A stretch of DNA of 64,000 bases from Mycolicibacterium chubuense. Lineage in GTDB: Bacteria; Actinomycetota; Actinomycetes; Mycobacteriales; Mycobacteriaceae. Positions 1 through 64,000 of the stretch are shown one piece after another. Each line of letters begins with the position of its first letter. Position 1 is the stretch's first letter. Location of the stretch: positions 21,708 to 85,707 of the forward strand of contig NZ_JYNX01000011.1 of assembly GCF_001044255.1 (NCBI RefSeq). Direction: 5' to 3'. Under the pieces are notes generated by a model. The model was not told where the DNA came from. It made no database searches and saw only the letters and a list, made by a program, of their open reading frames with translations. A program made the translations under genes and the position numbers.

Positions 1-400
1 CGTCGACTTTGGTGGAGGCGTTCTCGGTGTAGCCGCCTTTGAGCAGGTGGGGGATGCCGCAGGCGAACTCGACGACTTCCTGACCGCGGGACACTTCGCC
101 GAGGGCGTCGGAGACGACTTTGCCGTGTTCGGCGGTGATGATCTCGGCCAACTCGGTCTTGCGCTCGTTGAGCAGTTCGCGGAACCGGAACAGGATCTGG
201 GTGCGTTTGGCCAGCGAGGTGTCCCGCCAGGCGGGGAACGCTGCGGCGGCGGCGTCGATCACGTGGCGGGCGTCCTCCACGCTGGCCAACGCGACCTGCC
301 CGGTCACCACCCCCGTCGCCGGATTCGTCACCGGCGCCGTAGCACCACTAGAACCAGCAAAAACCTCGTCATTGACCCAATGGGCAATCTGCGTAGCCAT
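1..400 (-). CDS. mmsA: Methylmalonate-semialdehyde dehydrogenase, N-terminal part (cut by window edge)
   Basis: The reverse strand from the ATG at 400 reads without a stop to the window edge, giving about 133 residues of an aldehyde dehydrogenase. The N-terminus (MATQIAHWVNDEVF), followed by NPATG, TAEHGK and FACGIPHLLKGGYTE, matches CoA-acylating methylmalonate-semialdehyde dehydrogenase (MmsA), the last step of valine and thymine breakdown, which makes propionyl-CoA. FACGIPHLLKG is more typical of MmsA than of generic aldehyde dehydrogenases. The catalytic cysteine lies beyond the window. The gene is divergent from the PucR-type regulator beginning at 481, which is the natural candidate to control it. 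Family is firm; the substrate is inferred from the N-terminus alone. Confidence 0.85.
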   Translation of the reverse strand, partial: MATQIAHWVNDEVFAGSSGATAPVTNPATGVVTGQVALASVEDARHVIDAAAAAFPAWRDTSLAKRTQILFRFRELLNERKTELAEIITAEHGKVVSDALGEVSRGQEVVEFACGIPHLLKGGYTENASTKVD

Positions 401-468
401 ACGTCCAGCCTCGCGCGCCCGCGAGCCCTTCGCCAGATGCAGAGTGTCAACGAAGGAGGACTCCGCAT

Positions 469-474
469 TACACT
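469..474 (+). promoter_or_regulatory. -10 hexamer TACACT for the PucR gene (leaderless start)
   Basis: TACACT fits the actinobacterial TANNNT -10 pattern and ends 6 nt before the ATG at 481, so transcription would begin at the start codon. A purine-rich AAGGAGGA at 453-460 also lies upstream; it could serve as a ribosome site only if transcription starts earlier, for example for the in-frame GTG at 475. Confidence 0.5.
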
Positions 475-480
475 GTGTCA

Positions 481-2082
481 ATGCCGTTGACCGTCGGTGA
501 GGTGATCGGACTGCCCGCGGTGCAGCGCGGTGCGCCCGAGGTGCTCAGCGCGCGACGATGGGACGAGCCGATCCGGTGGGTGCACAGCAGCGATCTGGCC
601 GACCTGTCCAGTCTGCTCCAGGGTGGCGAGCTGGTGCTCACCACCGGCGCGGCACTGGCCCGCTCACCGCGAAAGTATCTGCGGGGCTTGGCCGATGCGG
701 GCGCCCTCGGCGTCGTCGTCGAAGTAGGTTCGGAGGTGGAGGAGCTGCCGGCCGGTGTCGGCGGCATCGCCGACGATCTCGACCTCGCCCTGGTCGCTCT
801 GCACCGCACGGTCCGGTTCGTCGACATCACCGAGGCCGTACACCGCCGCATCGTCGCCGAACAGTACGAGGAGGTCGCTTTCGACCGCCGCGTGCACGAG
901 ACCTTCACCGATCTCAGCATGAAACGGGCCTCGCTCAACGGGATCGTCGACGCGGCGGCGCGCATGCTCGACGAGCCCGTCGTCCTGGAGGATCTGTCGC
1001 ATCAGGCGCTGGCGGCCTCCACCGGCATCGCTGCCGATCTGCTCGACGACTGGGAGCGCCGGTCCCGTCGCCACACCGGACGGGGGGACACCGCCGAGCC
1101 CTGGACGGTCACCGGCGTCGGGCCGCGATCGCAGCAGTGGGGGCGCCTGGTGGTACCCCGGGCGCCGGCCGACGCGCTGCGCACCACGATGGTGCTCGAG
1201 CGCGCCGCGGCCGCGCTGGCCATGCACCGGATGATCGAACAGGACAGGACCGGTCTGCAGCAGCAGGCCCAGAGCGGCCTCATCGACGACGTGCTGCGCG
1301 GCCGCATCACCGACGAGCGCGACGCGGCGGCACGGGCACAGGCGTTCGGGCTGCGTCGCTGCGCCCAGTACTTTCCGGCGGTGGTGCGCGCCGCGCGCGT
1401 GGCGCCGTCGGCCGATCCGGTCGCCGACCATCGCCGCAACATCGCCTTCCTCGACGCGGTGGCGCACACCGTGAAGGCGGCCGGCCACTCGGGGCTGTTC
1501 TCCCGGCGCGGCGATGCCGAGGTCGGAATGGTGCTGGCGCTCAAGGACTCGCGCTCGGTCGATCGTGCGCTGGAGTCCCTGGGCAACCGGTTGCGCGAGG
1601 AGGTGCACCGGGTCGACGGGGTCACGACGTCGGTGCTGGCGCTCGGCCCGCCGGCCGAGCAGATCACCGACGCCGTCGCCGGGTTGGCCGAGGCGGCGCA
1701 CATCGCCGAGGTCGCCTCGGCGCTGCGGCCGGGGGAGCGCCCCTACTTCCGCGCGTCGGACGTCCGGCTGCGCGGGCTGTTGTCGCTGCTCCGTGACGAC
1801 CGGCGTGTGCAGCGGTTCGCCGAAACGGAATTGAAGGCCGTGCTGTCCGACGATTCGGGGGCGACGCCGTCCGATCTCGAGGTGCTGCGGGAGTATCTGC
1901 GTCTCGCCGGCAACAAGGCCGCGCTGGCGCAGCGCCTGCACATGAGCAGGCCCGCACTCTACAAGCGCCTCGCCGCCATCCGCGACGCCTTGGGCGTCGA
2001 CCTCGACGACGGGGAATCGATGACGTCGCTGCATGTCGCGGTGATGGTCGTGGACGCCGCCGCGGCGGAGCGCAGCCGCTAG
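481..2082 (+). CDS. PucR-family transcriptional regulator
   Basis: About 533 residues with PucR architecture: an N-terminal purine-catabolism-type sensor domain (roughly 1-125, from MPLTVGEVIGLPAVQRG), a GGDEF-like/CdaR middle region (about 270-400) and a C-terminal PucR helix-turn-helix (about 465-520, with YLRLAGNKAALAQRLHMSRP). Such proteins bind DNA with the C-terminal helix and usually control adjacent catabolic genes. ATG 481 is preferred because a TANNNT hexamer ends 6 nt before it; an in-frame GTG at 475 would add two residues. It sits between the divergent mmsA-type gene and a convergent permease, and its TAG stop shares the bases CTAG with the permease stop. The likely target is mmsA and/or the permease; the ligand is unknown. 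Confidence 0.85.
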   Translation: MPLTVGEVIGLPAVQRGAPEVLSARRWDEPIRWVHSSDLADLSSLLQGGELVLTTGAALARSPRKYLRGLADAGALGVVVEVGSEVEELPAGVGGIADDLDLALVALHRTVRFVDITEAVHRRIVAEQYEEVAFDRRVHETFTDLSMKRASLNGIVDAAARMLDEPVVLEDLSHQALAASTGIAADLLDDWERRSRRHTGRGDTAEPWTVTGVGPRSQQWGRLVVPRAPADALRTTMVLERAAAALAMHRMIEQDRTGLQQQAQSGLIDDVLRGRITDERDAAARAQAFGLRRCAQYFPAVVRAARVAPSADPVADHRRNIAFLDAVAHTVKAAGHSGLFSRRGDAEVGMVLALKDSRSVDRALESLGNRLREEVHRVDGVTTSVLALGPPAEQITDAVAGLAEAAHIAEVASALRPGERPYFRASDVRLRGLLSLLRDDRRVQRFAETELKAVLSDDSGATPSDLEVLREYLRLAGNKAALAQRLHMSRPALYKRLAAIRDALGVDLDDGESMTSLHVAVMVVDAAAAERSR

Positions 2083-3497
2083 CCCGACGCGAGTGACCGC
2101 GACGGCCGCCAGGCCACGAACCCGATGATCAAGCCGGCGAATGGAATCGCGGCCAGCACCGTGCTCAGTGCCGCGCTGCCGCCGGTGACCAACGTGAAGT
2201 TCGACAGCACCAGCCACAGGCTGGCCAGCAGCCCGAGCACGGCCAGCGCGGGCGCGACGCGCGTCGACCACAGGCCGCCGGCCGCGCGGTCGCGGTGGCG
2301 CAGAAAGAACACCAGCACCGCGATGGAGGTGGTCAGCATCAGCACCACCATGCCGACCGTCGCGACACCGGCCATCGAGCCGAACACCCCGACCAGCGGG
2401 TCGATACCGAGGATCGCCAGGATGCCGACGATGATTGCGGCAGTGACGGTCTGGACGACCGAGGAGAACGACGGCGACAGGTGGTCGTCGTGCACCGCGG
2501 CGAGGCGTGCGGGCAGCAGTCCCTTACCGGCCAGCACGAACTGGTAGCGGGCGATCACGTTGTGGAACGACAGCACGCAGGCGAACAGGCTGGTGAGCAG
2601 CAGGACGTTGACGATGTCGCGCCCGACCGTGCCCAGCGTGGCGCCGGTGGTGTCGAGCAGCATGTTGCCGTTCCCGTCCAGGGTCTGCTGCGCCACCGCC
2701 GTCACCTGGTCGGGACCCAGGGCGACCACGAACGCCCACACGGTGATCGCGTAGAAGGCGCCGATGATGATCACGGCGGCGTACGTCGCCCGCGGGATGG
2801 TCCGCTCCGGATCGCGCGCCTCGTCGCGGAACACCGCGGTGGCCTCGAAGCCGATGAAGCCGGTCAGCGCGAACAGGATGGCGATCCCGATCGTGCCCTG
2901 GGTGAACACCGCCGGGTCGAAGGACGCGAACGTGACACCGGCCGGGCCCGGTTTGGCGACCATCACCACGTCGAGGATGACCACGATGCCGATCTCGAGC
3001 GCCAGCGCGACGCCCAGCACCTTGGCGCTCAGCTCGATGTGCCGGTAGCCCAGGACCGCGACGATCGCCAGTACCGCGAAAGAATAGACCGGCCAGGGAA
3101 TCTGGGGTCCGTGATAGTGCGCGACGGTGTCGGCGATCGCCCAGCCGATGTAGCCGTAGATGCCGATCTGGATCGCGGTGTAGGCGATCAGCGCGACGAC
3201 CGCGATGCCCTTTCCCATCCGCTCGCCGAGACCGACCGTGACATAGGAGAAGAAGGCGCCGGCCTCGGGGACATGGGGTGTCATCGTGACGAATCCGATG
3301 CTGAACACCAGCAGCACCAGCGCCGCGATGACGAATCCGACGGGCGCGCCGGCGCCGTTGCCCAGGCCCATCGCGAGCGGCATGTTGCCGCCGATCACGG
3401 TCAGTGGTGCGGCCGCGGCGACGACCATGAACACGATGCCGACGGGTCCGAGATGTCCGGTGAGGCGCCGGGTGTCCGGTGTGGTGGAGGCGGTCAT
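2079..3497 (-). CDS. APC-family amino acid permease
   Basis: About 472 residues with roughly 12 hydrophobic segments and the APC signature near the N-terminus (GPVGIVFMVVAAAAPLTVIG), followed by the FIGFEATAVFRDEARDPERT motif typical of amino acid/polyamine permeases. The ATG at 3497 is chosen because it overlaps the stop of the upstream peptidase gene as ATGA; the longer open frame upstream is low-complexity Arg/Gly and is a shadow. Translational coupling to the P1-type aminopeptidase suggests the pair imports and hydrolyses small peptides or amides, or exports or recycles the product. Substrate not determinable. It ends on the same CTAG as the convergent PucR gene. Confidence 0.88.
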   Translation of the reverse strand: MTASTTPDTRRLTGHLGPVGIVFMVVAAAAPLTVIGGNMPLAMGLGNGAGAPVGFVIAALVLLVFSIGFVTMTPHVPEAGAFFSYVTVGLGERMGKGIAVVALIAYTAIQIGIYGYIGWAIADTVAHYHGPQIPWPVYSFAVLAIVAVLGYRHIELSAKVLGVALALEIGIVVILDVVMVAKPGPAGVTFASFDPAVFTQGTIGIAILFALTGFIGFEATAVFRDEARDPERTIPRATYAAVIIIGAFYAITVWAFVVALGPDQVTAVAQQTLDGNGNMLLDTTGATLGTVGRDIVNVLLLTSLFACVLSFHNVIARYQFVLAGKGLLPARLAAVHDDHLSPSFSSVVQTVTAAIIVGILAILGIDPLVGVFGSMAGVATVGMVVLMLTTSIAVLVFFLRHRDRAAGGLWSTRVAPALAVLGLLASLWLVLSNFTLVTGGSAALSTVLAAIPFAGLIIGFVAWRPSRSLASG

Positions 3498-4603
3498 GAG
3501 GTCTCCTGCAGTCGAGGGATCGAAAGTGCTTGGCAGAGCAGGGCGTGGTCGAGCGCGTGGGCGGTGACGCCGTTGCGGCCGGTCATGGTCGTCGCGGCCA
3601 CCATCGCGTTGACGATGGCCTCCTCGGTGGCCTCGATCGTCAGATCGAAGAGCCGGGTCATCAGTTGCGGCGCCACCATCCGCACCGCCACCTCGGGGTA
3701 CGCCGTGCCGGCGTCCTCGTCCCACGCGTAGGGCGGGATTCCGCGGTTGCCGGTCGAGAAGGCCAGCATCAGGTCGCCGCTGTACTGTTCACCGGTCCCG
3801 CCGAGCCGGCTGACCGCCAGCGCCGAGCGCTGTGCGAGCCGCGTGCACTGATGGGGGAGCAGTGGAGCGTCGGTCGCGACGATCACGATGATCGACCCCG
3901 ACCCCGGCTCGTAGCGGTCGGGCAGCTCGGGCAGTGGCACCGCCGCGGGCCCGATCGCCTCTCCGACTCCGATTCCGTTGATGCGCAATCGTTCCCGGCG
4001 CCCGTGGTTGGCCTGCACCAGCACTCCCACGGTATAGCGGCCCAGCGTGGTCTCGGTGGTGCGCGACGAGGTGCCGATGCCGCCCTTGAAGCCGTGACAG
4101 ATCATGCCGGTGCCGCCGCCGATGTTGCCCTCGGCGGGTCGTGCGGTCGAGGCGTCCGCGAGCGCGGAGCGGACATGCTCGGGCCTGACGTGAAATCCGT
4201 TGATGTCGTTGAGCAGGCCGTCGTAGGTTTCCCCGACCACCGGCAGCGACCAGTAGAGACCCTCACCGCGGGCGCGCACCTGCGCGGCCACCAGTTCGTC
4301 GCGCACGACGCCGACGCTGTGGGTGTTGGTCAGGGCGATCGGCGTGGTGAGTTCGCCGGACTCCCGGATCCACTCCAGTCCGGTCAGTTCGCCGCTGCCG
4401 TTGAGGCGGTGGGAGCCGGCGAACACCGGCTCGGTCCAGATGTCGTCGTGCGGGATGACGACGGTCACGCCCGTGTGCACGGCCGGCGGGCCCGCGGCGT
4501 CCAGCGTCGTGTGCCCGACGCGCACGCCGGCTACGTCGGTGATCGCGTTGGCGGCTCCGGTGGGGTGGTCCCCGATGACGATGCCCAGATCTCTGGCCCG
4601 CAT
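3494..4603 (-). CDS. P1/S58-family aminopeptidase (DmpA-like)
   Basis: 369 residues of the DmpA/BapA fold, N-terminal-nucleophile enzymes that remove N-terminal D- or L-amino acids or beta-amino acids from peptides and amides. The N-terminal glycine-rich signature (ANAITDVAGVRVGHTT) is present, and YSGDLMLAFSTGNR contains the serine at which family precursors self-cleave to expose the nucleophile. Length fits the family. It starts at the ATG at 4603 and is coupled through ATGA to the permease that follows, so the two are one operon. The divergent TetR gene at 4726 and a palindrome at 4623-4639 make local repression likely. Preference for beta-amino or D-amino substrates cannot be read from the sequence. 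Confidence 0.85.
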   Translation of the reverse strand: MRARDLGIVIGDHPTGAANAITDVAGVRVGHTTLDAAGPPAVHTGVTVVIPHDDIWTEPVFAGSHRLNGSGELTGLEWIRESGELTTPIALTNTHSVGVVRDELVAAQVRARGEGLYWSLPVVGETYDGLLNDINGFHVRPEHVRSALADASTARPAEGNIGGGTGMICHGFKGGIGTSSRTTETTLGRYTVGVLVQANHGRRERLRINGIGVGEAIGPAAVPLPELPDRYEPGSGSIIVIVATDAPLLPHQCTRLAQRSALAVSRLGGTGEQYSGDLMLAFSTGNRGIPPYAWDEDAGTAYPEVAVRMVAPQLMTRLFDLTIEATEEAIVNAMVAATTMTGRNGVTAHALDHALLCQALSIPRLQETS

Positions 4604-4622
4604 GCTGCGCTCGTTTCCGTTT

Positions 4623-4639
4623 TTTTCCGTAGTGGAAAA
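4623..4639. promoter_or_regulatory. Palindrome TTTTCC-GTAGT-GGAAAA, candidate TetR operator
   Basis: Perfect 6-bp arms around a 5-bp spacer in the 122-bp gap between the divergent peptidase (start 4603) and TetR gene (start 4726). The position, about 20 bp from the peptidase start, suits repression of the peptidase-permease operon and autoregulation. Assignment to the neighbouring TetR is inference. Confidence 0.45.
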
Positions 4640-4725
4640 GAACTATGCGCCCGTGTGCGGCGCCGCGCAAGGGGAGGAGCAGAATCGGTGCGGCACGGAC
4701 CCGGCGCGCAGGAGGTGAGGACACC

Positions 4726-5337
4726 GTGGGGCGGCCCAACACACAGGCGCAGCGACGCCGCGACATCATGGACGCGGCGATCTCGCTGATCGAGCGCCAC
4801 GACCTGGCCGCGCTCAAGCTCGCCGACGTCGCCGCGGAGATCGGGCTGACCACGAATGCCGTCCGGTACTACTTCCGGGACATGGCGCAGCTGCTGTCCG
4901 AGCTCGCGCTGCGCTCCGACGTGCGCTTCTACGACGAGCGGCGCCGCCTCGGGGAGCAGACCGACAATCCGGCCGCGCAACTGGCGATGACGATCGCCGC
5001 CGGACTGCCCACGGGCGCCGACGACGCGGAATGGCGGGCGATCTGGCGCGCGGTGCTCGCCGCGGGGTTCGAGCTCGACCAGCGCCGCGACGTCCAGGGC
5101 ATCTATCACCGGCAGGTCGGTCTCTACGCCGATCTGCTGGAGTCCGGCGCCGCCGCGGGAGCGTTCGCGCTGACCGCGCCCGCCCGTGACATCGCGATGA
5201 CGCTGATGGCGATGGAGGACTACCTCGGCTACCGCATCGTCGCCCGGGACCCGCAGCTGGACCGGGCCACGGCGCTGCGGCTCATGCGCCAGTACGCCGA
5301 ATCATCAACGGGTGCAACGCTTCCCGACGTCGATTGA
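4726..5337 (+). CDS. TetR-family transcriptional regulator
   Basis: 203 residues. The N-terminal helix-turn-helix (AISLIERHDLAALKLADVAAEIGLTTNAVRYYFRD, read in parts) has the TetR pattern with ADVAAEIG and the recognition helix ending in YYF. The GTG at 4726 is chosen because GGAGGTGAGG at 4711-4720 is a good ribosome site; the frame upstream is basic low-complexity sequence. It is divergent from the peptidase-permease operon, so those genes are its likely targets through the palindrome at 4623-4639. The C-terminal ligand domain gives no clue to the inducer. Confidence 0.85.
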   Translation: MGRPNTQAQRRRDIMDAAISLIERHDLAALKLADVAAEIGLTTNAVRYYFRDMAQLLSELALRSDVRFYDERRRLGEQTDNPAAQLAMTIAAGLPTGADDAEWRAIWRAVLAAGFELDQRRDVQGIYHRQVGLYADLLESGAAAGAFALTAPARDIAMTLMAMEDYLGYRIVARDPQLDRATALRLMRQYAESSTGATLPDVD

Positions 5338-5348
5338 ACGGCGTGGGG

Positions 5349-6170
5349 TCAGCTTCGGTGGTAGGCCGATTCGATGCGGGACCGCATCGAATCGACCTGG
5401 TCGGGATCGGGGGGCGCCTTCTCGAGGATCGGCAGCACCGGTTCGTTCGTCAGCACGAACGTGGTGTTCCCGCGGTTCCAGATCTGCAGGGACGGATCGT
5501 TCAGGTCGACGCCCTCGTAGTGCGGATGGATGAACAGCTTGCCCAGATCCGCGTTGCGCACCGCATCCGTGTTGCCCTTGTCCTGCGGTGAGTCGGCGAA
5601 CCCGTCGTAGCGCCGCGCGACGTCGACGATGTGCCAGGGCGTGTCCGTCGGCGTCGCCAGCCCGGTGGTGCGGCTCGTCGGGTGACCGACCTTCTCGCCG
5701 CCCGAGGCGCGCAGCGGGTTGCCGAACAGCACGAACGTGAGGCGGTCCGGGCCGGGAACCGTCGGATCCTGCGCGTGCTGCCGCATCCACTCCGACGCCA
5801 CCTGGGCGCCCTGGCTGTACGCCAGCACGATGAGGGTGCCCGGCGTCGCGCGGATCGCTTCGTCGATGTTGGCGACGCCGGTCGGGATGGACGCCTTCGT
5901 CAGATCGCGGGGATAGTCGATCACGTTCATCGTGTACGGCGGCCTGCTGAAGGCACCGCCGAACTCCTCGGGCATGCCGTTGCGCAGGTGGAGGTCGGCG
6001 CCGGGCAACGCGAGAACCGTCGCCCCGGCCGGGATGCCCAGTCGGGTCCGGGCCTCTGCCGACAGGGTGGACGCCTGTCGCGACTGCGGCGCCGCCCACC
6101 GGTGGGCCAGACACCCGGAGCTCAGCAGGAGAACCACCACGATCACGAGGGTGGTGGCGCTGCGTGTCAC
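5349..6170 (-). CDS. Lipoprotein with PE-PPE-type alpha/beta-hydrolase domain
   Basis: About 273 residues starting at the GTG at 6170, which overlaps the upstream gene's stop as GTGA. This start gives a clean lipoprotein signal (MTRSATTLVIVVVLLLSSGC) with lipobox SSGC, so the protein should be a surface-anchored lipoprotein; a start at 6194 would add eight basic residues. The body resembles the serine-hydrolase domain of mycobacterial PE-PPE/cutinase-like proteins: LAYSQGA carries the nucleophile serine, NPLRASGG follows strand 6, and later Asp and His residues (DVARRYDGFADSPQD, FIHPHYEG) are plausible triad members. Probably an extracytoplasmic esterase or thioesterase; substrate unknown. 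It is the second gene of a two-gene operon behind a nucleotidyltransferase-like gene. Confidence 0.8.
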   Translation of the reverse strand: MTRSATTLVIVVVLLLSSGCLAHRWAAPQSRQASTLSAEARTRLGIPAGATVLALPGADLHLRNGMPEEFGGAFSRPPYTMNVIDYPRDLTKASIPTGVANIDEAIRATPGTLIVLAYSQGAQVASEWMRQHAQDPTVPGPDRLTFVLFGNPLRASGGEKVGHPTSRTTGLATPTDTPWHIVDVARRYDGFADSPQDKGNTDAVRNADLGKLFIHPHYEGVDLNDPSLQIWNRGNTTFVLTNEPVLPILEKAPPDPDQVDSMRSRIESAYHRS

Positions 6171-6724
6171 GCTGCGATGCCGAGACGCGCGCACAATTCC
6201 AGGAATGTTGCCGCGAAGGGATTCTCGGCGGTCTGCTCGCGCAGAAGCGGCCAGTCGAGCTGCTCGCGGACCGAGCGCACCACGGGGAACAGGGGTGCGA
6301 AATCGCAGTGATGTTCGTGCAGGGACCTCAGCTTCTGGAGCATCACCTGCGTGGGAGTCAGCACCGGCATCGACAGGGCGAGTACATCCAGGGTGACCGC
6401 GTCGGCGATCATCGCCGCGTCGACGGGCACGCGGTTGATCTGATGCAGCACGTCGACGAGGTCGGGGCCGTCGATGCTGAGCGCGGCCTTGAACAACCAG
6501 TCCTCCGGCGGTCGGCGGATGTCGAAGCCTGCCTTGATCAGCGTGCTCGCGGCGGCCTCGACGTCGCGTTCGGCCACCACGAAGTCGACATCGTGCAACG
6601 GTTCGGGCGCTCCGTGCGCCCAGAGCGCGTAGCTGCCGGCCAGCGCGAAGTCCGGTCCGTCGGCCTTGAGCGCCGACGCGGCCCGGCGCAGCGCGTCGCG
6701 CAGATCATCATGGGTCATTCGCAT
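6167..6724 (-). CDS. Nucleotidyltransferase-fold protein
   Basis: About 185 residues. ALAGSYALWAHG and LHDVDFVVAE form the GS-x-A-x-W...DxDF core of minimal nucleotidyltransferase-like proteins (nucleotidyl transferase AbiEii/DUF1814-type or related). The following region (LTPTQVMLQKLRSLHEHHCDF) is alpha-helical. The ATG at 6724 is used; MTHDD at 6718 is an equally plausible start, and neither has a clear ribosome site. The gene is divergent from the exonuclease/phosphatase-fold gene at 6765 and overlaps the downstream lipoprotein by GTGA. No antitoxin-like partner is adjacent, so a toxin-antitoxin role is not supported. Function unknown. Confidence 0.7.
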   Translation of the reverse strand: MRMTHDDLRDALRRAASALKADGPDFALAGSYALWAHGAPEPLHDVDFVVAERDVEAAASTLIKAGFDIRRPPEDWLFKAALSIDGPDLVDVLHQINRVPVDAAMIADAVTLDVLALSMPVLTPTQVMLQKLRSLHEHHCDFAPLFPVVRSVREQLDWPLLREQTAENPFAATFLELCARLGIAA

Positions 6725-6764
6725 CACCGTGGGTTTCGACTGCAGGGTGGGTAGTGGGTTACCC

Positions 6765-7529
6765 ATGAAGCTGGTGACCTTCAACATCCTGCACGGCCGC
6801 ACCGTGGGCGCCGGGGTGGATCTGGACCGCTTCGCCGACACGGTCGCGGGTCTGGATCCCGACATCCTGGCACTTCAGGAGGTGGATTCGGTTCAGGAGC
6901 GGTCCGGACTGGCAGATCTCACGGCGCTGGCCGCCGAAGCGATGGGCGCGCGCAGTCACCGCTTCGTCGCGGCGATCGCGGGCACGCCGGGCGCCACGTG
7001 GATGGCGGCCACGGGTGAGGAACAGCCCGGCACCGCGGCCTACGGCGTCGCGCTGCTGTCGCGGTACCCGGCATCGAACTGGCAGGTGGTGCGGTTGCCC
7101 CGCATCCCGTTCCACTTTCCGCTGTACCTGCGGGCCCCCGGCCGGGTGCAGGTCATCCACGAGGAACCACGTGCCGCGGTGATCGGCCACTTCGACACCC
7201 CGCTCGGTGACCTGACCGTGGTGAACACCCACCTCTCGTTCGTTCCGGGCTGGAACCGCTATCAGCTGCGGCGGCTGCTGCGCGACGTGCGGGGGCTGCC
7301 GTGGCCCCGGGTCGTCACCGGGGATCTGAACATGTCGCCGGCGGCCGCGCGCCGTCACTCGGGCCTGCGTCCACTGGCTTCCGCGGCGACGTTTCCCGCC
7401 GACACACCCACCCAGCAGCTCGACCACGTCCTCACCGACGACCCTGGGCTGCACGCCGGGGCCTGCCGGACACCGGCGGTGGCGATCTCTGATCACCGCC
7501 CGCTGGTGGTGGATCTGCACCGGAACTGA
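6765..7529 (+). CDS. Endonuclease/exonuclease/phosphatase-family protein
   Basis: 254 residues with the DNase I/exonuclease III-like fold: TFNILHG at the start, ALQEVD with the metal-binding glutamate, VVNTHLSFVPGWNRYQ, VVTGDLNMSP, and the C-terminal SDHRPLVVDL histidine motif. All core catalytic residues are present, so it should be a metal-dependent phosphodiesterase acting on nucleic acid or phospholipid headgroups. No signal peptide is visible, so it is likely cytoplasmic. The ATG at 6765 begins the conserved KLVTFNI strand; an open frame continues upstream but carries no family sequence. Only 40 bp separate it from the divergent nucleotidyltransferase gene. Substrate cannot be called. 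Confidence 0.82.
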   Translation: MKLVTFNILHGRTVGAGVDLDRFADTVAGLDPDILALQEVDSVQERSGLADLTALAAEAMGARSHRFVAAIAGTPGATWMAATGEEQPGTAAYGVALLSRYPASNWQVVRLPRIPFHFPLYLRAPGRVQVIHEEPRAAVIGHFDTPLGDLTVVNTHLSFVPGWNRYQLRRLLRDVRGLPWPRVVTGDLNMSPAAARRHSGLRPLASAATFPADTPTQQLDHVLTDDPGLHAGACRTPAVAISDHRPLVVDLHRN

Positions 7530-7541
7530 CCGCGCAGAAGA

Positions 7542-7555
7542 GGGACTTTCGTCCC
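7542..7555. promoter_or_regulatory. DosR-type box (GGGACTTTCGTCCC)
   Basis: The 14-bp core matches the DosR/DevR core GGGACTWWAGTCCC at 13 of 14 positions, the only mismatch being C for A at position 9, though the outer TTS/SAA positions are not matched. It lies 110 bp upstream of a universal stress protein gene, a typical DosR target class. This suggests hypoxia/nitric oxide induction. Confidence 0.6.
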
Positions 7556-7664
7556 ATTCCACGGTGACCCAGTCCTCCGGACCTGCGACTTCGCCGGCGA
7601 TAGCGTCGACGTACGAGGTGGTGTCCATGATCCGGACGCCGCCGGTCAGGTGAGGAGGCATCCC

Positions 7665-8549
7665 ATGTCCACCCAACCCGCACCGCTGGGCATCGTCGTG
7701 GGCGTCGACGGTTCCGCCGCGTCCCGCGTCGCGGTCGACTGGGCGGCGCGCGACGCCGCCAGCCGCCGCGTTCCATTGACGCTGGTCCACGTACTTCCCG
7801 GGGCGGCCATGCAGTCCTGGATCCAGGTTCCGCTGCCGCCCGCCTATCTGGAGGACGAGCAGAAGGCAGCCAAGGAGGTCCTGACCGACGCGGTCGGGGT
7901 GGCGAAAGCGGCCGCCGGCGACGAGCTGTTCTGCATCAACCAGAAGATCGTGTCCGGACAGGCTGTACCCACCCTTGCCGACCTGAGCAAGGACGCCGAG
8001 ATGATCGTCGTCGGCAGCCGGGGACTCGGGAAGTGGGAGCGGCGGCTGCTGGGCTCGGTCAGTTCCGGTCTCGTCCACCATGCGCGGTGCCCGGTCGCGG
8101 TGATCCACGACGAGGATCCGCTGATCCCGCATCCCGCACAGGCGCCCGTGGTCGTCGGGGTCGACGGGTCGCCGGCCAGCGAGCACGCCACCGCGATCGC
8201 GTTCGACGAGGCCTCGCGTCGCGGTGTCGACCTGGTTGCGGTGCACACCTGGAGCGACGCCGGATACGAGCTGCCCGACGATGTGTGGACCGAGATCCAG
8301 CCCGAGGAGGACATGCTGCTGGCCGAGCGTCTCGCCGGCTGGCAGGAGCGCTACCCCGACGTGACGGTGCGCCGGGTGGTCCGCCGCGATCAGCCCGCGC
8401 GCCGCCTGCTCGAGGAGGCCGCCAAGGCCCAACTGCTGGTCGTGGGCAGTCACGGCCGGGGCGGATTCGCCGGCATGCTGCTCGGCTCGGTGGGCTCGCA
8501 GGTGGTGCAGTCCGCGCGGATGCCGGTGATCGTCGCCCGCGGTTCCTGA
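7665..8549 (+). CDS. Universal stress protein, tandem UspA domains
   Basis: 294 residues made of two UspA domains (about 8-145 and 155-292). Each ends in the ATP-binding pattern G-x2-G-x9-G-S: GSRGLGKWERRLLGS and GSHGRGGFAGMLLGS, so both halves should bind ATP. The ATG at 7665 follows GGAGG at 7654-7658. In mycobacteria tandem Usp proteins are commonly induced by low oxygen under DosR and are linked to growth arrest; the DosR-like box at 7542-7555 supports that here. Monocistronic: the next gene is convergent and begins 1 bp after the stop. Confidence 0.92.
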   Translation: MSTQPAPLGIVVGVDGSAASRVAVDWAARDAASRRVPLTLVHVLPGAAMQSWIQVPLPPAYLEDEQKAAKEVLTDAVGVAKAAAGDELFCINQKIVSGQAVPTLADLSKDAEMIVVGSRGLGKWERRLLGSVSSGLVHHARCPVAVIHDEDPLIPHPAQAPVVVGVDGSPASEHATAIAFDEASRRGVDLVAVHTWSDAGYELPDDVWTEIQPEEDMLLAERLAGWQERYPDVTVRRVVRRDQPARRLLEEAAKAQLLVVGSHGRGGFAGMLLGSVGSQVVQSARMPVIVARGS

Positions 8550-8550
8550 C

Positions 8551-9693
8551 CTAACCGCGGGTGAGCGCCGCGTACCGGCTGAGGTGGTGATCGGTCGAGC
8601 CGAACTCGTACTGCAGCGCGGTCAGCCGCTTGAAGTAGTGCCCGATGGCCAGCTCCTCCGTCATGCCCATACCGCCGTGCAGCTGGACCGCCTGCTGGCC
8701 CACGAAGCGTGCCGCCCTTCCGACGGTGGCCTTCGCCGCGGACACCGCTCGCGCCCGGACGGCGTCCTCGGCGTCGAGCCGCAGGATCGCGAGACACACG
8801 GCGGCTGCGGACTGTTCGACCTCCATGTACATGTCCACCATGCGATGCTGCAGCACCTGGAAGCTGCCGATGGGCTGACCGAACTGCTGGCGCTGCGTGC
8901 AGTACTCGACGGTGTCGGCGAGCACCTTGCGCATGGCGCCGACCGCCTCGGCGCACACCGCCGCCGCGCCGTCGTCACGCGCGCGGGCGAGGGACGGCCA
9001 CGCCGCGCCCTCGCCGCCGAGCAGGGCGGACGCGGGCAGCCGCAGACGCTCGAGCGTGAGGTCCGACGCCCTCCGGTCATCGATGGTGCGGTAGTGATGC
9101 ATCTCGAGAGCTGTTGTGGCCGAATTGATCTCGATGACAAACAGCGATATGCCGTCGGCGTCGGCCTGGTCCCCGGAGGTGCGTGCGGTGACCAGCACAT
9201 GGTCGGCCAACGGCGTGCTCGCCGACACGATCTTCGACCCGGTGAGCACCCAGTCGTCGCCGTCGCGCTCGGCGACGGTCGACACGTGCCGCCAGTTGCC
9301 TCCCGATGTCGGTTCCGTGGCGGCCAGCGTGACCACGGTGCTCCCGGACACGATCCCGTCGAGCAGTGCGGTGGCGACCTCGCCGCCCGCGCGGCGCAGA
9401 AGTCCTGCGGCCACGACCGCGGTGTCGACGTACGGTTCCACCACCAGTGCGTGGCCCAGCGCCTCGGCGATGATCATCATCTCGACCGGGCCGCCGCCGA
9501 TGCCGCCGCAGTCCTCGGGCAGCGCCGCTCCGAGGATGCCGAGGTCCTCGGCGAACGCGCGCCAGATCTCCGGTTGCCAGCCGGTTCCGGTCTTGGCCGC
9601 GGCCCGGCTCTTCTCGAGGTCGTAGCGGGTGGCGAGGAATCGCGTCAATCCGCCGCGGAGCAGTTCCTGCTCGTCGTTGAGTGTGAAGTCCAT
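8551..9693 (-). CDS. Acyl-CoA dehydrogenase (partner subunit)
   Basis: 380 residues of the acyl-CoA dehydrogenase fold (MDFTLNDEQELLRGGLTRFL at the N-terminus; QLHGGMGMTEELAIGHYFKR near the C-terminus). It lacks the C-terminal Y-x-G-T/S-x-E catalytic-glutamate motif found in its neighbour, having LTALQYEFGSTDHH instead. This fits the heteromeric alpha2beta2 acyl-CoA dehydrogenases of actinobacteria, in which one subunit of an adjacent pair supplies the base. The ATG at 9693 follows a G-rich ribosome site and lies 11 bp after the upstream gene's stop, so the two are cotranscribed. Likely acts on a branched, ring-bearing or side-chain-shortened acyl-CoA; substrate unknown. Confidence 0.88.
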   Translation of the reverse strand: MDFTLNDEQELLRGGLTRFLATRYDLEKSRAAAKTGTGWQPEIWRAFAEDLGILGAALPEDCGGIGGGPVEMMIIAEALGHALVVEPYVDTAVVAAGLLRRAGGEVATALLDGIVSGSTVVTLAATEPTSGGNWRHVSTVAERDGDDWVLTGSKIVSASTPLADHVLVTARTSGDQADADGISLFVIEINSATTALEMHHYRTIDDRRASDLTLERLRLPASALLGGEGAAWPSLARARDDGAAAVCAEAVGAMRKVLADTVEYCTQRQQFGQPIGSFQVLQHRMVDMYMEVEQSAAAVCLAILRLDAEDAVRARAVSAAKATVGRAARFVGQQAVQLHGGMGMTEELAIGHYFKRLTALQYEFGSTDHHLSRYAALTRG

Positions 9694-9704
9694 CTGTCGT
9701 CCCC

Positions 9705-10937
9705 CTAGAGCCCCAGTGCGGCCTTGGCCAGGATGTTGCGCTGAATCTCGTTGCTGCCGGCGTAGATCGAGCCGGCGCGGTCGTTGAAGTACCGCAGCGG
9801 CGCCACCGCCTGCCACGGTTCCCCGCTGACGTATTCGTCTGCGGGCGGGTCGAAGTCGGCGATCGGACCGCCGGGAGAGGTCGCATGCGGCTGATAGACC
9901 CGGCCCCGCGGTCCTGCGGCCTCCATCGCGAGCTCGGTGATCGACTGGCTGAGCTCAGTGCCGAGCACCTTGAGCATCGACGACTTGGCGCCGGGATTGC
10001 CGCCGGCGGCAACGACGGCGAGGACCTGGTACTCGAGGATCTCGAGGACCTCGGTGCGGATCCGCGCGTCGGCGAGCTTGCGGGCGAACGCCGGGTCGTC
10101 GAGCAGCCGTCCGCCGTCCGGCCCGGGTTGATCGGCTGCCGCCGAGGCGATCTCCTCGGCCATCACCTGCAGTGCCGGCGCCGCCGACCCACCGCCGCGC
10201 TCGAATTCCAACAGGTACTTCGCAACGGTCCAGCCGTCGTCGACCTCGCCGATGACGTTGGCCTTGGGTACACGCACCTCGTCGAAGAACACCTGGTTCT
10301 GCACCTCTTCGCCCGACGTCATGACCAGGGGCCGGATTTCGACACCCGGTGACGTCAGGTCGATCAACACGAACGTGATGCCCCGCTGCTTCTTCTCGCC
10401 GCGCGTGGTTCGCACGAGGGCGAACATCCAATTCGCCTCGCGCGCATGGGTGGTCCAGATCTTGCTGCCGGTGCACACCAGGTCGTCGCCGTCGTCACGG
10501 GCCGCCATCGACAGCGCCGCGAGGTCCGAACCCGCCTCGGGTTCGGAGTAGCCCTGGCAGAAGAAGACCTCGCCGGTCAGGATGCGCGGCAGGAAGAAGT
10601 CCTTCTGTTCCTCGGTGCCGAACCTGATGATCGCGTGGGCGACCATCTTGATACCCATCGGCGACAGCGTGGGGGCGCCGGCCAGGGTCGACTCCCTGCT
10701 GAAGATGTAGTGCTGGGTCAGACTCCAGTCGCATCCGCCGTGTTCGACCGGCCACGCCGGGGCTGCCCAGCCCTTCTCGTGCAGGATCCGCTGCCACTCC
10801 ATGCTGGCCTCGTGGTCGGCGTAGACGCTCGTCATCAATCGGCCGGCACGCCGCAGACCCGGGGTGAGCTTCTCCTCGAGAAAAGCGCGCACCTCGTCAC
10901 GGAAGGCGAGATCGGTCGGTGACCACTGCAGATCCAT
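9705..10937 (-). CDS. Acyl-CoA dehydrogenase (catalytic partner)
   Basis: 410 residues. N-terminal WSPTDLAFRDEVRAFLEEKL, the flavin-binding region with SEPEAGSDLA, and the C-terminal RAGSIYAGSNEIQRNI carrying the likely catalytic glutamate are all present. The ATG at 10937 is preceded by AAGGAG. It is first in a two-gene operon with the 380-residue dehydrogenase and most likely forms an alpha2beta2 enzyme with it, introducing the alpha-beta double bond in a bulky acyl-CoA. A palindrome at 10975-10990 lies 38 bp upstream of its start and is the best candidate for its regulatory site. Confidence 0.9.
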   Translation of the reverse strand: MDLQWSPTDLAFRDEVRAFLEEKLTPGLRRAGRLMTSVYADHEASMEWQRILHEKGWAAPAWPVEHGGCDWSLTQHYIFSRESTLAGAPTLSPMGIKMVAHAIIRFGTEEQKDFFLPRILTGEVFFCQGYSEPEAGSDLAALSMAARDDGDDLVCTGSKIWTTHAREANWMFALVRTTRGEKKQRGITFVLIDLTSPGVEIRPLVMTSGEEVQNQVFFDEVRVPKANVIGEVDDGWTVAKYLLEFERGGGSAAPALQVMAEEIASAAADQPGPDGGRLLDDPAFARKLADARIRTEVLEILEYQVLAVVAAGGNPGAKSSMLKVLGTELSQSITELAMEAAGPRGRVYQPHATSPGGPIADFDPPADEYVSGEPWQAVAPLRYFNDRAGSIYAGSNEIQRNILAKAALGL

Positions 10938-10974
10938 CGTTCTCCTTATCAGCCGGACGCCCCACACAGAGTAA

Positions 10975-10990
10975 ACCTAGTTAGTTAGGT
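10975..10990. promoter_or_regulatory. Inverted repeat ACCTA-6-TAGGT upstream of the acyl-CoA dehydrogenase pair
   Basis: Perfect 5-bp arms around GTTAGT. It is located between the acyl-CoA dehydrogenase operon (start 10937) and the divergent flavoprotein-like gene (11166). The AT-rich core and the position near the operon start suit a TetR-type operator, but no regulator gene is adjacent. Confidence 0.35.
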
Positions 10991-11165
10991 GTGGAGACGG
11001 CCGGGTTTTCGCCGCGGTCTGCGGGATGCCGCCGATGGTAGGTTTGTTGGTGTTGCCACACCTTGTGACGGCAAATGTCTGTACGACGTCGGTGGCCCAT
11101 GGCAGCCCTTATGCGTCGGCAGCCCTCGCAAGGCCGGTGTACTGGCAAACTAAAGGCGGATAACC

Positions 11166-11918
11166 GTGGAAGCAGAATTGGCGTGGGACGACGTCGTCGA
11201 CGTCGTGTGTACCGACGCCGGCTACGCCGGCATGATCTGCGCTATCGCGACGTCCGAACACGGCGGTGACGTGATGGTGGCCGGTCAGCAGCGGCGCACC
11301 CGAACATGGTTCGACACGCTGCGCGGCGACGCCGCGACCACAGCCTACGTGGCCGAACTGGCCGGTGACATCGACCTCAAGCGGCTGGCGGTCGAGGACA
11401 CCGCCCTGCCCGTCCGCGCGGTACGGGCGCACCGGGAAGCGCCGACGAACCGGCGGCGACGCACCATCCCGGCCTTCGACGGCGGGCGTCTGCGCCGGTG
11501 GGCCGCCGATTGCATCGCCTCCCCGACGGGCTACCTCTACACCCGGGTCACCGACTGGCCCTCCGACACGGTCCAGTCGGCCGACGGCGACCTCCTCGAG
11601 GTGGCCGCGCTCGATGTCGCCGCCGCGCGCACCGACGCCGAACTCCTCGACGAACTGACTGCGCAGGCCCGCGCCCACCGGGTGCGCGTGCAGCCCGTGG
11701 ACGCCGTCGCCCGCCTGGTGTTCGAGGACACCGTGGTAACCGGGGTGGTCTTCTCGACCTCCGACGGGCCGCTCGCCATCCGGGCCCGTCACGGTGTGCT
11801 GATCTGCGGCGGCGCCCCCGGGGGGCCGGCCGGCCCCGTCGCCGCCGGGCTGCGGCCGGCGCTGGTCGGCAGGACCGCCAGCCGATTCGGCCGTGCCGAA
11901 CTCCTCGCGCAGGAGTGA
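11166..11918 (+). CDS. Degenerate FAD-binding-domain protein
   Basis: 250 residues. The N-terminus has the layout of a flavoprotein Rossmann fold, but the usual GxGxxG is altered (VVCTDAGYAGMICAIATSE), and the C-terminal part (RLVFEDTVVTGVVFSTSDG, then ARHGVLICGGAPGG) resembles the returning FAD-binding strand of fumarate-reductase/ketosteroid-dehydrogenase flavoproteins. The substrate domain between them is missing or replaced, so the protein is about half the usual length. It may be a non-catalytic conserved protein or a decayed enzyme; there is no frameshift or stop. GTG at 11166. It is convergent with the c-di-GMP enzyme gene, 1 bp apart. Confidence 0.6.
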   Translation: MEAELAWDDVVDVVCTDAGYAGMICAIATSEHGGDVMVAGQQRRTRTWFDTLRGDAATTAYVAELAGDIDLKRLAVEDTALPVRAVRAHREAPTNRRRRTIPAFDGGRLRRWAADCIASPTGYLYTRVTDWPSDTVQSADGDLLEVAALDVAAARTDAELLDELTAQARAHRVRVQPVDAVARLVFEDTVVTGVVFSTSDGPLAIRARHGVLICGGAPGGPAGPVAAGLRPALVGRTASRFGRAELLAQE

Positions 11919-11919
11919 C

Positions 11920-13749
11920 TCAGAACTGCACCGGAATGCGGCCCTTGGCCAGGAGTGACTCCATCGCGGCGCCGGCGATCGGGCGCGACAGCAGGAATCC
12001 CTGCGCGCGATGGCATCCGTGCCGCAGCAGCGTCAGCGCCGCGGCCTCGGTCTCCACGCCCTCGGCGACCAATTCCAGACCGAACGCCTCGGCCAGCGCG
12101 ATGATCGCCCGGACGATCGCCAGATCGCCTGGATCAGAACCCAATTCGCGAACGAAGCTGCGATCGATCTTGAGGGTGTCCACCGGCAGCGACTTCAACT
12201 GCGACAGGGCGCTGTAGCCGGTACCGAAGTCGTCGATCGCGACCTGGACGCCGGCGGCTTTGAGCCCCGCGAGGGTGATGCGGGTGGTCTCGATGTCCTG
12301 GACGACGACGCTCTCGGTGATCTCCAGACACACCGAGCCGCGAGCGAGGTCGAACTCGGCCATCGTGCCCGCGACCGTCTCCACGAAGCCGTCGGTCACC
12401 AGCTGCACCGGGGACACGTTGATCCGCATCACCGCGTCGGTGCCGACACCTCGGGAACGCCAGGCGGCGAACTCGGCGCACGCAGTGCGCATCACCCAGC
12501 GACCGAGTTCGCCTGCCATGTTGATCGACTCGGCGACCCCGATGAACGCGTCGGGCGCGAGCAGACCGCGCGTCGGGTGCTGCCACCGGACCAGGGCTTC
12601 GCACGCAACGATCTCGCCCGTGCGCATGTCGACCTCGGGCAGGTAGTGCAGAAGCAGGGCACCGTTCTCGATGACGGTCTGCAGGTGCAGTTCGATGTCG
12701 TTGCGGAACTCGTTCTTCATCGACATGTCGTCGGTGAAGACGGCGACCTGGTTGCCGCCCGAGCCCTTGGCGGTCAGCACAGCCTGGTCGGCCCGGCGCA
12801 GCAGGTCCGACGTGCTGTCGCGACCGGGGACGCCCAGCGCCACGCCGATGCTGACCGTCCGGGTCAGCATCTCGCCGTCGATCGACACCCGTTCGCGCAA
12901 CACCGATTGCAACCGGTGCGCCAACGCCTCCGCGGCGTCGGCGTCCATCGGGGTGGTCGGCACCACCACGAACTCGTCGCCGCCGAGCCGGGCGATCAGA
13001 TGGGGCCCCTCGGCGCCGCGGCGCAGGCGCTCGGCCAGCACCCGGATGAACCAGTCGCCGGCGGTGTGGCCCAGGTAGTCGTTGATCGCCTTGAGCCGGT
13101 CGAGGTCGAAGAACAACGCCGACACCGGGCCCGGCTGGCCCTCGGCGAGCCGCGCGTCCAGGTGGCTCAGCAGCGCGCGACGGTTGTACAGACCGGTCAG
13201 GTCGTCGTGTTCGGCCAGATACCGCAGCTGCTCCTCGGCGTCGACGCGGGCCTGGACCTGAGCGAACAGCGATGCGATCGCCTTGAGCGCGTTGAGTTCG
13301 GCCTCCGTCCAGTCGCGGTCGCCGAACTTGACGAAGCCCAACACACCCGAGGTCACCTCGCCGGAGAGCAACGGAACGCACGCCATCGACGTGGCGGGGA
13401 TCTGCCGGCCCTCGTTGATGGTGCGCTGGTAGTCGTCGGTGGACGGCTCCGGCCGGAAGACGACGGGTTCCTTCTGATGCTCGGCGAGGGCGAACACCGG
13501 ATCGGCATCCTGGAAGTAGACGACCGCGAGCGGATCGGGATCGGGTATCCCCGGACGCACCGGCCACTCGGCCACCAGCACGGACGCGTGCAGGGTGTGG
13601 TCGTTACGGCGCAGGAAGCTCACATCGACGCCGAAGTACTCGACGAGCTCGGCGAGGACACCCTGGCTGACGTCGACCGCGGTCGCCGCGGTCGCACCCA
13701 TGAGCCGGGTCGCGACCGATGTGACCACCAGGTCCAGGCTCTCGGGCAA
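11920..13749 (-). CDS. dcpA: Bifunctional c-di-GMP cyclase/phosphodiesterase (GAF-GGDEF-EAL)
   Basis: 609 residues: GAF sensor domain (about 20-170), GGDEF domain (about 185-345, intact GGDEF) and EAL domain (about 355-600). EAL catalytic positions are all visible: CEALVRW, MRINVSP, CLEITES, IDDFGTGYS, LKIDRSF, VAEGVET and the Q in AQGFLLSRP, so both activities are predicted. The inhibitory I-site (RxxD five residues before GGDEF) is absent: the residues there are EGPH. The architecture equals M. tuberculosis Rv1354c and the M. smegmatis enzyme DcpA (from memory). The only start after an in-frame stop is a TTG at 13749, with GGAG at 13756-13759. It is third in an operon, 21 bp after the E1/nitroreductase gene. 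Confidence 0.92.
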   Translation of the reverse strand: MPESLDLVVTSVATRLMGATAATAVDVSQGVLAELVEYFGVDVSFLRRNDHTLHASVLVAEWPVRPGIPDPDPLAVVYFQDADPVFALAEHQKEPVVFRPEPSTDDYQRTINEGRQIPATSMACVPLLSGEVTSGVLGFVKFGDRDWTEAELNALKAIASLFAQVQARVDAEEQLRYLAEHDDLTGLYNRRALLSHLDARLAEGQPGPVSALFFDLDRLKAINDYLGHTAGDWFIRVLAERLRRGAEGPHLIARLGGDEFVVVPTTPMDADAAEALAHRLQSVLRERVSIDGEMLTRTVSIGVALGVPGRDSTSDLLRRADQAVLTAKGSGGNQVAVFTDDMSMKNEFRNDIELHLQTVIENGALLLHYLPEVDMRTGEIVACEALVRWQHPTRGLLAPDAFIGVAESINMAGELGRWVMRTACAEFAAWRSRGVGTDAVMRINVSPVQLVTDGFVETVAGTMAEFDLARGSVCLEITESVVVQDIETTRITLAGLKAAGVQVAIDDFGTGYSALSQLKSLPVDTLKIDRSFVRELGSDPGDLAIVRAIIALAEAFGLELVAEGVETEAAALTLLRHGCHRAQGFLLSRPIAGAAMESLLAKGRIPVQF

Positions 13750-13770
13750 GCGACTCGCTCCGTATCCGCA

Positions 13771-15897
13771 TCAGGTCATCGGTGATGAGTGTTCCCCCTC
13801 GCCGCGACGCCGACTCGTCACCGACGGGCTCGGTGCCCGGGAGAGCCTCAGGACCAAGGCCAGTGATTCCTCGGCGTGCGCGGATACCAACTGCCGGAAA
13901 GTGTATTGCAGGTCGACGAGCGCATCGGCGAAGCGGGGCGACAGCGCGGTGAACTCCTGCCGGTCGGTTGCATAGAGAAACACCGGGGAGACCGGCTGGA
14001 CGCCCAGCCCCTGCTCCTGCGCCTCGATCCACACCGCCTCCACCGCCGATCCGGCGCGCGCGTAATCGGCCAGGGAACGGCCCTCGACCGTGACGACGCC
14101 GAGCGCCGCGGCGGCGGCCACCTTCGTGAAGCTGTCCTCGCCGAGCGCGCCACCGGCGTCCCAGCGGGCGAGGTGCCCCATCACGTCGCCGCGGCGCAGG
14201 ATGTCGAGCAGCACGACGTCGGCGTCGTCGAGCTCGAGGCTGCGCACGTCGATGCCGGTGTCCGGACGCGGATCCCCGGGCCACCGCAGCTCGTCGAACA
14301 TCTGCGCGTGCAGCATCGGGGTCAGGTAGCGGATCCGATCCGCCGCCGCGAGAAGGGATGCCGCGCCGCTCAGGTCGTTCGGATCGGTCAACAGCCGTAG
14401 CCGCGCGCCCTCGGTCTCGGCGGCCGCGGTCAAAGCGGCGACGGTGTGGTCCTCGAGGGCGGTGCGGGTGCCCTGGTGCCTGTTGGTCTCCCGCCGCAGC
14501 ATCGCATCGAAGAGACCGGCCAGCCGCGGATCGTGGTCGCCGGCGGCCAGCGTCACGTCGGCACTCAGCGGGTACCGCTCGTCGCCCGCCCGAAACTCGA
14601 CGTGGGCGCGGTATCCGCGCGCCGCCGCGGCGACCCGCGCGTTGAACGCCGCGGCCCCCACGGCGACAGCGCTCCCGCGGAACCCCACGTCCATGGCCGA
14701 CGTGAGCGCCGGGTCGAGATGAATGCTCACCGCGTCCGGACGTTCCTCGATGCGCCAGGGCTGACTGTTGCCGCCCGAGGGCGCGCGCCCGGCGGCATCG
14801 GCGACGGCGGCGATCACGTCATCGGCCGGTCGGGGGCCCCGGCCGGCCGGCGCCGCGTCCTGCGGGCGCCCCTGATCCTCGGGCTCGGTGATCCCGTCGA
14901 GCAGCGCGGGAATGTCGATCCGGACCCGTCCCGACGGCAGCGGTTCGCCGAGTCCGATCCGGCGGACCGCTTCGGCGACCGACGCGGCGCCCACCGCCAC
15001 CTCGGAGGACAGCTGCGGCCACGTCGTCAGGGTCGAGCCGACCTCGACGAGCGAGGCCGCCATCCGGGACGGCAGGGTGGCCGCATCGATCACCCGCAGC
15101 ACCCGGGGCACCTTCTCCTTGGTGCTCAGTCCCGCCAGCTGGGCGGCGTCGATGTCGCCCAGCAGCCCGTGCAGTACCGGCCGGGTGGGCTCGGCGTCGA
15201 ACCGTTCGACGTCGAGCAGGCCACCGCTGCTGGTCGCCATCAGCACCGGAATGCCCCGGGCCCGCGCCGCGGTGCGCACCAGCACCTTCGCGTCGAGCGA
15301 GTCGCACTCCTCGACGAGGACGTCGAGCCCGTCGAGGAAGCCGTCGACGGTGTCGGCGGTGAGTCCGGCCGGTTCCACGGTGACTGGCAGATACGGGTCC
15401 AGTTCGGCCAGTCGCCGGGCGCACACCACCGCCTTGTTCACGCCCACGTCGAGCACGGTCGCCGGGACCCGGTTCAGGTTCGACAGGTCGATCTGGTCGA
15501 AGTCGGCCAGGCGCAGCTCCCCGCACAGGCCCTGGGTGGCCAGCGTGTGAGCGATGGCGTGTCCGACGCTCAGGCCGACGACGCCGACGCGCAGGCGCGC
15601 GAGGACGTCGAGTTCGTCGGGTGCGATGAGGTTGCGATTGCGGTCGAGGCGCAGCAGACGGTACGCGCGGGGGCCCAGGACCGCGGCCACCGTGCGACGC
15701 CACGGGTAGTACGCCCACCGGGGCGGCTCCTCGGCGATGTCGGCGGTGACGGCCGGGCGCAGGGCGGCCAGCTCCGCGCGCTGCTGCGCCACGGTGTCGA
15801 CGATCTCGGTCCCCGGGTCGCGGCGCAGCTCGGCCAGCCGCGCGGCGTCGCCGGGGACCGTGGTGTCGAAGACGGTGGCGGTGTGGACGTCGGTCAT
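13771..15897 (-). CDS. E1-like (ThiF/MoeB) adenylating enzyme fused to a nitroreductase domain (Rv1355c family)
   Basis: 708 residues in two parts. The N-terminal half (about 95-330) is an E1-like fold: VGVVGLSVGHAIAHTLA for nucleotide binding, ADFDQIDLSNLNR with the adenylation Asp/Arg, GVNKAVVCARRL, and VEECDSLDAKVLV matching the E1 DxxD region. The C-terminal half (about 350-690) is nitroreductase-like: APSGGNSQPWRIE is the FMN-binding Ser/Asn/Gln stretch. M. tuberculosis Rv1355c, once called MoeY, has the same fusion. E1-nitroreductase pairs occur in azoline/azole-forming enzymes, but no YcaO or precursor peptide is seen. ATG 15897 overlaps the upstream stop as ATGA. It lies between an acyltransferase-like gene and the c-di-GMP enzyme. 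Substrate unknown. Confidence 0.82.
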   Translation of the reverse strand: MTDVHTATVFDTTVPGDAARLAELRRDPGTEIVDTVAQQRAELAALRPAVTADIAEEPPRWAYYPWRRTVAAVLGPRAYRLLRLDRNRNLIAPDELDVLARLRVGVVGLSVGHAIAHTLATQGLCGELRLADFDQIDLSNLNRVPATVLDVGVNKAVVCARRLAELDPYLPVTVEPAGLTADTVDGFLDGLDVLVEECDSLDAKVLVRTAARARGIPVLMATSSGGLLDVERFDAEPTRPVLHGLLGDIDAAQLAGLSTKEKVPRVLRVIDAATLPSRMAASLVEVGSTLTTWPQLSSEVAVGAASVAEAVRRIGLGEPLPSGRVRIDIPALLDGITEPEDQGRPQDAAPAGRGPRPADDVIAAVADAAGRAPSGGNSQPWRIEERPDAVSIHLDPALTSAMDVGFRGSAVAVGAAAFNARVAAAARGYRAHVEFRAGDERYPLSADVTLAAGDHDPRLAGLFDAMLRRETNRHQGTRTALEDHTVAALTAAAETEGARLRLLTDPNDLSGAASLLAAADRIRYLTPMLHAQMFDELRWPGDPRPDTGIDVRSLELDDADVVLLDILRRGDVMGHLARWDAGGALGEDSFTKVAAAAALGVVTVEGRSLADYARAGSAVEAVWIEAQEQGLGVQPVSPVFLYATDRQEFTALSPRFADALVDLQYTFRQLVSAHAEESLALVLRLSRAPSPSVTSRRRGEGEHSSPMT

Positions 15898-16652
15898 CCC
15901 CGCTGCCACGCGCCGGCCCCGACGGCGAGCTCATCGGCGTCGGCAGCCGGCGGCATCATGCCGCGCTGGTCGGCCAGGAACGCGGCGAGCTGGCGCGGAT
16001 GCGCGTGATTGGCGAATGTCAGGCGGTCCCACCACGCCAGCCGCGTCTGGTATCGGACATCCGGATACGGGGTCGCCGGGATCTTGGTGGCCAGCACACC
16101 GCCCGAGGACAGCCATCGCTTCAGCACGTACGACGCGGCCGTCGCCACGATGAACTGGATGCCGAGCAGATCCATCGCATGCAGCGGGGTGCGGGCGATG
16201 GCGTTCGTCAACCGGCGACTCTCCTCGACGTCGTCGGTCACCCACGCCGTCTTCATCTCCGCCACGCCGAACGGCAAGCGGTCGGCCACCATCTTGCGCA
16301 CCGCGCTCTCGCCCGGCTGGCCCGCCCATTCCTCGATTGCGTGGCACTCCTCGACAGACTTATACGGACCTTTGGCACGCAGTCCGCCCACGACTCGGCC
16401 CGCTCGATTGACGCATGCGGCGAAAAGAGCGGTGTCGTCCCCGCGGCGCAAGGCGCCGACGTCGATGGCAGTACCGATGCCGTGCTGTTGGTAGCTGTGA
16501 AATGCGCCGTCGATGTAATCGGCCCACAGCTCCCGCTCCACCGACGGGCGCGCGTAAACGATGGTGCACTCCGTGGCCGGGTCCCAATAGTGCGGGCTGG
16601 CGTCCAGGCGGGAGGTGTCGTCGTCAGCAAACGCGAACTGGGGGAACGTCAT
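15894..16652 (-). CDS. Acyltransferase-like (GNAT/autoinducer-synthase-fold) protein
   Basis: 252 residues without a confident family name. The central block (ALFAACVNRAGRVVGGLRAKGPY) followed by an acidic helix and the V-A-E-M-K-T-A-W strand looks like the acyl-CoA/acyl-ACP N-acyltransferase (GNAT or LuxI-like) core; the C-terminal region TPYPDVRYQTRLAWWDR is conserved-looking. No signal peptide or membrane segment. It is the first gene of an operon and overlaps the E1/nitroreductase gene by ATGA, so the two products probably act on the same molecule. It may transfer an acyl group to an amine later adenylated and oxidised by the fusion protein; this is inference. The ATG at 16652 lacks a ribosome site. 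Confidence 0.6.
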   Translation of the reverse strand: MTFPQFAFADDDTSRLDASPHYWDPATECTIVYARPSVERELWADYIDGAFHSYQQHGIGTAIDVGALRRGDDTALFAACVNRAGRVVGGLRAKGPYKSVEECHAIEEWAGQPGESAVRKMVADRLPFGVAEMKTAWVTDDVEESRRLTNAIARTPLHAMDLLGIQFIVATAASYVLKRWLSSGGVLATKIPATPYPDVRYQTRLAWWDRLTFANHAHPRQLAAFLADQRGMMPPAADADELAVGAGAWQRG

Positions 16653-17488
16653 TTTCGTCCATTCGTCAGGCAGCGCAATGGCGGGGGCGGGTACTGCGCG
16701 GGGCGTGCAATAGCGTGCACATTGTTGAGTATCTCGCCCTCACTCACAGGAATTCCAGCTAGCGAAGGGAACTCGACCGGGAATTCAAGCGTCCGCAACG
16801 GTAACGATCTGGTCACGATCTCGCTCGCGATCGCAATGGCAATCTCGGACTTCCCGGTTGATGCAGGTCATAAACGGGATGTGGTAGCCACGGCGAACTC
16901 ACAAGGCCCTTCGGCGGCGGTTCGGCCACCTGTTCCATAAGCGTCCTGATCTTTGCTCCCGGTGCCCCCCGCGGGGGCCGCCCAGCCTGCGTGATCAGCG
17001 CTCGGCGCTGCCGGCCCCATCGGTTACCCCCCGGTAACCTGCCGGTTCGGTCGGCGCGCGCTCGGGTCGGGCAATGCGTCGCCTGCGGAGCTGCTGCCGG
17101 CCGGCGCGGGCCGCCGTCGCGGTCGCCAGTCATGCAGGACCGCGCGCGTCGCGATGACGCCGGGCAACGATCCGATCAATGGAACGAATGGGAAGTGGGT
17201 TTGCCAAATCTGCACAGGCGCGTGAATATCGAGGATGAATACGCGCCATTTCCGCGATAATGCGAGCGAACGGGAATGCAATTCGCGATCTGCGGCAGCG
17301 CTTATGCCGGCGGCGCGATCGGAGGCGGCGAGCAACGAAATGGCACAACCATTCGTGACGGTCGATTGCGGGAGGAATGACGGCATGATGTGTCACGTTC
17401 GCGCGCTGTGTTCGCCGTCGGTGCGGACGCGGAGGACCGCTGTGGCACTGTGAGGACCGCACGTGACGGCGCGTCGAAGGAGACACTG
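16653..17488. other. 836-bp non-coding divergent region with repeats and a hairpin
   Basis: No open frame here has mycobacterial codon bias or a recognisable protein. Visible elements: CAAT at 16708-16711 and ATTG at 16721-16724 flanking a GTGCAC core; GGAATTC twice (16749-16755 and 16780-16786), exactly 31 bp apart; ACGATCT twice (16804-16810 and 16815-16821), 11 bp apart; and a perfect hairpin GGTTACC-CCCC-GGTAACC at 17022-17039. The base composition is locally less GC-rich than the neighbours. It separates the acyltransferase/E1/c-di-GMP operon (minus) from the MaoC hydratase (plus). It probably holds regulatory sites spaced on the helical repeat, or an unannotated small RNA. Confidence 0.5.
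17022..17039. repeat. Perfect inverted repeat GGTTACC-4-GGTAACC
   Basis: Seven-bp arms with a CCCC loop in the middle of the large non-coding region. It is too short and lacks a U-tract for a classical terminator, and it is far from both flanking genes, so it may be a protein-binding palindrome or part of a structured RNA. Confidence 0.4.
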
Positions 17489-17941
17489 GTGAAGAAATTC
17501 AACGATCTAACCGAGTTCGTGGCGGCCGAAGGCACCCAGCTCGGCCCCACCGAGTGGCTCGAGATCACGCAGGAGCGCGTCAACCTGTTCGCCGACGCCA
17601 CCGACGACCATCAGTGGATCCACGTCGACCCCGAGCGGGCGGCCGGCGGACCCTTCGGCGGCACCATCGCGCACGGGCTGCTGACCCTGTCGCTGCTTCC
17701 GCACTTCACGCATCAGCTCTACACGGTGGACAACGTCGCGATGGCGATCAACTACGGATACAACAAGGTCCGGTTCATCACGCCGGTGCGGGTCGGAGCA
17801 CGGTTGCGGGCGCGCGCCGTCATCTCGGCCGTCAGTCAGCTCGAGAACGCCGTGCAGGCCACGGTGAGCACGACCGTGGAGATCGAGGGATCGGAGAAGC
17901 CGGCGGCGATCGCCGAATCCATCGTGCGTTTCATCGGCTGA
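17489..17941 (+). CDS. MaoC-like (R)-specific enoyl-CoA hydratase
   Basis: 150 residues of the single hot-dog MaoC/R-hydratase type. The hydratase-2 motif is intact: FADATDDHQWIHVDPERA supplies the catalytic Asp and His, followed by GGPFGGTIAHGLLTLSLLP. It hydrates trans-2-enoyl-CoA to (R)-3-hydroxyacyl-CoA. The GTG at 17489 is chosen because of GAAGGAGAC at 17476-17484; the longer frame has no family sequence. It is convergent with the acyl-CoA dehydrogenase at 17961 and is probably part of the same lipid-degradation island. Resembles the Rv0130/HtdZ type of mycobacterial hydratase. Confidence 0.88.
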   Translation: MKKFNDLTEFVAAEGTQLGPTEWLEITQERVNLFADATDDHQWIHVDPERAAGGPFGGTIAHGLLTLSLLPHFTHQLYTVDNVAMAINYGYNKVRFITPVRVGARLRARAVISAVSQLENAVQATVSTTVEIEGSEKPAAIAESIVRFIG

Positions 17942-17960
17942 CCCGTCTATGTCCGTCAGG

Positions 17961-19133
17961 TCATCGCTGAGTTGCCTTGGCGGCCTTCACCAGACCGCCT
18001 CCGATGATGAGCCGCTGGATCTCGCTGGTGCCCTCGTAGAGCCGGAGTAGGCGCACGTCCCGATAGATGCGCTCCACCGGGACGTCGCGCATGTAGCCGG
18101 CGCCGCCGTGGATCTGAACGGCCAGATCGGCCACGCGGCCCACCATCTCGGTGCAGAACAGCTTCGCGGCCGAGGGGGCCAGCCTGCGGTCCTCGCCGGT
18201 GATCCACAGCCGGGCGGTGTCGCGCACCAGCGCGCGGCCTGCCATCACCCCGGTCTGCTGGTCGGCGAGCATCGCCTGCACCAACTGGAAGTCCCCGATC
18301 GGTGTGCCGCCCTGCGTCGCGGTCGCCGCGTAGGCCACCGATTCGTCGAGGGCACGCTGGGCGGTGCCCACCGCGAGCGCGGCGATGTGCACCCGGCCGC
18401 GGGCCAGGGAGGTCAGCGCCGCCCGGTAGCCGATGTCCTCGGCGCCGCCGACCAGCGCGTTCTGACCCACGCGGACGTCGGCGAACGTGACATCGGCAGT
18501 CCAGGCGCCTTCCTGTCCCATCTTCTTGTCCTTGGCTCCCACGGCGACACCGGCCGTGTCGGCGGGGACCAGGAACACCGCGATGCCGGCCCCGTCGGCA
18601 TCGGCCGGGCGGGTCCGGGCGAACGTCACGAACAGATCCGCCGTGGGCGCGTTGGTGATGTACTGCTTGCTGCCGTTGATGATCCACCCGTCGCCATCTC
18701 GAACAGCCTTGGTGCGCAACCCCGATGGATTCGATCCGGCGCCCGGTTCGGTCAGCGCGAACGATGCGACGACGTCACCTGTGGCGATGCGCTCCAGCCA
18801 CGTGGACTTCTGTTCCTCGGTGCCGTAGCCGACGAGGACCTGTCCCGCGATGCCGTTGTTCGTGCCGAACATCGAGCGCAGGGCCAGAGAGGTGTAGCCG
18901 AGTTCCATTGCGAGTTCGACGTCCTGGGCAAGGTCCAGGCCGAGGCCGCCCCACTCCTGGGGGATGGCATACCCGAACAGGCCCATCTTCTTGACCTGCT
19001 CACGCAGGTCGTCGGGCACGCGGTCGTCGGACAGGATCTCCTGCTCGCGGGGGACGACGGCGGTGCGGACGAAGTGCCGGGTCTGCGCCAGGATCTCGCG
19101 GAAGTCCTCATCGCTGACTTCGGGGGTGCTCAT
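17961..19133 (-). CDS. Acyl-CoA dehydrogenase
   Basis: 390 residues with a complete family set: FALTEPGAGSNPSGL (flavin/substrate loop), the GDWIINGSKQYITNA-type strand, and YEGTSEIQRLIIGGGL with the catalytic glutamate. The ATG at 19133 follows AGGAGG. It is divergent from the SDR-thiolase-dehydrogenase operon, sharing with it a 95-bp promoter region that contains the perfect palindrome at 19170-19188; both directions are therefore probably controlled together by the GntR protein encoded at 22377. It carries out the FAD-dependent first step of beta-oxidation on an unknown acyl-CoA. Confidence 0.9.
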   Translation of the reverse strand: MSTPEVSDEDFREILAQTRHFVRTAVVPREQEILSDDRVPDDLREQVKKMGLFGYAIPQEWGGLGLDLAQDVELAMELGYTSLALRSMFGTNNGIAGQVLVGYGTEEQKSTWLERIATGDVVASFALTEPGAGSNPSGLRTKAVRDGDGWIINGSKQYITNAPTADLFVTFARTRPADADGAGIAVFLVPADTAGVAVGAKDKKMGQEGAWTADVTFADVRVGQNALVGGAEDIGYRAALTSLARGRVHIAALAVGTAQRALDESVAYAATATQGGTPIGDFQLVQAMLADQQTGVMAGRALVRDTARLWITGEDRRLAPSAAKLFCTEMVGRVADLAVQIHGGAGYMRDVPVERIYRDVRLLRLYEGTSEIQRLIIGGGLVKAAKATQR

Positions 19134-19169
19134 CGCAGTGTCCTCCTCACAGGGGTGCTGACCGCAAAT

Positions 19170-19188
19170 ATCGTATATGAAATACGAT
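19170..19188. promoter_or_regulatory. Perfect 19-bp palindrome, ATCGTAT-5-ATACGAT; candidate GntR operator
   Basis: Seven-bp perfect arms around ATGAA, centred in the 95-bp divergent promoter between the acyl-CoA dehydrogenase (minus) and the SDR operon (plus). The inner GTAT/ATAC dyad and spacing suit a FadR-subfamily GntR dimer, and a GntR gene with an FCD domain closes the plus-strand operon. Linking the two is inference. Confidence 0.65.
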
Positions 19189-19228
19189 GAGCCCCGATCG
19201 GGTCCCGACGAGGTGAGGATGGATTGCA

Positions 19229-19969
19229 GTGGCACTACTGGCTGGTCAGACCGCGGTGGTCACCGGGGGAGCGCAAGGCTTGGGTCTCGCCATCGCGCAG
19301 CGGTTCGTCGACGAGGGCGCCCGGGTGATTCTCGGCGACGTGAACCTGGACGCGACACAGGCGGCGGCCGACTCCCTCGGAGGCGACGACGTCGCACGCG
19401 CGGTGCGCTGCGACGTGACGGATTCCCGAGAGGTCGACGCGCTGGTCGCGGCCGCGACCGAGCACTTCGGCGGTCTGGACATCATGGTCAACAACGCAGG
19501 CATCACCCGGGACGCCACCATGCGCAAGATGACCGAGGAGCAGTTCGACCAGGTGATCGCGGTGCATCTGAAGGGCACGTGGAACGGCCTGCGGGCGGCG
19601 GCGGCGGTGATGCGGGAGAACAAGCGCGGGGCGATCGTGAACATGTCGTCCATCTCCGGCAAGGTCGGCATGGTCGGGCAGACCAACTACTCGGCCGCCA
19701 AGGCCGGCATCGTCGGGATGACGAAGGCGGCCGCCAAAGAACTCGCCTATCTCGGCGTGCGGGTCAACGCCATCCAGCCCGGACTCATCCGTTCGGCGAT
19801 GACCGAGGCCATGCCGCAACGCATTTGGGACTCCAAGGTGGCCGAGGTGCCGATGGGGCGCGCCGGGGAACCCGACGAGGTGGCCAAGGTCGCACTGTTC
19901 CTGGCCTCCGATCTGTCCTCGTACATGACGGGCACCGTCCTCGAGATCACCGGCGGGCGCCACCTCTGA
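19229..19969 (+). CDS. Short-chain dehydrogenase/reductase (FabG-like, 3-hydroxyacyl-CoA/3-oxoacyl reductase)
   Basis: 246 residues of a classical [11 protein letters not shown] cofactor loop, NNAG, catalytic Ser in MSSISG and YSAAK. The acidic residue after the second strand (GDVNLDA) predicts preference for NAD(H). Within this operon it most likely oxidises the 3-hydroxyacyl-CoA made by a hydratase, feeding the thiolase translated from the next gene. Starts with GTG at 19229; the stop TGA shares its A with the thiolase ATG. First gene of a five-gene plus-strand run. Confidence 0.88.
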
Positions 19970-21183
19970 TGCGCGAGGCGGTGATCTGCGAGCCGGTTCG
20001 CACGCCGATCGGGCGGTACGGCGGCATGTTCCGTGATCTGTCCGCCGTCGACCTCGGCGTCGCCGCGCTGCAGGGGCTGCTCGAGCGGACCGGTGTGGCG
20101 CCCGAGGCGGTGCAGGACGTGATCGTCGGGCACTGCTACCCCAGCATGGAGGCGCCGGCCATCGGCCGGGTCATCGCGCTCGACGCCGGGTTGCCCGTCA
20201 CGGTGCCCGGGATGCAGATCGACCGGCGGTGCGGCTCAGGACTGCAGGCGGTGATCCAGGCGTGCCTGCAGATCGGCAGTGGCGCACAGGAACTCGTGGT
20301 CGCCGGCGGTGCGGAGTCGATGAGCAACGTGGTGTTCCACTCGACCGAGATGCGCTGGGTCCCCCCGCGCGGCGGCATCACCGTGCACGACGGACTGGCC
20401 CGCGGCCGGACCACCGCGGGCGGCAGACATCACCCGATACCCGGCGGCATGCTCGAGACCGCGGAGAACCTGCGCCGCCGGTACGACATCTCGCGGGAGG
20501 AGCAGGATGCGCTCGCCGTTCGGTCGCATCAGCGGGCGGTCGCCGCACAGAACGACGGCCTGCTCGCCGAGACGATCGTTCCCGTGACGGTCCGCAGCCG
20601 CTCCGGTGAGAGCCTGGTCGACACCGACGAGCATCCGCGCGCCGACACCTCCGTCGAGAAGCTCGCGGCACTGAAACCTGTTCTGCGCAGCGCTGATCCG
20701 CAGGCCACGGTCACCGCCGGGAACTCCAGCGGACAGAACGACGCGGCCTCGATGTGCCTGGTGACCACCCCGGAGAAGGCTGCGGAACTCGGACTCACCC
20801 CGCTGGTGCGGCTCGTGTCGTGGGCGGTCGCCGGTGTGCCGCCCGAGGTGATGGGGATCGGACCGGTGCCGGCGACCCAGGCAGCGCTGCGCCACGCCGG
20901 CCTCGAACTCGCCGACATGGACCTCATCGAGCTGAACGAGGCGTTCGCGGCGCAGGCCCTCGCGTGCATGCGCGAATGGTCTTTCACAGCAGAGGATCTG
21001 GAGCGCACCAACGTGCACGGCTCGGGCATCTCGCTCGGGCACCCCGTCGGCGCGACCGGAGGCCGGATGCTCGCCACACTCGCGCGGGAACTGCACCGTC
21101 GGCGGGGCCGGTACGGCCTGGAGACCATGTGCATCGGTGGCGGTCAGGGACTGGCCGCGATCTTCGAAAGGGTGGACGCATGA
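19969..21183 (+). CDS. Acetyl-CoA acyltransferase (thiolase)
   Basis: 404 residues. All thiolase landmarks are seen: acyl-accepting Cys in DRRCGSGLQAVIQAC, ELNEAFAAQALAC, the GSGISLGHPVGATGGRM histidine loop, and the second Cys in ETMCIGGGQG. It cleaves 3-ketoacyl-CoA to acetyl- or propionyl-CoA plus the shortened chain. The ATG shares one base with the SDR stop and its own stop overlaps the next ATG as ATGA, so SDR, thiolase and dehydrogenase are translated as a coupled set. Chain specificity unknown. Confidence 0.92.
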   Translation: MREAVICEPVRTPIGRYGGMFRDLSAVDLGVAALQGLLERTGVAPEAVQDVIVGHCYPSMEAPAIGRVIALDAGLPVTVPGMQIDRRCGSGLQAVIQACLQIGSGAQELVVAGGAESMSNVVFHSTEMRWVPPRGGITVHDGLARGRTTAGGRHHPIPGGMLETAENLRRRYDISREEQDALAVRSHQRAVAAQNDGLLAETIVPVTVRSRSGESLVDTDEHPRADTSVEKLAALKPVLRSADPQATVTAGNSSGQNDAASMCLVTTPEKAAELGLTPLVRLVSWAVAGVPPEVMGIGPVPATQAALRHAGLELADMDLIELNEAFAAQALACMREWSFTAEDLERTNVHGSGISLGHPVGATGGRMLATLARELHRRRGRYGLETMCIGGGQGLAAIFERVDA

Positions 21184-22373
21184 CCAAACTCGCGCAGACA
21201 CTCGGGCTCACCGAGTTCCAGACTGAGATCATCGCCACCGTACGGCAGTTCGTCGACAAGGAGATCATTCCGGCCGCACAGGAGCTCGAACACACCGACA
21301 CCTATCCGCAGGCCATCGTCGACGCCATGCGCGAGATGGGGCTGTTCGGCCTCATGATCCCCGAGGAGTACGGCGGACTCGGCGAATCCCTGCTGACCTA
21401 TGCGCTGTGCGTGGAGGAGTTGGCGCGCGGCTGGATGAGCGTCTCGGGCGTCATCAACACCCATTTCATCGTCGCGTACATGATCCGTCAGCACGGCACC
21501 GACGAGCAGAAGCGCCATCACCTGCCGCGGATGGCCACCGGCGAGACCCGGGGCGCGTTCTCGATGTCCGAGCCCGAGCTGGGTTCCGACGTCGCGGCCA
21601 TCCGGACCCGGGCCACGGACAACGGCGACGGCACCTACACCATCGACGGCCAGAAGATGTGGCTCACCAACGGCGGGAGTTCCACCCTGGTCGCCACGCT
21701 GGTGCGCACCGACCTGGGCGCGGACAAGCCCCATCGCAACCTGACCGCCTTCCTGATCGAGAAGCCCACGGGTTTCGGGGAAGTGGCGCCCGGGCTGACC
21801 ATTCCTGGCAAGCTGGCCAAACTCGGGTACAAGGGCGTCGACACGACCGAGATGGTCTTCGACGGGTACCGGGCCGCGGCGGCCAACATCCTCGGTGCCG
21901 CCCCGGGACAGGGCTTCGCCCAGATGATGGACGGCGTCGAAGTGGGTCGGGTGAACGTCGCCGCCCGCGCCTGCGGAGTCGGCATCCGGGCCTTCGAGCT
22001 GGCCGCGCGGTACGCCCAGCAGCGCAGTACCTTCGGCAAGCCGATCGCCGAGCACCAGGCCATCGCGTTCCAACTGGCCGAGATGGCGACGAAAGTCGAG
22101 GCGGCTCATCTGATGATGGTCAACGCTGCCCGGCTCAAGGACTCCGGGGAGCGCAACGACGTCGCCGCGGGAATGGCGAAGTACTTCGCCAGCGAGGTGT
22201 GCGCGGAGGTGACGCAGCAGAGCTTCCGGATCCACGGCGGGTACGGCTACTCCAAGGAGTACGAGATCGAACGGCTGATGCGCGACGCCCCGTTCCTGTT
22301 GATCGGCGAGGGAACCAGCGAGATCCAGAAGAACATCATCAGCAAGCGGCTCCTCGCCGACTACCGGGTGTAG
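21180..22373 (+). CDS. Acyl-CoA dehydrogenase
   Basis: 397 residues, intact family motifs: FSMSEPELGSDVAAIRTRA, the GTYTIDGQKMWLTNGG strand, YAQQRSTFGKPIAEHQA and the C-terminal IGEGTSEIQKNIISKR containing the catalytic glutamate. It is coupled to the thiolase by ATGA and followed 3 bp later by the GntR regulator gene. Together with the divergent dehydrogenase at 17961 it gives the island two different first-step enzymes, possibly for successive rounds or chain types. Confidence 0.92.
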   Translation: MTKLAQTLGLTEFQTEIIATVRQFVDKEIIPAAQELEHTDTYPQAIVDAMREMGLFGLMIPEEYGGLGESLLTYALCVEELARGWMSVSGVINTHFIVAYMIRQHGTDEQKRHHLPRMATGETRGAFSMSEPELGSDVAAIRTRATDNGDGTYTIDGQKMWLTNGGSSTLVATLVRTDLGADKPHRNLTAFLIEKPTGFGEVAPGLTIPGKLAKLGYKGVDTTEMVFDGYRAAAANILGAAPGQGFAQMMDGVEVGRVNVAARACGVGIRAFELAARYAQQRSTFGKPIAEHQAIAFQLAEMATKVEAAHLMMVNAARLKDSGERNDVAAGMAKYFASEVCAEVTQQSFRIHGGYGYSKEYEIERLMRDAPFLLIGEGTSEIQKNIISKRLLADYRV

Positions 22374-22376
22374 TCG

Positions 22377-23045
22377 GTGAGCACCTTCGATTTCGCGGTC
22401 AGGCCGCAGCTCGCCGAGGACGTGGCCCGGATCGTGCGGCAGCGGGTCTTCGATGGAACCTATGCCGCCGGCGCGTATGTCCGGCTCGACCAGCTCGCGG
22501 CCGAACTCGGCGTCAGCGTGACCCCGGTGCGCGAGGCGCTGTTCGAACTCAAGGCCGAAGGGCTGTTGGATCAGCAGCCCCGTCGGGGTTTCGTGATCCG
22601 GCCGGTGACGGTGCGTGACGTCACCGATGTGGCGCAGGTGCAGGCCCATATCGGCGGCGAACTCGCTGCGCGCGCCGCGGCCGCGATCACCGATGCCGCG
22701 CTCGACGAGCTGACCGCCATCCAGTGCGAGTTGGAGGCCGCCTACGCCGCCGGCGACGGGGAACGGGCCGTGCGGTTGAATCACGACTTCCACCGGGCGA
22801 TCAACGTGGCCGCCGACTCGCCGAAACTCGCGCAGCTGATGTCGCAGATCACCCGGTACGCGCCCGAGGCGGTGTTCCCGACGATCGACGGTTGGCCCGA
22901 GGAGTCCAATCGACACCACCGCCGGCTGCTGGATGCCCTGGCGGCTCGGGACGAGGACGGGGCCCGCACCGCTATGTCGGAGCATCTGGCCGCGGGCGCG
23001 GCTCCGCTGATCGAGCATCTCACCCGGCGCGGCGTGATCGCCTGA
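22377..23045 (+). CDS. GntR-family (FadR/FCD) transcriptional regulator
   Basis: 222 residues: N-terminal winged helix (RLDQLAAELGVSVTPVREALFELKAEGL) and a C-terminal all-helical FCD domain (about 85-215) with the metal/ligand residues suggested by NHDFHRAINVAA and SNRHHRRLL. Such regulators sense acyl-CoA or organic acid ligands and usually repress adjacent operons. The GTG at 22377 lies 3 bp after the dehydrogenase stop, so it is part of the operon it likely controls. The palindrome at 19170-19188 is the best candidate binding site. Confidence 0.88.
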   Translation: MSTFDFAVRPQLAEDVARIVRQRVFDGTYAAGAYVRLDQLAAELGVSVTPVREALFELKAEGLLDQQPRRGFVIRPVTVRDVTDVAQVQAHIGGELAARAAAAITDAALDELTAIQCELEAAYAAGDGERAVRLNHDFHRAINVAADSPKLAQLMSQITRYAPEAVFPTIDGWPEESNRHHRRLLDALAARDEDGARTAMSEHLAAGAAPLIEHLTRRGVIA

Positions 23046-23135
23046 CCTCGGGCCCACTGCAGCCGGCGCTACAGTATCTGCTACTTTTGTAACGTCCGTC
23101 AGATGCGTCCGCCTGCCCGATCCCGAGGTCGAAAC

Positions 23136-24311
23136 ATGCCCACTCCCGTCATCGTCGGCGCCGCCAGGACGGCCATCGGCCGATCCTTCAAAGGCACGCT
23201 GGTCAACACTGCGCCCGAAACGCTGATCACCACGGTGCTGCCCGAGGTGGTGCGGCGCTCCGGCGTCGACCCGGCGGATGTCGACGACATCATCTTTGCC
23301 GAATCCCATTACGGCGGAGGCGATCTCGCCCGCTATGCGGCCACCGCGACCGGCCTCGAGCATGTGCCGGGACAGTCGGTGAACCGGCACTGTGCGGGTA
23401 GCCTCACGGCGATCGGAAACGCGTCGGCGCAGATCGGCTCCGGAATGGAGCGGGTGCTGATCGCCGGCGGCGTGCAGTCACTGTCGATGACGCCGCTGGT
23501 GAACTGGCGCATCCCCGGCCCCGAGCTGAGGTTCGAGGAGCGCTGGATGCCGCCGACGCACGTCGAGACACCCGACGCGCCGGCCAAGGACATGTCGATC
23601 ACGGTCGGCTGGAACACCGCACAGGCCATCGGCATCACCCGCGAGGAGATGGACGCCTGGGCGGCGCGCTCGCACCAGCGCGCCGTCGCGGCCATCGACG
23701 CCGGCAAATTCGTCGAGGAGATCATCCCACTGAAGGTGACGCAGTTCGACGGCTCGGTGACCGACTTCAGCGTCGACGAGCATCCGCGCCGCGACACGAC
23801 CGTCGAGAAACTGGCCGGGCTCAAGGTGCTCCATCCCGAGATCGAGGGATTCTCGATCACCGCCGGTAACAGCAGCGGTACCAACGACGCCGCCGCCGGG
23901 GTCGCGCTGGTCGAGGCCGACTACGCCGCGGCGAACGGGCTCACCGTGATGGCGACCGTCCGAGCCTGGGCCGCTGCGGGTGTCGCCCCGAGAGACTGCG
24001 GACTCGGCGCGCTGAAATCGATCGACAAGGTGCTCGACCGGGCGGGCCTGAAGGCCGCCGACGTGGCGCTGTGGGAGATCAACGAGGCGTTCGCATCGGT
24101 GCCGATCGCGGCGTGCCGCGAGTTCGGCCTCGACGAGGAGTTGGTCAACTTCTCGGGCAGCGGCTGCAGCCTCGGCCATCCGATCGCCGCCTCCGGCGCC
24201 CGGATGGTCACTACGCTGGTCTACGAACTGCAGCGCCGCGGCGGTGGCATCGGCGTCGCCGCGATGTGCGCCGGCGGCGGGCAGGGCGGCGCCGTCGTCG
24301 TCGAGGTCTGA
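23136..24311 (+). CDS. Acetyl-CoA acyltransferase (thiolase), second copy
   Basis: 391 residues, a FadA-type thiolase with nucleophile Cys in VNRHCAGSLTAIGNA, WEINEAFASVPIAAC, the SGSGCSLGHPIAASG histidine loop and the second Cys in AAMCAGGGQGG. The ATG at 23136 is used rather than the upstream ATG at 23103, because thiolase homology begins with the PTPVIVGAARTAIG strand. It is not close to the 404-residue thiolase in sequence and probably serves a different chain. It starts 90 bp after the GntR gene, so it may have its own promoter, and is followed by an enoyl-CoA hydratase. Confidence 0.9.
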   Translation: MPTPVIVGAARTAIGRSFKGTLVNTAPETLITTVLPEVVRRSGVDPADVDDIIFAESHYGGGDLARYAATATGLEHVPGQSVNRHCAGSLTAIGNASAQIGSGMERVLIAGGVQSLSMTPLVNWRIPGPELRFEERWMPPTHVETPDAPAKDMSITVGWNTAQAIGITREEMDAWAARSHQRAVAAIDAGKFVEEIIPLKVTQFDGSVTDFSVDEHPRRDTTVEKLAGLKVLHPEIEGFSITAGNSSGTNDAAAGVALVEADYAAANGLTVMATVRAWAAAGVAPRDCGLGALKSIDKVLDRAGLKAADVALWEINEAFASVPIAACREFGLDEELVNFSGSGCSLGHPIAASGARMVTTLVYELQRRGGGIGVAAMCAGGGQGGAVVVEV

Positions 24312-24348
24312 CCTCGGGGCGACACCACACGAAAGGTCAAGGGAGACA

Positions 24349-25110
24349 GTGGCAGAAGAGGTTCTCACCGAACGCCGCGGGCGCGTTCTGATCATCACCA
24401 TCAATCGCCCCGAGGCGCGCAACGCGTTCAACCTCGCGGTGGCCCGGGGCCTGGCCGATGCGATGGACGAACTCGATGAGAGCCCCGATCTGTCGGTGTC
24501 GATCATCACCGGCGCGGGCGGCAACTTCTGTGCAGGGATGGATCTGAAGGCGTTCATGGCCGGCGAGGTGCCCGCAATCCCCGGCCGGGGCATCGGCTTC
24601 ACGGAGCGGCCGCCGCGCAAACCCGTGATCGCCGCGGTCGAGGGTTACGCGCTGGCGGGCGGCACCGAGATCGTGCTGGCCACCGACCTCGTGGTGGCGG
24701 CCAGGAACGCGAAGTTCGGCATCCCGGAGGTCAAGCGCGGTCTGGTGGCCGCGGGTGGCGGACTGCTGCGGCTGCCGCACCGCATCCCGTACCAGAAGGC
24801 ACTGGAACTCGCCCTGACCGGAGACAGCTTCACCGCTGAGGAGGCCGCGCAGTGGGGCTTCGTCAACGTGCTCACCGAACCCGGCGAGGCGCTCGACGGC
24901 GCCCTGGCGCTCGCCGATCGCATCACCGCGAACGGCCCGCTCGCGGTGGCGGTCACCAAGGAGATCATCATGAAATCCGCGGACTGGAGCGAGAGCGAGA
25001 TGTGGCGCAGACAGGGCGAACTCATCGCTCCCGTGTTCTCGTCCAAGGACGCCATGGAGGGGGCGACGGCGTTCGCCGAGAAGCGCAAGCCCAACTGGAC
25101 CGGCACCTGA
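24349..25110 (+). CDS. Enoyl-CoA hydratase/isomerase
   Basis: 253 residues of the crotonase fold. The oxyanion-hole stretches are present (GAGGNFCAGMDLKAFM and EGYALAGGTEIVLATD). The position of the second catalytic Glu reads GIPEVKRGLVAAGGGL, with one glutamate retained, so hydratase activity is plausible, but isomerase or hydrolase chemistry is possible. The GTG at 24349 follows GGGAGAC at 24341-24347. It closes the beta-oxidation island, 37 bp after the thiolase, and probably shares its transcript. Confidence 0.88.
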   Translation: MAEEVLTERRGRVLIITINRPEARNAFNLAVARGLADAMDELDESPDLSVSIITGAGGNFCAGMDLKAFMAGEVPAIPGRGIGFTERPPRKPVIAAVEGYALAGGTEIVLATDLVVAARNAKFGIPEVKRGLVAAGGGLLRLPHRIPYQKALELALTGDSFTAEEAAQWGFVNVLTEPGEALDGALALADRITANGPLAVAVTKEIIMKSADWSESEMWRRQGELIAPVFSSKDAMEGATAFAEKRKPNWTGT

Positions 25111-25119
25111 CCGGTCCGC

Positions 25120-25494
25120 TCAGCGCGGGTCGATCAGATCCCGCAGCCGCTCCGCCGGGACCACCCCGGCCCCGCCCGATCTGACCCGGTCGGCCAGGGT
25201 CCGGTCCGAGGTGGCGACCACGACGTCGTCGGGGCGGGCCTGCGCACCGACCAGCCGGACGATCTCGTCGTCCGCGGAGTTCGGGCCTGCCGTCGGAGCA
25301 TGCGCGATGGTGATGACATCGGATTCGATCGGGGGGACGGGCGGCTGCTCGAAGACCACCGTGACGTCCAGCTGCTCAGCCAGCGACCACCGCTCGAGGC
25401 GGTGGACCAGACCCGTCATCGCCCGGTGCCGGTCGCGCCACCACCCGTCAGGCCGCGTTCCGATCACGTTCATGGCATCGACAATCCAGCGCAC
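25120..25494 (-). CDS. NYN-domain (PIN-like ribonuclease) protein
   Basis: 124 residues starting at the GTG at 25494 just after a GGAGG site. The sequence begins WIVDAMNVIG and continues with conserved acidic residues (SADDEIVRLVG, VATSDRTLADRV), the pattern of YacP/NYN proteins, small metal-dependent nucleases of the PIN-like superfamily involved in RNA processing. The longer open frame upstream is a shadow. It is convergent with the enoyl-CoA hydratase and divergent from the molybdoenzyme remnant at 25539. RNA target unknown. Confidence 0.8.
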   Translation of the reverse strand: MRWIVDAMNVIGTRPDGWWRDRHRAMTGLVHRLERWSLAEQLDVTVVFEQPPVPPIESDVITIAHAPTAGPNSADDEIVRLVGAQARPDDVVVATSDRTLADRVRSGGAGVVPAERLRDLIDPR

Positions 25495-25538
25495 CCCCTC
25501 CAGGCTATCCGGGCAGACCTCGGGAAGGGCTTTCGTCC

Positions 25539-25762
25539 ATGACCGTGCATCACACGACGACGTTCTGCCGGATCTGCGAGCCGCTGTGCGGCACAACGCC
25601 CCGCTGCTGATGCGCGGCGACCGTGGTCCGCGCGGTCTGGTCAACGTCGACGAGGTCCGGGTGAGCTCGCCGCGCGGCCAGATCCGGATGCGGCTGACCG
25701 GAGTGCCGGTTCGGCTGGACGTGGTCTGGCCCCGCATCGACCTTGGGGACCACTGCGGTTGA
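25539..25762 (+). pseudogene. Remnant of a molybdopterin oxidoreductase (N- and C-terminal ends only)
   Basis: An ATG at 25539 opens MTVHHTTTFCRICEPLCG, the [4Fe-4S]-binding N-terminus of Rv0197/formate-dehydrogenase-like molybdoenzymes, but a stop follows after 23 codons. In another frame the DNA directly after it encodes GLVNVDEVRVSSPRGQIRMR, which resembles the C-terminal beta-barrel of the same family (a D-x-VRVSSPRG-x-I pattern), ending at the TGA at 25760-25762. About 700 residues between the ends are missing. This reads as a large internal deletion joining the two termini out of frame, with the ribosome-site region still present. The alternative, a chance open frame, is less likely because both ends match the same family in the right order. 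Confidence 0.65.
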
Positions 25763-26121
25763 CAGATCCGCCGGTCCGTGTTGCTGGCTGCAGCGGCGCC
25801 GGAATCTCCCGAAAAACCCGCCGTGTCGATTTGCTCCCGGATTTTGGGCGGTCAGCTAACCTTGCCGCAGGTAGAGATATTACGTAGTAGTCAATATCAA
25901 GGCCGCGTCGGGGGAGAAGCTGTGAGCGGCCTGGCAGAAACTTGTGTCCCAACCGAGATCTGCCCAAACCGCTGACAGCCTGTGTAGGGCACGGTAACTT
26001 CCACAGAGAAACGTCGACGTAGTAAGTTTCGTTTGCTGCAATTGCGGAGCCGCCCCATGGCTCATAGCCTGTGACCTGCTAGCGCTACCATCTCGCCACC
26101 ACTTGACAGGGGGATCGGCTC
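25763..26121. other. 359-bp non-coding promoter region upstream of the FabH-like gene
   Basis: No gene seen. The stretch is markedly AT-richer than the surroundings. It contains an inverted repeat with arms GATATT and AATATC at 25876-25898 (11-bp spacer) and the octamer ACGTAGTA twice, inside that repeat and again at about 26019-26026. These suit binding sites for a regulator of the synthase-sulfotransferase operon. GGGGGATC lies just before the ATG at 26122. Confidence 0.45.
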
Positions 26122-27147
26122 ATGACGCTTCCAACTCTTTACTTCTCTAGGCCGGCCTCCGTGTTGCCTGAGAAGGCGATGGACAACGACGAGGTGCTCA
26201 GCATCGTTCGCGAGCAGTTCACAGGGCCCGCATCGGAATGGGACGGCGTCGAGCAAACCATCCGATACGTCTTCGACCGGTGCAACACCAAGACGCGCTA
26301 CCTGGATCAGAGCACGACCTTGTCCCCGGGCGAGTTTGCGTCTCAGGCCGCGATCGCCTGCCTCGAACAGAACGGGGTGGCGGCGACCGACCTCGACCTC
26401 CTCGTCTACGGCGGGATCGCCCGGGACAACTTCGAGCCCGCCACCGCGGCCGAGGTGGCAGGCCGGATCGGCGCCCGGCCGCTGCATGCGACCGACGTGA
26501 CGTGCGCGTGCGCCGGGCTGATCGAAGCGATGCACACCGTGGCGGGCTACTTCGCGCTGCACCCGGAGATGAAGACGGCGCTTATCTGCTCCGGCGAGCT
26601 CACCCGCGACCGCATCACCTACGACATGGGTTCGCTCCAGGACGTCGCGGTGTTCGCGGCCGGCCTGACCCTGGGCAACGCCGCGACAGCGCTGCTGGTG
26701 TCGCGGGAGCCGCTGGCCGGCGGGAGCGCGCGCCTGGAGGGCATCTTCCACAAGACGCTGTGCGAGCACTACGGACTGTGCAAGACCCCGGTCGACGGGC
26801 ATTTCACGTCGAAGTCGAAGGAACTGTTCGCCCTCTCGGTGCACGTGCCGCCGGCGATCCGGGAGATGCTCGGTGATCTCGGATGGTCCTCGGAGGAGGT
26901 CGACCACTACGCCTTCCACCAGCCCAGCGAGGCCGTGCTCGAGCGGGTGTTCACCGAACTGGGCGCCCGCCCGCAGGCCTGCGTCCATACGCACTCACTG
27001 TTCGGCAACACCGCGAGCACCGCCTGGGCGCTCGCGCTCGAGTACCGACTCGAACACGGCACCGTGGAGCCCGGGGACAAGATCGTGATGGCAAGTGCCG
27101 CAGCCGGTTTCACCATCGTCGGTGCTGCCGCCGTCTGGGAGGGCTGA
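26122..27147 (+). CDS. Beta-ketoacyl synthase III (FabH/OleA-like)
   Basis: 341 residues of the thiolase-fold KAS III type. DVTCACAGLIEAM carries the acyl-accepting Cys (residue 130 by counting), HYAFHQPSEAV the histidine and SLFGNTASTAWALALEY the asparagine, so a complete Cys-His-Asn triad. It should join an acyl-CoA to malonyl- or acyl-thioester. It is not in a fatty-acid-synthesis operon: the next gene, a sulfotransferase, begins immediately after its stop, suggesting that the condensed product is sulfated. ATG at 26122 with a G-rich ribosome site. Could also be a head-to-head (OleA-like) condensing enzyme; product unknown. Confidence 0.82.
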   Translation: MTLPTLYFSRPASVLPEKAMDNDEVLSIVREQFTGPASEWDGVEQTIRYVFDRCNTKTRYLDQSTTLSPGEFASQAAIACLEQNGVAATDLDLLVYGGIARDNFEPATAAEVAGRIGARPLHATDVTCACAGLIEAMHTVAGYFALHPEMKTALICSGELTRDRITYDMGSLQDVAVFAAGLTLGNAATALLVSREPLAGGSARLEGIFHKTLCEHYGLCKTPVDGHFTSKSKELFALSVHVPPAIREMLGDLGWSSEEVDHYAFHQPSEAVLERVFTELGARPQACVHTHSLFGNTASTAWALALEYRLEHGTVEPGDKIVMASAAAGFTIVGAAAVWEG

Positions 27148-28263
27148 ATGAGGCGCTACCTCCGCGTCTACCGGGTCATCAACAAGACGTTCGGTCTGTG
27201 GCTGCGGCCGCTCGGCACGTTCCTCATCCTGCAGGTGCGGGCAGGCCTCTCCGCCGTGACGATGGGTCTGGACCGGATCGTCTTCCCGAAGTACCGCGAG
27301 GAGCCGCTCGACCGACCCATCTTCATCATCGGCAATCCCCGCAGCGGTACCACGTTCCTGCACCGTTTCCTGTTGGGGACCGGGGACCTGGCCGCGTTCG
27401 AGCTGTGGGAGATGCTGTTCCCGGCGATCACCGCGCGCAAGCTGCTGGGCCGTATCGTGCCCCGGCTGGACCGGCTCTCGCCCGCGCGCTATCACCCGTC
27501 CGATGTGCACGACACCAGCCTGCGCGGCATCGAGACCGACGATCCCGCGTGGTTCTTCCACACGCTCGACGGACCGTTCGCCTGGGCCTACTTCCTGGCC
27601 TGGCAGGACACCTGGGGCAGCGATCTGTCCCGCCGGTGCTTCGGCATCGACGGCGTCAGTGAGCAGGAGAAGGAACGCTTCTTCCGTTACTACGAAGAGC
27701 TCTGGCGAAGGAATCTGTACTACAAGAAAGATCGCCGCATCCTCGCCAAGACGAGCATGTTGACGTTCCGGCTCGACGAGGTGCTCCAGCGCTATCCGGA
27801 CTGCAAGCTGGTCTACATCGTCCGGGATCCGGTCGAGGTCATCCCGTCGGGGATGTCGCTGATCGCGAGCGTGCTCGAGAACGGCTACGACGCGTTCAAC
27901 CGCACCAGTGCCGAGGACCAGGAGCGGTGGGTGGAGAACCTCTACCAGGCCTCCTGCGCCATGCTGCGGGTGTTCTACGACGCCTACACCTCCGGCGCGA
28001 TTCCCGAGAAGAACCTGTGCGTGGTGCGCTATCCCGACCTGATCCACAACCTGGAGCCGACCATCGCGCGGATCTGCGAGTTCGCCGAGATCGAGCCCAC
28101 CGCATCCTTCCTCGACGAAGTGCGCGCCCAGGCCGAGAAGCAGCGGTCGTACAAGAGCAAGCACCAGCACGCGCCGGACCGGTTCGGCCTGAGCGCCGAG
28201 CGGATCCAGAACGACCTGGCCTATGTCTACGACGCCTTCGACCTGCCGCGGCGGGTCGGCTGA
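27148..28263 (+). CDS. Sulfotransferase family protein
   Basis: 371 residues. The 5'-phosphosulfate-binding loop is IIGNPRSGTTFLHRFL near residue 60, and the 3'-phosphate-binding strand/helix is YIVRDPVEVIPSGMS near residue 228, so binding of PAPS is expected. It should transfer sulfate to a hydroxyl group, probably on a lipid. An N-terminal amphipathic/hydrophobic stretch (about 8-40) may associate it with the membrane. It starts directly after the stop of the FabH-like gene, an arrangement that implies cotranslation and a shared pathway. No PAPS synthesis genes are nearby. Confidence 0.85.
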   Translation: MRRYLRVYRVINKTFGLWLRPLGTFLILQVRAGLSAVTMGLDRIVFPKYREEPLDRPIFIIGNPRSGTTFLHRFLLGTGDLAAFELWEMLFPAITARKLLGRIVPRLDRLSPARYHPSDVHDTSLRGIETDDPAWFFHTLDGPFAWAYFLAWQDTWGSDLSRRCFGIDGVSEQEKERFFRYYEELWRRNLYYKKDRRILAKTSMLTFRLDEVLQRYPDCKLVYIVRDPVEVIPSGMSLIASVLENGYDAFNRTSAEDQERWVENLYQASCAMLRVFYDAYTSGAIPEKNLCVVRYPDLIHNLEPTIARICEFAEIEPTASFLDEVRAQAEKQRSYKSKHQHAPDRFGLSAERIQNDLAYVYDAFDLPRRVG

Positions 28264-28362
28264 GACGACCGAGGGGCGACCAGGGTATGGACGGCGCCCA
28301 GCAAAAATGCGAAAGTTTTCTGGATGACGTCGGAAACAGGCGATCGAGGCCGTCCCGACTTG

Positions 28363-28368
28363 TATAGT
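28363..28368 (+). promoter_or_regulatory. -10 hexamer TATAGT for the secreted repeat protein
   Basis: TATAGT closely matches the sigma-A -10 consensus and lies 38 bp before the ATG at 28407, within an AT-rich patch. No convincing -35 was found at the usual distance. A G-rich ribosome site (GGGGGA) precedes the start codon. Confidence 0.5.
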
Positions 28369-28406
28369 TTCGGTCACATGTCGCTGGTAGCCCCTGGGGG
28401 ATTGCA

Positions 28407-30800
28407 ATGAATGCTGGTTCGTACGTCGGTCGCATCGGTGGACTGGCTGTCGCGCTCGGAGTAGGCGCGGCGGTGTTCACCGGCCACGGAGTCGCTTATG
28501 CCTCCACCGACTCGGATTCGTCCGCCTCGGGCGGCGCATCCGGAGCGAGCGGCGCCTCCGGCACGACATCCGAGTCGTCCGCCACCTCCGGCACGCAATC
28601 GACCGGCAAGTCCGACACCGACACGTCGTCGTCCGACAAGGGCTCGAGCGACAAGGGTTCGAGCGACAAGCCCGACGCCGACACCGATGTCCCCGGCACC
28701 GGCAAGAAGGACCGCCACACCCTCTGGTCGGACCTGTTCGGCGGTCACAAGCCCAAGCCGGGCACCGAGACCGATGACCCCGATGCCACCCCGGACCCGT
28801 CGGACGGCACGGACGAGACCCCGTCCGACGGCACCGACGAGACCCCGCAGCAGGGCGCCGACGACCCGGCCGCGACCGGCAAGACCCCGCCGAAGAAGCC
28901 GCGGTGGTCGTGGAAGCCCGCCGAGGATTCGGCACCCGCCTCGACCGACGACACCAGCACCGTCGACACGACCCCGACCAAGAAGCCGCTCAAGTCCCTG
29001 CTGGCCAGCATCACCGTGGACGCACCGGAAACCACCAAGACGGCCTCCACCCTGGTGGACGTGTCGACGGCCGCGATCACCCCGGAGACGACCACGGCGG
29101 AGGTCCCGACGGACACCGCAGAGGCGACGGACACCACGGTGTCGCAGGGCCCGTTGGCCACCCTGTTCAAGCGTTTCCTCGACATCTTCAGCGGCAACGC
29201 GCCGACGTCGCCGGCGGCGAATTCGCCGTTCGCCTGGGTGGCGGCCGCGGCGTCGCGCCGTGAGCTCGCCGCTGCGCAGACCGACGACCCGACGATGTAC
29301 TGGAACGGCTACGAGGTGGTTCCCGTCGGCGAACCCAACATCACGCAGTTCTACGGCGAGTACACGATGGTCCCCGCCTTCCCGGGCATCGTGCAGGGCA
29401 CACAGGACTTCGACCTGGTGGACGAGAACGGCACCACGGTCGCCACCATCCACGGTCTGGTGACCTACAACAACGACGTCGGCTCCGGCAACCGGCTGCT
29501 GCAGATCCTCGTCACCGACGCCGATTTCGGGGACGGCGTCGAGTACGGAACGGACTTCAAGGACATCCCGCGTCCCGGCTCGGTGTTCGCCAGCGTGAGC
29601 AACGGCAAGTACGGCAACGTCTACTCCGCTCTGGACAACCCCAACGGGGACGACGTCGTCACCTACAAGTTCGTGACGTCCAGCTTCTCGCTACCGCTTA
29701 ACCCCGACCCGTTCCGGATCAAGTTCAGCTCCGCCGACTTCCTGTACGACAACGAGGGAGTGAACCGGCCGATCTACACACAGGACGGCTACTACATCAA
29801 GCCGATCACCAACACGACCCCGTGGACGGCGTACGCGGCCTATCAGCCGCTGTTCAACGCCATCCAGGGAGCGAACACGTTCGGCGTCTACGACGCCGAC
29901 ACCGATCAACTGATCGGAACCTTCGACGGCGTCGTGACCGTCACGTCCGACTTCTGGGGCACCACCAGCGAGGCCATCCTCGTCACCAAGGCCGAGGGCG
30001 ACCTCGTCGGTGTCGGGGCCGGCCAGATTCCGCCGGAAGGCACGATCTACAACATCATCTACTGGACCGCGGATCCCGGCGACTACCTGCTCTACTACGC
30101 CAAGCCGGACGAGCGGCCGAACTCGAACGTGATCAAGACGATCCTGGTCGATACGAAGAAGTCGGGCAGGGTGGACACCCTGGATCTTCAATTCCGCTTC
30201 GACGCGGCCGCACCCCCGGTCCGGACGTCGCTGGACGTCCCGGGCCGCAACGGCACCGGGTACAGCCTCAGGCCCGTCGGGGACTTTGAGTACTCCGGGG
30301 TCAACGGCCTCCCGCCGCGCGAGGCCATCGTCCAGGGCTATCAGCAGTACGAGGTCTACGACTCGGACGGCAACTACCTCGGCAAGGTGAACGCCGACGT
30401 GACCAAGCAGTGGAACCTGGCCGGCAACAGCTCGGAGGCCGTCCTCGTCACGGGCATCGTCGACGGGGACGCCGCCCCGGAGGCGGGCAAGGTGCCGCCG
30501 GTCGGTTCGGTGTTCAACTTCAGCTACACCGGCACGACCGGGTTCGGTGAGGCGTACTACGCGCTGCCCACGGAGTCGGGCAAGAGCAAGATCTCGTTCC
30601 AGTACGTGACCCCGTTCGGCGGCATCCCGGCGTTCAAGAACTACGACGCGGCCAAGGAGCTCGGCGACTACAACTACTACAGCCCGTTCGGCGGTAGCCA
30701 GAACCTGAACCTGCTCAGCGCATCCGGCGCCGAGTCCGGTGCGCTGCTCGGCGCCAGCCAGCCGCTGTGCGTGCTCGACGGCTCGGCCTGCGAGGTCTGA
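28407..30800 (+). CDS. Large secreted/surface protein with three beta-rich repeats
   Basis: 797 residues. A Sec signal peptide (about 1-31, with GLAVALGVGAAVFTGHGVAYA) precedes a 200-residue Ser/Thr/Asp/Pro-rich linker, then three homologous units of about 140-160 residues starting near 297 (NGYEVVPVGEPNI), 459 (DGYYIKPITNTTP) and 617 (GTGYSLRPVGDFE). Each contains an aromatic/QG-rich strand and a D-x-D/N-G turn, and the last carries the C-terminal tail with two cysteines (PLCVLDGSAC) that could form a disulfide. No catalytic motif is visible, so an adhesin-like or cell-envelope structural role is likely. It follows the sulfotransferase by 143 bp with its own -10. Function unknown. Confidence 0.78.
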   Translation: MNAGSYVGRIGGLAVALGVGAAVFTGHGVAYASTDSDSSASGGASGASGASGTTSESSATSGTQSTGKSDTDTSSSDKGSSDKGSSDKPDADTDVPGTGKKDRHTLWSDLFGGHKPKPGTETDDPDATPDPSDGTDETPSDGTDETPQQGADDPAATGKTPPKKPRWSWKPAEDSAPASTDDTSTVDTTPTKKPLKSLLASITVDAPETTKTASTLVDVSTAAITPETTTAEVPTDTAEATDTTVSQGPLATLFKRFLDIFSGNAPTSPAANSPFAWVAAAASRRELAAAQTDDPTMYWNGYEVVPVGEPNITQFYGEYTMVPAFPGIVQGTQDFDLVDENGTTVATIHGLVTYNNDVGSGNRLLQILVTDADFGDGVEYGTDFKDIPRPGSVFASVSNGKYGNVYSALDNPNGDDVVTYKFVTSSFSLPLNPDPFRIKFSSADFLYDNEGVNRPIYTQDGYYIKPITNTTPWTAYAAYQPLFNAIQGANTFGVYDADTDQLIGTFDGVVTVTSDFWGTTSEAILVTKAEGDLVGVGAGQIPPEGTIYNIIYWTADPGDYLLYYAKPDERPNSNVIKTILVDTKKSGRVDTLDLQFRFDAAAPPVRTSLDVPGRNGTGYSLRPVGDFEYSGVNGLPPREAIVQGYQQYEVYDSDGNYLGKVNADVTKQWNLAGNSSEAVLVTGIVDGDAAPEAGKVPPVGSVFNFSYTGTTGFGEAYYALPTESGKSKISFQYVTPFGGIPAFKNYDAAKELGDYNYYSPFGGSQNLNLLSASGAESGALLGASQPLCVLDGSACEV

Positions 30801-30819
30801 GCCTGACGTTTCGCTCGAC

Positions 30820-30864
30820 AACAGCGGTGCGATCGCCTGAATCAGGCGGTCGCACCGCTGTTTT
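30820..30864. terminator. Bidirectional stem-loop terminator
   Basis: An 18-19-bp stem begins AACAGCGGTGCGA and is matched on the other side by TCGCACCGCTGTT, with a T-run at 30861-30864. It lies between two convergent genes (ends at 30800 and 30871), so it can stop transcription from both sides. Confidence 0.8.
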
Positions 30865-30870
30865 CGGGGC

Positions 30871-32523
30871 TCAGCGTCCGCTGATCGCCTGCTCGCGGGC
30901 CCAGCGGTAGTCGGCCTTGCCCGCTGGGCTGCGTTCGATCACAGGCCGGAACACCACCGCCTTCGGCAGCTTGTAGCGCGCGATCACCTGTGCCGCATGG
31001 TCGATGAGCTCCTCCGCCGATGCGTCCCCGCCGTCGGCAAGGGCGACCACCGCGACGACCTCCTGGCCCCAGCGCTCGCTGGGCCGCCCGGCCACCACGA
31101 CGTCGGCGACGGCGGGATGCGACGCGACCGCCGACTCCACCTCCTCGGCGAAGATCTTCTCGCCCCCCGAATTGATCGTCACCGAATCGCGGCCGAGCAG
31201 CTCGATCGCGCCGTCGGCGAGGTGGCGGGCGCGGTCGCCGGGGACCGAGTAGCGGACACCGTCGATGACCGGGAACGTCGCGGCCGTCTTCACCGGGTCA
31301 CCCTTGTAGCCCAGCGGAACATATCCGCGCTGCGCGAGCCAGCCCATCCCGTCGTGGCCCGGTTCCAGCAGGGCGCTGAGATCCTCTGCGGCGACGGAAG
31401 TGTCGGGCCCGGCAGTGAAGGTGCCCGTCGACACCGCGCCCTGACCCGACATGTGGGTCATCTGCGCACCGGTCTCCGAGGAGCCCACCCCGTCGACGAC
31501 CATCAGGTTCGGCTTCGCGTCGATCAGCCGCTGTTTGGCGGTCGGCGTGAGTTGCGCTCCGCCGTTGGCCACCACCGCGAGCGACGACAGATCGGCCCCG
31601 GTGCGCTCGAACGCATCGGCCAGCGGCCGGGCCATCGCATCGCCGACCACGGTGACCGCCAGGACCTTCTCCCGCTCGACCGTGCGCACGACGTCGTCGA
31701 CGTCGAGATGGTCGGTCACCGCGGAGAACACCACGGACTGCCCGGTGGTCATGGCCGTCAGGACGGCCCACTGCGCGGCACCGTGCATCAGCGGCGGCAG
31801 CACCATCAGCGTGGTGCCGGGGGATTCCGCGCACCGGGTGGCGATGTCGTCGTAGGAGCGGGCGGCCTCGCCGGTGTAGAGGCTGCGGCCGCCGAACGAG
31901 GTCATGAAGATGTCGTGCTGGCGCCACAGCACACCCTTGGGCATGCCGGTCGTCCCGCCGGTGTAAAGGACATAGAGATCGTCGGGCGACGGCTCGACCG
32001 GCGGCGGGTCGGCCGGACCTTCCCCGACGATCGACTCGTAATCGATTGCACCGGGCAACAATTCGTTGCCCGAGTCGTCCGCGATCTGGACGAGCACGCG
32101 CAGCGCCGGAAGGTCGGGGAGCACCTCGGCCAAGCGCGGGGCGAACGCGGAATGGTAGAGCAGCGCGGTGGCGCCCGAATCCGACAGCAGGTAGTGCAGC
32201 TCGCTCTTGACGTAGCGGTAGTTGACGTTGAACGGGGCGACGCGGGCGCGCCACGCGCCCAGCATTCCCTCCACGTACTCCGGGCCGTTGTGCGCGTAGA
32301 TGCCGAGCAGATCCTGGCCCACCTCGTGCCCGGGCAACTCGCTGCGCTCGGTGTGGCACCCCAGCCCCTGGGCGTGCAGGAACGCCGCAAACCGGTTCGA
32401 CCGCTCGACGATCTGGGCATAGGTCAGACGCCGGTCGCCCTGGATGATGAACTCGCGGTCACCGATGACCCGGACGACCGCGTCGGCGGCGCCGGGAACG
32501 GTGAACTCATTCGGCTGAGGCAT
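30871..32523 (-). CDS. Acyl-CoA synthetase (FadD type)
   Basis: 550 residues of the ANL superfamily. The AMP-binding P-loop YTGGTTGMPKGVLWR is near residue 200, and DRARHLADGAIELLGRDSVTINSGGEKIFAEEVE gives the hinge and A8 region (read in parts); C-terminal RSPAGKADYRW contains the catalytic lysine. It activates a carboxylic acid to acyl-AMP, then acyl-CoA. The sequence looks closer to mycobacterial FadD19/FadD17-type steroid side-chain or branched-acid ligases than to long-chain FadD. ATG at 32523, with TAGAGT 7 nt upstream (leaderless). Divergent from the NTF2-LLM operon. Confidence 0.88.
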   Translation of the reverse strand: MPQPNEFTVPGAADAVVRVIGDREFIIQGDRRLTYAQIVERSNRFAAFLHAQGLGCHTERSELPGHEVGQDLLGIYAHNGPEYVEGMLGAWRARVAPFNVNYRYVKSELHYLLSDSGATALLYHSAFAPRLAEVLPDLPALRVLVQIADDSGNELLPGAIDYESIVGEGPADPPPVEPSPDDLYVLYTGGTTGMPKGVLWRQHDIFMTSFGGRSLYTGEAARSYDDIATRCAESPGTTLMVLPPLMHGAAQWAVLTAMTTGQSVVFSAVTDHLDVDDVVRTVEREKVLAVTVVGDAMARPLADAFERTGADLSSLAVVANGGAQLTPTAKQRLIDAKPNLMVVDGVGSSETGAQMTHMSGQGAVSTGTFTAGPDTSVAAEDLSALLEPGHDGMGWLAQRGYVPLGYKGDPVKTAATFPVIDGVRYSVPGDRARHLADGAIELLGRDSVTINSGGEKIFAEEVESAVASHPAVADVVVAGRPSERWGQEVVAVVALADGGDASAEELIDHAAQVIARYKLPKAVVFRPVIERSPAGKADYRWAREQAISGR

Positions 32524-32530
32524 GCGTTGG

Positions 32531-32536
32531 ACTCTA
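32531..32536 (-). promoter_or_regulatory. -10 hexamer TAGAGT (minus strand) for the FadD gene
   Basis: On the minus strand TAGAGT is followed after 7 nt by the ATG at 32523, so the transcript should start at the initiation codon. Fits the TANNNT pattern seen repeatedly in this window. Confidence 0.5.
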
Positions 32537-32617
32537 GACCGACCCGGTATCCGGAGTGAACACCTGCGGCCGAGTTGTATGGTCAGTGGCGGGCCGTCCC
32601 CGGTTGGAGGTGTCGCG

Positions 32618-32992
32618 ATGACCCGTACCGCCCGCGACGTGGTGGAGCAGTACAACCTCGTGGTCTGGAATCGGCGCGACGTCGCGCTGGCGGGGGAGCT
32701 CCTCGGCGAGACGGTGATTCGGCACGAGGTGGGTGAGGCCGTCACGCTCACGCACGACCAGGCGGTCGCGCGCGTCGTCGATCATCTGGCGATGTTCGAG
32801 ACGATCCGCTTCGACCTGCACCTGGTGGTGGCCGGCGACGACGGCGAGCATGTCGCGGTCGTCTACCAGTCACCCATGCGGCTGACGGACGGCACGGAGA
32901 CCACCATCGGGAGTATGGAGATCTTCCGCGTCGTCGATGGCAGGATCACCGAGGTCTGGAACTGCGGCTACAAACAAGGAGTCTGGGCGTGA
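32618..32992 (+). CDS. NTF2-like/SnoaL-fold protein
   Basis: 124 residues of a cone-shaped NTF2-like fold: an N-terminal helix (ARDVVEQYNLVVWNRRD), a VVYQSPMRLTDG strand pair and the closing SMEIFRVVDGRITEVWNCG. Members are either ester-cyclase/isomerase enzymes or ligand-binding proteins. The ATG at 32618 follows TTGGAGGTG. The stop overlaps the next gene as GTGA, so the product is translated with two LLM flavoenzymes and probably works on the same substrate, for example isomerising or hydrating an oxidised intermediate. Confidence 0.75.
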   Translation: MTRTARDVVEQYNLVVWNRRDVALAGELLGETVIRHEVGEAVTLTHDQAVARVVDHLAMFETIRFDLHLVVAGDDGEHVAVVYQSPMRLTDGTETTIGSMEIFRVVDGRITEVWNCGYKQGVWA

Positions 32993-34062
32993 CGGATACG
33001 AGCGACGCGACCCCGGGAGGTCGTCGGGTGCTCGACGAGCTGGGGTTCTATCTGCTGGCCGGCGCCGGCGGCGACGGTCCCGCCGGGTTGATGGACGAGG
33101 CGCGCCGCGGCGAGGAACTCGGCTTCGGCACGGGGTTCATCTCCGAGCGCTGGAACGTCAAGGAAGCCTCGTCGCTGACCGGTGCCGCGCTGGCCGTCAC
33201 CTCGCGGATGCGGATCGCCACCGCGGCCACCAACCACAACACCCGGCATCCGCTGATCACCGGGTCGTGGGCGACCACGATGCACCGGCTCTCCGGGGGA
33301 CGGTTCACCCTCGGGATCGGGCGGGGCATCGCAGCGATGTACAACGCGTTCGGCGTGCCGGCCGTGACGACCGCGCAGATGGCGGACTTCGCGCAGGTGA
33401 TGCGCAGGCTCTGGAACGGCGAACTGGTTTTCGGCCACGACGGCCCGATCGGCGAGTACAACCTGCTCTTCCTGGACCCCGACTTCCGCGAGGACATCCG
33501 GCTCGCGATCGTCGCGTTCGGCCCGCAGACGCTGGCGCTGGGCGGACGGTTGTTCGACGACGTCATCCTGCACACCTACTTCACCCCCGAGACGCTGCAG
33601 CGCGCCGTCACCACCGTGAAGGGCGCCGCCGAGCAGGCGGGCCGTGACCCGGCCGACGTCCGGGTGTGGTCGTGCTTCGCGACGGTGGGGGACCACCTGC
33701 CCGAGGAACTGCGGCTGAAGAAGACGGTGGCCCGGTTGGCCACCTATCTGCAGGGTTACGGTGACCTGCTGGTCCGCACCAACGGCTGGGATCCCGCTGT
33801 GCTGCAACACTTCCGGGACGATCCCGTGGTGCAGTCGATCCCGGGCGGCATCGACCACAAGGCCACGGCCGAGCAGATCGAGCACATCGCCACGCTGATT
33901 CCCGACGAGTGGCTGGAACCGGCGGCGACGGGCTCTGCGCAGCAGTGTGTCGACCGGCTGCGTCAGGAGTTCGACTACGGCGCGGACGCGGTGATCATGC
34001 ACGGCGCCACGCCCGACGAACTCGAACCGATCGTGGCCGCCTACCGCGCGTCCGACCGTTGA
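32989..34062 (+). CDS. LLM-class F420-dependent oxidoreductase
   Basis: 357 residues of a bacterial-luciferase-like TIM barrel. ATAATNHNTRHPLITGSWATTMHRLSGGRF contains the F420-typical core near residue 80 (read in parts), and GIGRGIAAMYNAFGVP the substrate loop. From memory it resembles TIGR03857-type F420 proteins of mycobacteria; F420 rather than FMN is inferred from family. GTG start overlaps the NTF2 stop as GTGA and its own stop overlaps the next start as TTGA. The three genes form one translational unit divergent from FadD, so the ligase and these enzymes probably belong to one degradation pathway. Confidence 0.85.
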   Translation: MTDTSDATPGGRRVLDELGFYLLAGAGGDGPAGLMDEARRGEELGFGTGFISERWNVKEASSLTGAALAVTSRMRIATAATNHNTRHPLITGSWATTMHRLSGGRFTLGIGRGIAAMYNAFGVPAVTTAQMADFAQVMRRLWNGELVFGHDGPIGEYNLLFLDPDFREDIRLAIVAFGPQTLALGGRLFDDVILHTYFTPETLQRAVTTVKGAAEQAGRDPADVRVWSCFATVGDHLPEELRLKKTVARLATYLQGYGDLLVRTNGWDPAVLQHFRDDPVVQSIPGGIDHKATAEQIEHIATLIPDEWLEPAATGSAQQCVDRLRQEFDYGADAVIMHGATPDELEPIVAAYRASDR

Positions 34063-35090
34063 CCGCAGCCGGGGTGAAGGTCGACGCGGCCGTCGTCGGG
34101 CAGCTCGCGCAGGTACCCGAGGGCGCCCGTGCCCTCGAGCGGTGCGGCTACGACGGATGCTGGACGGCCGAGATCAACCACGATCCGTTCCTGCCGCTGA
34201 CGCTGGCCGCCGAACACACCCGGCGTATTCAACTGGGCACCAGCATCGCGGTGGCGTTCGCGCGCAATCCGATGACCGTGGCGCAGATCGGATGGGACCT
34301 CCAGGACTATTCGCAGGGTCGATTCCTGCTGGGGCTCGGTTCCCAGATCAAGCCGCACATCGAGCGACGGTTCAGTATGCCGTGGGACCGTCCGGTGGCG
34401 CGGATGCGCGAATTCGTCGCGGCGATGCGGGCCATCTGGACCTGCTGGCGCGACGACAGCCCGCTGCGCTTCGAGGGCGACTTCTACACGCACACGCTGA
34501 TGACGCCGATGTTCACGCCGCCGGCACACGGCTTCGGCGACCCGGCGGTGTTCCTCGCCGCGGTGGGTGACCGCATGACCGAAATGTGCGGCGAAGTCGC
34601 CGACGGGCTTCTGGCGCATGCTTTCTCGACGGAACGCTATCTGCGTGAGGTGACGATCCCGACGCTGACCCGCGGATTGGAACGGGCGGGCCGGCAGCGT
34701 ACCGACATCGAGGTGGCCAGCCCGCTGTTCGTGGTGACCGGTCACGACGAGGCGGAACTGGCCGCGGCGGCCGTCGGCACCCGCAAGCAGATCGCGTTCT
34801 ATGCATCCACCCCGGCCTACCGGGGTGTGCTCGAACTGCACGGCTGGGGTGATCTGCAGACCGAGCTGCACCGGTTGTCCCGGGTTGGGGACTGGGATGT
34901 CATGGGATCGCTGATCGACCACACGATGCTCGACACGTTCGCGGTGGTGGCGCCGGTCGACGAGGTGGCCGGCAAGATCCTGGACCGGTGTGCCGGGGCG
35001 ATCGATCGCGTGCTGGTGGGGTTCCCGGCGACCGTGAGCGAGGCCGAGATCGCCGAGTTGACGGCGACCCTGCACCGCGGCACCCGCTGA
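34059..35090 (+). CDS. LLM-class F420-dependent oxidoreductase, second copy
   Basis: 343 residues of the luciferase-like fold with GYDGCWTAEINHDPFLPLTLAAEHT at the N-terminus, GTSIAVAFARNPMTVAQIGWDL and SQGRFLLGLGSQIKPHIERRF. From memory it resembles TIGR03617-type F420 oxidoreductases. Start chosen as the TTG at 34059, which overlaps the previous stop as TTGA; the GTG at 34074 is an alternative five residues later. Third gene of the NTF2-LLM-LLM operon. Cofactor F420 and substrate are inferred from family only. Confidence 0.85.
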   Translation: MTAAGVKVDAAVVGQLAQVPEGARALERCGYDGCWTAEINHDPFLPLTLAAEHTRRIQLGTSIAVAFARNPMTVAQIGWDLQDYSQGRFLLGLGSQIKPHIERRFSMPWDRPVARMREFVAAMRAIWTCWRDDSPLRFEGDFYTHTLMTPMFTPPAHGFGDPAVFLAAVGDRMTEMCGEVADGLLAHAFSTERYLREVTIPTLTRGLERAGRQRTDIEVASPLFVVTGHDEAELAAAAVGTRKQIAFYASTPAYRGVLELHGWGDLQTELHRLSRVGDWDVMGSLIDHTMLDTFAVVAPVDEVAGKILDRCAGAIDRVLVGFPATVSEAEIAELTATLHRGTR

Positions 35091-35112
35091 CGCCACAACG
35101 TGGGGGAGGCAG

Positions 35113-35316
35113 TCAGCAGCAGCGGGCGCCGGGGTTGGCGTCCGCGGCGGCGTGCCGATGCCGCCAGTACTCCCGTTCCGACATCACCGGTGCGCCCGGA
35201 TGCGCGCGCGCCCGATGCTCCACATACCGCCGGTAGTGGTCGTCTCCCATCAAGGACCCGACGTACCAGCCGATCTGGCCGAATGCCCGGCGTGCTCCCG
35301 CGGTAACCCGTCCCAC
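35113..35316 (-). CDS. YbdD/YjiX-family small protein
   Basis: 67 residues ending in PGARCC, with DDHYRRYVEHRARAHPGAP: the YbdD family, a small partner nearly always found after CstA. The GTG at 35316 is chosen because the family begins with the GQIGWYVGSLMG helix, even though this gives a 67-nt overlap with cstA; the ATG at 35250 would remove that helix. The terminal Cys-Cys is invariant in the family as remembered. It is presumed to assist CstA transport activity. Confidence 0.85.
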   Translation of the reverse strand: MGRVTAGARRAFGQIGWYVGSLMGDDHYRRYVEHRARAHPGAPVMSEREYWRHRHAAADANPGARCC

Positions 35317-37556
35317 TGCTTCTGCACCTCCTTCTCGGCGGCGGTGACGAACATGCCCGACGGGGCGAACATCCGCGACGGGACGGGCTCGTCCTCTGTC
35401 AGCGGGGCACCCTGGCCGCGAATTGCCTTGACAGCCATCGCGACACCGGCGGCGAAGACGATCAGCGTGAGTGCTGCGAAGACGATCGACAGCGTGCCCT
35501 GGATGAACGTGTTGCGGATGACGGCGTCGAGCTGGCCGGGGTTCTTGGCGGCCCCGAACGCGGTTTCACCGGCGTCCCTGGCGTTGCGGTAGGAGAAGTG
35601 CTGCGTCCAGTACCCGACCTTCGGGTCGCCGGAGAAGATCTTCTGCCACGACGCCGTCATGGTCACGATGAGATCCCACGTCAGCGGAATGCCGGGGATC
35701 CACGCCCATTTCAGCAGGCCGCGCTTGATGACCACCACGGTGACCACGGTGAGCGCGATCGCGGCCAGCAGCTGGTTGGCGATGCCGAACAGCGGGAACA
35801 GGGTGTTGATCCCGCCCAGCGGGTCGGTCACTCCCATCAGCAGGATGCTGCCCCATGCGGCGACGACGATCACGCTGCACACCCACGCGCCGACGCGCCA
35901 GCTCGGATTGCGCAGCTTCTTCAGCGGTCCGCCCAGGTTGCCCAGTGCGTCGGACAACATGAATCGCGCCACGCGCGTCCCGGCATCGACGGTCGTGAGA
36001 ATGAACAGCGCCTCGAACATGATCGCGAAGTGGTACCAGAACGCCTTGAGCCCGGTGCCCCCGAACACCTGGTGCAGCACTTCGGACATGCCGAAGGCGA
36101 GCGTGGGCGCTCCGCCGGTGCGCGAGACGATGGTTTCCTCCCCGACACCGCGGGCGGCCTCGTCGATGTCCTGCGGGCTGATCGGCGCCCCGGACAGCCC
36201 GAGCCCGTTGACGTAGTCGGCGGCGCTCTGCGCCGTGGTCCCGGTCGAAGCCGATGGGGCATTCATCGTGAAGTAGAGGTGCTGATTGATGATCGCCGCG
36301 GTGATCAGCGCCATGATCGCCACGAACGACTCGGTCAGCATGCCGCCGTACCCGATCAGCCGCATCTGGCTTTCCTTCTCGAGCAGCTTCGGCGTGGTGC
36401 CCGAGGAGATCAGGGCGTGGAAGCCCGACAGCGCGCCACAGGCGATCGTGATGAACAGGAACGGGAACAAGGAGCCGGCGAAGACGGGACCGGTGCCGCT
36501 GGCAGCGAAGGACGAGATGGCCGGGGCCTCCATGACCGGGCGGGCGATCAGGATCCCGATGGCCAGCAGCGCGATGGTGCCCACCTTCATGAAGGTGGAC
36601 AGGTAGTCGCGCGGGGCGAGGAGCAACCACACCGGCAACACCGAGGCCGCGAGGCCGTAGAGGATGATGCACCACGACAGGGTCACCTTCGACAGCGTGA
36701 ACCAGTCCACACCCCAGGAGGTTTCGGCCACCCAACCGCCTGACACGACCGCCAGCAGCAACAGCGCCACGCCGATCACCGACACCTCGGACACTCGGCC
36801 GGGCCGCAGGAACCTCAGGTAGAGACCCATGAAGATCGCGATCGGGATCGTCATCGCGATCGAGAACACGCCCCAGGGGCTCTCGGACAGCGCGCCCACC
36901 ACCACCAGCGCGAGCACGGCCAGCAGGATGACCATGATCACCAGCACGCCGACGATCGCGGCGATGCCGCCGACCACGCCGAGTTCGTCGCGCGCCATCT
37001 GTCCCAGCGAGCGGCCCCGGCGGCGCACCGAGATCGACAGCACGAGATAGTCCTGGACGCAGCCGGCCACGACGGCGCCGATGATGATCCAGATCGCCCC
37101 CGGCAGGTAGCCCATCTGCATCGCCAGCACCGGACCGACCAAAGGGCCCGCTCCGGCGATCGCGGCGAAGTGATGTCCGTAGAGCACCCGCCGATCGGTC
37201 GGCATGTAGTCGGTGCCGTTCTCGAAAACCTCGGCGGGCGTGGCGATGTCGTCGCGCGGTCGCACCACCTTCATCTCGATCAGCCGGGCGTAGAACCGGA
37301 AGCCGATGACGTAGGTGCAGATCGCGGCGATCACGAACCACACCGCGTTCACGGTCTCCCCGCGGAAGAACGCGATCATCGCCCACGCCAGCGCCCCCAG
37401 CACCGCGACGACGGCGAAAATGATCTTGTGTTTCGTGGTGATCGGCGACCGGTCGATGATCGCGACGGGCGGCAGATCCCTGTCGGTCTTCACATAGGTG
37501 ATGTCACCGACGGTTTCCTCGATGCGCCCTGACGGTGCGGCAGTGGGTGTGGCCAT
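35250..37556 (-). CDS. cstA: Carbon starvation protein A family transporter
   Basis: 768 residues, about 16-18 membrane segments, starting at the ATG at 37556 after GGAGGATC. Typical CstA sequence: TPAEVFENGTDYMPTDRRVLYGHHFAAIAGAGPLVGPVLA, and SGFHALISSGTTPK. CstA-type proteins import peptides or pyruvate when carbon is limiting. The coupled YbdD gene follows. A palindrome at 37614-37628 is upstream and may be a regulatory site. The flanking order ligB-cstA is the same as in M. tuberculosis Rv3062-Rv3063 (from memory), although here the two genes are on the same strand with cstA downstream. Confidence 0.93.
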   Translation of the reverse strand: MATPTAAPSGRIEETVGDITYVKTDRDLPPVAIIDRSPITTKHKIIFAVVAVLGALAWAMIAFFRGETVNAVWFVIAAICTYVIGFRFYARLIEMKVVRPRDDIATPAEVFENGTDYMPTDRRVLYGHHFAAIAGAGPLVGPVLAMQMGYLPGAIWIIIGAVVAGCVQDYLVLSISVRRRGRSLGQMARDELGVVGGIAAIVGVLVIMVILLAVLALVVVGALSESPWGVFSIAMTIPIAIFMGLYLRFLRPGRVSEVSVIGVALLLLAVVSGGWVAETSWGVDWFTLSKVTLSWCIILYGLAASVLPVWLLLAPRDYLSTFMKVGTIALLAIGILIARPVMEAPAISSFAASGTGPVFAGSLFPFLFITIACGALSGFHALISSGTTPKLLEKESQMRLIGYGGMLTESFVAIMALITAAIINQHLYFTMNAPSASTGTTAQSAADYVNGLGLSGAPISPQDIDEAARGVGEETIVSRTGGAPTLAFGMSEVLHQVFGGTGLKAFWYHFAIMFEALFILTTVDAGTRVARFMLSDALGNLGGPLKKLRNPSWRVGAWVCSVIVVAAWGSILLMGVTDPLGGINTLFPLFGIANQLLAAIALTVVTVVVIKRGLLKWAWIPGIPLTWDLIVTMTASWQKIFSGDPKVGYWTQHFSYRNARDAGETAFGAAKNPGQLDAVIRNTFIQGTLSIVFAALTLIVFAAGVAMAVKAIRGQGAPLTEDEPVPSRMFAPSGMFVTAAEKEVQKQWDGLPREHAGHSARSAGTSGP

Positions 37557-37613
37557 GATCCTCCGAGTCCCTCCCTCGTCGGCTCGACGCGCGTGCCTCG
37601 TGTCGATACTCGC

Positions 37614-37628
37614 ACCGGACAATCCGGT
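37614..37628. promoter_or_regulatory. Palindrome ACCGGA-CAA-TCCGGT upstream of cstA
   Basis: Perfect 6-bp arms around a 3-bp spacer, 58 bp upstream of the cstA ATG and between the ligB stop and cstA. It may be an operator for nutrient control. It does not match a CRP consensus, so no regulator is assigned. Confidence 0.35.
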
Positions 37629-37655
37629 CCCGGCGCGGAACCCCCGTTTCCAGAC

Positions 37656-39194
37656 TCAGGTGGCCCGGTCGTAGTGTGCGCGCACGGTGTCGACGGTGTC
37701 GGCCTCGGCAGCGCTCTTGTCGTCGCGGTAGCGCAGGACCCGGGCGAACCGCAGCGCCATGCCGGCGGGGTAGCGCGTCGAGGTCTGGATGCCGTCGTAG
37801 GCGATCTCGACGACCTGCTCGGGGCGCACCCGCACGACGTAACCGTCGGTGGGCCCGTCGGCCAGGTCGAGGAACCGCTGCGTCTGCCAGTCCAGCATCT
37901 CGTCGGTCATGCCCTTGAACGTCTTGCCGAGCATCTTCAGCTCGCCGGTTGCGGGGTCGCGCGCGCCGAGATGGATGTTCGAGAGCTTTCCTGTTCGCCG
38001 CCCCGAACCCCACTCGACGGCCAGCACCACCAGGTCGAGGGTGTGCACCGGCTTGACCTTCAGCCAGCCCGCGCCGCGGCGCCCTGCCTCGTACGGCGCG
38101 TCGGCCGCCTTGGCCATCACCCCCTCGTGACCCGCCGCCAGTGTCGCGTCGAGGAAGCGTTGAGCCTCGTCGGCGTCGGTGGTGACCAGCCGGTCGACCC
38201 GGTGGTGGCCGGGCACGATCGCCGCCAGCGCCGCGCTGCGCTCGTGTGCCGGACGGTCGAGAAGGTCGGTGCCGTCGACGTGGAGCAGATCGAAGTAGAA
38301 GACCGACAGGCGTTGATCGCCCGGACCGGCGCCGCCGCGGCGACCGAACCGCGACGCGGTGACCTGGAACCGGTGCGGGCGCCCGTCCGGCTTGAGCGCG
38401 ATCGCCTCGGCGTCGGCGATCAGGGTGTCGACCGGGAGTGCCAGCGTCGCATCGACCACCTCCGGGAGCCGCGCGGTGACATCGTCGAGGCTGCGGGTGA
38501 AGATCGACACCGATTCTCCGGCGCGGTGGATCTGCACGCGCGCGCCGTCCAGCTTTGCTTCGAAGGCAGCGCTGCCGCCGAGACGCTGCAGGGCGTCGGC
38601 GACGCCGGTGGCGGTCTGGGCGAGCATGGGTCCGACCGGCTTGCCGACACGCAGCGTGAACTGCGCCAGCGCCTCCTGCCCGCCGGTCAGCGCCGCGGCG
38701 GCCACCGCGGGCAGATCGCCGCCGAGCATGGCGGCCCGTCGTACCTCGGCGGGCGGCAGGCCGGCGGCGGAGGCGACGGCGTCGGCCATCACCCCGACGA
38801 GTGCTCCCTGCCGGAGTTCGCCGCCGAGCAGCCTGCGCAGGAACGTCTGCTCGACGTCGGTGGCGGCCGCGAAGAGCCGGCCCAGCAACTCGGCGCGCCG
38901 GGCCTGCGACCCCTTGCCCGCGGTCGTCCCGATCTCGGTGAACAGGGCTTCGACCTCGCCGACGGTGAGCCGGGGTTCGGCACCGGGTGCGGGTAGGGAG
39001 CGCAGCGCGGCCCAGCCGACGCCGATCTGTCGCTGCGTCAGCTCGCCCGACAGCCAGGACACCACCACGGCCACCGCGTCGGGGTCCTCGGCGGCCGCGA
39101 CGCGCAGCAGGTCGCCGAGGCGGGCGGTCTTCGCCCGTCGCGACGACGAGGCGGCCACGTCGGCCGACGCACGGGCGACCTCTACCAGGAGCAC
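37656..39194 (-). CDS. ligB: ATP-dependent DNA ligase
   Basis: 512 residues. The adenylation site is [14 protein letters not shown] (K-x-D-G, lysine near residue 210), with downstream nucleotidyl-transferase motifs YTRSLDD-like ([14 protein letters not shown]), [21 protein letters not shown] and WLKVKP; an N-terminal helical DNA-binding domain precedes it. It closely follows the sequence of mycobacterial LigB as remembered, a backup ligase to NAD-dependent LigA. The start is taken as GTG at 39194, giving the family length (LigB about 507 residues in M. tuberculosis), although there is no ribosome site. Upstream extensions are low-complexity shadows. Confidence 0.92.
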
Positions 39195-39228
39195 GGGGTC
39201 AGACTGGCACGGGCCACCGACATCCGGC

Positions 39229-40749
39229 TCACGTGACCTTGAAGGTGATGGAGTGCCAGCCCGTCGCGCCGTCGGGGACCGGGTCGGCGCGATCCGGGGT
39301 CTGGGTGTAGCCGGTGTTGTCGGTGGCCCGCACCGTGATCTTGTGGAAGCCCGGACCGGCCGCCTCCCAGTCGAAGCTCCACAGCCGCCAGGTGTCGTTG
39401 GAGTAGGAGGCGCCGAGAGTGGCCTGCTGCCAGTCGCCGTCGTCGATCTGCACCTCGACGGTGCGTACGCCCCGGTTCTGGGCCCACGCGACCCCGCCGA
39501 ACGTGACCGGGCCGGCGGGGACGTCCTGGCCGGCGCGCGGGACGTCGATGCGCGACTCGGTCTTGATGGGACCGCGCGGCGCCCAGCCCAGTTTGGTCCA
39601 GTACGCCTCGGCACGGTCGAAACGGGTGAGTTCGAGGTCGACGAGCCATTTGGTCGCCGACACATAGCCGTACAGCCCCGGCACCACCAGCCGGGCCGGG
39701 TAGCCGTGCTCGATCGGTAGGGGCTGGCCGTTCATGCCGATCGCCAGCAGCGCGTCGCCAGAGGTGAGTGCCTCGACCGGCGTGCCCGCGGTCCAACCGT
39801 CGACCGACGTCGACAACACCATGTCGGAGCCGGCGTCCACCCCGGCCTCGGCGAGCAGGTCGGCGACGCGGTATCCGGTCCACACGGCATTCGAGATCAG
39901 TTCGCCACCAACGGGATTGGAGACACAGGTGAGCGTGACCACGCGTTCGACGGGGTCGAAGCGGTCCAGGTCGGAGAAGCGCAGGGTCACCTCGCGGTCG
40001 ACCATGCCGTGGATGCGCAGTTGCCATGCCTCGCGGCTGAGCTGCGGGACGGTCAGCGCGGTGTCGATGCGGTAGAAGTCCTCGTTGCTCGTCACGAATG
40101 ACGGCAGCGCAACGTCTTTCGGCTGCACCGTGTCGGGGATCGGGGCGGCGGGCTGGGAAACACGGGGCAGCGCGAACGCGCTGCGGTCGCCGGAGACCGA
40201 GGACGCCAGGCGGGTGATCACCACACCGGCGACCCCGCTGACCGCGCCTGCGGCGAGCAGTCCCAGAGTGACCAGCGAGCGGCGCCGGCCAGCGTCGGGG
40301 GAGTCTTCGGCGGCATCGCGGTCCCGCAAGCGGCGCGAGATCACCAGCCTCAGTGCGGCGATCCCGCACACGACGCCCACCAGTGTGGGAATGGTGTCCA
40401 CGGCGGTCGCCCCGGCCCGCGACAGCACCGCCGCGCAGCCCAGCGCGCCTGCGGCGGCGATCATCGCGCTGCCCAGCGGGCGTCGTGGGCCTTCCAGGAT
40501 CCCCGCGACGGCGGCCAGCGCGGCGATGACGAGCAGCACGGCGACCGAGAGCACCAGTTTGTCTGCGGTGCCGAAGGTCTGGATGGCCCATTCCTTGACC
40601 GATCCGGGCGTCAGCTGGATCACCGCGGAGCCGACGGCCGTCCGCACGTCGGCCTGCGGGCCGAACGCCGCGCCGACCAGCTGCGCCACTCCGACGGCGA
40701 CGGCGGCCGCGGCGACGCCGCCCGCAGCCCGGGCACCCAGAGTGGTCAT
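39229..40749 (-). CDS. Membrane-anchored molybdopterin oxidoreductase (sulfite oxidase fold)
   Basis: 506 residues: about four N-terminal membrane segments (1-185), then a sulfite-oxidase-type molybdopterin domain with the molybdenum-ligating Cys in [42 protein letters not shown], and a C-terminal dimerisation domain (about 405-500, [19 protein letters not shown]). Electron transfer should happen on the outer face of the membrane. Similar to Rv0218-type proteins; physiological substrate unknown, perhaps oxidised methionine or sulfite. ATG at 40749 with TAGTTT 6 nt upstream (leaderless). Ends 34 bp before the ligB start. Confidence 0.85.
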
Positions 40750-40755
40750 GGCGCC

Positions 40756-40761
40756 AAACTA
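40756..40761 (-). promoter_or_regulatory. -10 hexamer TAGTTT (minus strand) for the molybdoenzyme gene
   Basis: On the minus strand TAGTTT is followed after 6 nt by the ATG at 40749, giving a predicted leaderless transcript like several other genes here. Confidence 0.45.
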
Positions 40762-40863
40762 CCGGCGCAGCGAACCCGAAACCCTTACCGATTCGTGTCA
40801 TCCGCTAGGTTGCTTTACAGATTGACCACGAAATGCAACGTTGGTCGACGGGAAGGGAGCGAG

Positions 40864-41631
40864 ATGGAGATCGAGGGCAAGAAGGCCGTCGTCGTCGGAG
40901 GCGCGTCCGGATTCGGCCGGGCGACGGCCGAGGCGCTGGCCAAGCGTGGCGCGAGCGTCGCGGTGCTGGACCGCCCGCAGTCCAGGGGGGCCGAGGTCGC
41001 CGACGCGATCGGCGGCGCCTTCCACGCCGTCGACGTCACCGACTTCGACGGCACCGAAACGGTTCTCGATCAGGCGGTCCAGGGGCTCGGCGGCCTGCAC
41101 ATCGCCGTGACGACCGCGGGTGGCGGCCTCGCGGAGCGCACCGTGAAGAAGGACGGTCCGCACAGCCTGGAGTCGTTCCGCAAGAGCATCGACCTGAACC
41201 TGATCGGCACCTTCAACATCAGCCGTCTCGCCGCCTGGCACATGTCGAAGAACGAGCCCGTCGACGACGAGGCCGAAGAGCGCGGGGTCATCATCAACAC
41301 CGCCTCGATCGCCGCCTTCGAAGGGCAGATCGGGCAGGTCGCCTACACCGCGTCCAAGACGGCGATCGCCGGGATGTGCCTGACGATGGCACGCGATCTG
41401 GGCAGCCTCGGGATCCGGGCGCTCGCGATCGCGCCCAGCCTGTTCGCCACCGGCTTGACCGAGGGCATTCCCGACGAGTTCGCCACCGTGCTGACCAAGG
41501 ACGCCGCGTTCCCCAAACGCCTCGGCAAGCCCGAGGAGTACGCCAAACTCGCCGTCGCGATCGTCGAGAACCCCATGCTCAACGGGCAGTGCCTGCGGCT
41601 GGACGCGGGCCAGCGTTTCGCCCCCAAGTAG
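40864..41631 (+). CDS. Short-chain dehydrogenase (3-hydroxyacyl-CoA dehydrogenase type 2-like)
   Basis: 255 residues of a classical SDR: VVVGGASGFGRATAEAL at the cofactor loop, LDRP after strand 2 (Asp, NAD(H) preference), TASIAAFEGQIGQVAYTASKTAIAGM with the catalytic Ser-Tyr-Lys, and C-terminal LNGQCLRLDAGQRFAPK. This pattern is that of HSD17B10-type enzymes, which oxidise (S)-3-hydroxyacyl-CoA, including 2-methyl-3-hydroxybutyryl-CoA. ATG at 40864 after GGGAAGGGAGCGAG. A strong hairpin terminator follows at 41636-41684. Confidence 0.85.
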   Translation: MEIEGKKAVVVGGASGFGRATAEALAKRGASVAVLDRPQSRGAEVADAIGGAFHAVDVTDFDGTETVLDQAVQGLGGLHIAVTTAGGGLAERTVKKDGPHSLESFRKSIDLNLIGTFNISRLAAWHMSKNEPVDDEAEERGVIINTASIAAFEGQIGQVAYTASKTAIAGMCLTMARDLGSLGIRALAIAPSLFATGLTEGIPDEFATVLTKDAAFPKRLGKPEEYAKLAVAIVENPMLNGQCLRLDAGQRFAPK

Positions 41632-41635
41632 CGGC

Positions 41636-41684
41636 GATTTCGGCGTGGTCGGTTGCGCTGAGCGCGACCGATCACGCCGAAATC
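41636..41684. terminator. Long stem-loop terminator after the SDR gene
   Basis: The arms GATTTCGGCGTG and CACGCCGAAATC, continued inward by TCGGT/ACCGA and GCGC/GCGC around a TGA loop, give a stem of about 23 bp with two mismatches. No long T-run is present, which is usual in mycobacteria. It ends 3 bp before the -10 of the next gene, so it isolates that promoter. Confidence 0.75.
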
Positions 41685-41686
41685 AC

Positions 41687-41692
41687 TAAGGT
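41687..41692 (+). promoter_or_regulatory. -10 hexamer TAAGGT for the PoxB-like gene
   Basis: TAAGGT ends 6 nt before the GTG at 41699, giving a predicted leaderless start. It lies right after the terminator hairpin. Confidence 0.5.
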
Positions 41693-41698
41693 CGAGGG

Positions 41699-43435
41699 GT
41701 GGCTACTGTCGCTGATCACGTCATCACCGCCCTGCACACCAGCGGCGTCCGGCGCGTCTACGGGCTTCCGGGCGACAGCCTCAACGGGTTCACCGACGCG
41801 CTGCGCCGCTCCGGGGAGTTGACCTGGGAGCACGTGCGACACGAGGAGACCGCCGCGTTCGCGGCGGCCGCCGACGCCGCGCTGACCGGAGGACTGGCGG
41901 TCTGCGCCGGCAGCTGCGGGCCGGGCAATCTGCATCTCATCAACGGCCTGTTCGACGCGCAGCGCAGCCGGGTGGCGGTGCTCGCGATCGCCGCGCACAT
42001 CCCGCGCACGGAGATCGGGTCCGAGTACTTCCAGGAGACCCACCCGCAGGAGTTGTTCCGGGACTGCAGCGTGTACTGCGAACTGGTCAGCACTCCCGAG
42101 ATGCTGCCGCGGATCCTGCACATGGCCATGCGGGCGGCGGTCGAGGAGCGCGGCGTGGCCGTCGTGGTCATCCCCGGCGAGATCTTCCTGCAGAAGGCCG
42201 CTGCGACGGCCTGGGAGTCCCGACCGGTGCGCGCCGCCGCGACGGTGGCACGCCCCGACGACGAGTCGCTGCGGCAGGCGGCGGCGATCCTGGATGCGTC
42301 GCAGGCCGTCACCATCCTCGCGGGCGCGGGCGTCGCCGGTGCGCACGACGAACTGGTCGCGCTCGCCGACGCCCTGAAGGCCCCCGTCGTGCACGCGTTG
42401 CGGGGCAAGGAGTTCATCGAATACGACAACCCCTTCGACGTCGGGATGACGGGACTGCTCGGTTTCGCGTCGGGATACAAGGCGATCAAGGAATGCGACA
42501 CGCTGCTGATGCTGGGGACCGACTTCCCCTATCAGCAGTTCTTTCCCGACCATGCGCGGGTGATCCAGGTCGACATCCGCGGTCGCCACCTCGGCCGGCG
42601 GACCCCGGTGGACCTCGGTCTGGTCGGCACCGTCGCCGACACCTTGCCGCCGCTGAGATCCCTGGTGCGGCCCAAGGCCGACACCGCCCACCTGGAGCGG
42701 TCGTTGCGGCACTACCGCAGAACCCGCAAGACGCTCGACGAGCTCGCCGTCAACGATCGCGACCGCACCCCGATCCGGCCGGAATACGTTGCCGGACTGA
42801 TCAATCGGCTCGCCGCCGATGACGCGGTGTTCACCGTCGACGTCGGATCGCCGGTGGTGTGGGCGGCGCGCTACCTGCGCATGAACGGGCGCCGGCGCCT
42901 GATCGGTTCGTTCAACCACGGCACCATGGCGTGCGCGCTGCCGCACGCGATCGGCGCGCAGACCGCGGCGCGCGGCCGGCAGGTGGTGGCGCTGGCCGGT
43001 GACGGGGGCCTGACGATGCTGTTCGGCGAGCTGATCACGCTCGTCCAGAACCGGCTGCCGGTCAAGCTCGTCGTGTTCAACAACTCCTCGCTCAACTTCG
43101 TCGAACTGGAGATGAAAGCCGCCGGAATCGTCAACTACGGCACCGACCTGGTCAACCCGAACTTCGCCGACGTGGCCCAGGCGATGGGGATCTTCGGCCG
43201 GCGCGTCGAGCAGCCGGCGGACCTGGAACAGGCGCTCGACGACGCGTTCGCCGTCGACGGACCGGCCGTCGTCGACGTCGTGACCGCACGTCAGGAACTG
43301 TCCATCCCGCCCGCCATCACCGCCGAGCAGGCCAAGGGCTTCTCGCTCTACGCGATCCGCACCATCCTCGCCGGGCGCTCGGACGAGCTGCTCGACCTCG
43401 TCACCACCAACGTGGCCCGCCGCATCCTCGACTGA
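41699..43435 (+). CDS. Thiamine-diphosphate enzyme, pyruvate oxidase/dehydrogenase (PoxB-like)
   Basis: 578 residues in the order of PoxB: N-terminal PYR domain with the ThDP-activating Glu in WEHVRHEETAAFAAA, a central FAD-type domain (about 185-340), and the C-terminal PP domain with the ThDP motif GDGGLTMLFGELITLVQNRLP and VVFNNSSLNFVELEM. It resembles quinone-dependent pyruvate dehydrogenase, which oxidatively decarboxylates pyruvate to acetate and CO2, but acetolactate-synthase-like relatives share the same framework, so substrate is probable rather than certain. Leaderless GTG at 41699. The downstream kinase-fold gene is unrelated in function as far as can be seen. Confidence 0.85.
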   Translation: MATVADHVITALHTSGVRRVYGLPGDSLNGFTDALRRSGELTWEHVRHEETAAFAAAADAALTGGLAVCAGSCGPGNLHLINGLFDAQRSRVAVLAIAAHIPRTEIGSEYFQETHPQELFRDCSVYCELVSTPEMLPRILHMAMRAAVEERGVAVVVIPGEIFLQKAAATAWESRPVRAAATVARPDDESLRQAAAILDASQAVTILAGAGVAGAHDELVALADALKAPVVHALRGKEFIEYDNPFDVGMTGLLGFASGYKAIKECDTLLMLGTDFPYQQFFPDHARVIQVDIRGRHLGRRTPVDLGLVGTVADTLPPLRSLVRPKADTAHLERSLRHYRRTRKTLDELAVNDRDRTPIRPEYVAGLINRLAADDAVFTVDVGSPVVWAARYLRMNGRRRLIGSFNHGTMACALPHAIGAQTAARGRQVVALAGDGGLTMLFGELITLVQNRLPVKLVVFNNSSLNFVELEMKAAGIVNYGTDLVNPNFADVAQAMGIFGRRVEQPADLEQALDDAFAVDGPAVVDVVTARQELSIPPAITAEQAKGFSLYAIRTILAGRSDELLDLVTTNVARRILD

Positions 43436-43466
43436 TCGTCACTGTCGTCGGCGCCCACCTGACACT

Positions 43467-44528
43467 ATGGCGGTCATGCCAGTCGAGGTGATGCTGACCG
43501 ATGCCGACACCGAGGCGCTGCAGTCCTGGATCCGACGGATCGGGCTCGGATCGACCGTCTCCGACGTCACGCCGCTCACGGGCGGGTCGCAGAACATCGT
43601 GGTGCAGTTGTCGGTCGACGGCCGGCCGATGGTGCTGCGCCGCCCGCCGGAGCATCCCCGACCCACCAGTGACAACACGATGCGCCGCGAGATCGCGGTG
43701 CTGACGACGCTGGCCGGTTCCCCGGTTCCGCACCCCGAGTTGATCGCCGGCTGCGACGATCTCGACGTGCTCGGTGTCGTCTTCTATCTGATGGAGGCCA
43801 TCGACGGATTCAACCCGGGCACCGACGTCGACGACGCGTATGTCCGCGATCCGAGGATGCGCCACGATGTCGGCATCTCCTACGCGGCGAGCCTCGCCGC
43901 GCTGAGCGCGGTGCCGTGGCAGGGCAGCGCGCTCGCGCAGCTCAAACGTCCGGGTTCCTTTCTCGCGCGGCAGGTTCCGCAGTTCATGCGCCTCCTCGAG
44001 AGCTATCGCCATGACCGCTACGCGCCGGAGTCATTCCCGTCGGTCGCCGGTCTCGCCGAATGGCTCGAGGCCCACCGCCCGCCGGACGCCGACCCGGCGA
44101 TCATGCACGGCGACTGCCACCTCAACAACGTGCTGCTGCGCCGCGACGTTGCGGAGGTGGCGGCGTTCATCGACTGGGAGATGTGCACCATCGGCGACCC
44201 CCTGCTCGATCTGGGCTGGATGCTGGTGTGCTGGCCCGACGGGCCGAACCCGATCGATGCGGGTGCGGCGCTCGCCTCTCTCGGCGGGTTGCCCACCCGG
44301 ACAGAGTTACTCGCCGCCTACCGCGACGCCGGCGGGCGATCCACCGAGCGGCTCGATTGGTACGTGGCCATGGCCTGCTTCAAGCTCGGCATCGTCATCG
44401 AGGGCACGTGGTCGCGGTACCTGGCCGGGCAGGCCAGCGCGGAGGCCGGCGAGCGGCTGCACGCCTCGGCGGAGAACCTGATCGAGCTCGGAACCCGGGT
44501 TGCGCACGGCGACAACGTGTTCCTGTGA
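43467..44528 (+). CDS. Phosphotransferase (aminoglycoside-phosphotransferase/ACAD10-11 kinase-like)
   Basis: 353 residues of the APH kinase fold. The catalytic loop IMHGDCHLNNVLLR and the metal motif IDWEMCTIGDPLLDLG are complete, and the N-lobe GGSQNIVVQLSVDGRPMVLRRPP is of the type found in ACAD10/ACAD11 N-terminal kinase domains, which phosphorylate 4-hydroxyacyl-CoAs. The starts at 43467 (M) and 43476 (M) are both possible; no ribosome site decides. It follows the PoxB-like gene by 31 bp and converges with the TauE permease. It may therefore serve hydroxy-fatty-acid breakdown rather than antibiotic resistance. Confidence 0.8.
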   Translation: MAVMPVEVMLTDADTEALQSWIRRIGLGSTVSDVTPLTGGSQNIVVQLSVDGRPMVLRRPPEHPRPTSDNTMRREIAVLTTLAGSPVPHPELIAGCDDLDVLGVVFYLMEAIDGFNPGTDVDDAYVRDPRMRHDVGISYAASLAALSAVPWQGSALAQLKRPGSFLARQVPQFMRLLESYRHDRYAPESFPSVAGLAEWLEAHRPPDADPAIMHGDCHLNNVLLRRDVAEVAAFIDWEMCTIGDPLLDLGWMLVCWPDGPNPIDAGAALASLGGLPTRTELLAAYRDAGGRSTERLDWYVAMACFKLGIVIEGTWSRYLAGQASAEAGERLHASAENLIELGTRVAHGDNVFL

Positions 44529-44531
44529 ACC

Positions 44532-45302
44532 TCAGCGGTAGGTGTCCCACCCCAGCTTGATGGCCAAGGCCAGACCGGCGAGCCCGATCGCCACCCGCAT
44601 CGGGCCGGCGGGCGCGTGGCGCACCACGACCGGTCCCAGACGCGATCCGAGCAGGCAGCCGAGGCCGAGCGCCGCGACCGCGGCCCACTGCACCGGCGCG
44701 ACGATCGCGAACACCACGGCGGCGCTGCAGTTCGAAGCCCCCAGCACGACGTTCTTGGTGGCGTTGGCGTGCGCCAACGTCGTTGTGCCCGAACGCAACA
44801 GCAACGCCAGCAGCAACACACCCGCAGCCGCACCGAAGTAGCCGCCGTAGACGCAGATCGCCGCGATCGCCGCCGTCTCGGCCAGCAGACCGGCCAGCTC
44901 GCGTCTGCGGCCCCGCTCGACGTCCGCGCGAGGCCGCACCGGCAGCAGGATCGCCACGGCCGCCACACCGAGCAGCACCGGCACCGCCCTTTCGAAACCC
45001 TCGGCCGGGGTGGACAGCAGCAGCGCCGCTCCGGCCACGCCGCCGAGAATCGCGAACGGCACGATCCGGGCGAGCCGACGGCCCTGCCCCGCCAATTCGG
45101 GTCGCGAGCCCAAGACCGACCCGATGCCGTTGAAGACCAGGGCGACCGTGTTGGTGACGTTGGCGGTGACGGGCGGCAGGCCCACGACGAGCAGAGCCGG
45201 ATAGGTCGCCACCGAGGCCAGCCCCGCGATGCTCCCGGTGAGACCCCCGAGGATGCCGGCCGCGACGAGCAGCACCGTCTGCGACCACGACACCGGGCTC
45301 AT
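44532..45302 (-). CDS. TauE/SafE-family anion permease
   Basis: 256 residues with about eight hydrophobic segments in two repeated halves, typical of TauE/SafE sulfite or organosulfonate exporters (GGLTGSIAGLASVATYPALL with the conserved Gly/Pro helix, and VYGGYFGAAAGVLLLALLL in the second half). The ATG at 45302 is used; earlier codons are low complexity. It is divergent from the attenuator-like leader and LeuA-domain gene and convergent with the kinase-fold gene. Substrate not predictable. Confidence 0.82.
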   Translation of the reverse strand: MSPVSWSQTVLLVAAGILGGLTGSIAGLASVATYPALLVVGLPPVTANVTNTVALVFNGIGSVLGSRPELAGQGRRLARIVPFAILGGVAGAALLLSTPAEGFERAVPVLLGVAAVAILLPVRPRADVERGRRRELAGLLAETAAIAAICVYGGYFGAAAGVLLLALLLRSGTTTLAHANATKNVVLGASNCSAAVVFAIVAPVQWAAVAALGLGCLLGSRLGPVVVRHAPAGPMRVAIGLAGLALAIKLGWDTYR

Positions 45303-45379
45303 TGTGCCAATCGCGGACGGGGCCGGCAGCGCCACACCCTCCGAGGCGAATGTGGTTGCAGCGGCGGCGCGGGCGGGGC

Positions 45380-45385
45380 TAGCAT
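45380..45385 (+). promoter_or_regulatory. -10 hexamer TAGCAT for the leader peptide and LeuA-domain gene
   Basis: TAGCAT ends 7 nt before the GTG at 45393, so the transcript is predicted to begin exactly with the leader peptide codon. This makes the peptide leaderless, a strong reason to think it is translated. Confidence 0.55.
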
Positions 45386-45392
45386 CGTCGAC

Positions 45393-45434
45393 GTGCCGAG
45401 GCGACTCGTAGTAGCAACCCGCAGCGGGGTCTGA
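45393..45434 (+). CDS. Predicted leader peptide of a branched-chain amino acid attenuator
   Basis: A 13-residue reading frame, MPRRLVVATRSGV, starting at a leaderless GTG. It contains Leu-Val-Val encoded by CTC GTA GTA, and GTA is a rare valine codon in such GC-rich genomes, so a ribosome should pause there when Val/Leu-tRNA is short. Its 3' half and stop lie inside the large hairpin at 45414-45465, so translation must open that stem. Actinobacterial leuA genes are known to carry such a leader (the LEU element, from memory). Too short for ordinary gene finding. Confidence 0.55.
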   Translation: MPRRLVVATRSGV

Positions 45435-45465
45435 TCCAGACCGACCCCTCGCTGTGGGTCGTTGC
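45414..45465 (+). ncRNA. Attenuator-like RNA element (LEU-element-like) upstream of the LeuA-domain gene
   Basis: GCAACCCGCAGCGGGGT (45414-45430) pairs with ACCCCTCGCTGTGGG plus GTTGC (45444-45465) in a long, nearly complete stem. A smaller alternative hairpin GGTC-7-GACC (45428-45442) lies in its apex. The leader peptide frame runs into the 5' arm. It resembles the conserved pseudoknot/LEU element described upstream of actinobacterial leuA; which conformations alternate is inference. Confidence 0.55.
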
Positions 45466-45508
45466 TCGTTCGTCGGTCGCTTTCCCCTTCATCTCGAGGC
45501 CGGCACCC

Positions 45509-45991
45509 ATGAACTCCTCCATCGCCATCACACCCCTGTCGTCGTTCGCCGCATGCGTGGATGGCCGTGTGCCCCGCCCGTTGCGTGCGGACGCCGAGAC
45601 GAAGACCTTCGATGCGTTCGTCGGGGAGTACGCGCCGCACGCCGGGCCGGTGCGCCTCGGGCAGTGGTCGTGCGTCGACGGCGACCGTCCCGCGGGCCGG
45701 CTGGGCCCGCAGGCGCGTACCTATCAGGCCACGCTGGCAATGGGGGACAGCATCGGCACGGCGCGGGCCGCCGCGTGCGGTCCGGTGGCCGCGCTGACCG
45801 CGATGCTCCACGAACGCGGGGTCGCCGTCGAGGTGACGGCCTTCCACCAGCTGCGCGCCGGCGGGCAGACCGCGACGTTCCTGTGCGGCAGCGGCGCCGG
45901 GCGTGCGGAGTGGGCGCTGGGCTGGTCGGACGACCCGGTCCAGTCAGCGTTGCGGGCGGTGGTCGCCTGCGCCAACCGCCTGCTGGCCTGA
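45509..45991 (+). CDS. Free-standing LeuA allosteric (dimerisation) domain protein
   Basis: 160 residues without a catalytic TIM barrel. The sequence TYQATLAMGDSIGTARAAACGPVAALTAMLHERGVAVEV, then FHQLRAGGQTATFLCG and SALRAVVACANRLLA, follows the C-terminal regulatory domain of 2-isopropylmalate synthase (the leucine-binding, dimerising LeuA_dimer domain; read in parts). No LeuA catalytic domain is adjacent. It has an independent promoter, leader peptide and attenuator-like RNA, so it is expressed as a leucine/valine-responsive protein. It could modulate LeuA in trans, sequester leucine, or serve another synthase. Starts at ATG 45509. Convergent with the CYP136 gene. Confidence 0.7.
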   Translation: MNSSIAITPLSSFAACVDGRVPRPLRADAETKTFDAFVGEYAPHAGPVRLGQWSCVDGDRPAGRLGPQARTYQATLAMGDSIGTARAAACGPVAALTAMLHERGVAVEVTAFHQLRAGGQTATFLCGSGAGRAEWALGWSDDPVQSALRAVVACANRLLA

Positions 45992-45997
45992 GGTCCG

Positions 45998-47485
45998 TCA
46001 GCGCAAGGGGCGCAACACGATCGGCATGCCATCCAGCGGCACCGGCATCCCGCCGTAGTCGTAGCGCGGGGTGTAGCCGGCCTTCGGCAGCTCGAGCCGG
46101 TAGCGGCGCAGCAGCCGGTGCATGACCGTCTTGATCTCCAGCTGACCGAACACCATGCCGATACACTTGTGCGCTCCGCCGCCGAACGGCGCGAACGCGT
46201 AACGGTGTCTCTTGTGTTCGTTGCGCGGCTCGGCGAAGCGCTCCGGGTCGAACTTCTCCGGATCGGTCCACAGCTCGGGCAGCCGGTGGTTGATCGACGG
46301 CCACGTCACCACCGCGGTGTCGGCCGGGATGTAGTAGCCGAGCAGCTCGGTGTCGCGCACCGTCTGGCGGAAGTTGAACGGCAGCGGCGTCATCATCCGC
46401 AGCGACTCGTTCACCACGAGGTCGTAGGTCTCGAGCTTGTCCAGCGCCTCGATGTCGAGCGGCCCGTCACCGATCCGCTCCGACTCCTCGCGCAGCCGGT
46501 CCTGCCACTGCGGATTGGCCGCCAGGTGGTAGGCCATCGTCGTCATCGTGGAGGTCGACGTGTCGTGGGCCGCCATCATCAGGAAGATCATGTGGCTGAC
46601 GATCTGGTCGTCGGTGAAGCTGCCGCCGTCCTCATCGGCCGAGTGGCACAGCACGCTGAACATGTCGGTGCTCTCCGAGCGGCGCTTCTCACCGATCCGG
46701 CTGGAGAAGTAGTGCTCGAGCGTCTCGCGGGCCTTGATGCCCCGCCACCAGGTCAGCGGCGGCACCGGCTTGCGGACGATGGCGTTGCCCGCCCGGGTGG
46801 TCGTGGTGAACGCCTGATTGATGGTGGTAACCAGTTCGCGGTCGGTCCCCGCCGGGTGACCCATGAACACCTCGGAGGCGATGTCGAGGGTCAGTTCCTT
46901 GATCGCCGGATAGAAGAGGAACCGCGGATCGTTGGGCACCCAGTCGTTGGCGAGCACGCGGGTCGCGACCGAGTCGACATGCGGCACGTAGCCGGACAGC
47001 CGGGTACGGGTGAACGCCTCCTGCATGATGCGGCGGTGGAACAGGTGCTCGTCGAAGTCGAGCAGCATCAGACCGCCGTCGAAGAACGGGCCGATGATGG
47101 GATCCCAGGCGCGCTGGGAGAAGTCCTTGTTCCGGTTGGTGAAGACGGCCTGGGTGGCGTCGGGGCCCAGCGCCATCACCGCCGACAGCGCGGGCGACTG
47201 CGAGTAGTAGATGGGCCCGTGCTTGCGGTACTGCTCGAGGATGAAATCCGGACCGCCGCGGAACGTCTCGATCATGTGCCCGATCACCGGCAACCCGGCG
47301 TCACCCTTGATCGCCTTGAGTCCGCTGCCCGCCGGCGGCTCGGCGAACACGAACTGGTCCCACTCGGTGTTCTTGAGGCGCTTCTCCACCGCGCCCATGC
47401 CGGGAATGGTCACCGGTGTGGGCTTCAATCGCCGTTTGGCCTGGTCAAGCCAGTAGTCGGTGGCGCTGATCGTCGGCATCTTCAC
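45998..47485 (-). CDS. Cytochrome P450, CYP136 family
   Basis: 495 residues. Haem loop FAPFGGGAHKCIGMVFG with the ligand Cys, K-helix NESLRM (ExxR), and I-helix MAAHDTSTST with the acid-alcohol pair for oxygen activation. The order of neighbours (TetR and SDR on the other side) matches M. tuberculosis Rv3057c-Rv3059, where Rv3059 is CYP136; from memory the CYP136 family is close to eukaryotic sterol P450s. The ATG at 47485 follows AGGAG. A perfect TetR-type palindrome at 47542-47559 lies 57 bp upstream, so it is probably repressed by the divergent TetR protein. Substrate is unknown; a sterol or terpenoid is likely. Confidence 0.88.
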   Translation of the reverse strand: MKMPTISATDYWLDQAKRRLKPTPVTIPGMGAVEKRLKNTEWDQFVFAEPPAGSGLKAIKGDAGLPVIGHMIETFRGGPDFILEQYRKHGPIYYSQSPALSAVMALGPDATQAVFTNRNKDFSQRAWDPIIGPFFDGGLMLLDFDEHLFHRRIMQEAFTRTRLSGYVPHVDSVATRVLANDWVPNDPRFLFYPAIKELTLDIASEVFMGHPAGTDRELVTTINQAFTTTTRAGNAIVRKPVPPLTWWRGIKARETLEHYFSSRIGEKRRSESTDMFSVLCHSADEDGGSFTDDQIVSHMIFLMMAAHDTSTSTMTTMAYHLAANPQWQDRLREESERIGDGPLDIEALDKLETYDLVVNESLRMMTPLPFNFRQTVRDTELLGYYIPADTAVVTWPSINHRLPELWTDPEKFDPERFAEPRNEHKRHRYAFAPFGGGAHKCIGMVFGQLEIKTVMHRLLRRYRLELPKAGYTPRYDYGGMPVPLDGMPIVLRPLR

Positions 47486-47541
47486 ACTCCTGACTGAGGG
47501 TGACTGTGGTCGATGTCACTGGCGACCATCCTGGTCGAGAC

Positions 47542-47559
47542 ACTTGACGCCTGTCAAGT
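47542..47559. promoter_or_regulatory. Perfect palindrome ACTTGAC-4-GTCAAGT; candidate TetR operator
   Basis: Seven-bp perfect arms around GCCT, in the 121-bp divergent region between the CYP136 gene (start 47485) and a TetR gene (start 47607). Geometry and position suit a TetR dimer controlling both genes. Confidence 0.6.
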
Positions 47560-47606
47560 TTCGTGGAGTTTGTGTCCCGCGCGCCGCGATGCCAAGGTTG
47601 ACTGCC

Positions 47607-48242
47607 ATGACAGCCGATCCCGCCACCACCGATCCGCGGCGCAGCCGCGGCGATCGGCAGCGGGACGCCATCATCACCGCCGTGCGTGAACTGCTGCAGG
47701 AGCGCTCCTTCGCCGACCTGTCGGTGAGCACGATCAGCGAGCGCGCGGGCGTGGCGCGCTCGGGCTTCTACTTCTACTTCGACTCCAAGTACGCGGTGCT
47801 CGCCGTGATCGTCGCCGAGGCGATGGCCGAACTCGACCAGCTCACCCACGACTTCGCCCCGCGTGAGGCGGGGGAGACGCCGTCGGCGTTCGCCACCCGG
47901 ATGGTGGGTTACGCGGCCGCGGTGTTCGCCTCGAACGACCCGATCATGGGTGCCTGCAATCTCGCGCGCAGCACCGACGCGCAGATCCGCGAGATCATGG
48001 ACGACTTCCAGGACACCGTCGTCAACAAGATCGTGGGACTGGTCGGGCAGGACCAGGGCGCACGCCCGATCTCCGACGACCTGCCGGCGCTGGTCCGCAC
48101 CCTCACCGCGGTCACGTCGATGACGTTGGCGCGCGACAGCGCGTTCGTGGGCCGCGAGGTCGACCCGGCCCGGGCCACCGAGATCGCCGAGCGGCTGTGG
48201 CTGTACGGACTCTGGGGCGGCGCCGACCTGCGCGGCGAGTGA
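47607..48242 (+). CDS. TetR-family transcriptional regulator
   Basis: 211 residues with the TetR helix-turn-helix (VSTISERAGVARSGFYFYFDSKYAVL) near residue 35. The ATG at 47607 is taken; an ATG at 47589 is in frame 18 nt earlier. It is divergent from CYP136 and followed by an SDR gene. The gene order matches M. tuberculosis Rv3058c. The intervening palindrome at 47542-47559 is the probable operator, so the likely ligand is a P450 substrate or product. Confidence 0.88.
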   Translation: MTADPATTDPRRSRGDRQRDAIITAVRELLQERSFADLSVSTISERAGVARSGFYFYFDSKYAVLAVIVAEAMAELDQLTHDFAPREAGETPSAFATRMVGYAAAVFASNDPIMGACNLARSTDAQIREIMDDFQDTVVNKIVGLVGQDQGARPISDDLPALVRTLTAVTSMTLARDSAFVGREVDPARATEIAERLWLYGLWGGADLRGE

Positions 48243-48268
48243 GCGAGATCGGTGCGCTGGACGGCCGG

Positions 48269-48274
48269 TAGTGT
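48269..48274 (+). promoter_or_regulatory. -10 hexamer TAGTGT for the SDR gene
   Basis: TAGTGT is followed after 7 nt by the ATG at 48282, giving a predicted leaderless start separate from the TetR gene upstream. Confidence 0.45.
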
Positions 48275-48281
48275 CGCTGCC

Positions 48282-49157
48282 ATGGGTTCTGGCGACGGGC
48301 GCGGTGCCTATTTCACTGGCAAGCGGTGCTTTCTCACCGGTGCGGCCAGCGGGATCGGACGCGCGACGGCGCTGAAGCTGGCGGCGCAGGGTGCCGAGCT
48401 GTATCTGACCGACCGCGACGCCGAGGGGCTGTCGGCCACCGTGGCCGACGCGCAGGCGCTGGGCGCCGCGGTGCCGGCCCACCGTGCGCTCGACATCACC
48501 GACTACGACGCGGTCGCCGGATTCGCCGCTGACATCCACACCCGGCACGGGTCGATGGACGTGGTGATGAACATCGCGGGGATCTCGACCTGGGGCACCG
48601 TCGATCAGCTCACCCATCACCACTGGAAGTCGATGATCGACGTCAACCTGATGGGCCCCATCCACGTCATCGAGACGTTCCTGCCGCCGATGGTGGCCGC
48701 CGGTCGCGGAGGACACCTGGTCAACGTGTCGTCGGCGGCCGGCCTGGTGGCGCTGCCGTGGCACGCCGCCTATTCGGCGAGCAAGTACGGCCTGCGCGGC
48801 CTGTCCGAGGTTCTGCGTTTCGACCTGGCCCGGCACGACATCGGCGTGTCGGTGGTGGTGCCCGGCGCGGTCAAAACCCCACTGGTGCAATCGGTTCACA
48901 TCGCCGGGGTGGACCGCGAGGACCCGCGGGTGCAGTGGTGGACGGATCGCTTCGGCGGGCATGCCGTGTCGCCGGAGACCGCTGCGGACAAGATCCTGCG
49001 CGGCGTGGTGCGCAACAACTTCCTCGTGTACACCTCCGCCGACATCCGTGCGCTCTACTTCGCCAAGCGCACCTTCTGGCGGCCCTATGCGATGGCGATG
49101 GAGCGGGTGAACGTCGTCTTCACCCGGGCCCTACGGCCGCACCCGCGCCAGCGCTGA
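48282..49157 (+). CDS. Short-chain dehydrogenase
   Basis: 291 residues. TGAASGIGRATALKL cofactor loop, NIAG, MNIAGISTWG and the catalytic site VNVSSAAGLVALPWHAAYSASKYGL are intact. The C-terminal part (RNNFLVYTSADIRALYFAKRTFWRPYA, read in parts) is longer than in minimal SDRs and is found in the Rv3057c-like group. Together with CYP136 it could oxidise a hydroxylated terpenoid or sterol. ATG at 48282; convergent with the ATPase gene after it. Confidence 0.85.
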   Translation: MGSGDGRGAYFTGKRCFLTGAASGIGRATALKLAAQGAELYLTDRDAEGLSATVADAQALGAAVPAHRALDITDYDAVAGFAADIHTRHGSMDVVMNIAGISTWGTVDQLTHHHWKSMIDVNLMGPIHVIETFLPPMVAAGRGGHLVNVSSAAGLVALPWHAAYSASKYGLRGLSEVLRFDLARHDIGVSVVVPGAVKTPLVQSVHIAGVDREDPRVQWWTDRFGGHAVSPETAADKILRGVVRNNFLVYTSADIRALYFAKRTFWRPYAMAMERVNVVFTRALRPHPRQR

Positions 49158-49160
49158 GTG

Positions 49161-50327
49161 TCATCGCTTGCCCCAGTCCCACGGCGGAGTGGTCAGCAGT
49201 TCCTGGCCGCACACCTTCGTCTCACCCCAGTCCTTGACGAGCTCGATCTCCCACGCGTCGCCGTCGGAGCCGATCGGCGTCGCGCCGATCCGCTCGCGCA
49301 ACGCCGCCGAATGTGTGACCACCACGACCTGGGTCACGGCGGCGGCCGCGGTGATGAGGTCGGCCAAGGGCGCGACCAGGTCGGGGTGCAGCGATGTCTC
49401 CGGCTCGTTCAACACCATCAGCGACGGGGGCTGCGGGCTCAGCAGCGCGGCCGTCCACAGCAGGAATCGCAGTGTGCCATCGGAGATCTCGGCGCTGCGC
49501 AGCGGCCGGAGCATGCCGCGCTGGTGCAGGTTGAGGTCGAACAGGCCGTCGGTGACCGACACCGAGACCGAGGCGCCGTCGAACGCGGTGGCCACCGCGC
49601 GGTGCAGATCCTCGGTGCCGGTCTCCAGGATCGTCTGTACCGCGGCGGCGAGGTCGGCGCCGTCGTCGGCGAGCACCGGTGTCCGCGTGCCGACGTGCGG
49701 CCTGCGCGCCGGAGCGTGGGCGTCGGCGCGGAAGCCGTCGTAGAAGCGCCAGTCACGCAGCCGTTCCCGCACCATCACCAGTTCCGGTGCGGCCCCCGCC
49801 CAGTCGGCCAGCACGCTGCGGTGCGCGGGCAGGTTGCGGGAGAGCTCGTCGAATCCGCGGCTGCCTTCCGAGGCCACCTCGACCAGCCCCCGCACCCGGC
49901 GCACCAGCGTGGTGGTCGGCCGCGCCACCGGCCCGGCGAAGATCAGTTCCCGTTTGACCTCGGGGTCGCGGGCGAACGCCGTCTCGACAGCCTGAGGAAG
50001 TCCGAAGTCCACCAGGTAACCGAAATCATCCGCGGCATAACCTAATTCGATGGAGACCGGACGGGTGCGCCGGGATCCCTGAGCGGTCCCGGTGCGGCGC
50101 GCCCCGGCGAGTTGCTCGGGGCCGGCCCACAGCGCGGACTCGACACCGCCCTCGCGGGCGAAGGACCCGATCACCTCACCGCGGCCGCAGTCGGCGAGCA
50201 GGCGCAGCGCGCGGTAGAGCGACGATTTTCCGGTGCCGTTGGCTCCGGTGACGACGGTCAGCCGGCGCAGGGGCAGCACGAGATCCCGGAGCGAGCGGTA
50301 CCCGCGCACCGCGACTGTCTGCAGCAT
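49161..50327 (-). CDS. AAA/ABC-type ATPase (RecF/OLD-like) with DinB2
   Basis: 388 residues. Walker A GANGTGKSSL at the N-terminus (VRGYRSLRDLVLPLRRLTVVTGANGTGKSS) and a D-loop/Walker B-like EPETSLHPD near residue 320 (PSLMVLNEPETSLHPDLV), followed by VVVTHSAALRERI, place it in the SMC/RecF/OLD-like ABC ATPases. No Toprim or other nuclease domain is visible. It starts 12 bp after the dinB2 stop on the same strand, suggesting one operon with TetR and the polymerase and a role linked to damaged DNA. Function unproved. Confidence 0.78.
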   Translation of the reverse strand: MLQTVAVRGYRSLRDLVLPLRRLTVVTGANGTGKSSLYRALRLLADCGRGEVIGSFAREGGVESALWAGPEQLAGARRTGTAQGSRRTRPVSIELGYAADDFGYLVDFGLPQAVETAFARDPEVKRELIFAGPVARPTTTLVRRVRGLVEVASEGSRGFDELSRNLPAHRSVLADWAGAAPELVMVRERLRDWRFYDGFRADAHAPARRPHVGTRTPVLADDGADLAAAVQTILETGTEDLHRAVATAFDGASVSVSVTDGLFDLNLHQRGMLRPLRSAEISDGTLRFLLWTAALLSPQPPSLMVLNEPETSLHPDLVAPLADLITAAAAVTQVVVVTHSAALRERIGATPIGSDGDAWEIELVKDWGETKVCGQELLTTPPWDWGKR

Positions 50328-50339
50328 CGAAAGGCGACG

Positions 50340-51413
50340 CTAGCTCTCGGTACCGACAGCGGCGACGGGGCGCTCGGTCATCGCCAGGTCCAGCCGGACG
50401 CCGAGCAGTCGCACCGGCCGGCTGAGATCGAACTCGCCGAGCAGGTCCGACGCGGTGCCGACGACGATCTCCGGGTCGGTGCCGGGCGCAGGCAGCGTAC
50501 GGATCTTGGTGCGGGTGAAGAAGGTGGCGGTGCGCACCGTGACCGCGACGCGGGTCACCACCCGGTGCTCGTCGACGATCTCGGTCAGCGTGCGGCGCGC
50601 GAGATCGGTGACCGCGGTCGCCATGTCGTCGCGGTCGGTCAGATCCTCGGGGAATGTGACGACGTGGCTGCGGGAACGGGGCACCCACGGCGCCGCGCTG
50701 ACCGTGGTGTCGCCACCGCCTTTGGCAAGCAGCAGGATCCACAGCCCGGTGGTGGGACCGAACGTGGCCGTGAGCGTCGACGCGTCGGTGGCCGCGAGGT
50801 CGGCGACGGTCGAGATGCCCATGGCGGAGAGTTTCTTCGCGGTCTTGGGGCCGACGCCCCACAGCGCGTCGACGGGCCGGTCACCCATCATGGTCATCCA
50901 GTTGTCGTCGGTCAGCGCCGCGATGCCGGCCGGCTTGCCGAAGCCGGTGGCGACCTTGGCGCGTTGCTTGTTGTCGCTGATTCCGACTGAGCACGTCAGG
51001 CCTGTCTGCGCGGCGATCGTCTGCTGGATGCGGCGCGCCAGGTCAAACGGATCCTCGGTCGGACCGGCGCCCACATACGCCTCGTCCCAGCCCCAGACCT
51101 CGACGGGATGGCCGAGGTCGCGCAACGCCTGCATCACCTGCGTCGAGGCGGCGTCGTAGGCGTCGGGATCCGACGGCAGGAAGGCGGCGTCCGGACACCG
51201 CTTCGCCGCCGCCCGCAGCGGCATCCCGGCACGCACGCCGAACGCGCGGGCCTCGTAGGACGCGCACGTGACCACCTTGCGGGCTTCGGTGGGATCACCG
51301 CTCCCGCCGACGATGACAGGCAGTCCGACCAGGTCGGGCCGGCGCTGCAGTTCGACCGACGCGAGGAACTGATCCAGATCGACGTGCAGGATCCACTGCG
51401 CCGGCGAACTCAT
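50340..51413 (-). CDS. DNA polymerase IV-like translesion polymerase (DinB2 type)
   Basis: 357 residues of a Y-family polymerase. ILHVDLDQFLASVE holds the first metal aspartates and VWGWDEAYVGAG the second acidic site, with little-finger sequence to the C-terminus. At the steric-gate position, where most DinB enzymes have Phe or Tyr, the residue is Leu17 (DQFLASVE). M. smegmatis DinB2 has Leu at the matching position and accepts ribonucleotides (from memory), so this enzyme may too. No beta-clamp-binding motif was looked for exhaustively. The ATG at 51413 overlaps the TetR stop as ATGA, and the ATPase gene follows. Confidence 0.92.
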   Translation of the reverse strand: MSSPAQWILHVDLDQFLASVELQRRPDLVGLPVIVGGSGDPTEARKVVTCASYEARAFGVRAGMPLRAAAKRCPDAAFLPSDPDAYDAASTQVMQALRDLGHPVEVWGWDEAYVGAGPTEDPFDLARRIQQTIAAQTGLTCSVGISDNKQRAKVATGFGKPAGIAALTDDNWMTMMGDRPVDALWGVGPKTAKKLSAMGISTVADLAATDASTLTATFGPTTGLWILLLAKGGGDTTVSAAPWVPRSRSHVVTFPEDLTDRDDMATAVTDLARRTLTEIVDEHRVVTRVAVTVRTATFFTRTKIRTLPAPGTDPEIVVGTASDLLGEFDLSRPVRLLGVRLDLAMTERPVAAVGTES

Positions 51414-52018
51414 GTCCCGCAGAGTTTGGCGACCAGCGTGTCCCATGCGTCGCCGAGGTCGCTCAGGGTGCGGCCGCGTTCGGTGGTCTCGTGGCGGACG
51501 TAGTCGGCGTCGAGCAGGGCCAGCAGCGCGGTGGTCTGCGCATCCAGATCGCCGCTCGTGTGTGCCTGGTCCAACAGCATCCGAACGTGGCTGTGGTGCA
51601 GCATCATCGGGGCGTTGAACCGCATCTGCGGATCTCGGCCCACGTCGGACAGCAGCGCGTGGTGGGTGTCGACGAACGCGAGGCGTTCGCGGCCGTAGGC
51701 CCGAAGCCGGTCGGCCGGCGCAGCGCCGGGGCCCAGCGGCGGCGGTCCGAACAGGAACGCCTGCTGCAGGGCCTTCTCGTCCTCGTCGAGCAGCACGATC
51801 ATCAGCCCGGCGCGGCTGCCGAACCGGCGGAACAGCGTGCCCTTGCCGACGCCCGCGGCGGCCGCGATGTCATCGGTGGTGACCGCCTCGGCGCCGTGTT
51901 CGGAGACCAGCCGGCGCGCCGCGTCGAGAAGCAGGGCCCGGTTACGCGCAGCGTCTCCCCGCTCCGGGGGTCCGGGCTCGCTGACGGACAGGGTCGTCAG
52001 GCCGTCGGAGACGCTCAC
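51410..52018 (-). CDS. TetR-family transcriptional regulator
   Basis: 202 residues, N-terminal TetR domain (VTTDDIAAAAGVGKGTLFRRFGSR) followed by a helical ligand domain. The GTG at 52018 has TAAAGT six nt upstream (leaderless). It is translationally coupled to dinB2 by ATGA and divergent from the FMN-reductase gene; the palindrome at 52043-52066 overlies its promoter. The M. tuberculosis order Rv3054c-Rv3055-Rv3056 is the same. It likely represses itself, dinB2 and the reductase. Confidence 0.88.
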   Translation of the reverse strand: MSVSDGLTTLSVSEPGPPERGDAARNRALLLDAARRLVSEHGAEAVTTDDIAAAAGVGKGTLFRRFGSRAGLMIVLLDEDEKALQQAFLFGPPPLGPGAAPADRLRAYGRERLAFVDTHHALLSDVGRDPQMRFNAPMMLHHSHVRMLLDQAHTSGDLDAQTTALLALLDADYVRHETTERGRTLSDLGDAWDTLVAKLCGT

Positions 52019-52024
52019 CTGGCA

Positions 52025-52030
52025 ACTTTA
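52025..52030 (-). promoter_or_regulatory. -10 hexamer TAAAGT (minus strand) for the TetR-dinB2 operon
   Basis: On the minus strand TAAAGT is followed after 6 nt by the GTG at 52018. The palindrome at 52043-52066 occupies the -35 region of this promoter. Confidence 0.5.
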
Positions 52031-52042
52031 ACTCAGCCGGAA

Positions 52043-52066
52043 TTAATCGGACTGCGGTCCGGTTAA
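52043..52066. promoter_or_regulatory. 24-bp palindrome TTAATCGGAC/GTCCGGTTAA; candidate TetR operator
   Basis: Ten-bp arms around TGCG with one mismatch. It lies in the 87-bp divergent region between the TetR gene and the FMN reductase gene and overlies the -35 region of the TetR promoter. It is a good candidate for autoregulation and control of both sides. Confidence 0.6.
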
Positions 52067-52105
52067 ACTCTGCGAGTATCGACCGCGACGACGGAAGGGA
52101 ACGAA

Positions 52106-52648
52106 GTGGCAGACAGCACGGTATTGGTTCTGGTGGGAAGTCTGCGAGAGGCGTCGGTGAACCGCCAGCTCGCCGACCTGGCGGCCGAAACAGCCCCCGC
52201 TGGGGTGACCTTCGAGCGCTTCCACCGGTTGGGCGAGTTGCCCTTCTACAACGAGGACATCGACAACGAGTCGGTCCCCGAGGTGGTGGCGGCGCTGCGC
52301 GACGCCGCAGCCCGCGCCGACGCGGCCCTGGTCGTCACCCCGGAGTACAACGGCAGCATCCCCGGCGTGCTGAAGAACGCGATCGACTGGTTGTCCCGGC
52401 CGTACGGCAACGGCGCACTCAAGGACAAGCCTCTGGCCGTCATCGGCGCCGCGCTGGGGCAGTACGGCGGAGTGTGGGCGCACGACGAGACCCGCAAGTC
52501 GTTCGGCATCGCCGGGCCCCGGGTGGTCGAGGACCTCGAGCTGTCGCTGCCGACCCAGACGCTCGACGGAAAGCACCCGCGCGAGAGCGCCGAGGTCGCG
52601 GCCAAACTGCGCGACATCGTCGGCAAGTTGGTCGCCGAGATCGGCTGA
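52106..52648 (+). CDS. NAD(P)H-dependent FMN reductase
   Basis: 180 residues of the flavodoxin-like fold. VLVGSLREASVNRQLADL forms the FMN-phosphate loop and VVTPEYNGSIPGVLKNAIDWLSRP the active-site loop typical of NADPH-dependent FMN/quinone/azo reductases. The GTG at 52106 follows GACGGAAGGGA. It is divergent from the TetR-dinB2 operon, in the same order as M. tuberculosis Rv3054c. It probably reduces quinones or FMN and may give oxidative protection. A strong terminator follows. Confidence 0.88.
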   Translation: MADSTVLVLVGSLREASVNRQLADLAAETAPAGVTFERFHRLGELPFYNEDIDNESVPEVVAALRDAAARADAALVVTPEYNGSIPGVLKNAIDWLSRPYGNGALKDKPLAVIGAALGQYGGVWAHDETRKSFGIAGPRVVEDLELSLPTQTLDGKHPRESAEVAAKLRDIVGKLVAEIG

Positions 52649-52664
52649 CCTCCTCTTCACGCGC

Positions 52665-52703
52665 TCGCCCGGCTTTGCTGACAGGCAAAGCCGGGCGATT
52701 TCG
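52665..52703 (+). terminator. Rho-independent-type terminator after the FMN reductase gene
   Basis: A perfect 14-bp stem, TCGCCCGGCTTTGC paired with GCAAAGCCGGGCGA around a 6-nt loop, followed by a T-rich tail to 52703. One of the best-formed terminators in the window. Confidence 0.85.
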
Positions 52704-52863
52704 TTTGCTGAGCGGTGCGCACGAGCGGATCGGCCTGCCCGGCGATGTCGGTGGGTACTGGTAGACCGTCATCGGAAGGCCCGACACGTGCGGATGTGAC
52801 GTGCGACACGCCGACACGACATCGGGCGAAGTGCTTACGACCTGGGAATTCCAAAAATGTCAT

Positions 52864-52879
52864 TCAGAACATCTTGTAT
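52864..52879. promoter_or_regulatory. NrdR box 1 (upstream, degenerate)
   Basis: The 16-mer matches 11 of 16 positions of the NrdR consensus ACACWATATATWGTGT. It starts exactly 32 bp before the second box, three helical turns, as expected for NrdR box pairs. Confidence 0.55.
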
Positions 52880-52895
52880 CTCTTCTGATTGTCGG

Positions 52896-52911
52896 ACACC
52901 AGGTGTAGTGT
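52896..52911. promoter_or_regulatory. NrdR box 2 with overlapping -10 (TAGTGT)
   Basis: ACACCAGGTGTAGTGT matches 12 of 16 consensus positions with both ACAC/GTGT ends intact. The -10 hexamer TAGTGT at 52906-52911 is part of the box, so NrdR bound here would block the promoter of nrdHIE. NrdR is an ATP/dATP-sensing repressor of ribonucleotide reductase genes; its gene is not in the window. Confidence 0.62.
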
Positions 52912-53114
52912 TTCGAACACCGACAGACCCCCACGATGTAGGGGTCGGCCGGAGCCAGAAGTTCCGGCAGTGTCGGGTCATCGTCAGTCGGTGGTGCGGC
53001 TCGGTCGGCCCGGAATTTCGGAGGCCTTCGGGCCGCTGAACCGTAGTGACGCGCACCAACCGAGCAGTTGCCAGTCCTTCCCTTCGCCCGTCTTCGCAGA
53101 GGAGCCCGCGCCAG
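52912..53114 (+). other. Structured ~200-nt leader of nrdHIE
   Basis: The region between the NrdR-controlled promoter and the NrdH start contains GC-rich hairpins, for example CCCC/GGGG around ACGATGTA near 52927-52942. No cobalamin-riboswitch box was recognised. No gene is seen. The rest of the gap back to the terminator at 52703 holds the NrdR boxes and promoter only. Confidence 0.4.
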
Positions 53115-53366
53115 ATGTCCACCTCACCCGTCACCGTGTACACCAAGCCGGCCTGCGTGCAGTGCAACGCGACATACAAGGCGCTCGACAAGCAGGGCAT
53201 CGCCTACGACGTCGTGGACATCAGCCTGGACACCGAGGCGCGTGACTACGTGATGGCCCTGGGCTACCTGCAGGCACCCGTCGTGGTGGCCGGCAACGAC
53301 CACTGGTCCGGCTTCCGTCCGGACCGGATCAAGGCGCTCAGCGGCGCGGTGACCGCGACGGCCTGA
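53115..53366 (+). CDS. nrdH: NrdH-type glutaredoxin
   Basis: 83 residues with the NrdH redox site [16 protein letters not shown] (C-V-Q-C, about residues 14 and 17) and the C-terminal [20 protein letters not shown] typical of the family. It is the thioredoxin-like electron donor for the class Ib ribonucleotide reductase, reduced by thioredoxin reductase. The ATG at 53115 gives the family length; the earlier in-frame GTG at 53046 adds sequence without homology. First gene of nrdHIE. Confidence 0.95.
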
Positions 53367-53403
53367 GACGTCGGCGGAGCTGGAGAAGACAGGGGATGCG
53401 ACG

Positions 53404-53859
53404 GTGAGCTCGATCGTCTACTTCTCCAGCGTCTCGGAGAACACGCACCGCTTCGTCGAGAAGCTGGAACTGCCCGCGACCCGCATCCCGCTGCGTGACC
53501 GCATCGAGGTCGACGAACCCTACGTGCTGATCCTGCCCACCTACGGCGGCGGGCACGCGAACGGTCCCGATCCCGACCGCGGAGGCTACGTGCCCAAGCA
53601 GGTCATCGCTTTCCTGAACAACGAACACAACCGGTCGTTGATCCGCGGCGTCATCGCCGCGGGTAACACCAACTTCGGCGCCGAATTCGGCTACGCGGGG
53701 GTCGTCGTCTCCCGCAAGTGCGGCGTCCCGTTCCTGTACCGCTTCGAACTGATGGGCACCACGGACGACGTCTTCGCCGTCCGCGCGGGCCTGACCGAAT
53801 TTTGGGCCCAATCCCGGAAGGACCAGACGTGCCACCAACCGTCACTGCAGAACCGCTAA
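53404..53859 (+). CDS. nrdI: Ribonucleotide reductase flavodoxin-like protein NrdI
   Basis: 151 residues. The flavodoxin phosphate loop is [16 protein letters not shown], and ILPTYGGGH with [18 protein letters not shown] is the FMN-binding sequence of NrdI. The protein supplies superoxide or peroxide for assembly of the dimanganese-tyrosyl radical in NrdF. GTG at 53404. It overlaps the nrdE start by 31 nt. NrdF is not in the window and, from memory of M. tuberculosis (Rv3048c), lies a few genes further on. Confidence 0.95.
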
Positions 53860-55994
53860 CCACCGGCGCGCACGCGCTCCCGGGCGAGATGGACTACCAC
53901 GCCCTGAACGCGATGCTCAACCTGTACGACGCCGACGGCAAGATCCAGTTCGACAAGGACGTGCAGGCGGCGCGGGAGTACTTCCTGCAACACGTCAACC
54001 AGAACACCGTGTTCTTCCACAATCAGGACGAGAAGCTCGACTACCTGATCCAGAAGAACTACTACGAGCGCGAGGTCCTCGACCAGTACTCGCGCAACTT
54101 CGTCAAGACGCTGCTGGATCGCGCGTACGCCAAGAAGTTCCGGTTCCCGACCTTCCTCGGTGCGTTCAAGTACTACACCTCCTACACACTCAAGACGTTC
54201 GACGGGAAGCGCTACCTGGAGCGCTTCGAGGACCGTGTGGTGATGGTGGCGCTCACGCTGGCCTCCGGCGACACGACGCTGGCCGAGAAGCTCGTCGACG
54301 AGATCATGGACGGCCGCTTCCAGCCGGCCACCCCGACGTTCCTCAACTCGGGCAAGAAGCAGCGCGGCGAGCCGGTGAGCTGCTTCCTGCTGCGCATCGA
54401 GGACAACATGGAGTCCATCGGGCGTTCCATCAACTCGGCACTGCAGCTGTCCAAGCGCGGTGGCGGAGTCGCCCTGCTGCTGAGCAACATTCGCGAGCAC
54501 GGGGCGCCGATCAAGAACATCGAGAACCAGAGCTCCGGCGTCATCCCGATCATGAAGCTGCTCGAGGACTCGTTCTCCTACGCCAACCAGCTCGGCGCTC
54601 GTCAGGGTGCCGGCGCGGTGTACCTGCACGCGCACCACCCGGACATCTACCGGTTCCTCGACACCAAGCGCGAGAACGCCGACGAGAAGATCCGCATCAA
54701 GACGCTGAGCCTCGGTGTGGTGATCCCCGACATCACGTTCGAGCTGGCCAAGAAGAACGAGGACATGTACCTGTTCTCGCCGTACGACGTGGAGCGCGTC
54801 TACGGGGTGCCGTTCGCCGACATCTCGGTGACCGAGAAGTACTACGAGATGGTCGACGACGCGCGCATCCGCAAGACGAAGATCAAGGCGCGCGAGTTCT
54901 TCCAGACGCTGGCCGAGCTGCAGTTCGAGTCGGGCTACCCGTACATCATGTACGAGGACACGGTGAACCGGGCCAATCCGATCGAAGGCAAGATCACCCA
55001 CAGCAATCTGTGCTCGGAGATCCTGCAGGTGTCGACCCCGTCGCTGTTCAACGAGGATCTGAGCTACGCCAGGGTGGGCAAGGACATCTCGTGCAATCTC
55101 GGCTCGCTGAACATCGCCAAGGCGATGGACTCGCCGGACTTCGCGCAGACCATCGAGGTGGCCATCCGGGCGCTGACCGCGGTGAGCGATCAGACCCACA
55201 TCTGGTCGGTGCCCTCGATCGAACAGGGCAACAACGAGTCTCACGCGATCGGGCTCGGGCAGATGAACCTGCACGGCTACCTCGCCCGTGAGCGGATCTT
55301 CTACGGCTCCGAAGAAGGCGTCGACTTCACCAACATCTACTTCTACACCGTGCTCTACCACGCGCTGCGCGCGTCGAATCGCATTGCGATCGAACGGGGC
55401 TCGGCGTTCGGGGGGTTCGAACGCTCGAAGTACGCGTCGGGGGAGTTCTTCGACAAGTACACCGATCAGGTGTGGGAGCCCCAGACCGACAAGGTGCGCC
55501 AGTTGTTCTCGAACGCGGGCATCCGGATCCCGAACCAGGACGACTGGAAGCGGCTGAAGGAGTCGGTGCAGGAGCACGGCATCTACAACCAGAACCTGCA
55601 GGCGGTTCCCCCGACGGGATCGATCAGCTACATCAACCACTCGACGAGCTCGATCCACCCGGTGGCCAGCAAGATCGAGATCCGCAAGGAAGGCAAGATC
55701 GGTCGCGTCTACTACCCGGCGCCGTACCTGACCAACGACAACCTGGAGTACTACCAGGACGCGTACGAGATCGGCTACGAGAAGATCATCGACACCTACG
55801 CCGCGGCCACCCAGCACGTGGACCAGGGGTTGAGCCTGACGCTGTTCTTCAAGGACACCGCGACCACCCGCGACGTCAACAAGGCGCAGATCTACGCGTG
55901 GCGCAAGGGCATCAAGACGCTGTACTACATCCGGCTGCGCCAGATGGCTTTGGAGGGAACCGAAGTCGAGGGTTGCGTCAGCTGCATGCTGTGA
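53829..55994 (+). CDS. nrdE: Ribonucleoside-diphosphate reductase class Ib, alpha subunit NrdE
   Basis: 721 residues. Visible family positions: [26 protein letters not shown]-type [19 protein letters not shown], and the C-terminal CVSCML, whose two cysteines are the external thiols reduced by NrdH. It reduces NDPs to dNDPs. The GTG at 53829 is chosen because AAGGA lies 9 nt upstream and it fits the family N-terminus. No intein or internal insertion. It ends convergently with the DUF5997 gene. Confidence 0.96.
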
Positions 55995-56012
55995 CGAGGA
56001 CGCTGCCGCCGG

Positions 56013-56396
56013 TCAGTCGTGAGACTGGTCGGCGCGCAGCGCCTTGAGGCGCCGCTGCTCGCGCAGCACCTCCTGGTAGCTCTCGCGTTCGGCGACCAGC
56101 CAGTCGGGCTTCTCCTCGAGCAGCGCGGTGATCTGTTCGGTGGTCAGCGCCTCGGTGATTCCCCCGCGGGCCAGGCCCGCGATCGAGACGCCCAGCTTGG
56201 CGGCCACCAGATTCTTCGGATGCGGCCCGTTCTTGCGGAGGTCCTGCAGCCACTGCGGCGGGTCGGCCTGCAGCGCGGCGAGCTCCTCCCGGGTGATCGC
56301 GTTCTGCTGAAAGTCCGCCGGCGTCGCGGGCAGGTAGACGTCCAGCTTCTTCGCCGCCGTGGCGGGTTTCATGGACTGCGCGTTCGGCCTGCTCAT
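56013..56396 (-). CDS. DUF5997-family small protein
   Basis: 127 residues, hydrophilic and mostly helical, with PATAAKKLDVYLPATPADFQ at the start and GPHPKNLVAAKLGVSIAGLARGG in the middle, the pattern I associate with DUF5997. The segment ending LARGGI looks like a short helix-turn-helix-type stretch but is unconfirmed. Starts at 56396, with a second ATG at 56372. It is divergent from the LysR effector-domain gene by only 28 bp, an arrangement that seems constant in actinobacteria. Function unknown; may be a DNA-binding partner for that domain. Confidence 0.72.
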   Translation of the reverse strand: MSRPNAQSMKPATAAKKLDVYLPATPADFQQNAITREELAALQADPPQWLQDLRKNGPHPKNLVAAKLGVSIAGLARGGITEALTTEQITALLEEKPDWLVAERESYQEVLREQRRLKALRADQSHD

Positions 56397-56412
56397 GGGC
56401 AGAGCTTATCGA

Positions 56413-56418
56413 TAGCCT
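56413..56418 (+). promoter_or_regulatory. -10 hexamer TAGCCT for the LysR-effector-domain gene
   Basis: TAGCCT ends 6 nt before the GTG at 56425, giving a predicted leaderless start in the 28-bp divergent gap. Confidence 0.45.
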
Positions 56419-56424
56419 GATGCG

Positions 56425-57132
56425 GTGAACGCGCCCTCGCTCACCGTCGGTTACGTCCCCGGGGTGACACCTGCGAAATGGGCGCGCAACTGGTCGCAGC
56501 GACACCCGCAGATTCCGCTGCACTTGCGCACCGTCGCGGCCGCGGACGCGGCCGCCGCGGTGCGCGACGGCACCGTCGACGTCGCGGTGCTCCGCCTGCC
56601 GTCCGACACGACCGGGCTCGCGGTCATCCCGCTCTACGAGGAGACCACGGTGGCCGTCGTGCCGACCGACCACCTCCTCACCGCCTCCGACGAGATCACC
56701 GCCGCCGATCTCGACGGCGAGCCGCGCCTGCTACCGCGCGACGACGTCGTCGACTGGACCGGCGCCCCCGGCACCCCGGTCGATCACCGGCCCGAAACCG
56801 CCGGCGAGGCAATCGAATTGGTGGCCGCCGGCGTCGGGATCCTGGTCGTGCCGCAGTCGCTGGCGCGTCTGCATCACCGCAAGGACGTCACCTACCGGCC
56901 AATCACCGATGCGCCGCCCTGCCCGGTGGCTCTCGCCGTTGCCGACGGTCCACAGCCGGCGCTCATCGAGGACTTCATCGGCATCGTGCGCGGCCGCCGA
57001 CCGGGTTCGTCGCGGGGGCAGACACCGCCGCCGCCGAAGCGCACCGCCCGCGAGAAGACCCTCGCCAAGCAGGCTGCCCGCTTTGCCGCGGGCAAGGTGG
57101 CCCGTAAGCCGGGGCGGACCCGCGGTCGCTGA
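56425..57132 (+). CDS. LysR substrate-binding-domain protein lacking the helix-turn-helix
   Basis: 235 residues that correspond to the periplasmic-binding-like effector domain of LysR regulators (SLTVGYVPGVTPAKWARNW, GTVDVAVLRLP, AGVGILVVPQSLA) with no N-terminal winged helix. The last ~45 residues are a basic, Pro/Lys/Arg-rich tail (PPPKRTAREKTLAKQAARFA) that could bind nucleic acid or a partner. Leaderless GTG at 56425. Since it lacks a DNA-binding domain, the divergently encoded DUF5997 protein may provide one. Ligand unknown. Confidence 0.75.
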   Translation: MNAPSLTVGYVPGVTPAKWARNWSQRHPQIPLHLRTVAAADAAAAVRDGTVDVAVLRLPSDTTGLAVIPLYEETTVAVVPTDHLLTASDEITAADLDGEPRLLPRDDVVDWTGAPGTPVDHRPETAGEAIELVAAGVGILVVPQSLARLHHRKDVTYRPITDAPPCPVALAVADGPQPALIEDFIGIVRGRRPGSSRGQTPPPPKRTAREKTLAKQAARFAAGKVARKPGRTRGR

Positions 57133-57138
57133 CGTCCT

Positions 57139-57194
57139 CTGGTGTGCGATCAGATCGTCCTGCGGGCCCGAAACGCGATCTGCCCGCACACCAG
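57139..57194. terminator. Bidirectional hairpin between the LysR-domain gene and the VOC gene
   Basis: Outer arms CTGGTGTGCG and CGCACACCAG (10 bp, perfect), then AT/CC mismatches, then inner CAGATCG/CGATCTG. Located between convergent genes, so it can terminate both. Confidence 0.75.
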
Positions 57195-57197
57195 CGC

Positions 57198-57614
57198 TCA
57201 GATCGTCAGCGTGCCGTCCTCGTTGATCGTCCACTGCGGATTCAGTGCCACCTCCCACACATGACCGTCCGGGTCGGCGAAGTAGCCCGAATAGCCGCCC
57301 CAGAACACCCGCTCGGCCGGCTTGAGGATGGTCGCGCCCGCGGCGGCGGCCTGCGCCAGGACTGCGTCGACGTCCGCCTCGGAACGCTGGTTGATCGCGA
57401 TCGTGATGCCGCTGAAGCGGCCGTCGACCGGGTGGTGGGCGTCCTCGGCGAGGTCCTCGCGGCCGAACAGCGCCAGCGCGATACCAGGCAGTTGATAGAA
57501 CACCACGCCCTCGGGCGCATCCTTGGGCTGCCAGCCGAGGCCTTCCTCGTAGAAGCGGCGAGCACGGGCGAGATCGTCGACGCCGAGCGTGATCAGGCTG
57601 ATGCGTTGCTCCAT
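57198..57614 (-). CDS. VOC-family (glyoxalase/dioxygenase-like) protein
   Basis: 138 residues of a single beta-alpha-beta-beta-beta repeat: ISLITLGVDDLARARRFYEEGLGW, VVFYQLPGIALALFG, and the C-terminal GYFADPDGHVWEVALNP with the likely metal-binding glutamate. ATG at 57614. VOC proteins are metal-dependent isomerases, lyases or resistance proteins; substrate unknown. It lies 31 bp after the SMI1-like gene on the same strand. Confidence 0.85.
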   Translation of the reverse strand: MEQRISLITLGVDDLARARRFYEEGLGWQPKDAPEGVVFYQLPGIALALFGREDLAEDAHHPVDGRFSGITIAINQRSEADVDAVLAQAAAAGATILKPAERVFWGGYSGYFADPDGHVWEVALNPQWTINEDGTLTI

Positions 57615-57645
57615 GGGCTCAGGTCTACCCGCAGACACCGACAGG

Positions 57646-58185
57646 TCAGCTGACGTGGTCCGACCAGAAGGCCACGGTCGGCGTCGCGACCGGCCGCGCA
57701 TCCGGCCGTTGCTCTCTGTCGATGTAGTCGAGCAGGTCGGCGGCGCAGACGCTGATAGCGGTCTGATAGATCGACAGCACCGGGTGTCCTGGCACTCCGG
57801 CCGGCAGATAGTGGTGCGAGCACACCGGGACCATGCGGGGAACGCGGTCCAGCCGGTACTTCGCGGTGCGGAGTGCGTCACGCATCCGGGCCGGGCGGGC
57901 GCCCCAGCCGTCGTCCCAGAAGTCGCGCCACTCCACGGCGAACAGGATGCCGTCGACCGGCAGCTGCAGCCGCGTGGCCAGACTTCTGCGACCGGCGTCG
58001 CGCCAGTCCGGCCAGGTGCCACCGACAGGTAGGCCCGCGGCGAGGAACGCCCGATGATCGTCGGCGAAGGCGAAACCGAACTCGGCTTCGATGCCGGTGA
58101 GCTCGGCCTCGGAGAGCCCGGGTTCGATCGCGACGGTGCCGAGCGCGGCCAGGTGCTCCGCAGCGGTGCTGCCCAGTCGGGACAT
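57646..58185 (-). CDS. SMI1/KNR4-fold protein
   Basis: 179 residues. GLSEAELTGIEAEFGFAFADDHRAFLAAGLPVGG near the N-terminus is the SMI1/KNR4 fold entry, which in bacteria is common in immunity proteins for contact-dependent toxins. No polymorphic toxin gene is adjacent, so it may be an orphan or a housekeeping member. Start at ATG 58185. The VOC gene follows 31 bp later. Confidence 0.7.
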   Translation of the reverse strand: MSRLGSTAAEHLAALGTVAIEPGLSEAELTGIEAEFGFAFADDHRAFLAAGLPVGGTWPDWRDAGRRSLATRLQLPVDGILFAVEWRDFWDDGWGARPARMRDALRTAKYRLDRVPRMVPVCSHHYLPAGVPGHPVLSIYQTAISVCAADLLDYIDREQRPDARPVATPTVAFWSDHVS

Positions 58186-58279
58186 GCCTGTCACGGTAGG
58201 GGAACGCAGAAACCACACCGCCGGGTGTGAACTGGAACTCCACACCCGGCGGGGCGCCGACGATGCGGCGGGGTGGTTC

Positions 58280-59461
58280 CTAATAGGTGTGCTGCGGGCC
58301 CTGCGCCTTCTTGTAGAGCGACTTGAGCATCCGGTCGCGGAAGTAGGCGTTGTCGATCAGCTTGATGCCGGTGTTGGCGACCGCCGGAATGCCCGCGAGC
58401 TTGTGGAAGTACCTGCCGCGCTTGTACTCCCGGCCCCACGCGGCCTCCATGCGCTGACCGTAGTTCGTGAAGTCGTCGGGCCCGCCGTTGGTCAGAGCGG
58501 CGATCGCGCATTCGCCGGCGGCCAGGCCGGACTCGAGCGCCTTGGAGATCCCCGCGCCCGACGCCGGCTTGCCCGCTCCGAGCGAGTCGCCGGTGAACAG
58601 CACGCCCGGGCGCCACGCCGGCCAGGCGGTGAAGCCCATCGGCAACCGCCAGGCACGCACGCTCTTGTTCTTCTTCAGCTCCTCGATGGGCGGCAGATCC
58701 CACTCACGCGGCAGCGTGCGCAGGAAGTCGCCGAGGAACTGGGTGGCGTTGATCGACTGCCAGTTCTTGTAGCTGTTCACGTAGCCCAGGCCGATGTTGA
58801 ACACGCCCTGGCCCATCGGGAACACCCACCCGTAGCCGGGCAGCTGATCGCCCTGGAACTGCAGCTTCAGATAGATGTCCAGGCTGTCGGAGTCGGCGCG
58901 GTTGGCCGGCATCTCCGAGCGGATCGCGATCGCCGAGTAGCCGTTGTACTCCGAGTCGATCTTGAGCGCTCGCTTGATGGGGGAGTAGGCGCCGTCGGCC
59001 GCGATCACCGCGTCGCCGTAGACCTTCTCGCCGCCCTTGAGCACCACGCCGATCACCCGGCCGTTGGCATCGAGCTCGGGGCCCGCCACCTCGGCGCCCT
59101 GACGGACCTCGGCGCCGGCGGACTCGGCGTGCTTGAGCAACAGGGTGTCGAGGTGCTCACGGCTGACCGTGTGGCCGTGATCGGGCATGCCGGGCCGCTT
59201 CGGGAACGACAGCTCCCAACGGCTCGGGCTGAACACCGTCACCCGGTTGACCCGGTGGAAGGTGGCGACCTCGTCGGCCAGGCCCATCTTCTGCAGGTAG
59301 CTGACCGCGCGTGCGGTCAGGCCGTCACCGCACGGCTTGGCCCGCGGGAACTGCGCCTTGTCCAGGACCACCACTTTCGCGCCGGTCTGCGCGGCCTGCC
59401 ATGCGGCGGCCGATCCCGACGGCCCCCCGCCTGCGATGACCAGGTCGTATCGCTGCGTCAT
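58280..59461 (-). CDS. Geranylgeranyl-reductase-family FAD oxidoreductase
   Basis: 393 residues. FAD dinucleotide motif LVIAGGGPSGSAAAWQAA, then PCGDGLTARAVSYL (the PCGDG signature of the GGR family), adenine-binding VIAADGAYSPIKRAL, and the second FAD contact PGVLFTGDSLGAGKPASGAGI. Similar enzymes reduce isoprenoid side chains, for example MenJ on menaquinone, or act as electron carriers. ATG at 59461. The divergent TetR at 59615 is its probable regulator. Confidence 0.85.
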   Translation of the reverse strand: MTQRYDLVIAGGGPSGSAAAWQAAQTGAKVVVLDKAQFPRAKPCGDGLTARAVSYLQKMGLADEVATFHRVNRVTVFSPSRWELSFPKRPGMPDHGHTVSREHLDTLLLKHAESAGAEVRQGAEVAGPELDANGRVIGVVLKGGEKVYGDAVIAADGAYSPIKRALKIDSEYNGYSAIAIRSEMPANRADSDSLDIYLKLQFQGDQLPGYGWVFPMGQGVFNIGLGYVNSYKNWQSINATQFLGDFLRTLPREWDLPPIEELKKNKSVRAWRLPMGFTAWPAWRPGVLFTGDSLGAGKPASGAGISKALESGLAAGECAIAALTNGGPDDFTNYGQRMEAAWGREYKRGRYFHKLAGIPAVANTGIKLIDNAYFRDRMLKSLYKKAQGPQHTY

Positions 59462-59602
59462 ATCTCTCGTCTCGTTGAGTGGCTGTCGCACGAGATAGTA
59501 CCGAAAGTCCCTGCACGCATCGCGGCGGACGAGCTGACGTCACCAGTTGGTCCCAGGCCCGTGGCCCGCGCGGTCTGGGCAGGTCAGCGATGCCCGAGCG
59601 GG

Positions 59603-59608
59603 TACAGT
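59603..59608 (+). promoter_or_regulatory. -10 hexamer TACAGT for the TetR gene
   Basis: TACAGT ends 6 nt before the GTG at 59615 (predicted leaderless start). Confidence 0.5.
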
Positions 59609-59614
59609 GATCGC

Positions 59615-60355
59615 GTGCGACGAGGGTCGAGGGCACGTCCTGCCGACGAGTCGGGCGTCAAGGTGGACGCCCGCAGTGAGCGCTGGCGCGAACATCGCAA
59701 GAAGGTGCGCTCGGAGATCGTCGACGCCGCCTACCGCGCCATCGACCGGCAGGGTCCCGAGGTCTCGCTGCGCGAGATCGCCGAGGAGGCGGGCACCGCC
59801 AAGCCCAAGATCTACCGGCACTTCACCGACAAGTCCGACCTGTTCCAGGCGATCGGTCAGCGCATGCGGGACATGCTGTGGTCGGCGATCTTCCCGTCGA
59901 TCGACATCTCGACCGATCCGGCGCACACCATCATCCGCCGCGCCGTGGAGCAGTACGTCCGCCTGGTCGACGAGCACCCCAATGTGGTGCGTTTCCTGAT
60001 GCAGGGCCGGTTCGCCGAGCAGAGCGAGTCGACGATCCGCGCCGTCAACGAGGGCCGGGACATCACGCTGGCGATGGCGGACATGTTCAGCAACGAGCTG
60101 CGCGAGATGGAGCTCGACGGGGCTGCCTTCGAGCTGGCCGCGTTCGCGACGTTCGGGGCGGCCGCGTCGGCCACCGACTGGTGGCTGGGCTCCAGGCAGG
60201 ACACCCCGCGGCGGCTGCCCACGGAGAGGTTCGTCGACTACCTCACGACCATCATGATGGGCTCGATCAACGGCACGTGCGAGGTGCTGGGCATCCGCAT
60301 CGATCCGGACCTGCCGTTGCACGAAGGCGTGACGCGGCGCGACAAGGTCGCCTGA
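59615..60355 (+). CDS. TetR-family transcriptional regulator
   Basis: 246 residues. Helix-turn-helix VSLREIAEEAGTAKPKIYRHFTDKSDLFQ near residue 55 (read in parts) is clear TetR. The GTG at 59615 lies six nt after TACAGT (leaderless). It is divergent from the geranylgeranyl-reductase-type flavoprotein; the pairing recalls M. tuberculosis Rv3050c. Its 3' end overlaps the convergent cyclase gene by 89 bp, an arrangement that allows antisense interference. Confidence 0.88.
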   Translation: MRRGSRARPADESGVKVDARSERWREHRKKVRSEIVDAAYRAIDRQGPEVSLREIAEEAGTAKPKIYRHFTDKSDLFQAIGQRMRDMLWSAIFPSIDISTDPAHTIIRRAVEQYVRLVDEHPNVVRFLMQGRFAEQSESTIRAVNEGRDITLAMADMFSNELREMELDGAAFELAAFATFGAAASATDWWLGSRQDTPRRLPTERFVDYLTTIMMGSINGTCEVLGIRIDPDLPLHEGVTRRDKVA

Positions 60356-61154
60356 GCGCCGGCGATCCACCCGCCCGCAGCGCGAAGGCGTCGAGCGGCT
60401 CCGGCCGATCACGGAGCTGCAGTGTGCGCCGCGGTGTGCCCTCCATCAGGTGGTCGGCCACTCCAGCGGCGACGAGCAGTTCGCCGCCCGCCGCGTGCCC
60501 CTGCATTCGGGCGGTGACGTTGACGGGATCGCCGAGCGCGGTGAAGTCGACGACCTGTCCGCCGACGTTGCCGACGAACGCGATCCCCGCATTGACCGCC
60601 ACGCCGACCTGCAGCCACGGCGCACCGTCGCCGTCCCTGACCGCGGCGAGCAGGTCGAGTCCCGCCCGGACCGCGAGGTCACGGTAGTGGGGGCCGCTGA
60701 TGCCCCGGACGAAGAACGCCATCACCTCGTCGCCGATCAGCTTGTCGATCACCGCGTCGTGACGGAGCAGCGTGTGGGTCGCGGCGACGTAGAACCTGTT
60801 GAGCAGCGATGCGAAGTCGGTCGCGGCCGCGGCCTGACCCAGCGCGGTCGAGCCCCGCACATCGGCGAACAGGACCGCGACATCCACCTCGGCGCCTCCT
60901 GCCGGCAGCGCATCGCAGCAGCGGCTGCACAGGTTCGGGTTCTTCCGGGACGGGCTGAATCCGGCGACGGACAGCACCCGCCCGGCAACCCCGCCGAAAG
61001 GGTTGTTGCACAGCTTGCATCGGGGCGCTGACGGTAGGTAGCGAAACAACCGCCGAGCCCGGACCAACGACGCGTGACCGTCGGTGAGCACCGCATCCCA
61101 GGGGTTCTCCCGCGCGGTGGAGGAGGTGGTGCGGGGCTCGATGATCGTGGTCAT
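60267..61154 (-). CDS. Class III adenylate/guanylate cyclase with N-terminal Cys-rich domain
   Basis: 295 residues starting at ATG 61154. The N-terminal region has two CxxC pairs (CKLCNNPFGG and CSRCCDALPAG), suggesting a metal or iron-sulfur site. The catalytic domain (about 90-230) carries both metal aspartates (VLFADVRGSTAL and GDEVMAFFV), the Lys of DKLIGDEVM and the Asn/Arg of GDPVNVTARMQG, so it should be active. No second catalytic domain is present, so it acts as a homodimer. It is divergent from the HD-LuxR gene with a shared palindrome at 61187-61206. The 3' end overlaps the TetR gene by 89 bp. Confidence 0.85.
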   Translation of the reverse strand: MTTIIEPRTTSSTARENPWDAVLTDGHASLVRARRLFRYLPSAPRCKLCNNPFGGVAGRVLSVAGFSPSRKNPNLCSRCCDALPAGGAEVDVAVLFADVRGSTALGQAAAATDFASLLNRFYVAATHTLLRHDAVIDKLIGDEVMAFFVRGISGPHYRDLAVRAGLDLLAAVRDGDGAPWLQVGVAVNAGIAFVGNVGGQVVDFTALGDPVNVTARMQGHAAGGELLVAAGVADHLMEGTPRRTLQLRDRPEPLDAFALRAGGSPALRRPCRAASRLRATAGPDRCGCPAPRTCR

Positions 61155-61186
61155 GCGGCGATGTTCGCGTGCGGGTGCGCGATACA

Positions 61187-61206
61187 CATGAGGCAATCGC
61201 CTCATG
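61187..61206. promoter_or_regulatory. 20-bp perfect palindrome (CATGAGGC / GCCTCATG); candidate operator
   Basis: Perfect 8-bp arms around AATC in the 91-bp gap between the divergent cyclase and HD-LuxR genes. A near-copy occurs at 62912-62931 before the ABCG gene. Probable site for the encoded LuxR-type protein. Confidence 0.6.
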
Positions 61207-61245
61207 CTGTCGTTCCGGTCCGCACGCACGATCAGGGGCGTGCGA

Positions 61246-62850
61246 ATGACGACCCCGGTGCACAATGAGCGCGTGCACCCGTCGGGGATCGGCTCGGACA
61301 GGGGACTGCGCAGGGCGGAACTGCTGGCCGCGATCTCCCTGGCGATCGACCTCGGCCTCGGCCAACCCATGGAACACATGCTGCGGTCTTCGCTGATCGC
61401 GACCCGGATCGCCGAGCGCATGGGGCTCGACGCGCAGCGCCGCGCCACCGTCTACTACGCCAACCTGGTTGGCTGGATCGGGTGTCATGCCGACTCCCAC
61501 GAGCTGGCTGCTCTCTTCGGTGACGACATCGCCTTCCGGGCGGACACCTACGGCGTGGACATGGCCGGGTTCCCGTTCCTGCGTCTGATGGCGAGCCACG
61601 TCGGGCGGGACTCGCCGGGATGGGAGCGCGGGGTGCGCACCGCCGCATTCCTCATGACGGCCCGCCACCAGGTCGGCGAGCTGATCCACTCGCACTGCAG
61701 TTCCGCGGGAGTGCTGTCCGATCGGATGGGTCTCGATCCCCAGGTCGGACGGGCCCTGGCATATATCTTCGAACGGTGGGACGGCCGCGGAATGCCCAAT
61801 GGTGTTCGTGGACAGGACATTCCGGACGAAGTCCATATCGTCCGGCTGGCCGACGTGGCCGAAGTGCATCTGCGGACCGGTGGCGTGTCACACGCCGTCG
61901 AGGTCGCACGGGCGCGGCGCGCCACGCAGTTCAGCCCGGAGGTGGCCGACGTGTTCGTCCGCGATGCCGAGGCGATCGTCGACGGGCTTCTCGACATCGA
62001 CGTCTGGACCGCTGCGCTGGCGCAGGCACCCGATCGTCATCGCACCCTGAATGCCGACGAAACCGATGACATGCTGCGCGCCGTCGCCGACTTCGTCGAT
62101 CTCAAGTGCCCGTGCTCGCCCGGATATTCGCGTGGGGTCGCCGACGTGGCCGCGGAGGCCGCCCGGCGACTGCGCATGCCGACGGTCGACGTGTCCCGCC
62201 TGTACCGGGCCGGCCTGGTGCACGGGCTCGGCCGGTTGGGCGTGTCGAACCAGATCTGGAACAAGAAGGGGCCGCTCACCACGGCCGAGTCGGAGCGGCT
62301 CGAGTTGTACCCGTATCTGACCGGGCGGATCCTCAGCCGGGTCGGTGGTCTGGAGTCGGTGGTGTCCATCGCCACCAAGGGTGAGGAGCGCATCGACGGA
62401 TCCGGCTTTCCCCGCGGGCTCGTTGGGGCGGAGCTGTCGGCCGCCGACCGCCTGCTCGCGGCGTCGGTCGCCTACCACCAGCTGCTCGAGCCGCACCGCG
62501 ACCGACCCGCCCTCGACATCCCCGGCGCCGCGCGGACGATGCGGGAACACGCCCGCGCGGCGCGCCTCGACAACGACTCCGTCGAGGCCGTCCTGGCGGC
62601 GGCCGGACATCAGACTCCGCGGCGTACGTCGCGCGACGGTAGCCTCACCCCGCGCGAGATGGAGGTGCTGCGACTCGTGGCGCAGGGCCGGTCGAATCGC
62701 GAGATCGCCACCGCGCTGCACATCGCGGAGAAGACGGCGCGCAACCACGTCGAGCGGGTGTACGCGAAACTCAACGTGAACAACCGAACGCAGGCCAGTC
62801 TCGCGGCGATCGACCGCGGTCTCGCCCCGTTCGTCGCCGACGCACGGTAG
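61246..62850 (+). CDS. HD-domain/LuxR-type regulator
   Basis: 534 residues. Two HD-GYP-like modules: the first about 30-250, and a second with LVHGLGRLGVSNQIWNKKGPLT, where the family HD is replaced by HG, and RIDGSGFPRG in place of GYP, so metal-dependent phosphodiesterase activity is doubtful. The C-terminus (about 465-534) is a LuxR helix-turn-helix: LTPREMEVLRLVAQGRSNREIATALHIAEKTARNHVERVYAKL (read in parts). ATG 61246 follows AGGGG at 61233-61237; GTG 61240 is an alternative. Probably senses a signal with its HD modules and controls the flanking cyclase and transporter genes. Confidence 0.85.
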   Translation: MTTPVHNERVHPSGIGSDRGLRRAELLAAISLAIDLGLGQPMEHMLRSSLIATRIAERMGLDAQRRATVYYANLVGWIGCHADSHELAALFGDDIAFRADTYGVDMAGFPFLRLMASHVGRDSPGWERGVRTAAFLMTARHQVGELIHSHCSSAGVLSDRMGLDPQVGRALAYIFERWDGRGMPNGVRGQDIPDEVHIVRLADVAEVHLRTGGVSHAVEVARARRATQFSPEVADVFVRDAEAIVDGLLDIDVWTAALAQAPDRHRTLNADETDDMLRAVADFVDLKCPCSPGYSRGVADVAAEAARRLRMPTVDVSRLYRAGLVHGLGRLGVSNQIWNKKGPLTTAESERLELYPYLTGRILSRVGGLESVVSIATKGEERIDGSGFPRGLVGAELSAADRLLAASVAYHQLLEPHRDRPALDIPGAARTMREHARAARLDNDSVEAVLAAAGHQTPRRTSRDGSLTPREMEVLRLVAQGRSNREIATALHIAEKTARNHVERVYAKLNVNNRTQASLAAIDRGLAPFVADAR

Positions 62851-62911
62851 TCGTACGCATCGTATCCCGCTGTTGGACAGGGAAATTCGTCATTCGGCAG
62901 TTGATCGCAGA

Positions 62912-62931
62912 GTTGAGGCAGATGCCCCATG
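62912..62931. promoter_or_regulatory. Second copy of the TGAGGC/GCCTCA-type palindrome, degenerate
   Basis: TTGAGGC-AGAT-GCCCCAT. It matches the perfect copy at 61187-61206 in spacing (4 bp) and in 6 of 7 positions on each arm (TGAGGC and GCC-CAT), and lies 66 bp before the ABCG start. A shared regulator is likely. Confidence 0.5.
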
Positions 62932-62996
62932 TGATCCCGCCTCGGCCCGTCGAGTATCGAGATGACACGACAGGGCACACTCACGAAGGATTTCCC

Positions 62997-64000
62997 ATGA
63001 CCGACAACGCAATACATCTTCAGACACGACGGGGCGGGCGGATCGACGCCGTCGGCGTCACCTACCGGGCCGGAGGGCGGCAGACCCTCGCCGAGCTGTC
63101 GCTGACCGTGGAGCCGGGGGAGCTGCTCGCCATCGCAGGCGGCAGCGGGGCGGGCAAGACCACGCTGCTGGAGGTGCTGGCCGGACAGCGGCGGCCGTCG
63201 GCCGGCCAGATCCGCTTCGACGGTCTGCCGCCCGGGGCGTGCAGCGCCGACGGCGTGGGTTACGTCCCGCAGGACGACATCATTCACCTCGAGATGCCGT
63301 TGCGGCGCACGCTGCGCTACGCGGCGCGGCTGCGGCTGCCTGCCGGGACGTCCGCCGACGAGGCCGACCGTGTGGTGGAACAGACGATGGCGGACCTCGA
63401 TCTCGCACACAGAGCAGATGTTCCGGTCCGCATGTTGTCCGGCGGGCAGCGCAAGCGTGCCAGCATCGCGGTCGAACTGCTGACCAGGCCGCGGCTGTTC
63501 TTTCTGGACGAGCCGACATCGGGACTCGACCCCTCGACGTCGGCCGAGGTGATGCGCCTGCTGCGGCGACTCAGTGATCGCGGCGTCACCACCGTGGTGA
63601 CGACCCACGAGCCGGGCGCCATCGAGATGTGCGACCGTGTCGTCTTTCTCGCGCGCGACGGGCACCTCGTTTTCGTCGGTACCCCGGCAGAGGCGCGGCG
63701 TCACTTCGGTGTGACGGACCTCGCCCAGGTGTACGAGCGGCTCGCGTCAGAGGACACCCCGGAGGTCTGGGCCCGGCGCTTCGCGCAGCGACGGGTTCCG
63801 CTGCCGACGAGCGAGTCACCGGCAGCGTCGGTGACGCCGCCGGGGCGAAGGCGCACCGGTGCGGTCCGGCAGTGGTGGCTGTTGACGCGCCGCAACGTCG
63901 ACGTCCTGCTGCGCAACCGTCTGACCCTGGCGATCCTGCTCGGCTCGCCGGTGCTGGTCACCGCGATGATGGCGACGCTGTTCACCCGCGACGCGTTCGA
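62997..64000 (+). CDS. ABC transporter, ABCG-type (ATPase plus membrane domain), partial
   Basis: 334 residues are seen before the window ends. The ATPase domain (about 1-235) carries Walker A GGSGAGKTTLL, signature LSGGQRKRAS, Walker B LFFLDEPTSGLD and a switch histidine in VTTHEP; after a linker the membrane domain begins (TRRNVDVLLRNRLTLAILLGSPVLVTAMMAT). This is the ABCG half-transporter order, as in Rv1747, here without N-terminal FHA domains. ATG at 62997 with AAGGA upstream. It shares an upstream palindrome with the HD-LuxR and cyclase genes, so export of a lipid or signal may be part of the same circuit. Confidence 0.88.
   Translation, partial: MTDNAIHLQTRRGGRIDAVGVTYRAGGRQTLAELSLTVEPGELLAIAGGSGAGKTTLLEVLAGQRRPSAGQIRFDGLPPGACSADGVGYVPQDDIIHLEMPLRRTLRYAARLRLPAGTSADEADRVVEQTMADLDLAHRADVPVRMLSGGQRKRASIAVELLTRPRLFFLDEPTSGLDPSTSAEVMRLLRRLSDRGVTTVVTTHEPGAIEMCDRVVFLARDGHLVFVGTPAEARRHFGVTDLAQVYERLASEDTPEVWARRFAQRRVPLPTSESPAASVTPPGRRRTGAVRQWWLLTRRNVDVLLRNRLTLAILLGSPVLVTAMMATLFTRDAF

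Follow-up and report, generated by a model that had tools for sequence, protein, structure and literature searches.

Downstream of a valine-coded leader peptide, the window (the whole stretch of 64,000 nucleotides of Mycolicibacterium chubuense DNA that was analysed) carries a gene for a free-standing LeuA regulatory domain, and the leader of this orphan gene is paralogous to the LEU element that precedes leuA. The orphan leader is homologous to the leuA leader, the paired positions covary, and valine and leucine codons are partitioned between the two leaders by the downstream gene; the valine specificity of the orphan-gene leader is thus well supported. We lean slightly towards the reading that this valine-coded LEU-type leader controls a LeuA-derived regulatory subunit that acts in trans and spares ketoisovalerate. 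A fuller version is proposed tentatively for the Mycobacteriaceae, with somewhat less than even confidence: the leuA control module was duplicated and one copy re-coded from Leu to Val, and valine shortage makes a free-standing allosteric domain that throttles LeuA in trans and directs ketoisovalerate to valine and coenzyme A, with WhiB7 possibly involved.

The orphan gene (45509..45991, plus strand) encodes a protein of 160 aa comprising the linker and allosteric domain of LeuA, as assigned by homology and fold. Single-sequence searches were too weak to establish homology, as was a PDB profile match with an E value of 0.0011; it was settled by profile and fold comparison. The protein has the fold of LeuA_dimer (PF08502) with a score of 13.3 bits, below the curated cut-off of 24.9, and the linker piece of the LeuA domain (LPR..L, W..F..Y) is also present. 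Searches of the 160 aa with Pfam and NCBIfam gave no match to the catalytic barrel of 2-isopropylmalate synthase. The protein is homologous to LeuA and LeuA-like in fold, in agreement with the preliminary description, which had proposed that the regulatory domain of LeuA stands here apart from its enzyme and matches the LeuA C-terminal domain. Compared with the residues that we take to form the LeuA pocket, the frame G533/P534/A536 and an aromatic residue at 554 are retained, but Glu stands at position 550 and Gln at 558 (LeuA positions), and the capping loop is shorter; judged from these two polar replacements, the shorter loop and the partly retained frame, leucine binding appears doubtful.

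The identity of the protein to LeuA is low (22–29%), Glu108 and Gln114 are invariant in the orphan family where LeuA has Ala at both positions, and the gene neighbourhood varies across genera. These features favour an alternative in which the orphan protein is a stand-alone amino-acid sensor that serves a partner other than LeuA and no longer belongs to the leucine pathway. We regard this as possible but unlikely, because the kinship of the leader with that of leuA persists across many genera, the fold is that of the dimer domain in LeuA itself, and LeuA was found in 60 of the 61 genomes searched, including all 54 of high quality. Gene neighbours are conserved within the genus but were not seen at 16 other-genus loci (about 3.4 kb each), in which the leader is still there. 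A P450 gene (46001-47485, minus strand, identified with Pfam), a neighbour in 79 of the 80 named loci listed, was weighed as a possible functional partner but dropped because it did not appear at these 16 loci within a reach of about 1.5 kb on either side. This gene, a DinB-type polymerase gene (50340-51446, minus strand) and an ATP-dependent ligase gene (37656-39665, minus strand), the latter two assigned by resemblance, form a neighbourhood that resembles the cyp136-dinP-ligB region of M. tuberculosis.

The leader peptide, VPRRLVVATRSGV followed by TGA (13 codons; 45393..45434, plus strand), contains the sensor codons GTA GTA (Val-Val) at 45408..45413. Among 110 mycobacterial loci, the peptide ranges from 13 to 20 codons with 44 distinct peptides, and the reading frame is kept through in-frame length changes. 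GTA-GTA is in frame in all 110 and also in L145, which was left out of this set, ends in TAA instead of TGA and was counted as the 111th leader read (111/111). GTA accounts for none of the 189 Val codons in six coding sequences of the window. Leaders of sister genera frequently have GTT as the second Val codon, leaving the residue unchanged.

The leuA leader of the same genome reads GTG CAG CGG GTG CTC CTT CTC GGA CGC CGC GAC GGG GTC TGA, so that the sensor stretch is CTC CTT CTC, as opposed to CTC GTA GTA in the orphan leader. Within the genus, 28 of 30 leuA leaders were read, L060 (no match) and L062 (ending in TAA) being excluded, and all carry three consecutive Leu codons (CTC CTT/CTC CTC). 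The same partition was found across 27 sister genera, represented by 27 genomes with 54 elements, of which 47 were classed by script and seven by eye (L242, L246, L258, L261, L277, L282 and L283): all 33 elements that precede leuA genes lack GTA and contain two or more Leu codons in their sensor stretch, whereas GTA is present in each of the 21 upstream of the orphan gene. The random chance of this partition is about 2e-15, although the genomes are related and hence not independent, and the 21 orphan elements come from a search with an RNA model, which orphan genes with no such leader would escape. Five further orphan and nine further leuA elements fit the same partition, and in-frame GTA was present at 30 of 30 orphan loci, 16 of them in other genera (28 by script, L217 and L218 by eye); these two sets of additional orphan loci partly overlap. 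When six diverged orphan genes were picked regardless of leader, five were preceded by a short open reading frame containing GTA, and none was found at the sixth (L290).

Two side observations concern these elements. The leader reading frame stops at an earlier TAG in L217, L218, L246, L258 and L261, with in-frame GTA still kept. L199 (G073:C9), L191 (G451:C100), L193 (G420:C98) and others have another LeuA paralogue of full length (about 580-600 aa), which comes with its own Leu-coded LEU element, the leader of which ends in GGA or GGV.

A leader that reads Leu and Val together, with the protein as a generic modulator of the branched-chain pathway, would account for the Leu codon that directly precedes GTA GTA in 79 of the 110 leaders and for the LVV found in most sister-genus leaders. 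The ilvB1 leader of M. tuberculosis uses LVVI, and mutation of these codons abolished the response (PMC13236596). General branched-chain sensing nevertheless seems rather unlikely here, since GTA is constant while the adjoining Leu codon is missing in 31 of the 110 leaders, and some sister-genus leaders have no adjoining Leu at all (MQRIQVVVHRRSGV, MKRVRVVVRRSGA, MRRGRAVSSRSEA). As a correction to the preliminary description, the amino acid sensed is valine and not leucine, and the Leu codons belong to the leuA leaders (33/33). The leader peptide, predicted to be leaderless, and the two rare GTA codons within Leu-Val-Val, both described at that stage, agree with the kept frame at 110 loci and with the codon counts in the window.

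The orphan leader folds better than all of 200 shuffled sequences and shares its plan with the genome's own leuA leader, which has a similar hairpin followed by a pseudoknot partner. Stem 1 of the LEU element (plus strand) pairs 45419..45428 with 45448..45457 and covaries with the leuA leaders, and the pseudoknot joins GACCGAC (45439..45445) and GTCGGTC (45472..45478, both plus strand), with A-U replaced by G-C between the orphan and the leuA groups. In a set of 30 orphan and 18 leuA leaders, pairing reaches 99.9% over stem 1 (10 pairs) and the pseudoknot (7 pairs), against 25.7-51.5% in slid controls. L020 (contig end) was dropped, as was L023 (internal TGA) from A2 and A5, and ten of the 28 leuA leaders read are not in A5. 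Four pairs change on both sides, giving 53 double-change cells, as many as were obtained in 0 of 500 shuffles; two of the five covariation measures, namely the number of double-change pairs (44/500) and the pair types (500/500), lay within the column shuffles. As the double changes lie largely between two paralogous groups, they count as few events.

A pattern search of the same genome did not discriminate, since the reversed control produced chance matches in similar numbers (36 vs 22), and the RNA model R1 was used instead. Built from 48 leader sequences that include both own-genome elements, R1 recovered the orphan and leuA leaders as two strong matches in this genome (106.1 and 102.4 bits), the third match scoring 20.7 bits (E 0.25). 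No Rfam match was obtained. A covariance search thus agrees with the kinship to the actinobacterial LEU element suggested beforehand, as do the shared plan and the covariation. Since a peptide is present but its codons are Leu-Val-Val with GTA GTA, the leader was filed as a paralogous variant of that element. The ribosome-binding stretch of the orphan gene (45493..45506, plus strand) can pair with the opening codons of the leader (GTGCC / GGCAC) and may form a base stem. In the LEU element as published, the base stem joins the sensor codons to the Shine-Dalgarno box; the pairing seen here falls on the opening codons. The duplex z for this stem averaged -1.92 over 31 loci (23 below -1), with a weak -0.73 in the window and -0.95 for leuA. 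Swapping partners across lineages clearly weakened the duplex, from -13.8 to -9.5 (a cost of about 4.4 kcal/mol) in one leader type, and caused little loss in the other (-14.6 to -13.8, about 0.9 kcal/mol).

The conserved stem and pseudoknot would also be expected if the leader codons were kept for RNA structure and the LEU element bound a regulatory protein, as was proposed in 2005 and argued in PMC1262725. This explanation is improbable for the orphan leader, because in-frame length changes, the exchange of TGA and TAA and the retention of Val through GTA/GTT all point to translation, GTAGTA is invariant even where unpaired (between 2 and 6 of the 6 bases take part in its best 3' pairing), and Val and Leu are perfectly partitioned by the downstream gene.

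A free-standing orthologue was found in 32 of the 37 same-genus genomes of the relatives set, and a match with an E value of at most 1e-10 in 348 of 396 sampled genomes of the genus (329 of 361 high-quality ones); at least three of these matches, with best E values of 3e-13 to 9e-11, may represent LeuA; about 12% of the mycobacterial genomes sampled gave no match. At the family level, 198 of 201 genomes had a match, a count that includes LeuA, and free-standing genes were read in 25 sister genera (the 21 above and g23, g25, g47 and g71). In an order-wide sample of 101 genomes, the orphan gene was present in 11 of the 12 family members (G029 being the exception) and in none of the 89 genomes outside the family, where matches lay in frames of at least 377 aa. 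The window genome is 5.9 Mb, and its closest named relative among the best 80 of 214 is Mycolicibacterium chlorophenolicum, with 98% protein identity. The orphan gene is under purifying selection (median dN/dS of 0.176 over 127 pairs); together with the matches in most genomes of the genus, this makes a decayed, functionless leuA copy very improbable, even though the barrel is absent and one of 31 mycobacterial copies (L023, with an intact leader) has an internal TGA.

A -35-like hexamer, TTGCAG (45356..45361, plus strand), and a -10 element, TAGCAT (45380..45385, plus strand), precede the leader. Of the 110 mycobacterial loci, 108 have TTG[CA] 19-21 nt before the -10 element, and 108 have TANNNT at a distance of 7 or 8 nt from the start codon, in line with the early observation of TAGCAT 7 nt upstream of a leaderless GTG. 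The transcript is predicted to start at or beside GTG 45393, and we infer that the orphan-gene transcript is leaderless. An AT-rich block lies 4-8 nt before the invariant TTGC in 108 of 110 loci (45348-45361 in the window), with A/T contents of 93, 92 and 75% at -7 to -5. This arrangement resembles the WhiB7 motif of PMC10727445, in which a WhiB7 binding site (ChIP) is reported upstream of MAB_3424c, and the M. chelonae counterpart of that gene is listed in the whiB7 regulon (PMC8191103). WhiB7 may therefore additionally control transcription of the orphan gene, linking this branch point to translation stress.

No intrinsic terminator with a U tract was found in 45300-46100, and none of the 110 loci has a U run longer than 4 nt between the leader stop and the start codon. 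Control is therefore probably exerted on translation rather than by transcription attenuation, although Rho may play a part. The leuA leaders are likewise described as having no terminator in the available portions of PMC1262725 and PMC8079986, and S. coelicolor leuA leader mutants are at odds with classical attenuation, as told in PMC1262725. Overall, the regulatory domain, leader peptide and LEU kinship of the preliminary description stand; the sensor is corrected to valine, and a classical attenuator becomes improbable.

In the mechanism that we propose, the transcript would begin at the leader GTG, and a ribosome lacking charged tRNA-Val would stall at GTA-GTA, covering the leader 5' end, which if free would pair with the ribosome-binding site of the orphan gene. 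Stalling would thus permit translation of the orphan gene. Its protein would join LeuA through the shared dimerisation fold and lower the use of 2-ketoisovalerate by LeuA, sparing this precursor for valine and pantothenate. Footprint folding of the window leader, in a model that excludes the pseudoknot, gave no sign that the ribosome-binding site opens (mean unpaired value of 0.51 in the free leader, 0.44 with the ribosome stalled and 0.55 with it at the stop), and the switch step is therefore offered as a hypothesis. Control by codon content has a mycobacterial precedent in the ilvB1 leader. We infer the direction of the switch and its translational mechanism, as well as that the protein binds LeuA and in which sense it alters LeuA activity. 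A trans-acting role on LeuA, already a natural inference from a regulatory domain without its enzyme, is kept as the likeliest function, with about even odds. A M. abscessus LeuA allosteric-loop mutant has raised leucine and lowered valine (PMC11057210); as deregulated LeuA lowers valine, flux through LeuA competes with valine.

Traces of the gene may already exist in the literature. MAB_3424c is variously named leuA, 2-isopropyl malate synthase and hypothetical protein in three papers, and a ribosome-protected uORF lies upstream of it in PMC4974804, where it is called leuA. Because of this uORF, and because the real leuA of M. abscessus is MAB_0337c (PMC11057210), MAB_3424c is probably the orphan gene. 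A literature search, mostly confined to papers outside subscription, found no description of a free-standing LeuA regulatory domain.

If the proposed reading is true, the system is a clean natural case of a leader peptide whose amino-acid specificity changed along with the controlled gene, and of a feedback domain freed from its enzyme to act in trans. It would give a function to a protein family of most sampled mycobacterial genomes that, in the annotations available, is at best hypothetical or a second leuA, and it may be the route by which a lack of valine tunes the synthesis of leucine. With a Leu-coded and a Val-coded leader in one genome, the long-open mechanism of the LEU element becomes testable by codon exchange.

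IlvN of acetohydroxyacid synthase and HisZ of ATP phosphoribosyltransferase are regulatory parts supplied in trans and are comparable in their working; unlike in these systems, the LeuA enzyme here keeps its own regulatory domain as well. M. tuberculosis LeuA (1sr9, 3fig; domain PF08502) shares its fold, including the linker piece, with the orphan protein, which lacks the barrel, scores below the Pfam cut-off and has a shorter loop. The ilvB1 attenuator of M. tuberculosis (PMC13236596) resembles the orphan leader in that its peptide contains Leu-Val-Val and its regulatory codon is GUA, but it differs in having an intrinsic terminator and in controlling an enzyme operon. The closest comparison is the LEU element (Seliverstov et al. 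2005, PMC1262725), described in the available part of that paper for leuA and one transposase only. Both elements have a short open reading frame, a stem with a pseudoknot and no terminator, and the base stem with the ribosome-binding site of the LEU element has a possible counterpart in the orphan leader. The LEU element lies before leuA and carries a Leu run, whereas the orphan element lies before a free-standing regulatory domain without the barrel and carries Val GTA sensor codons.
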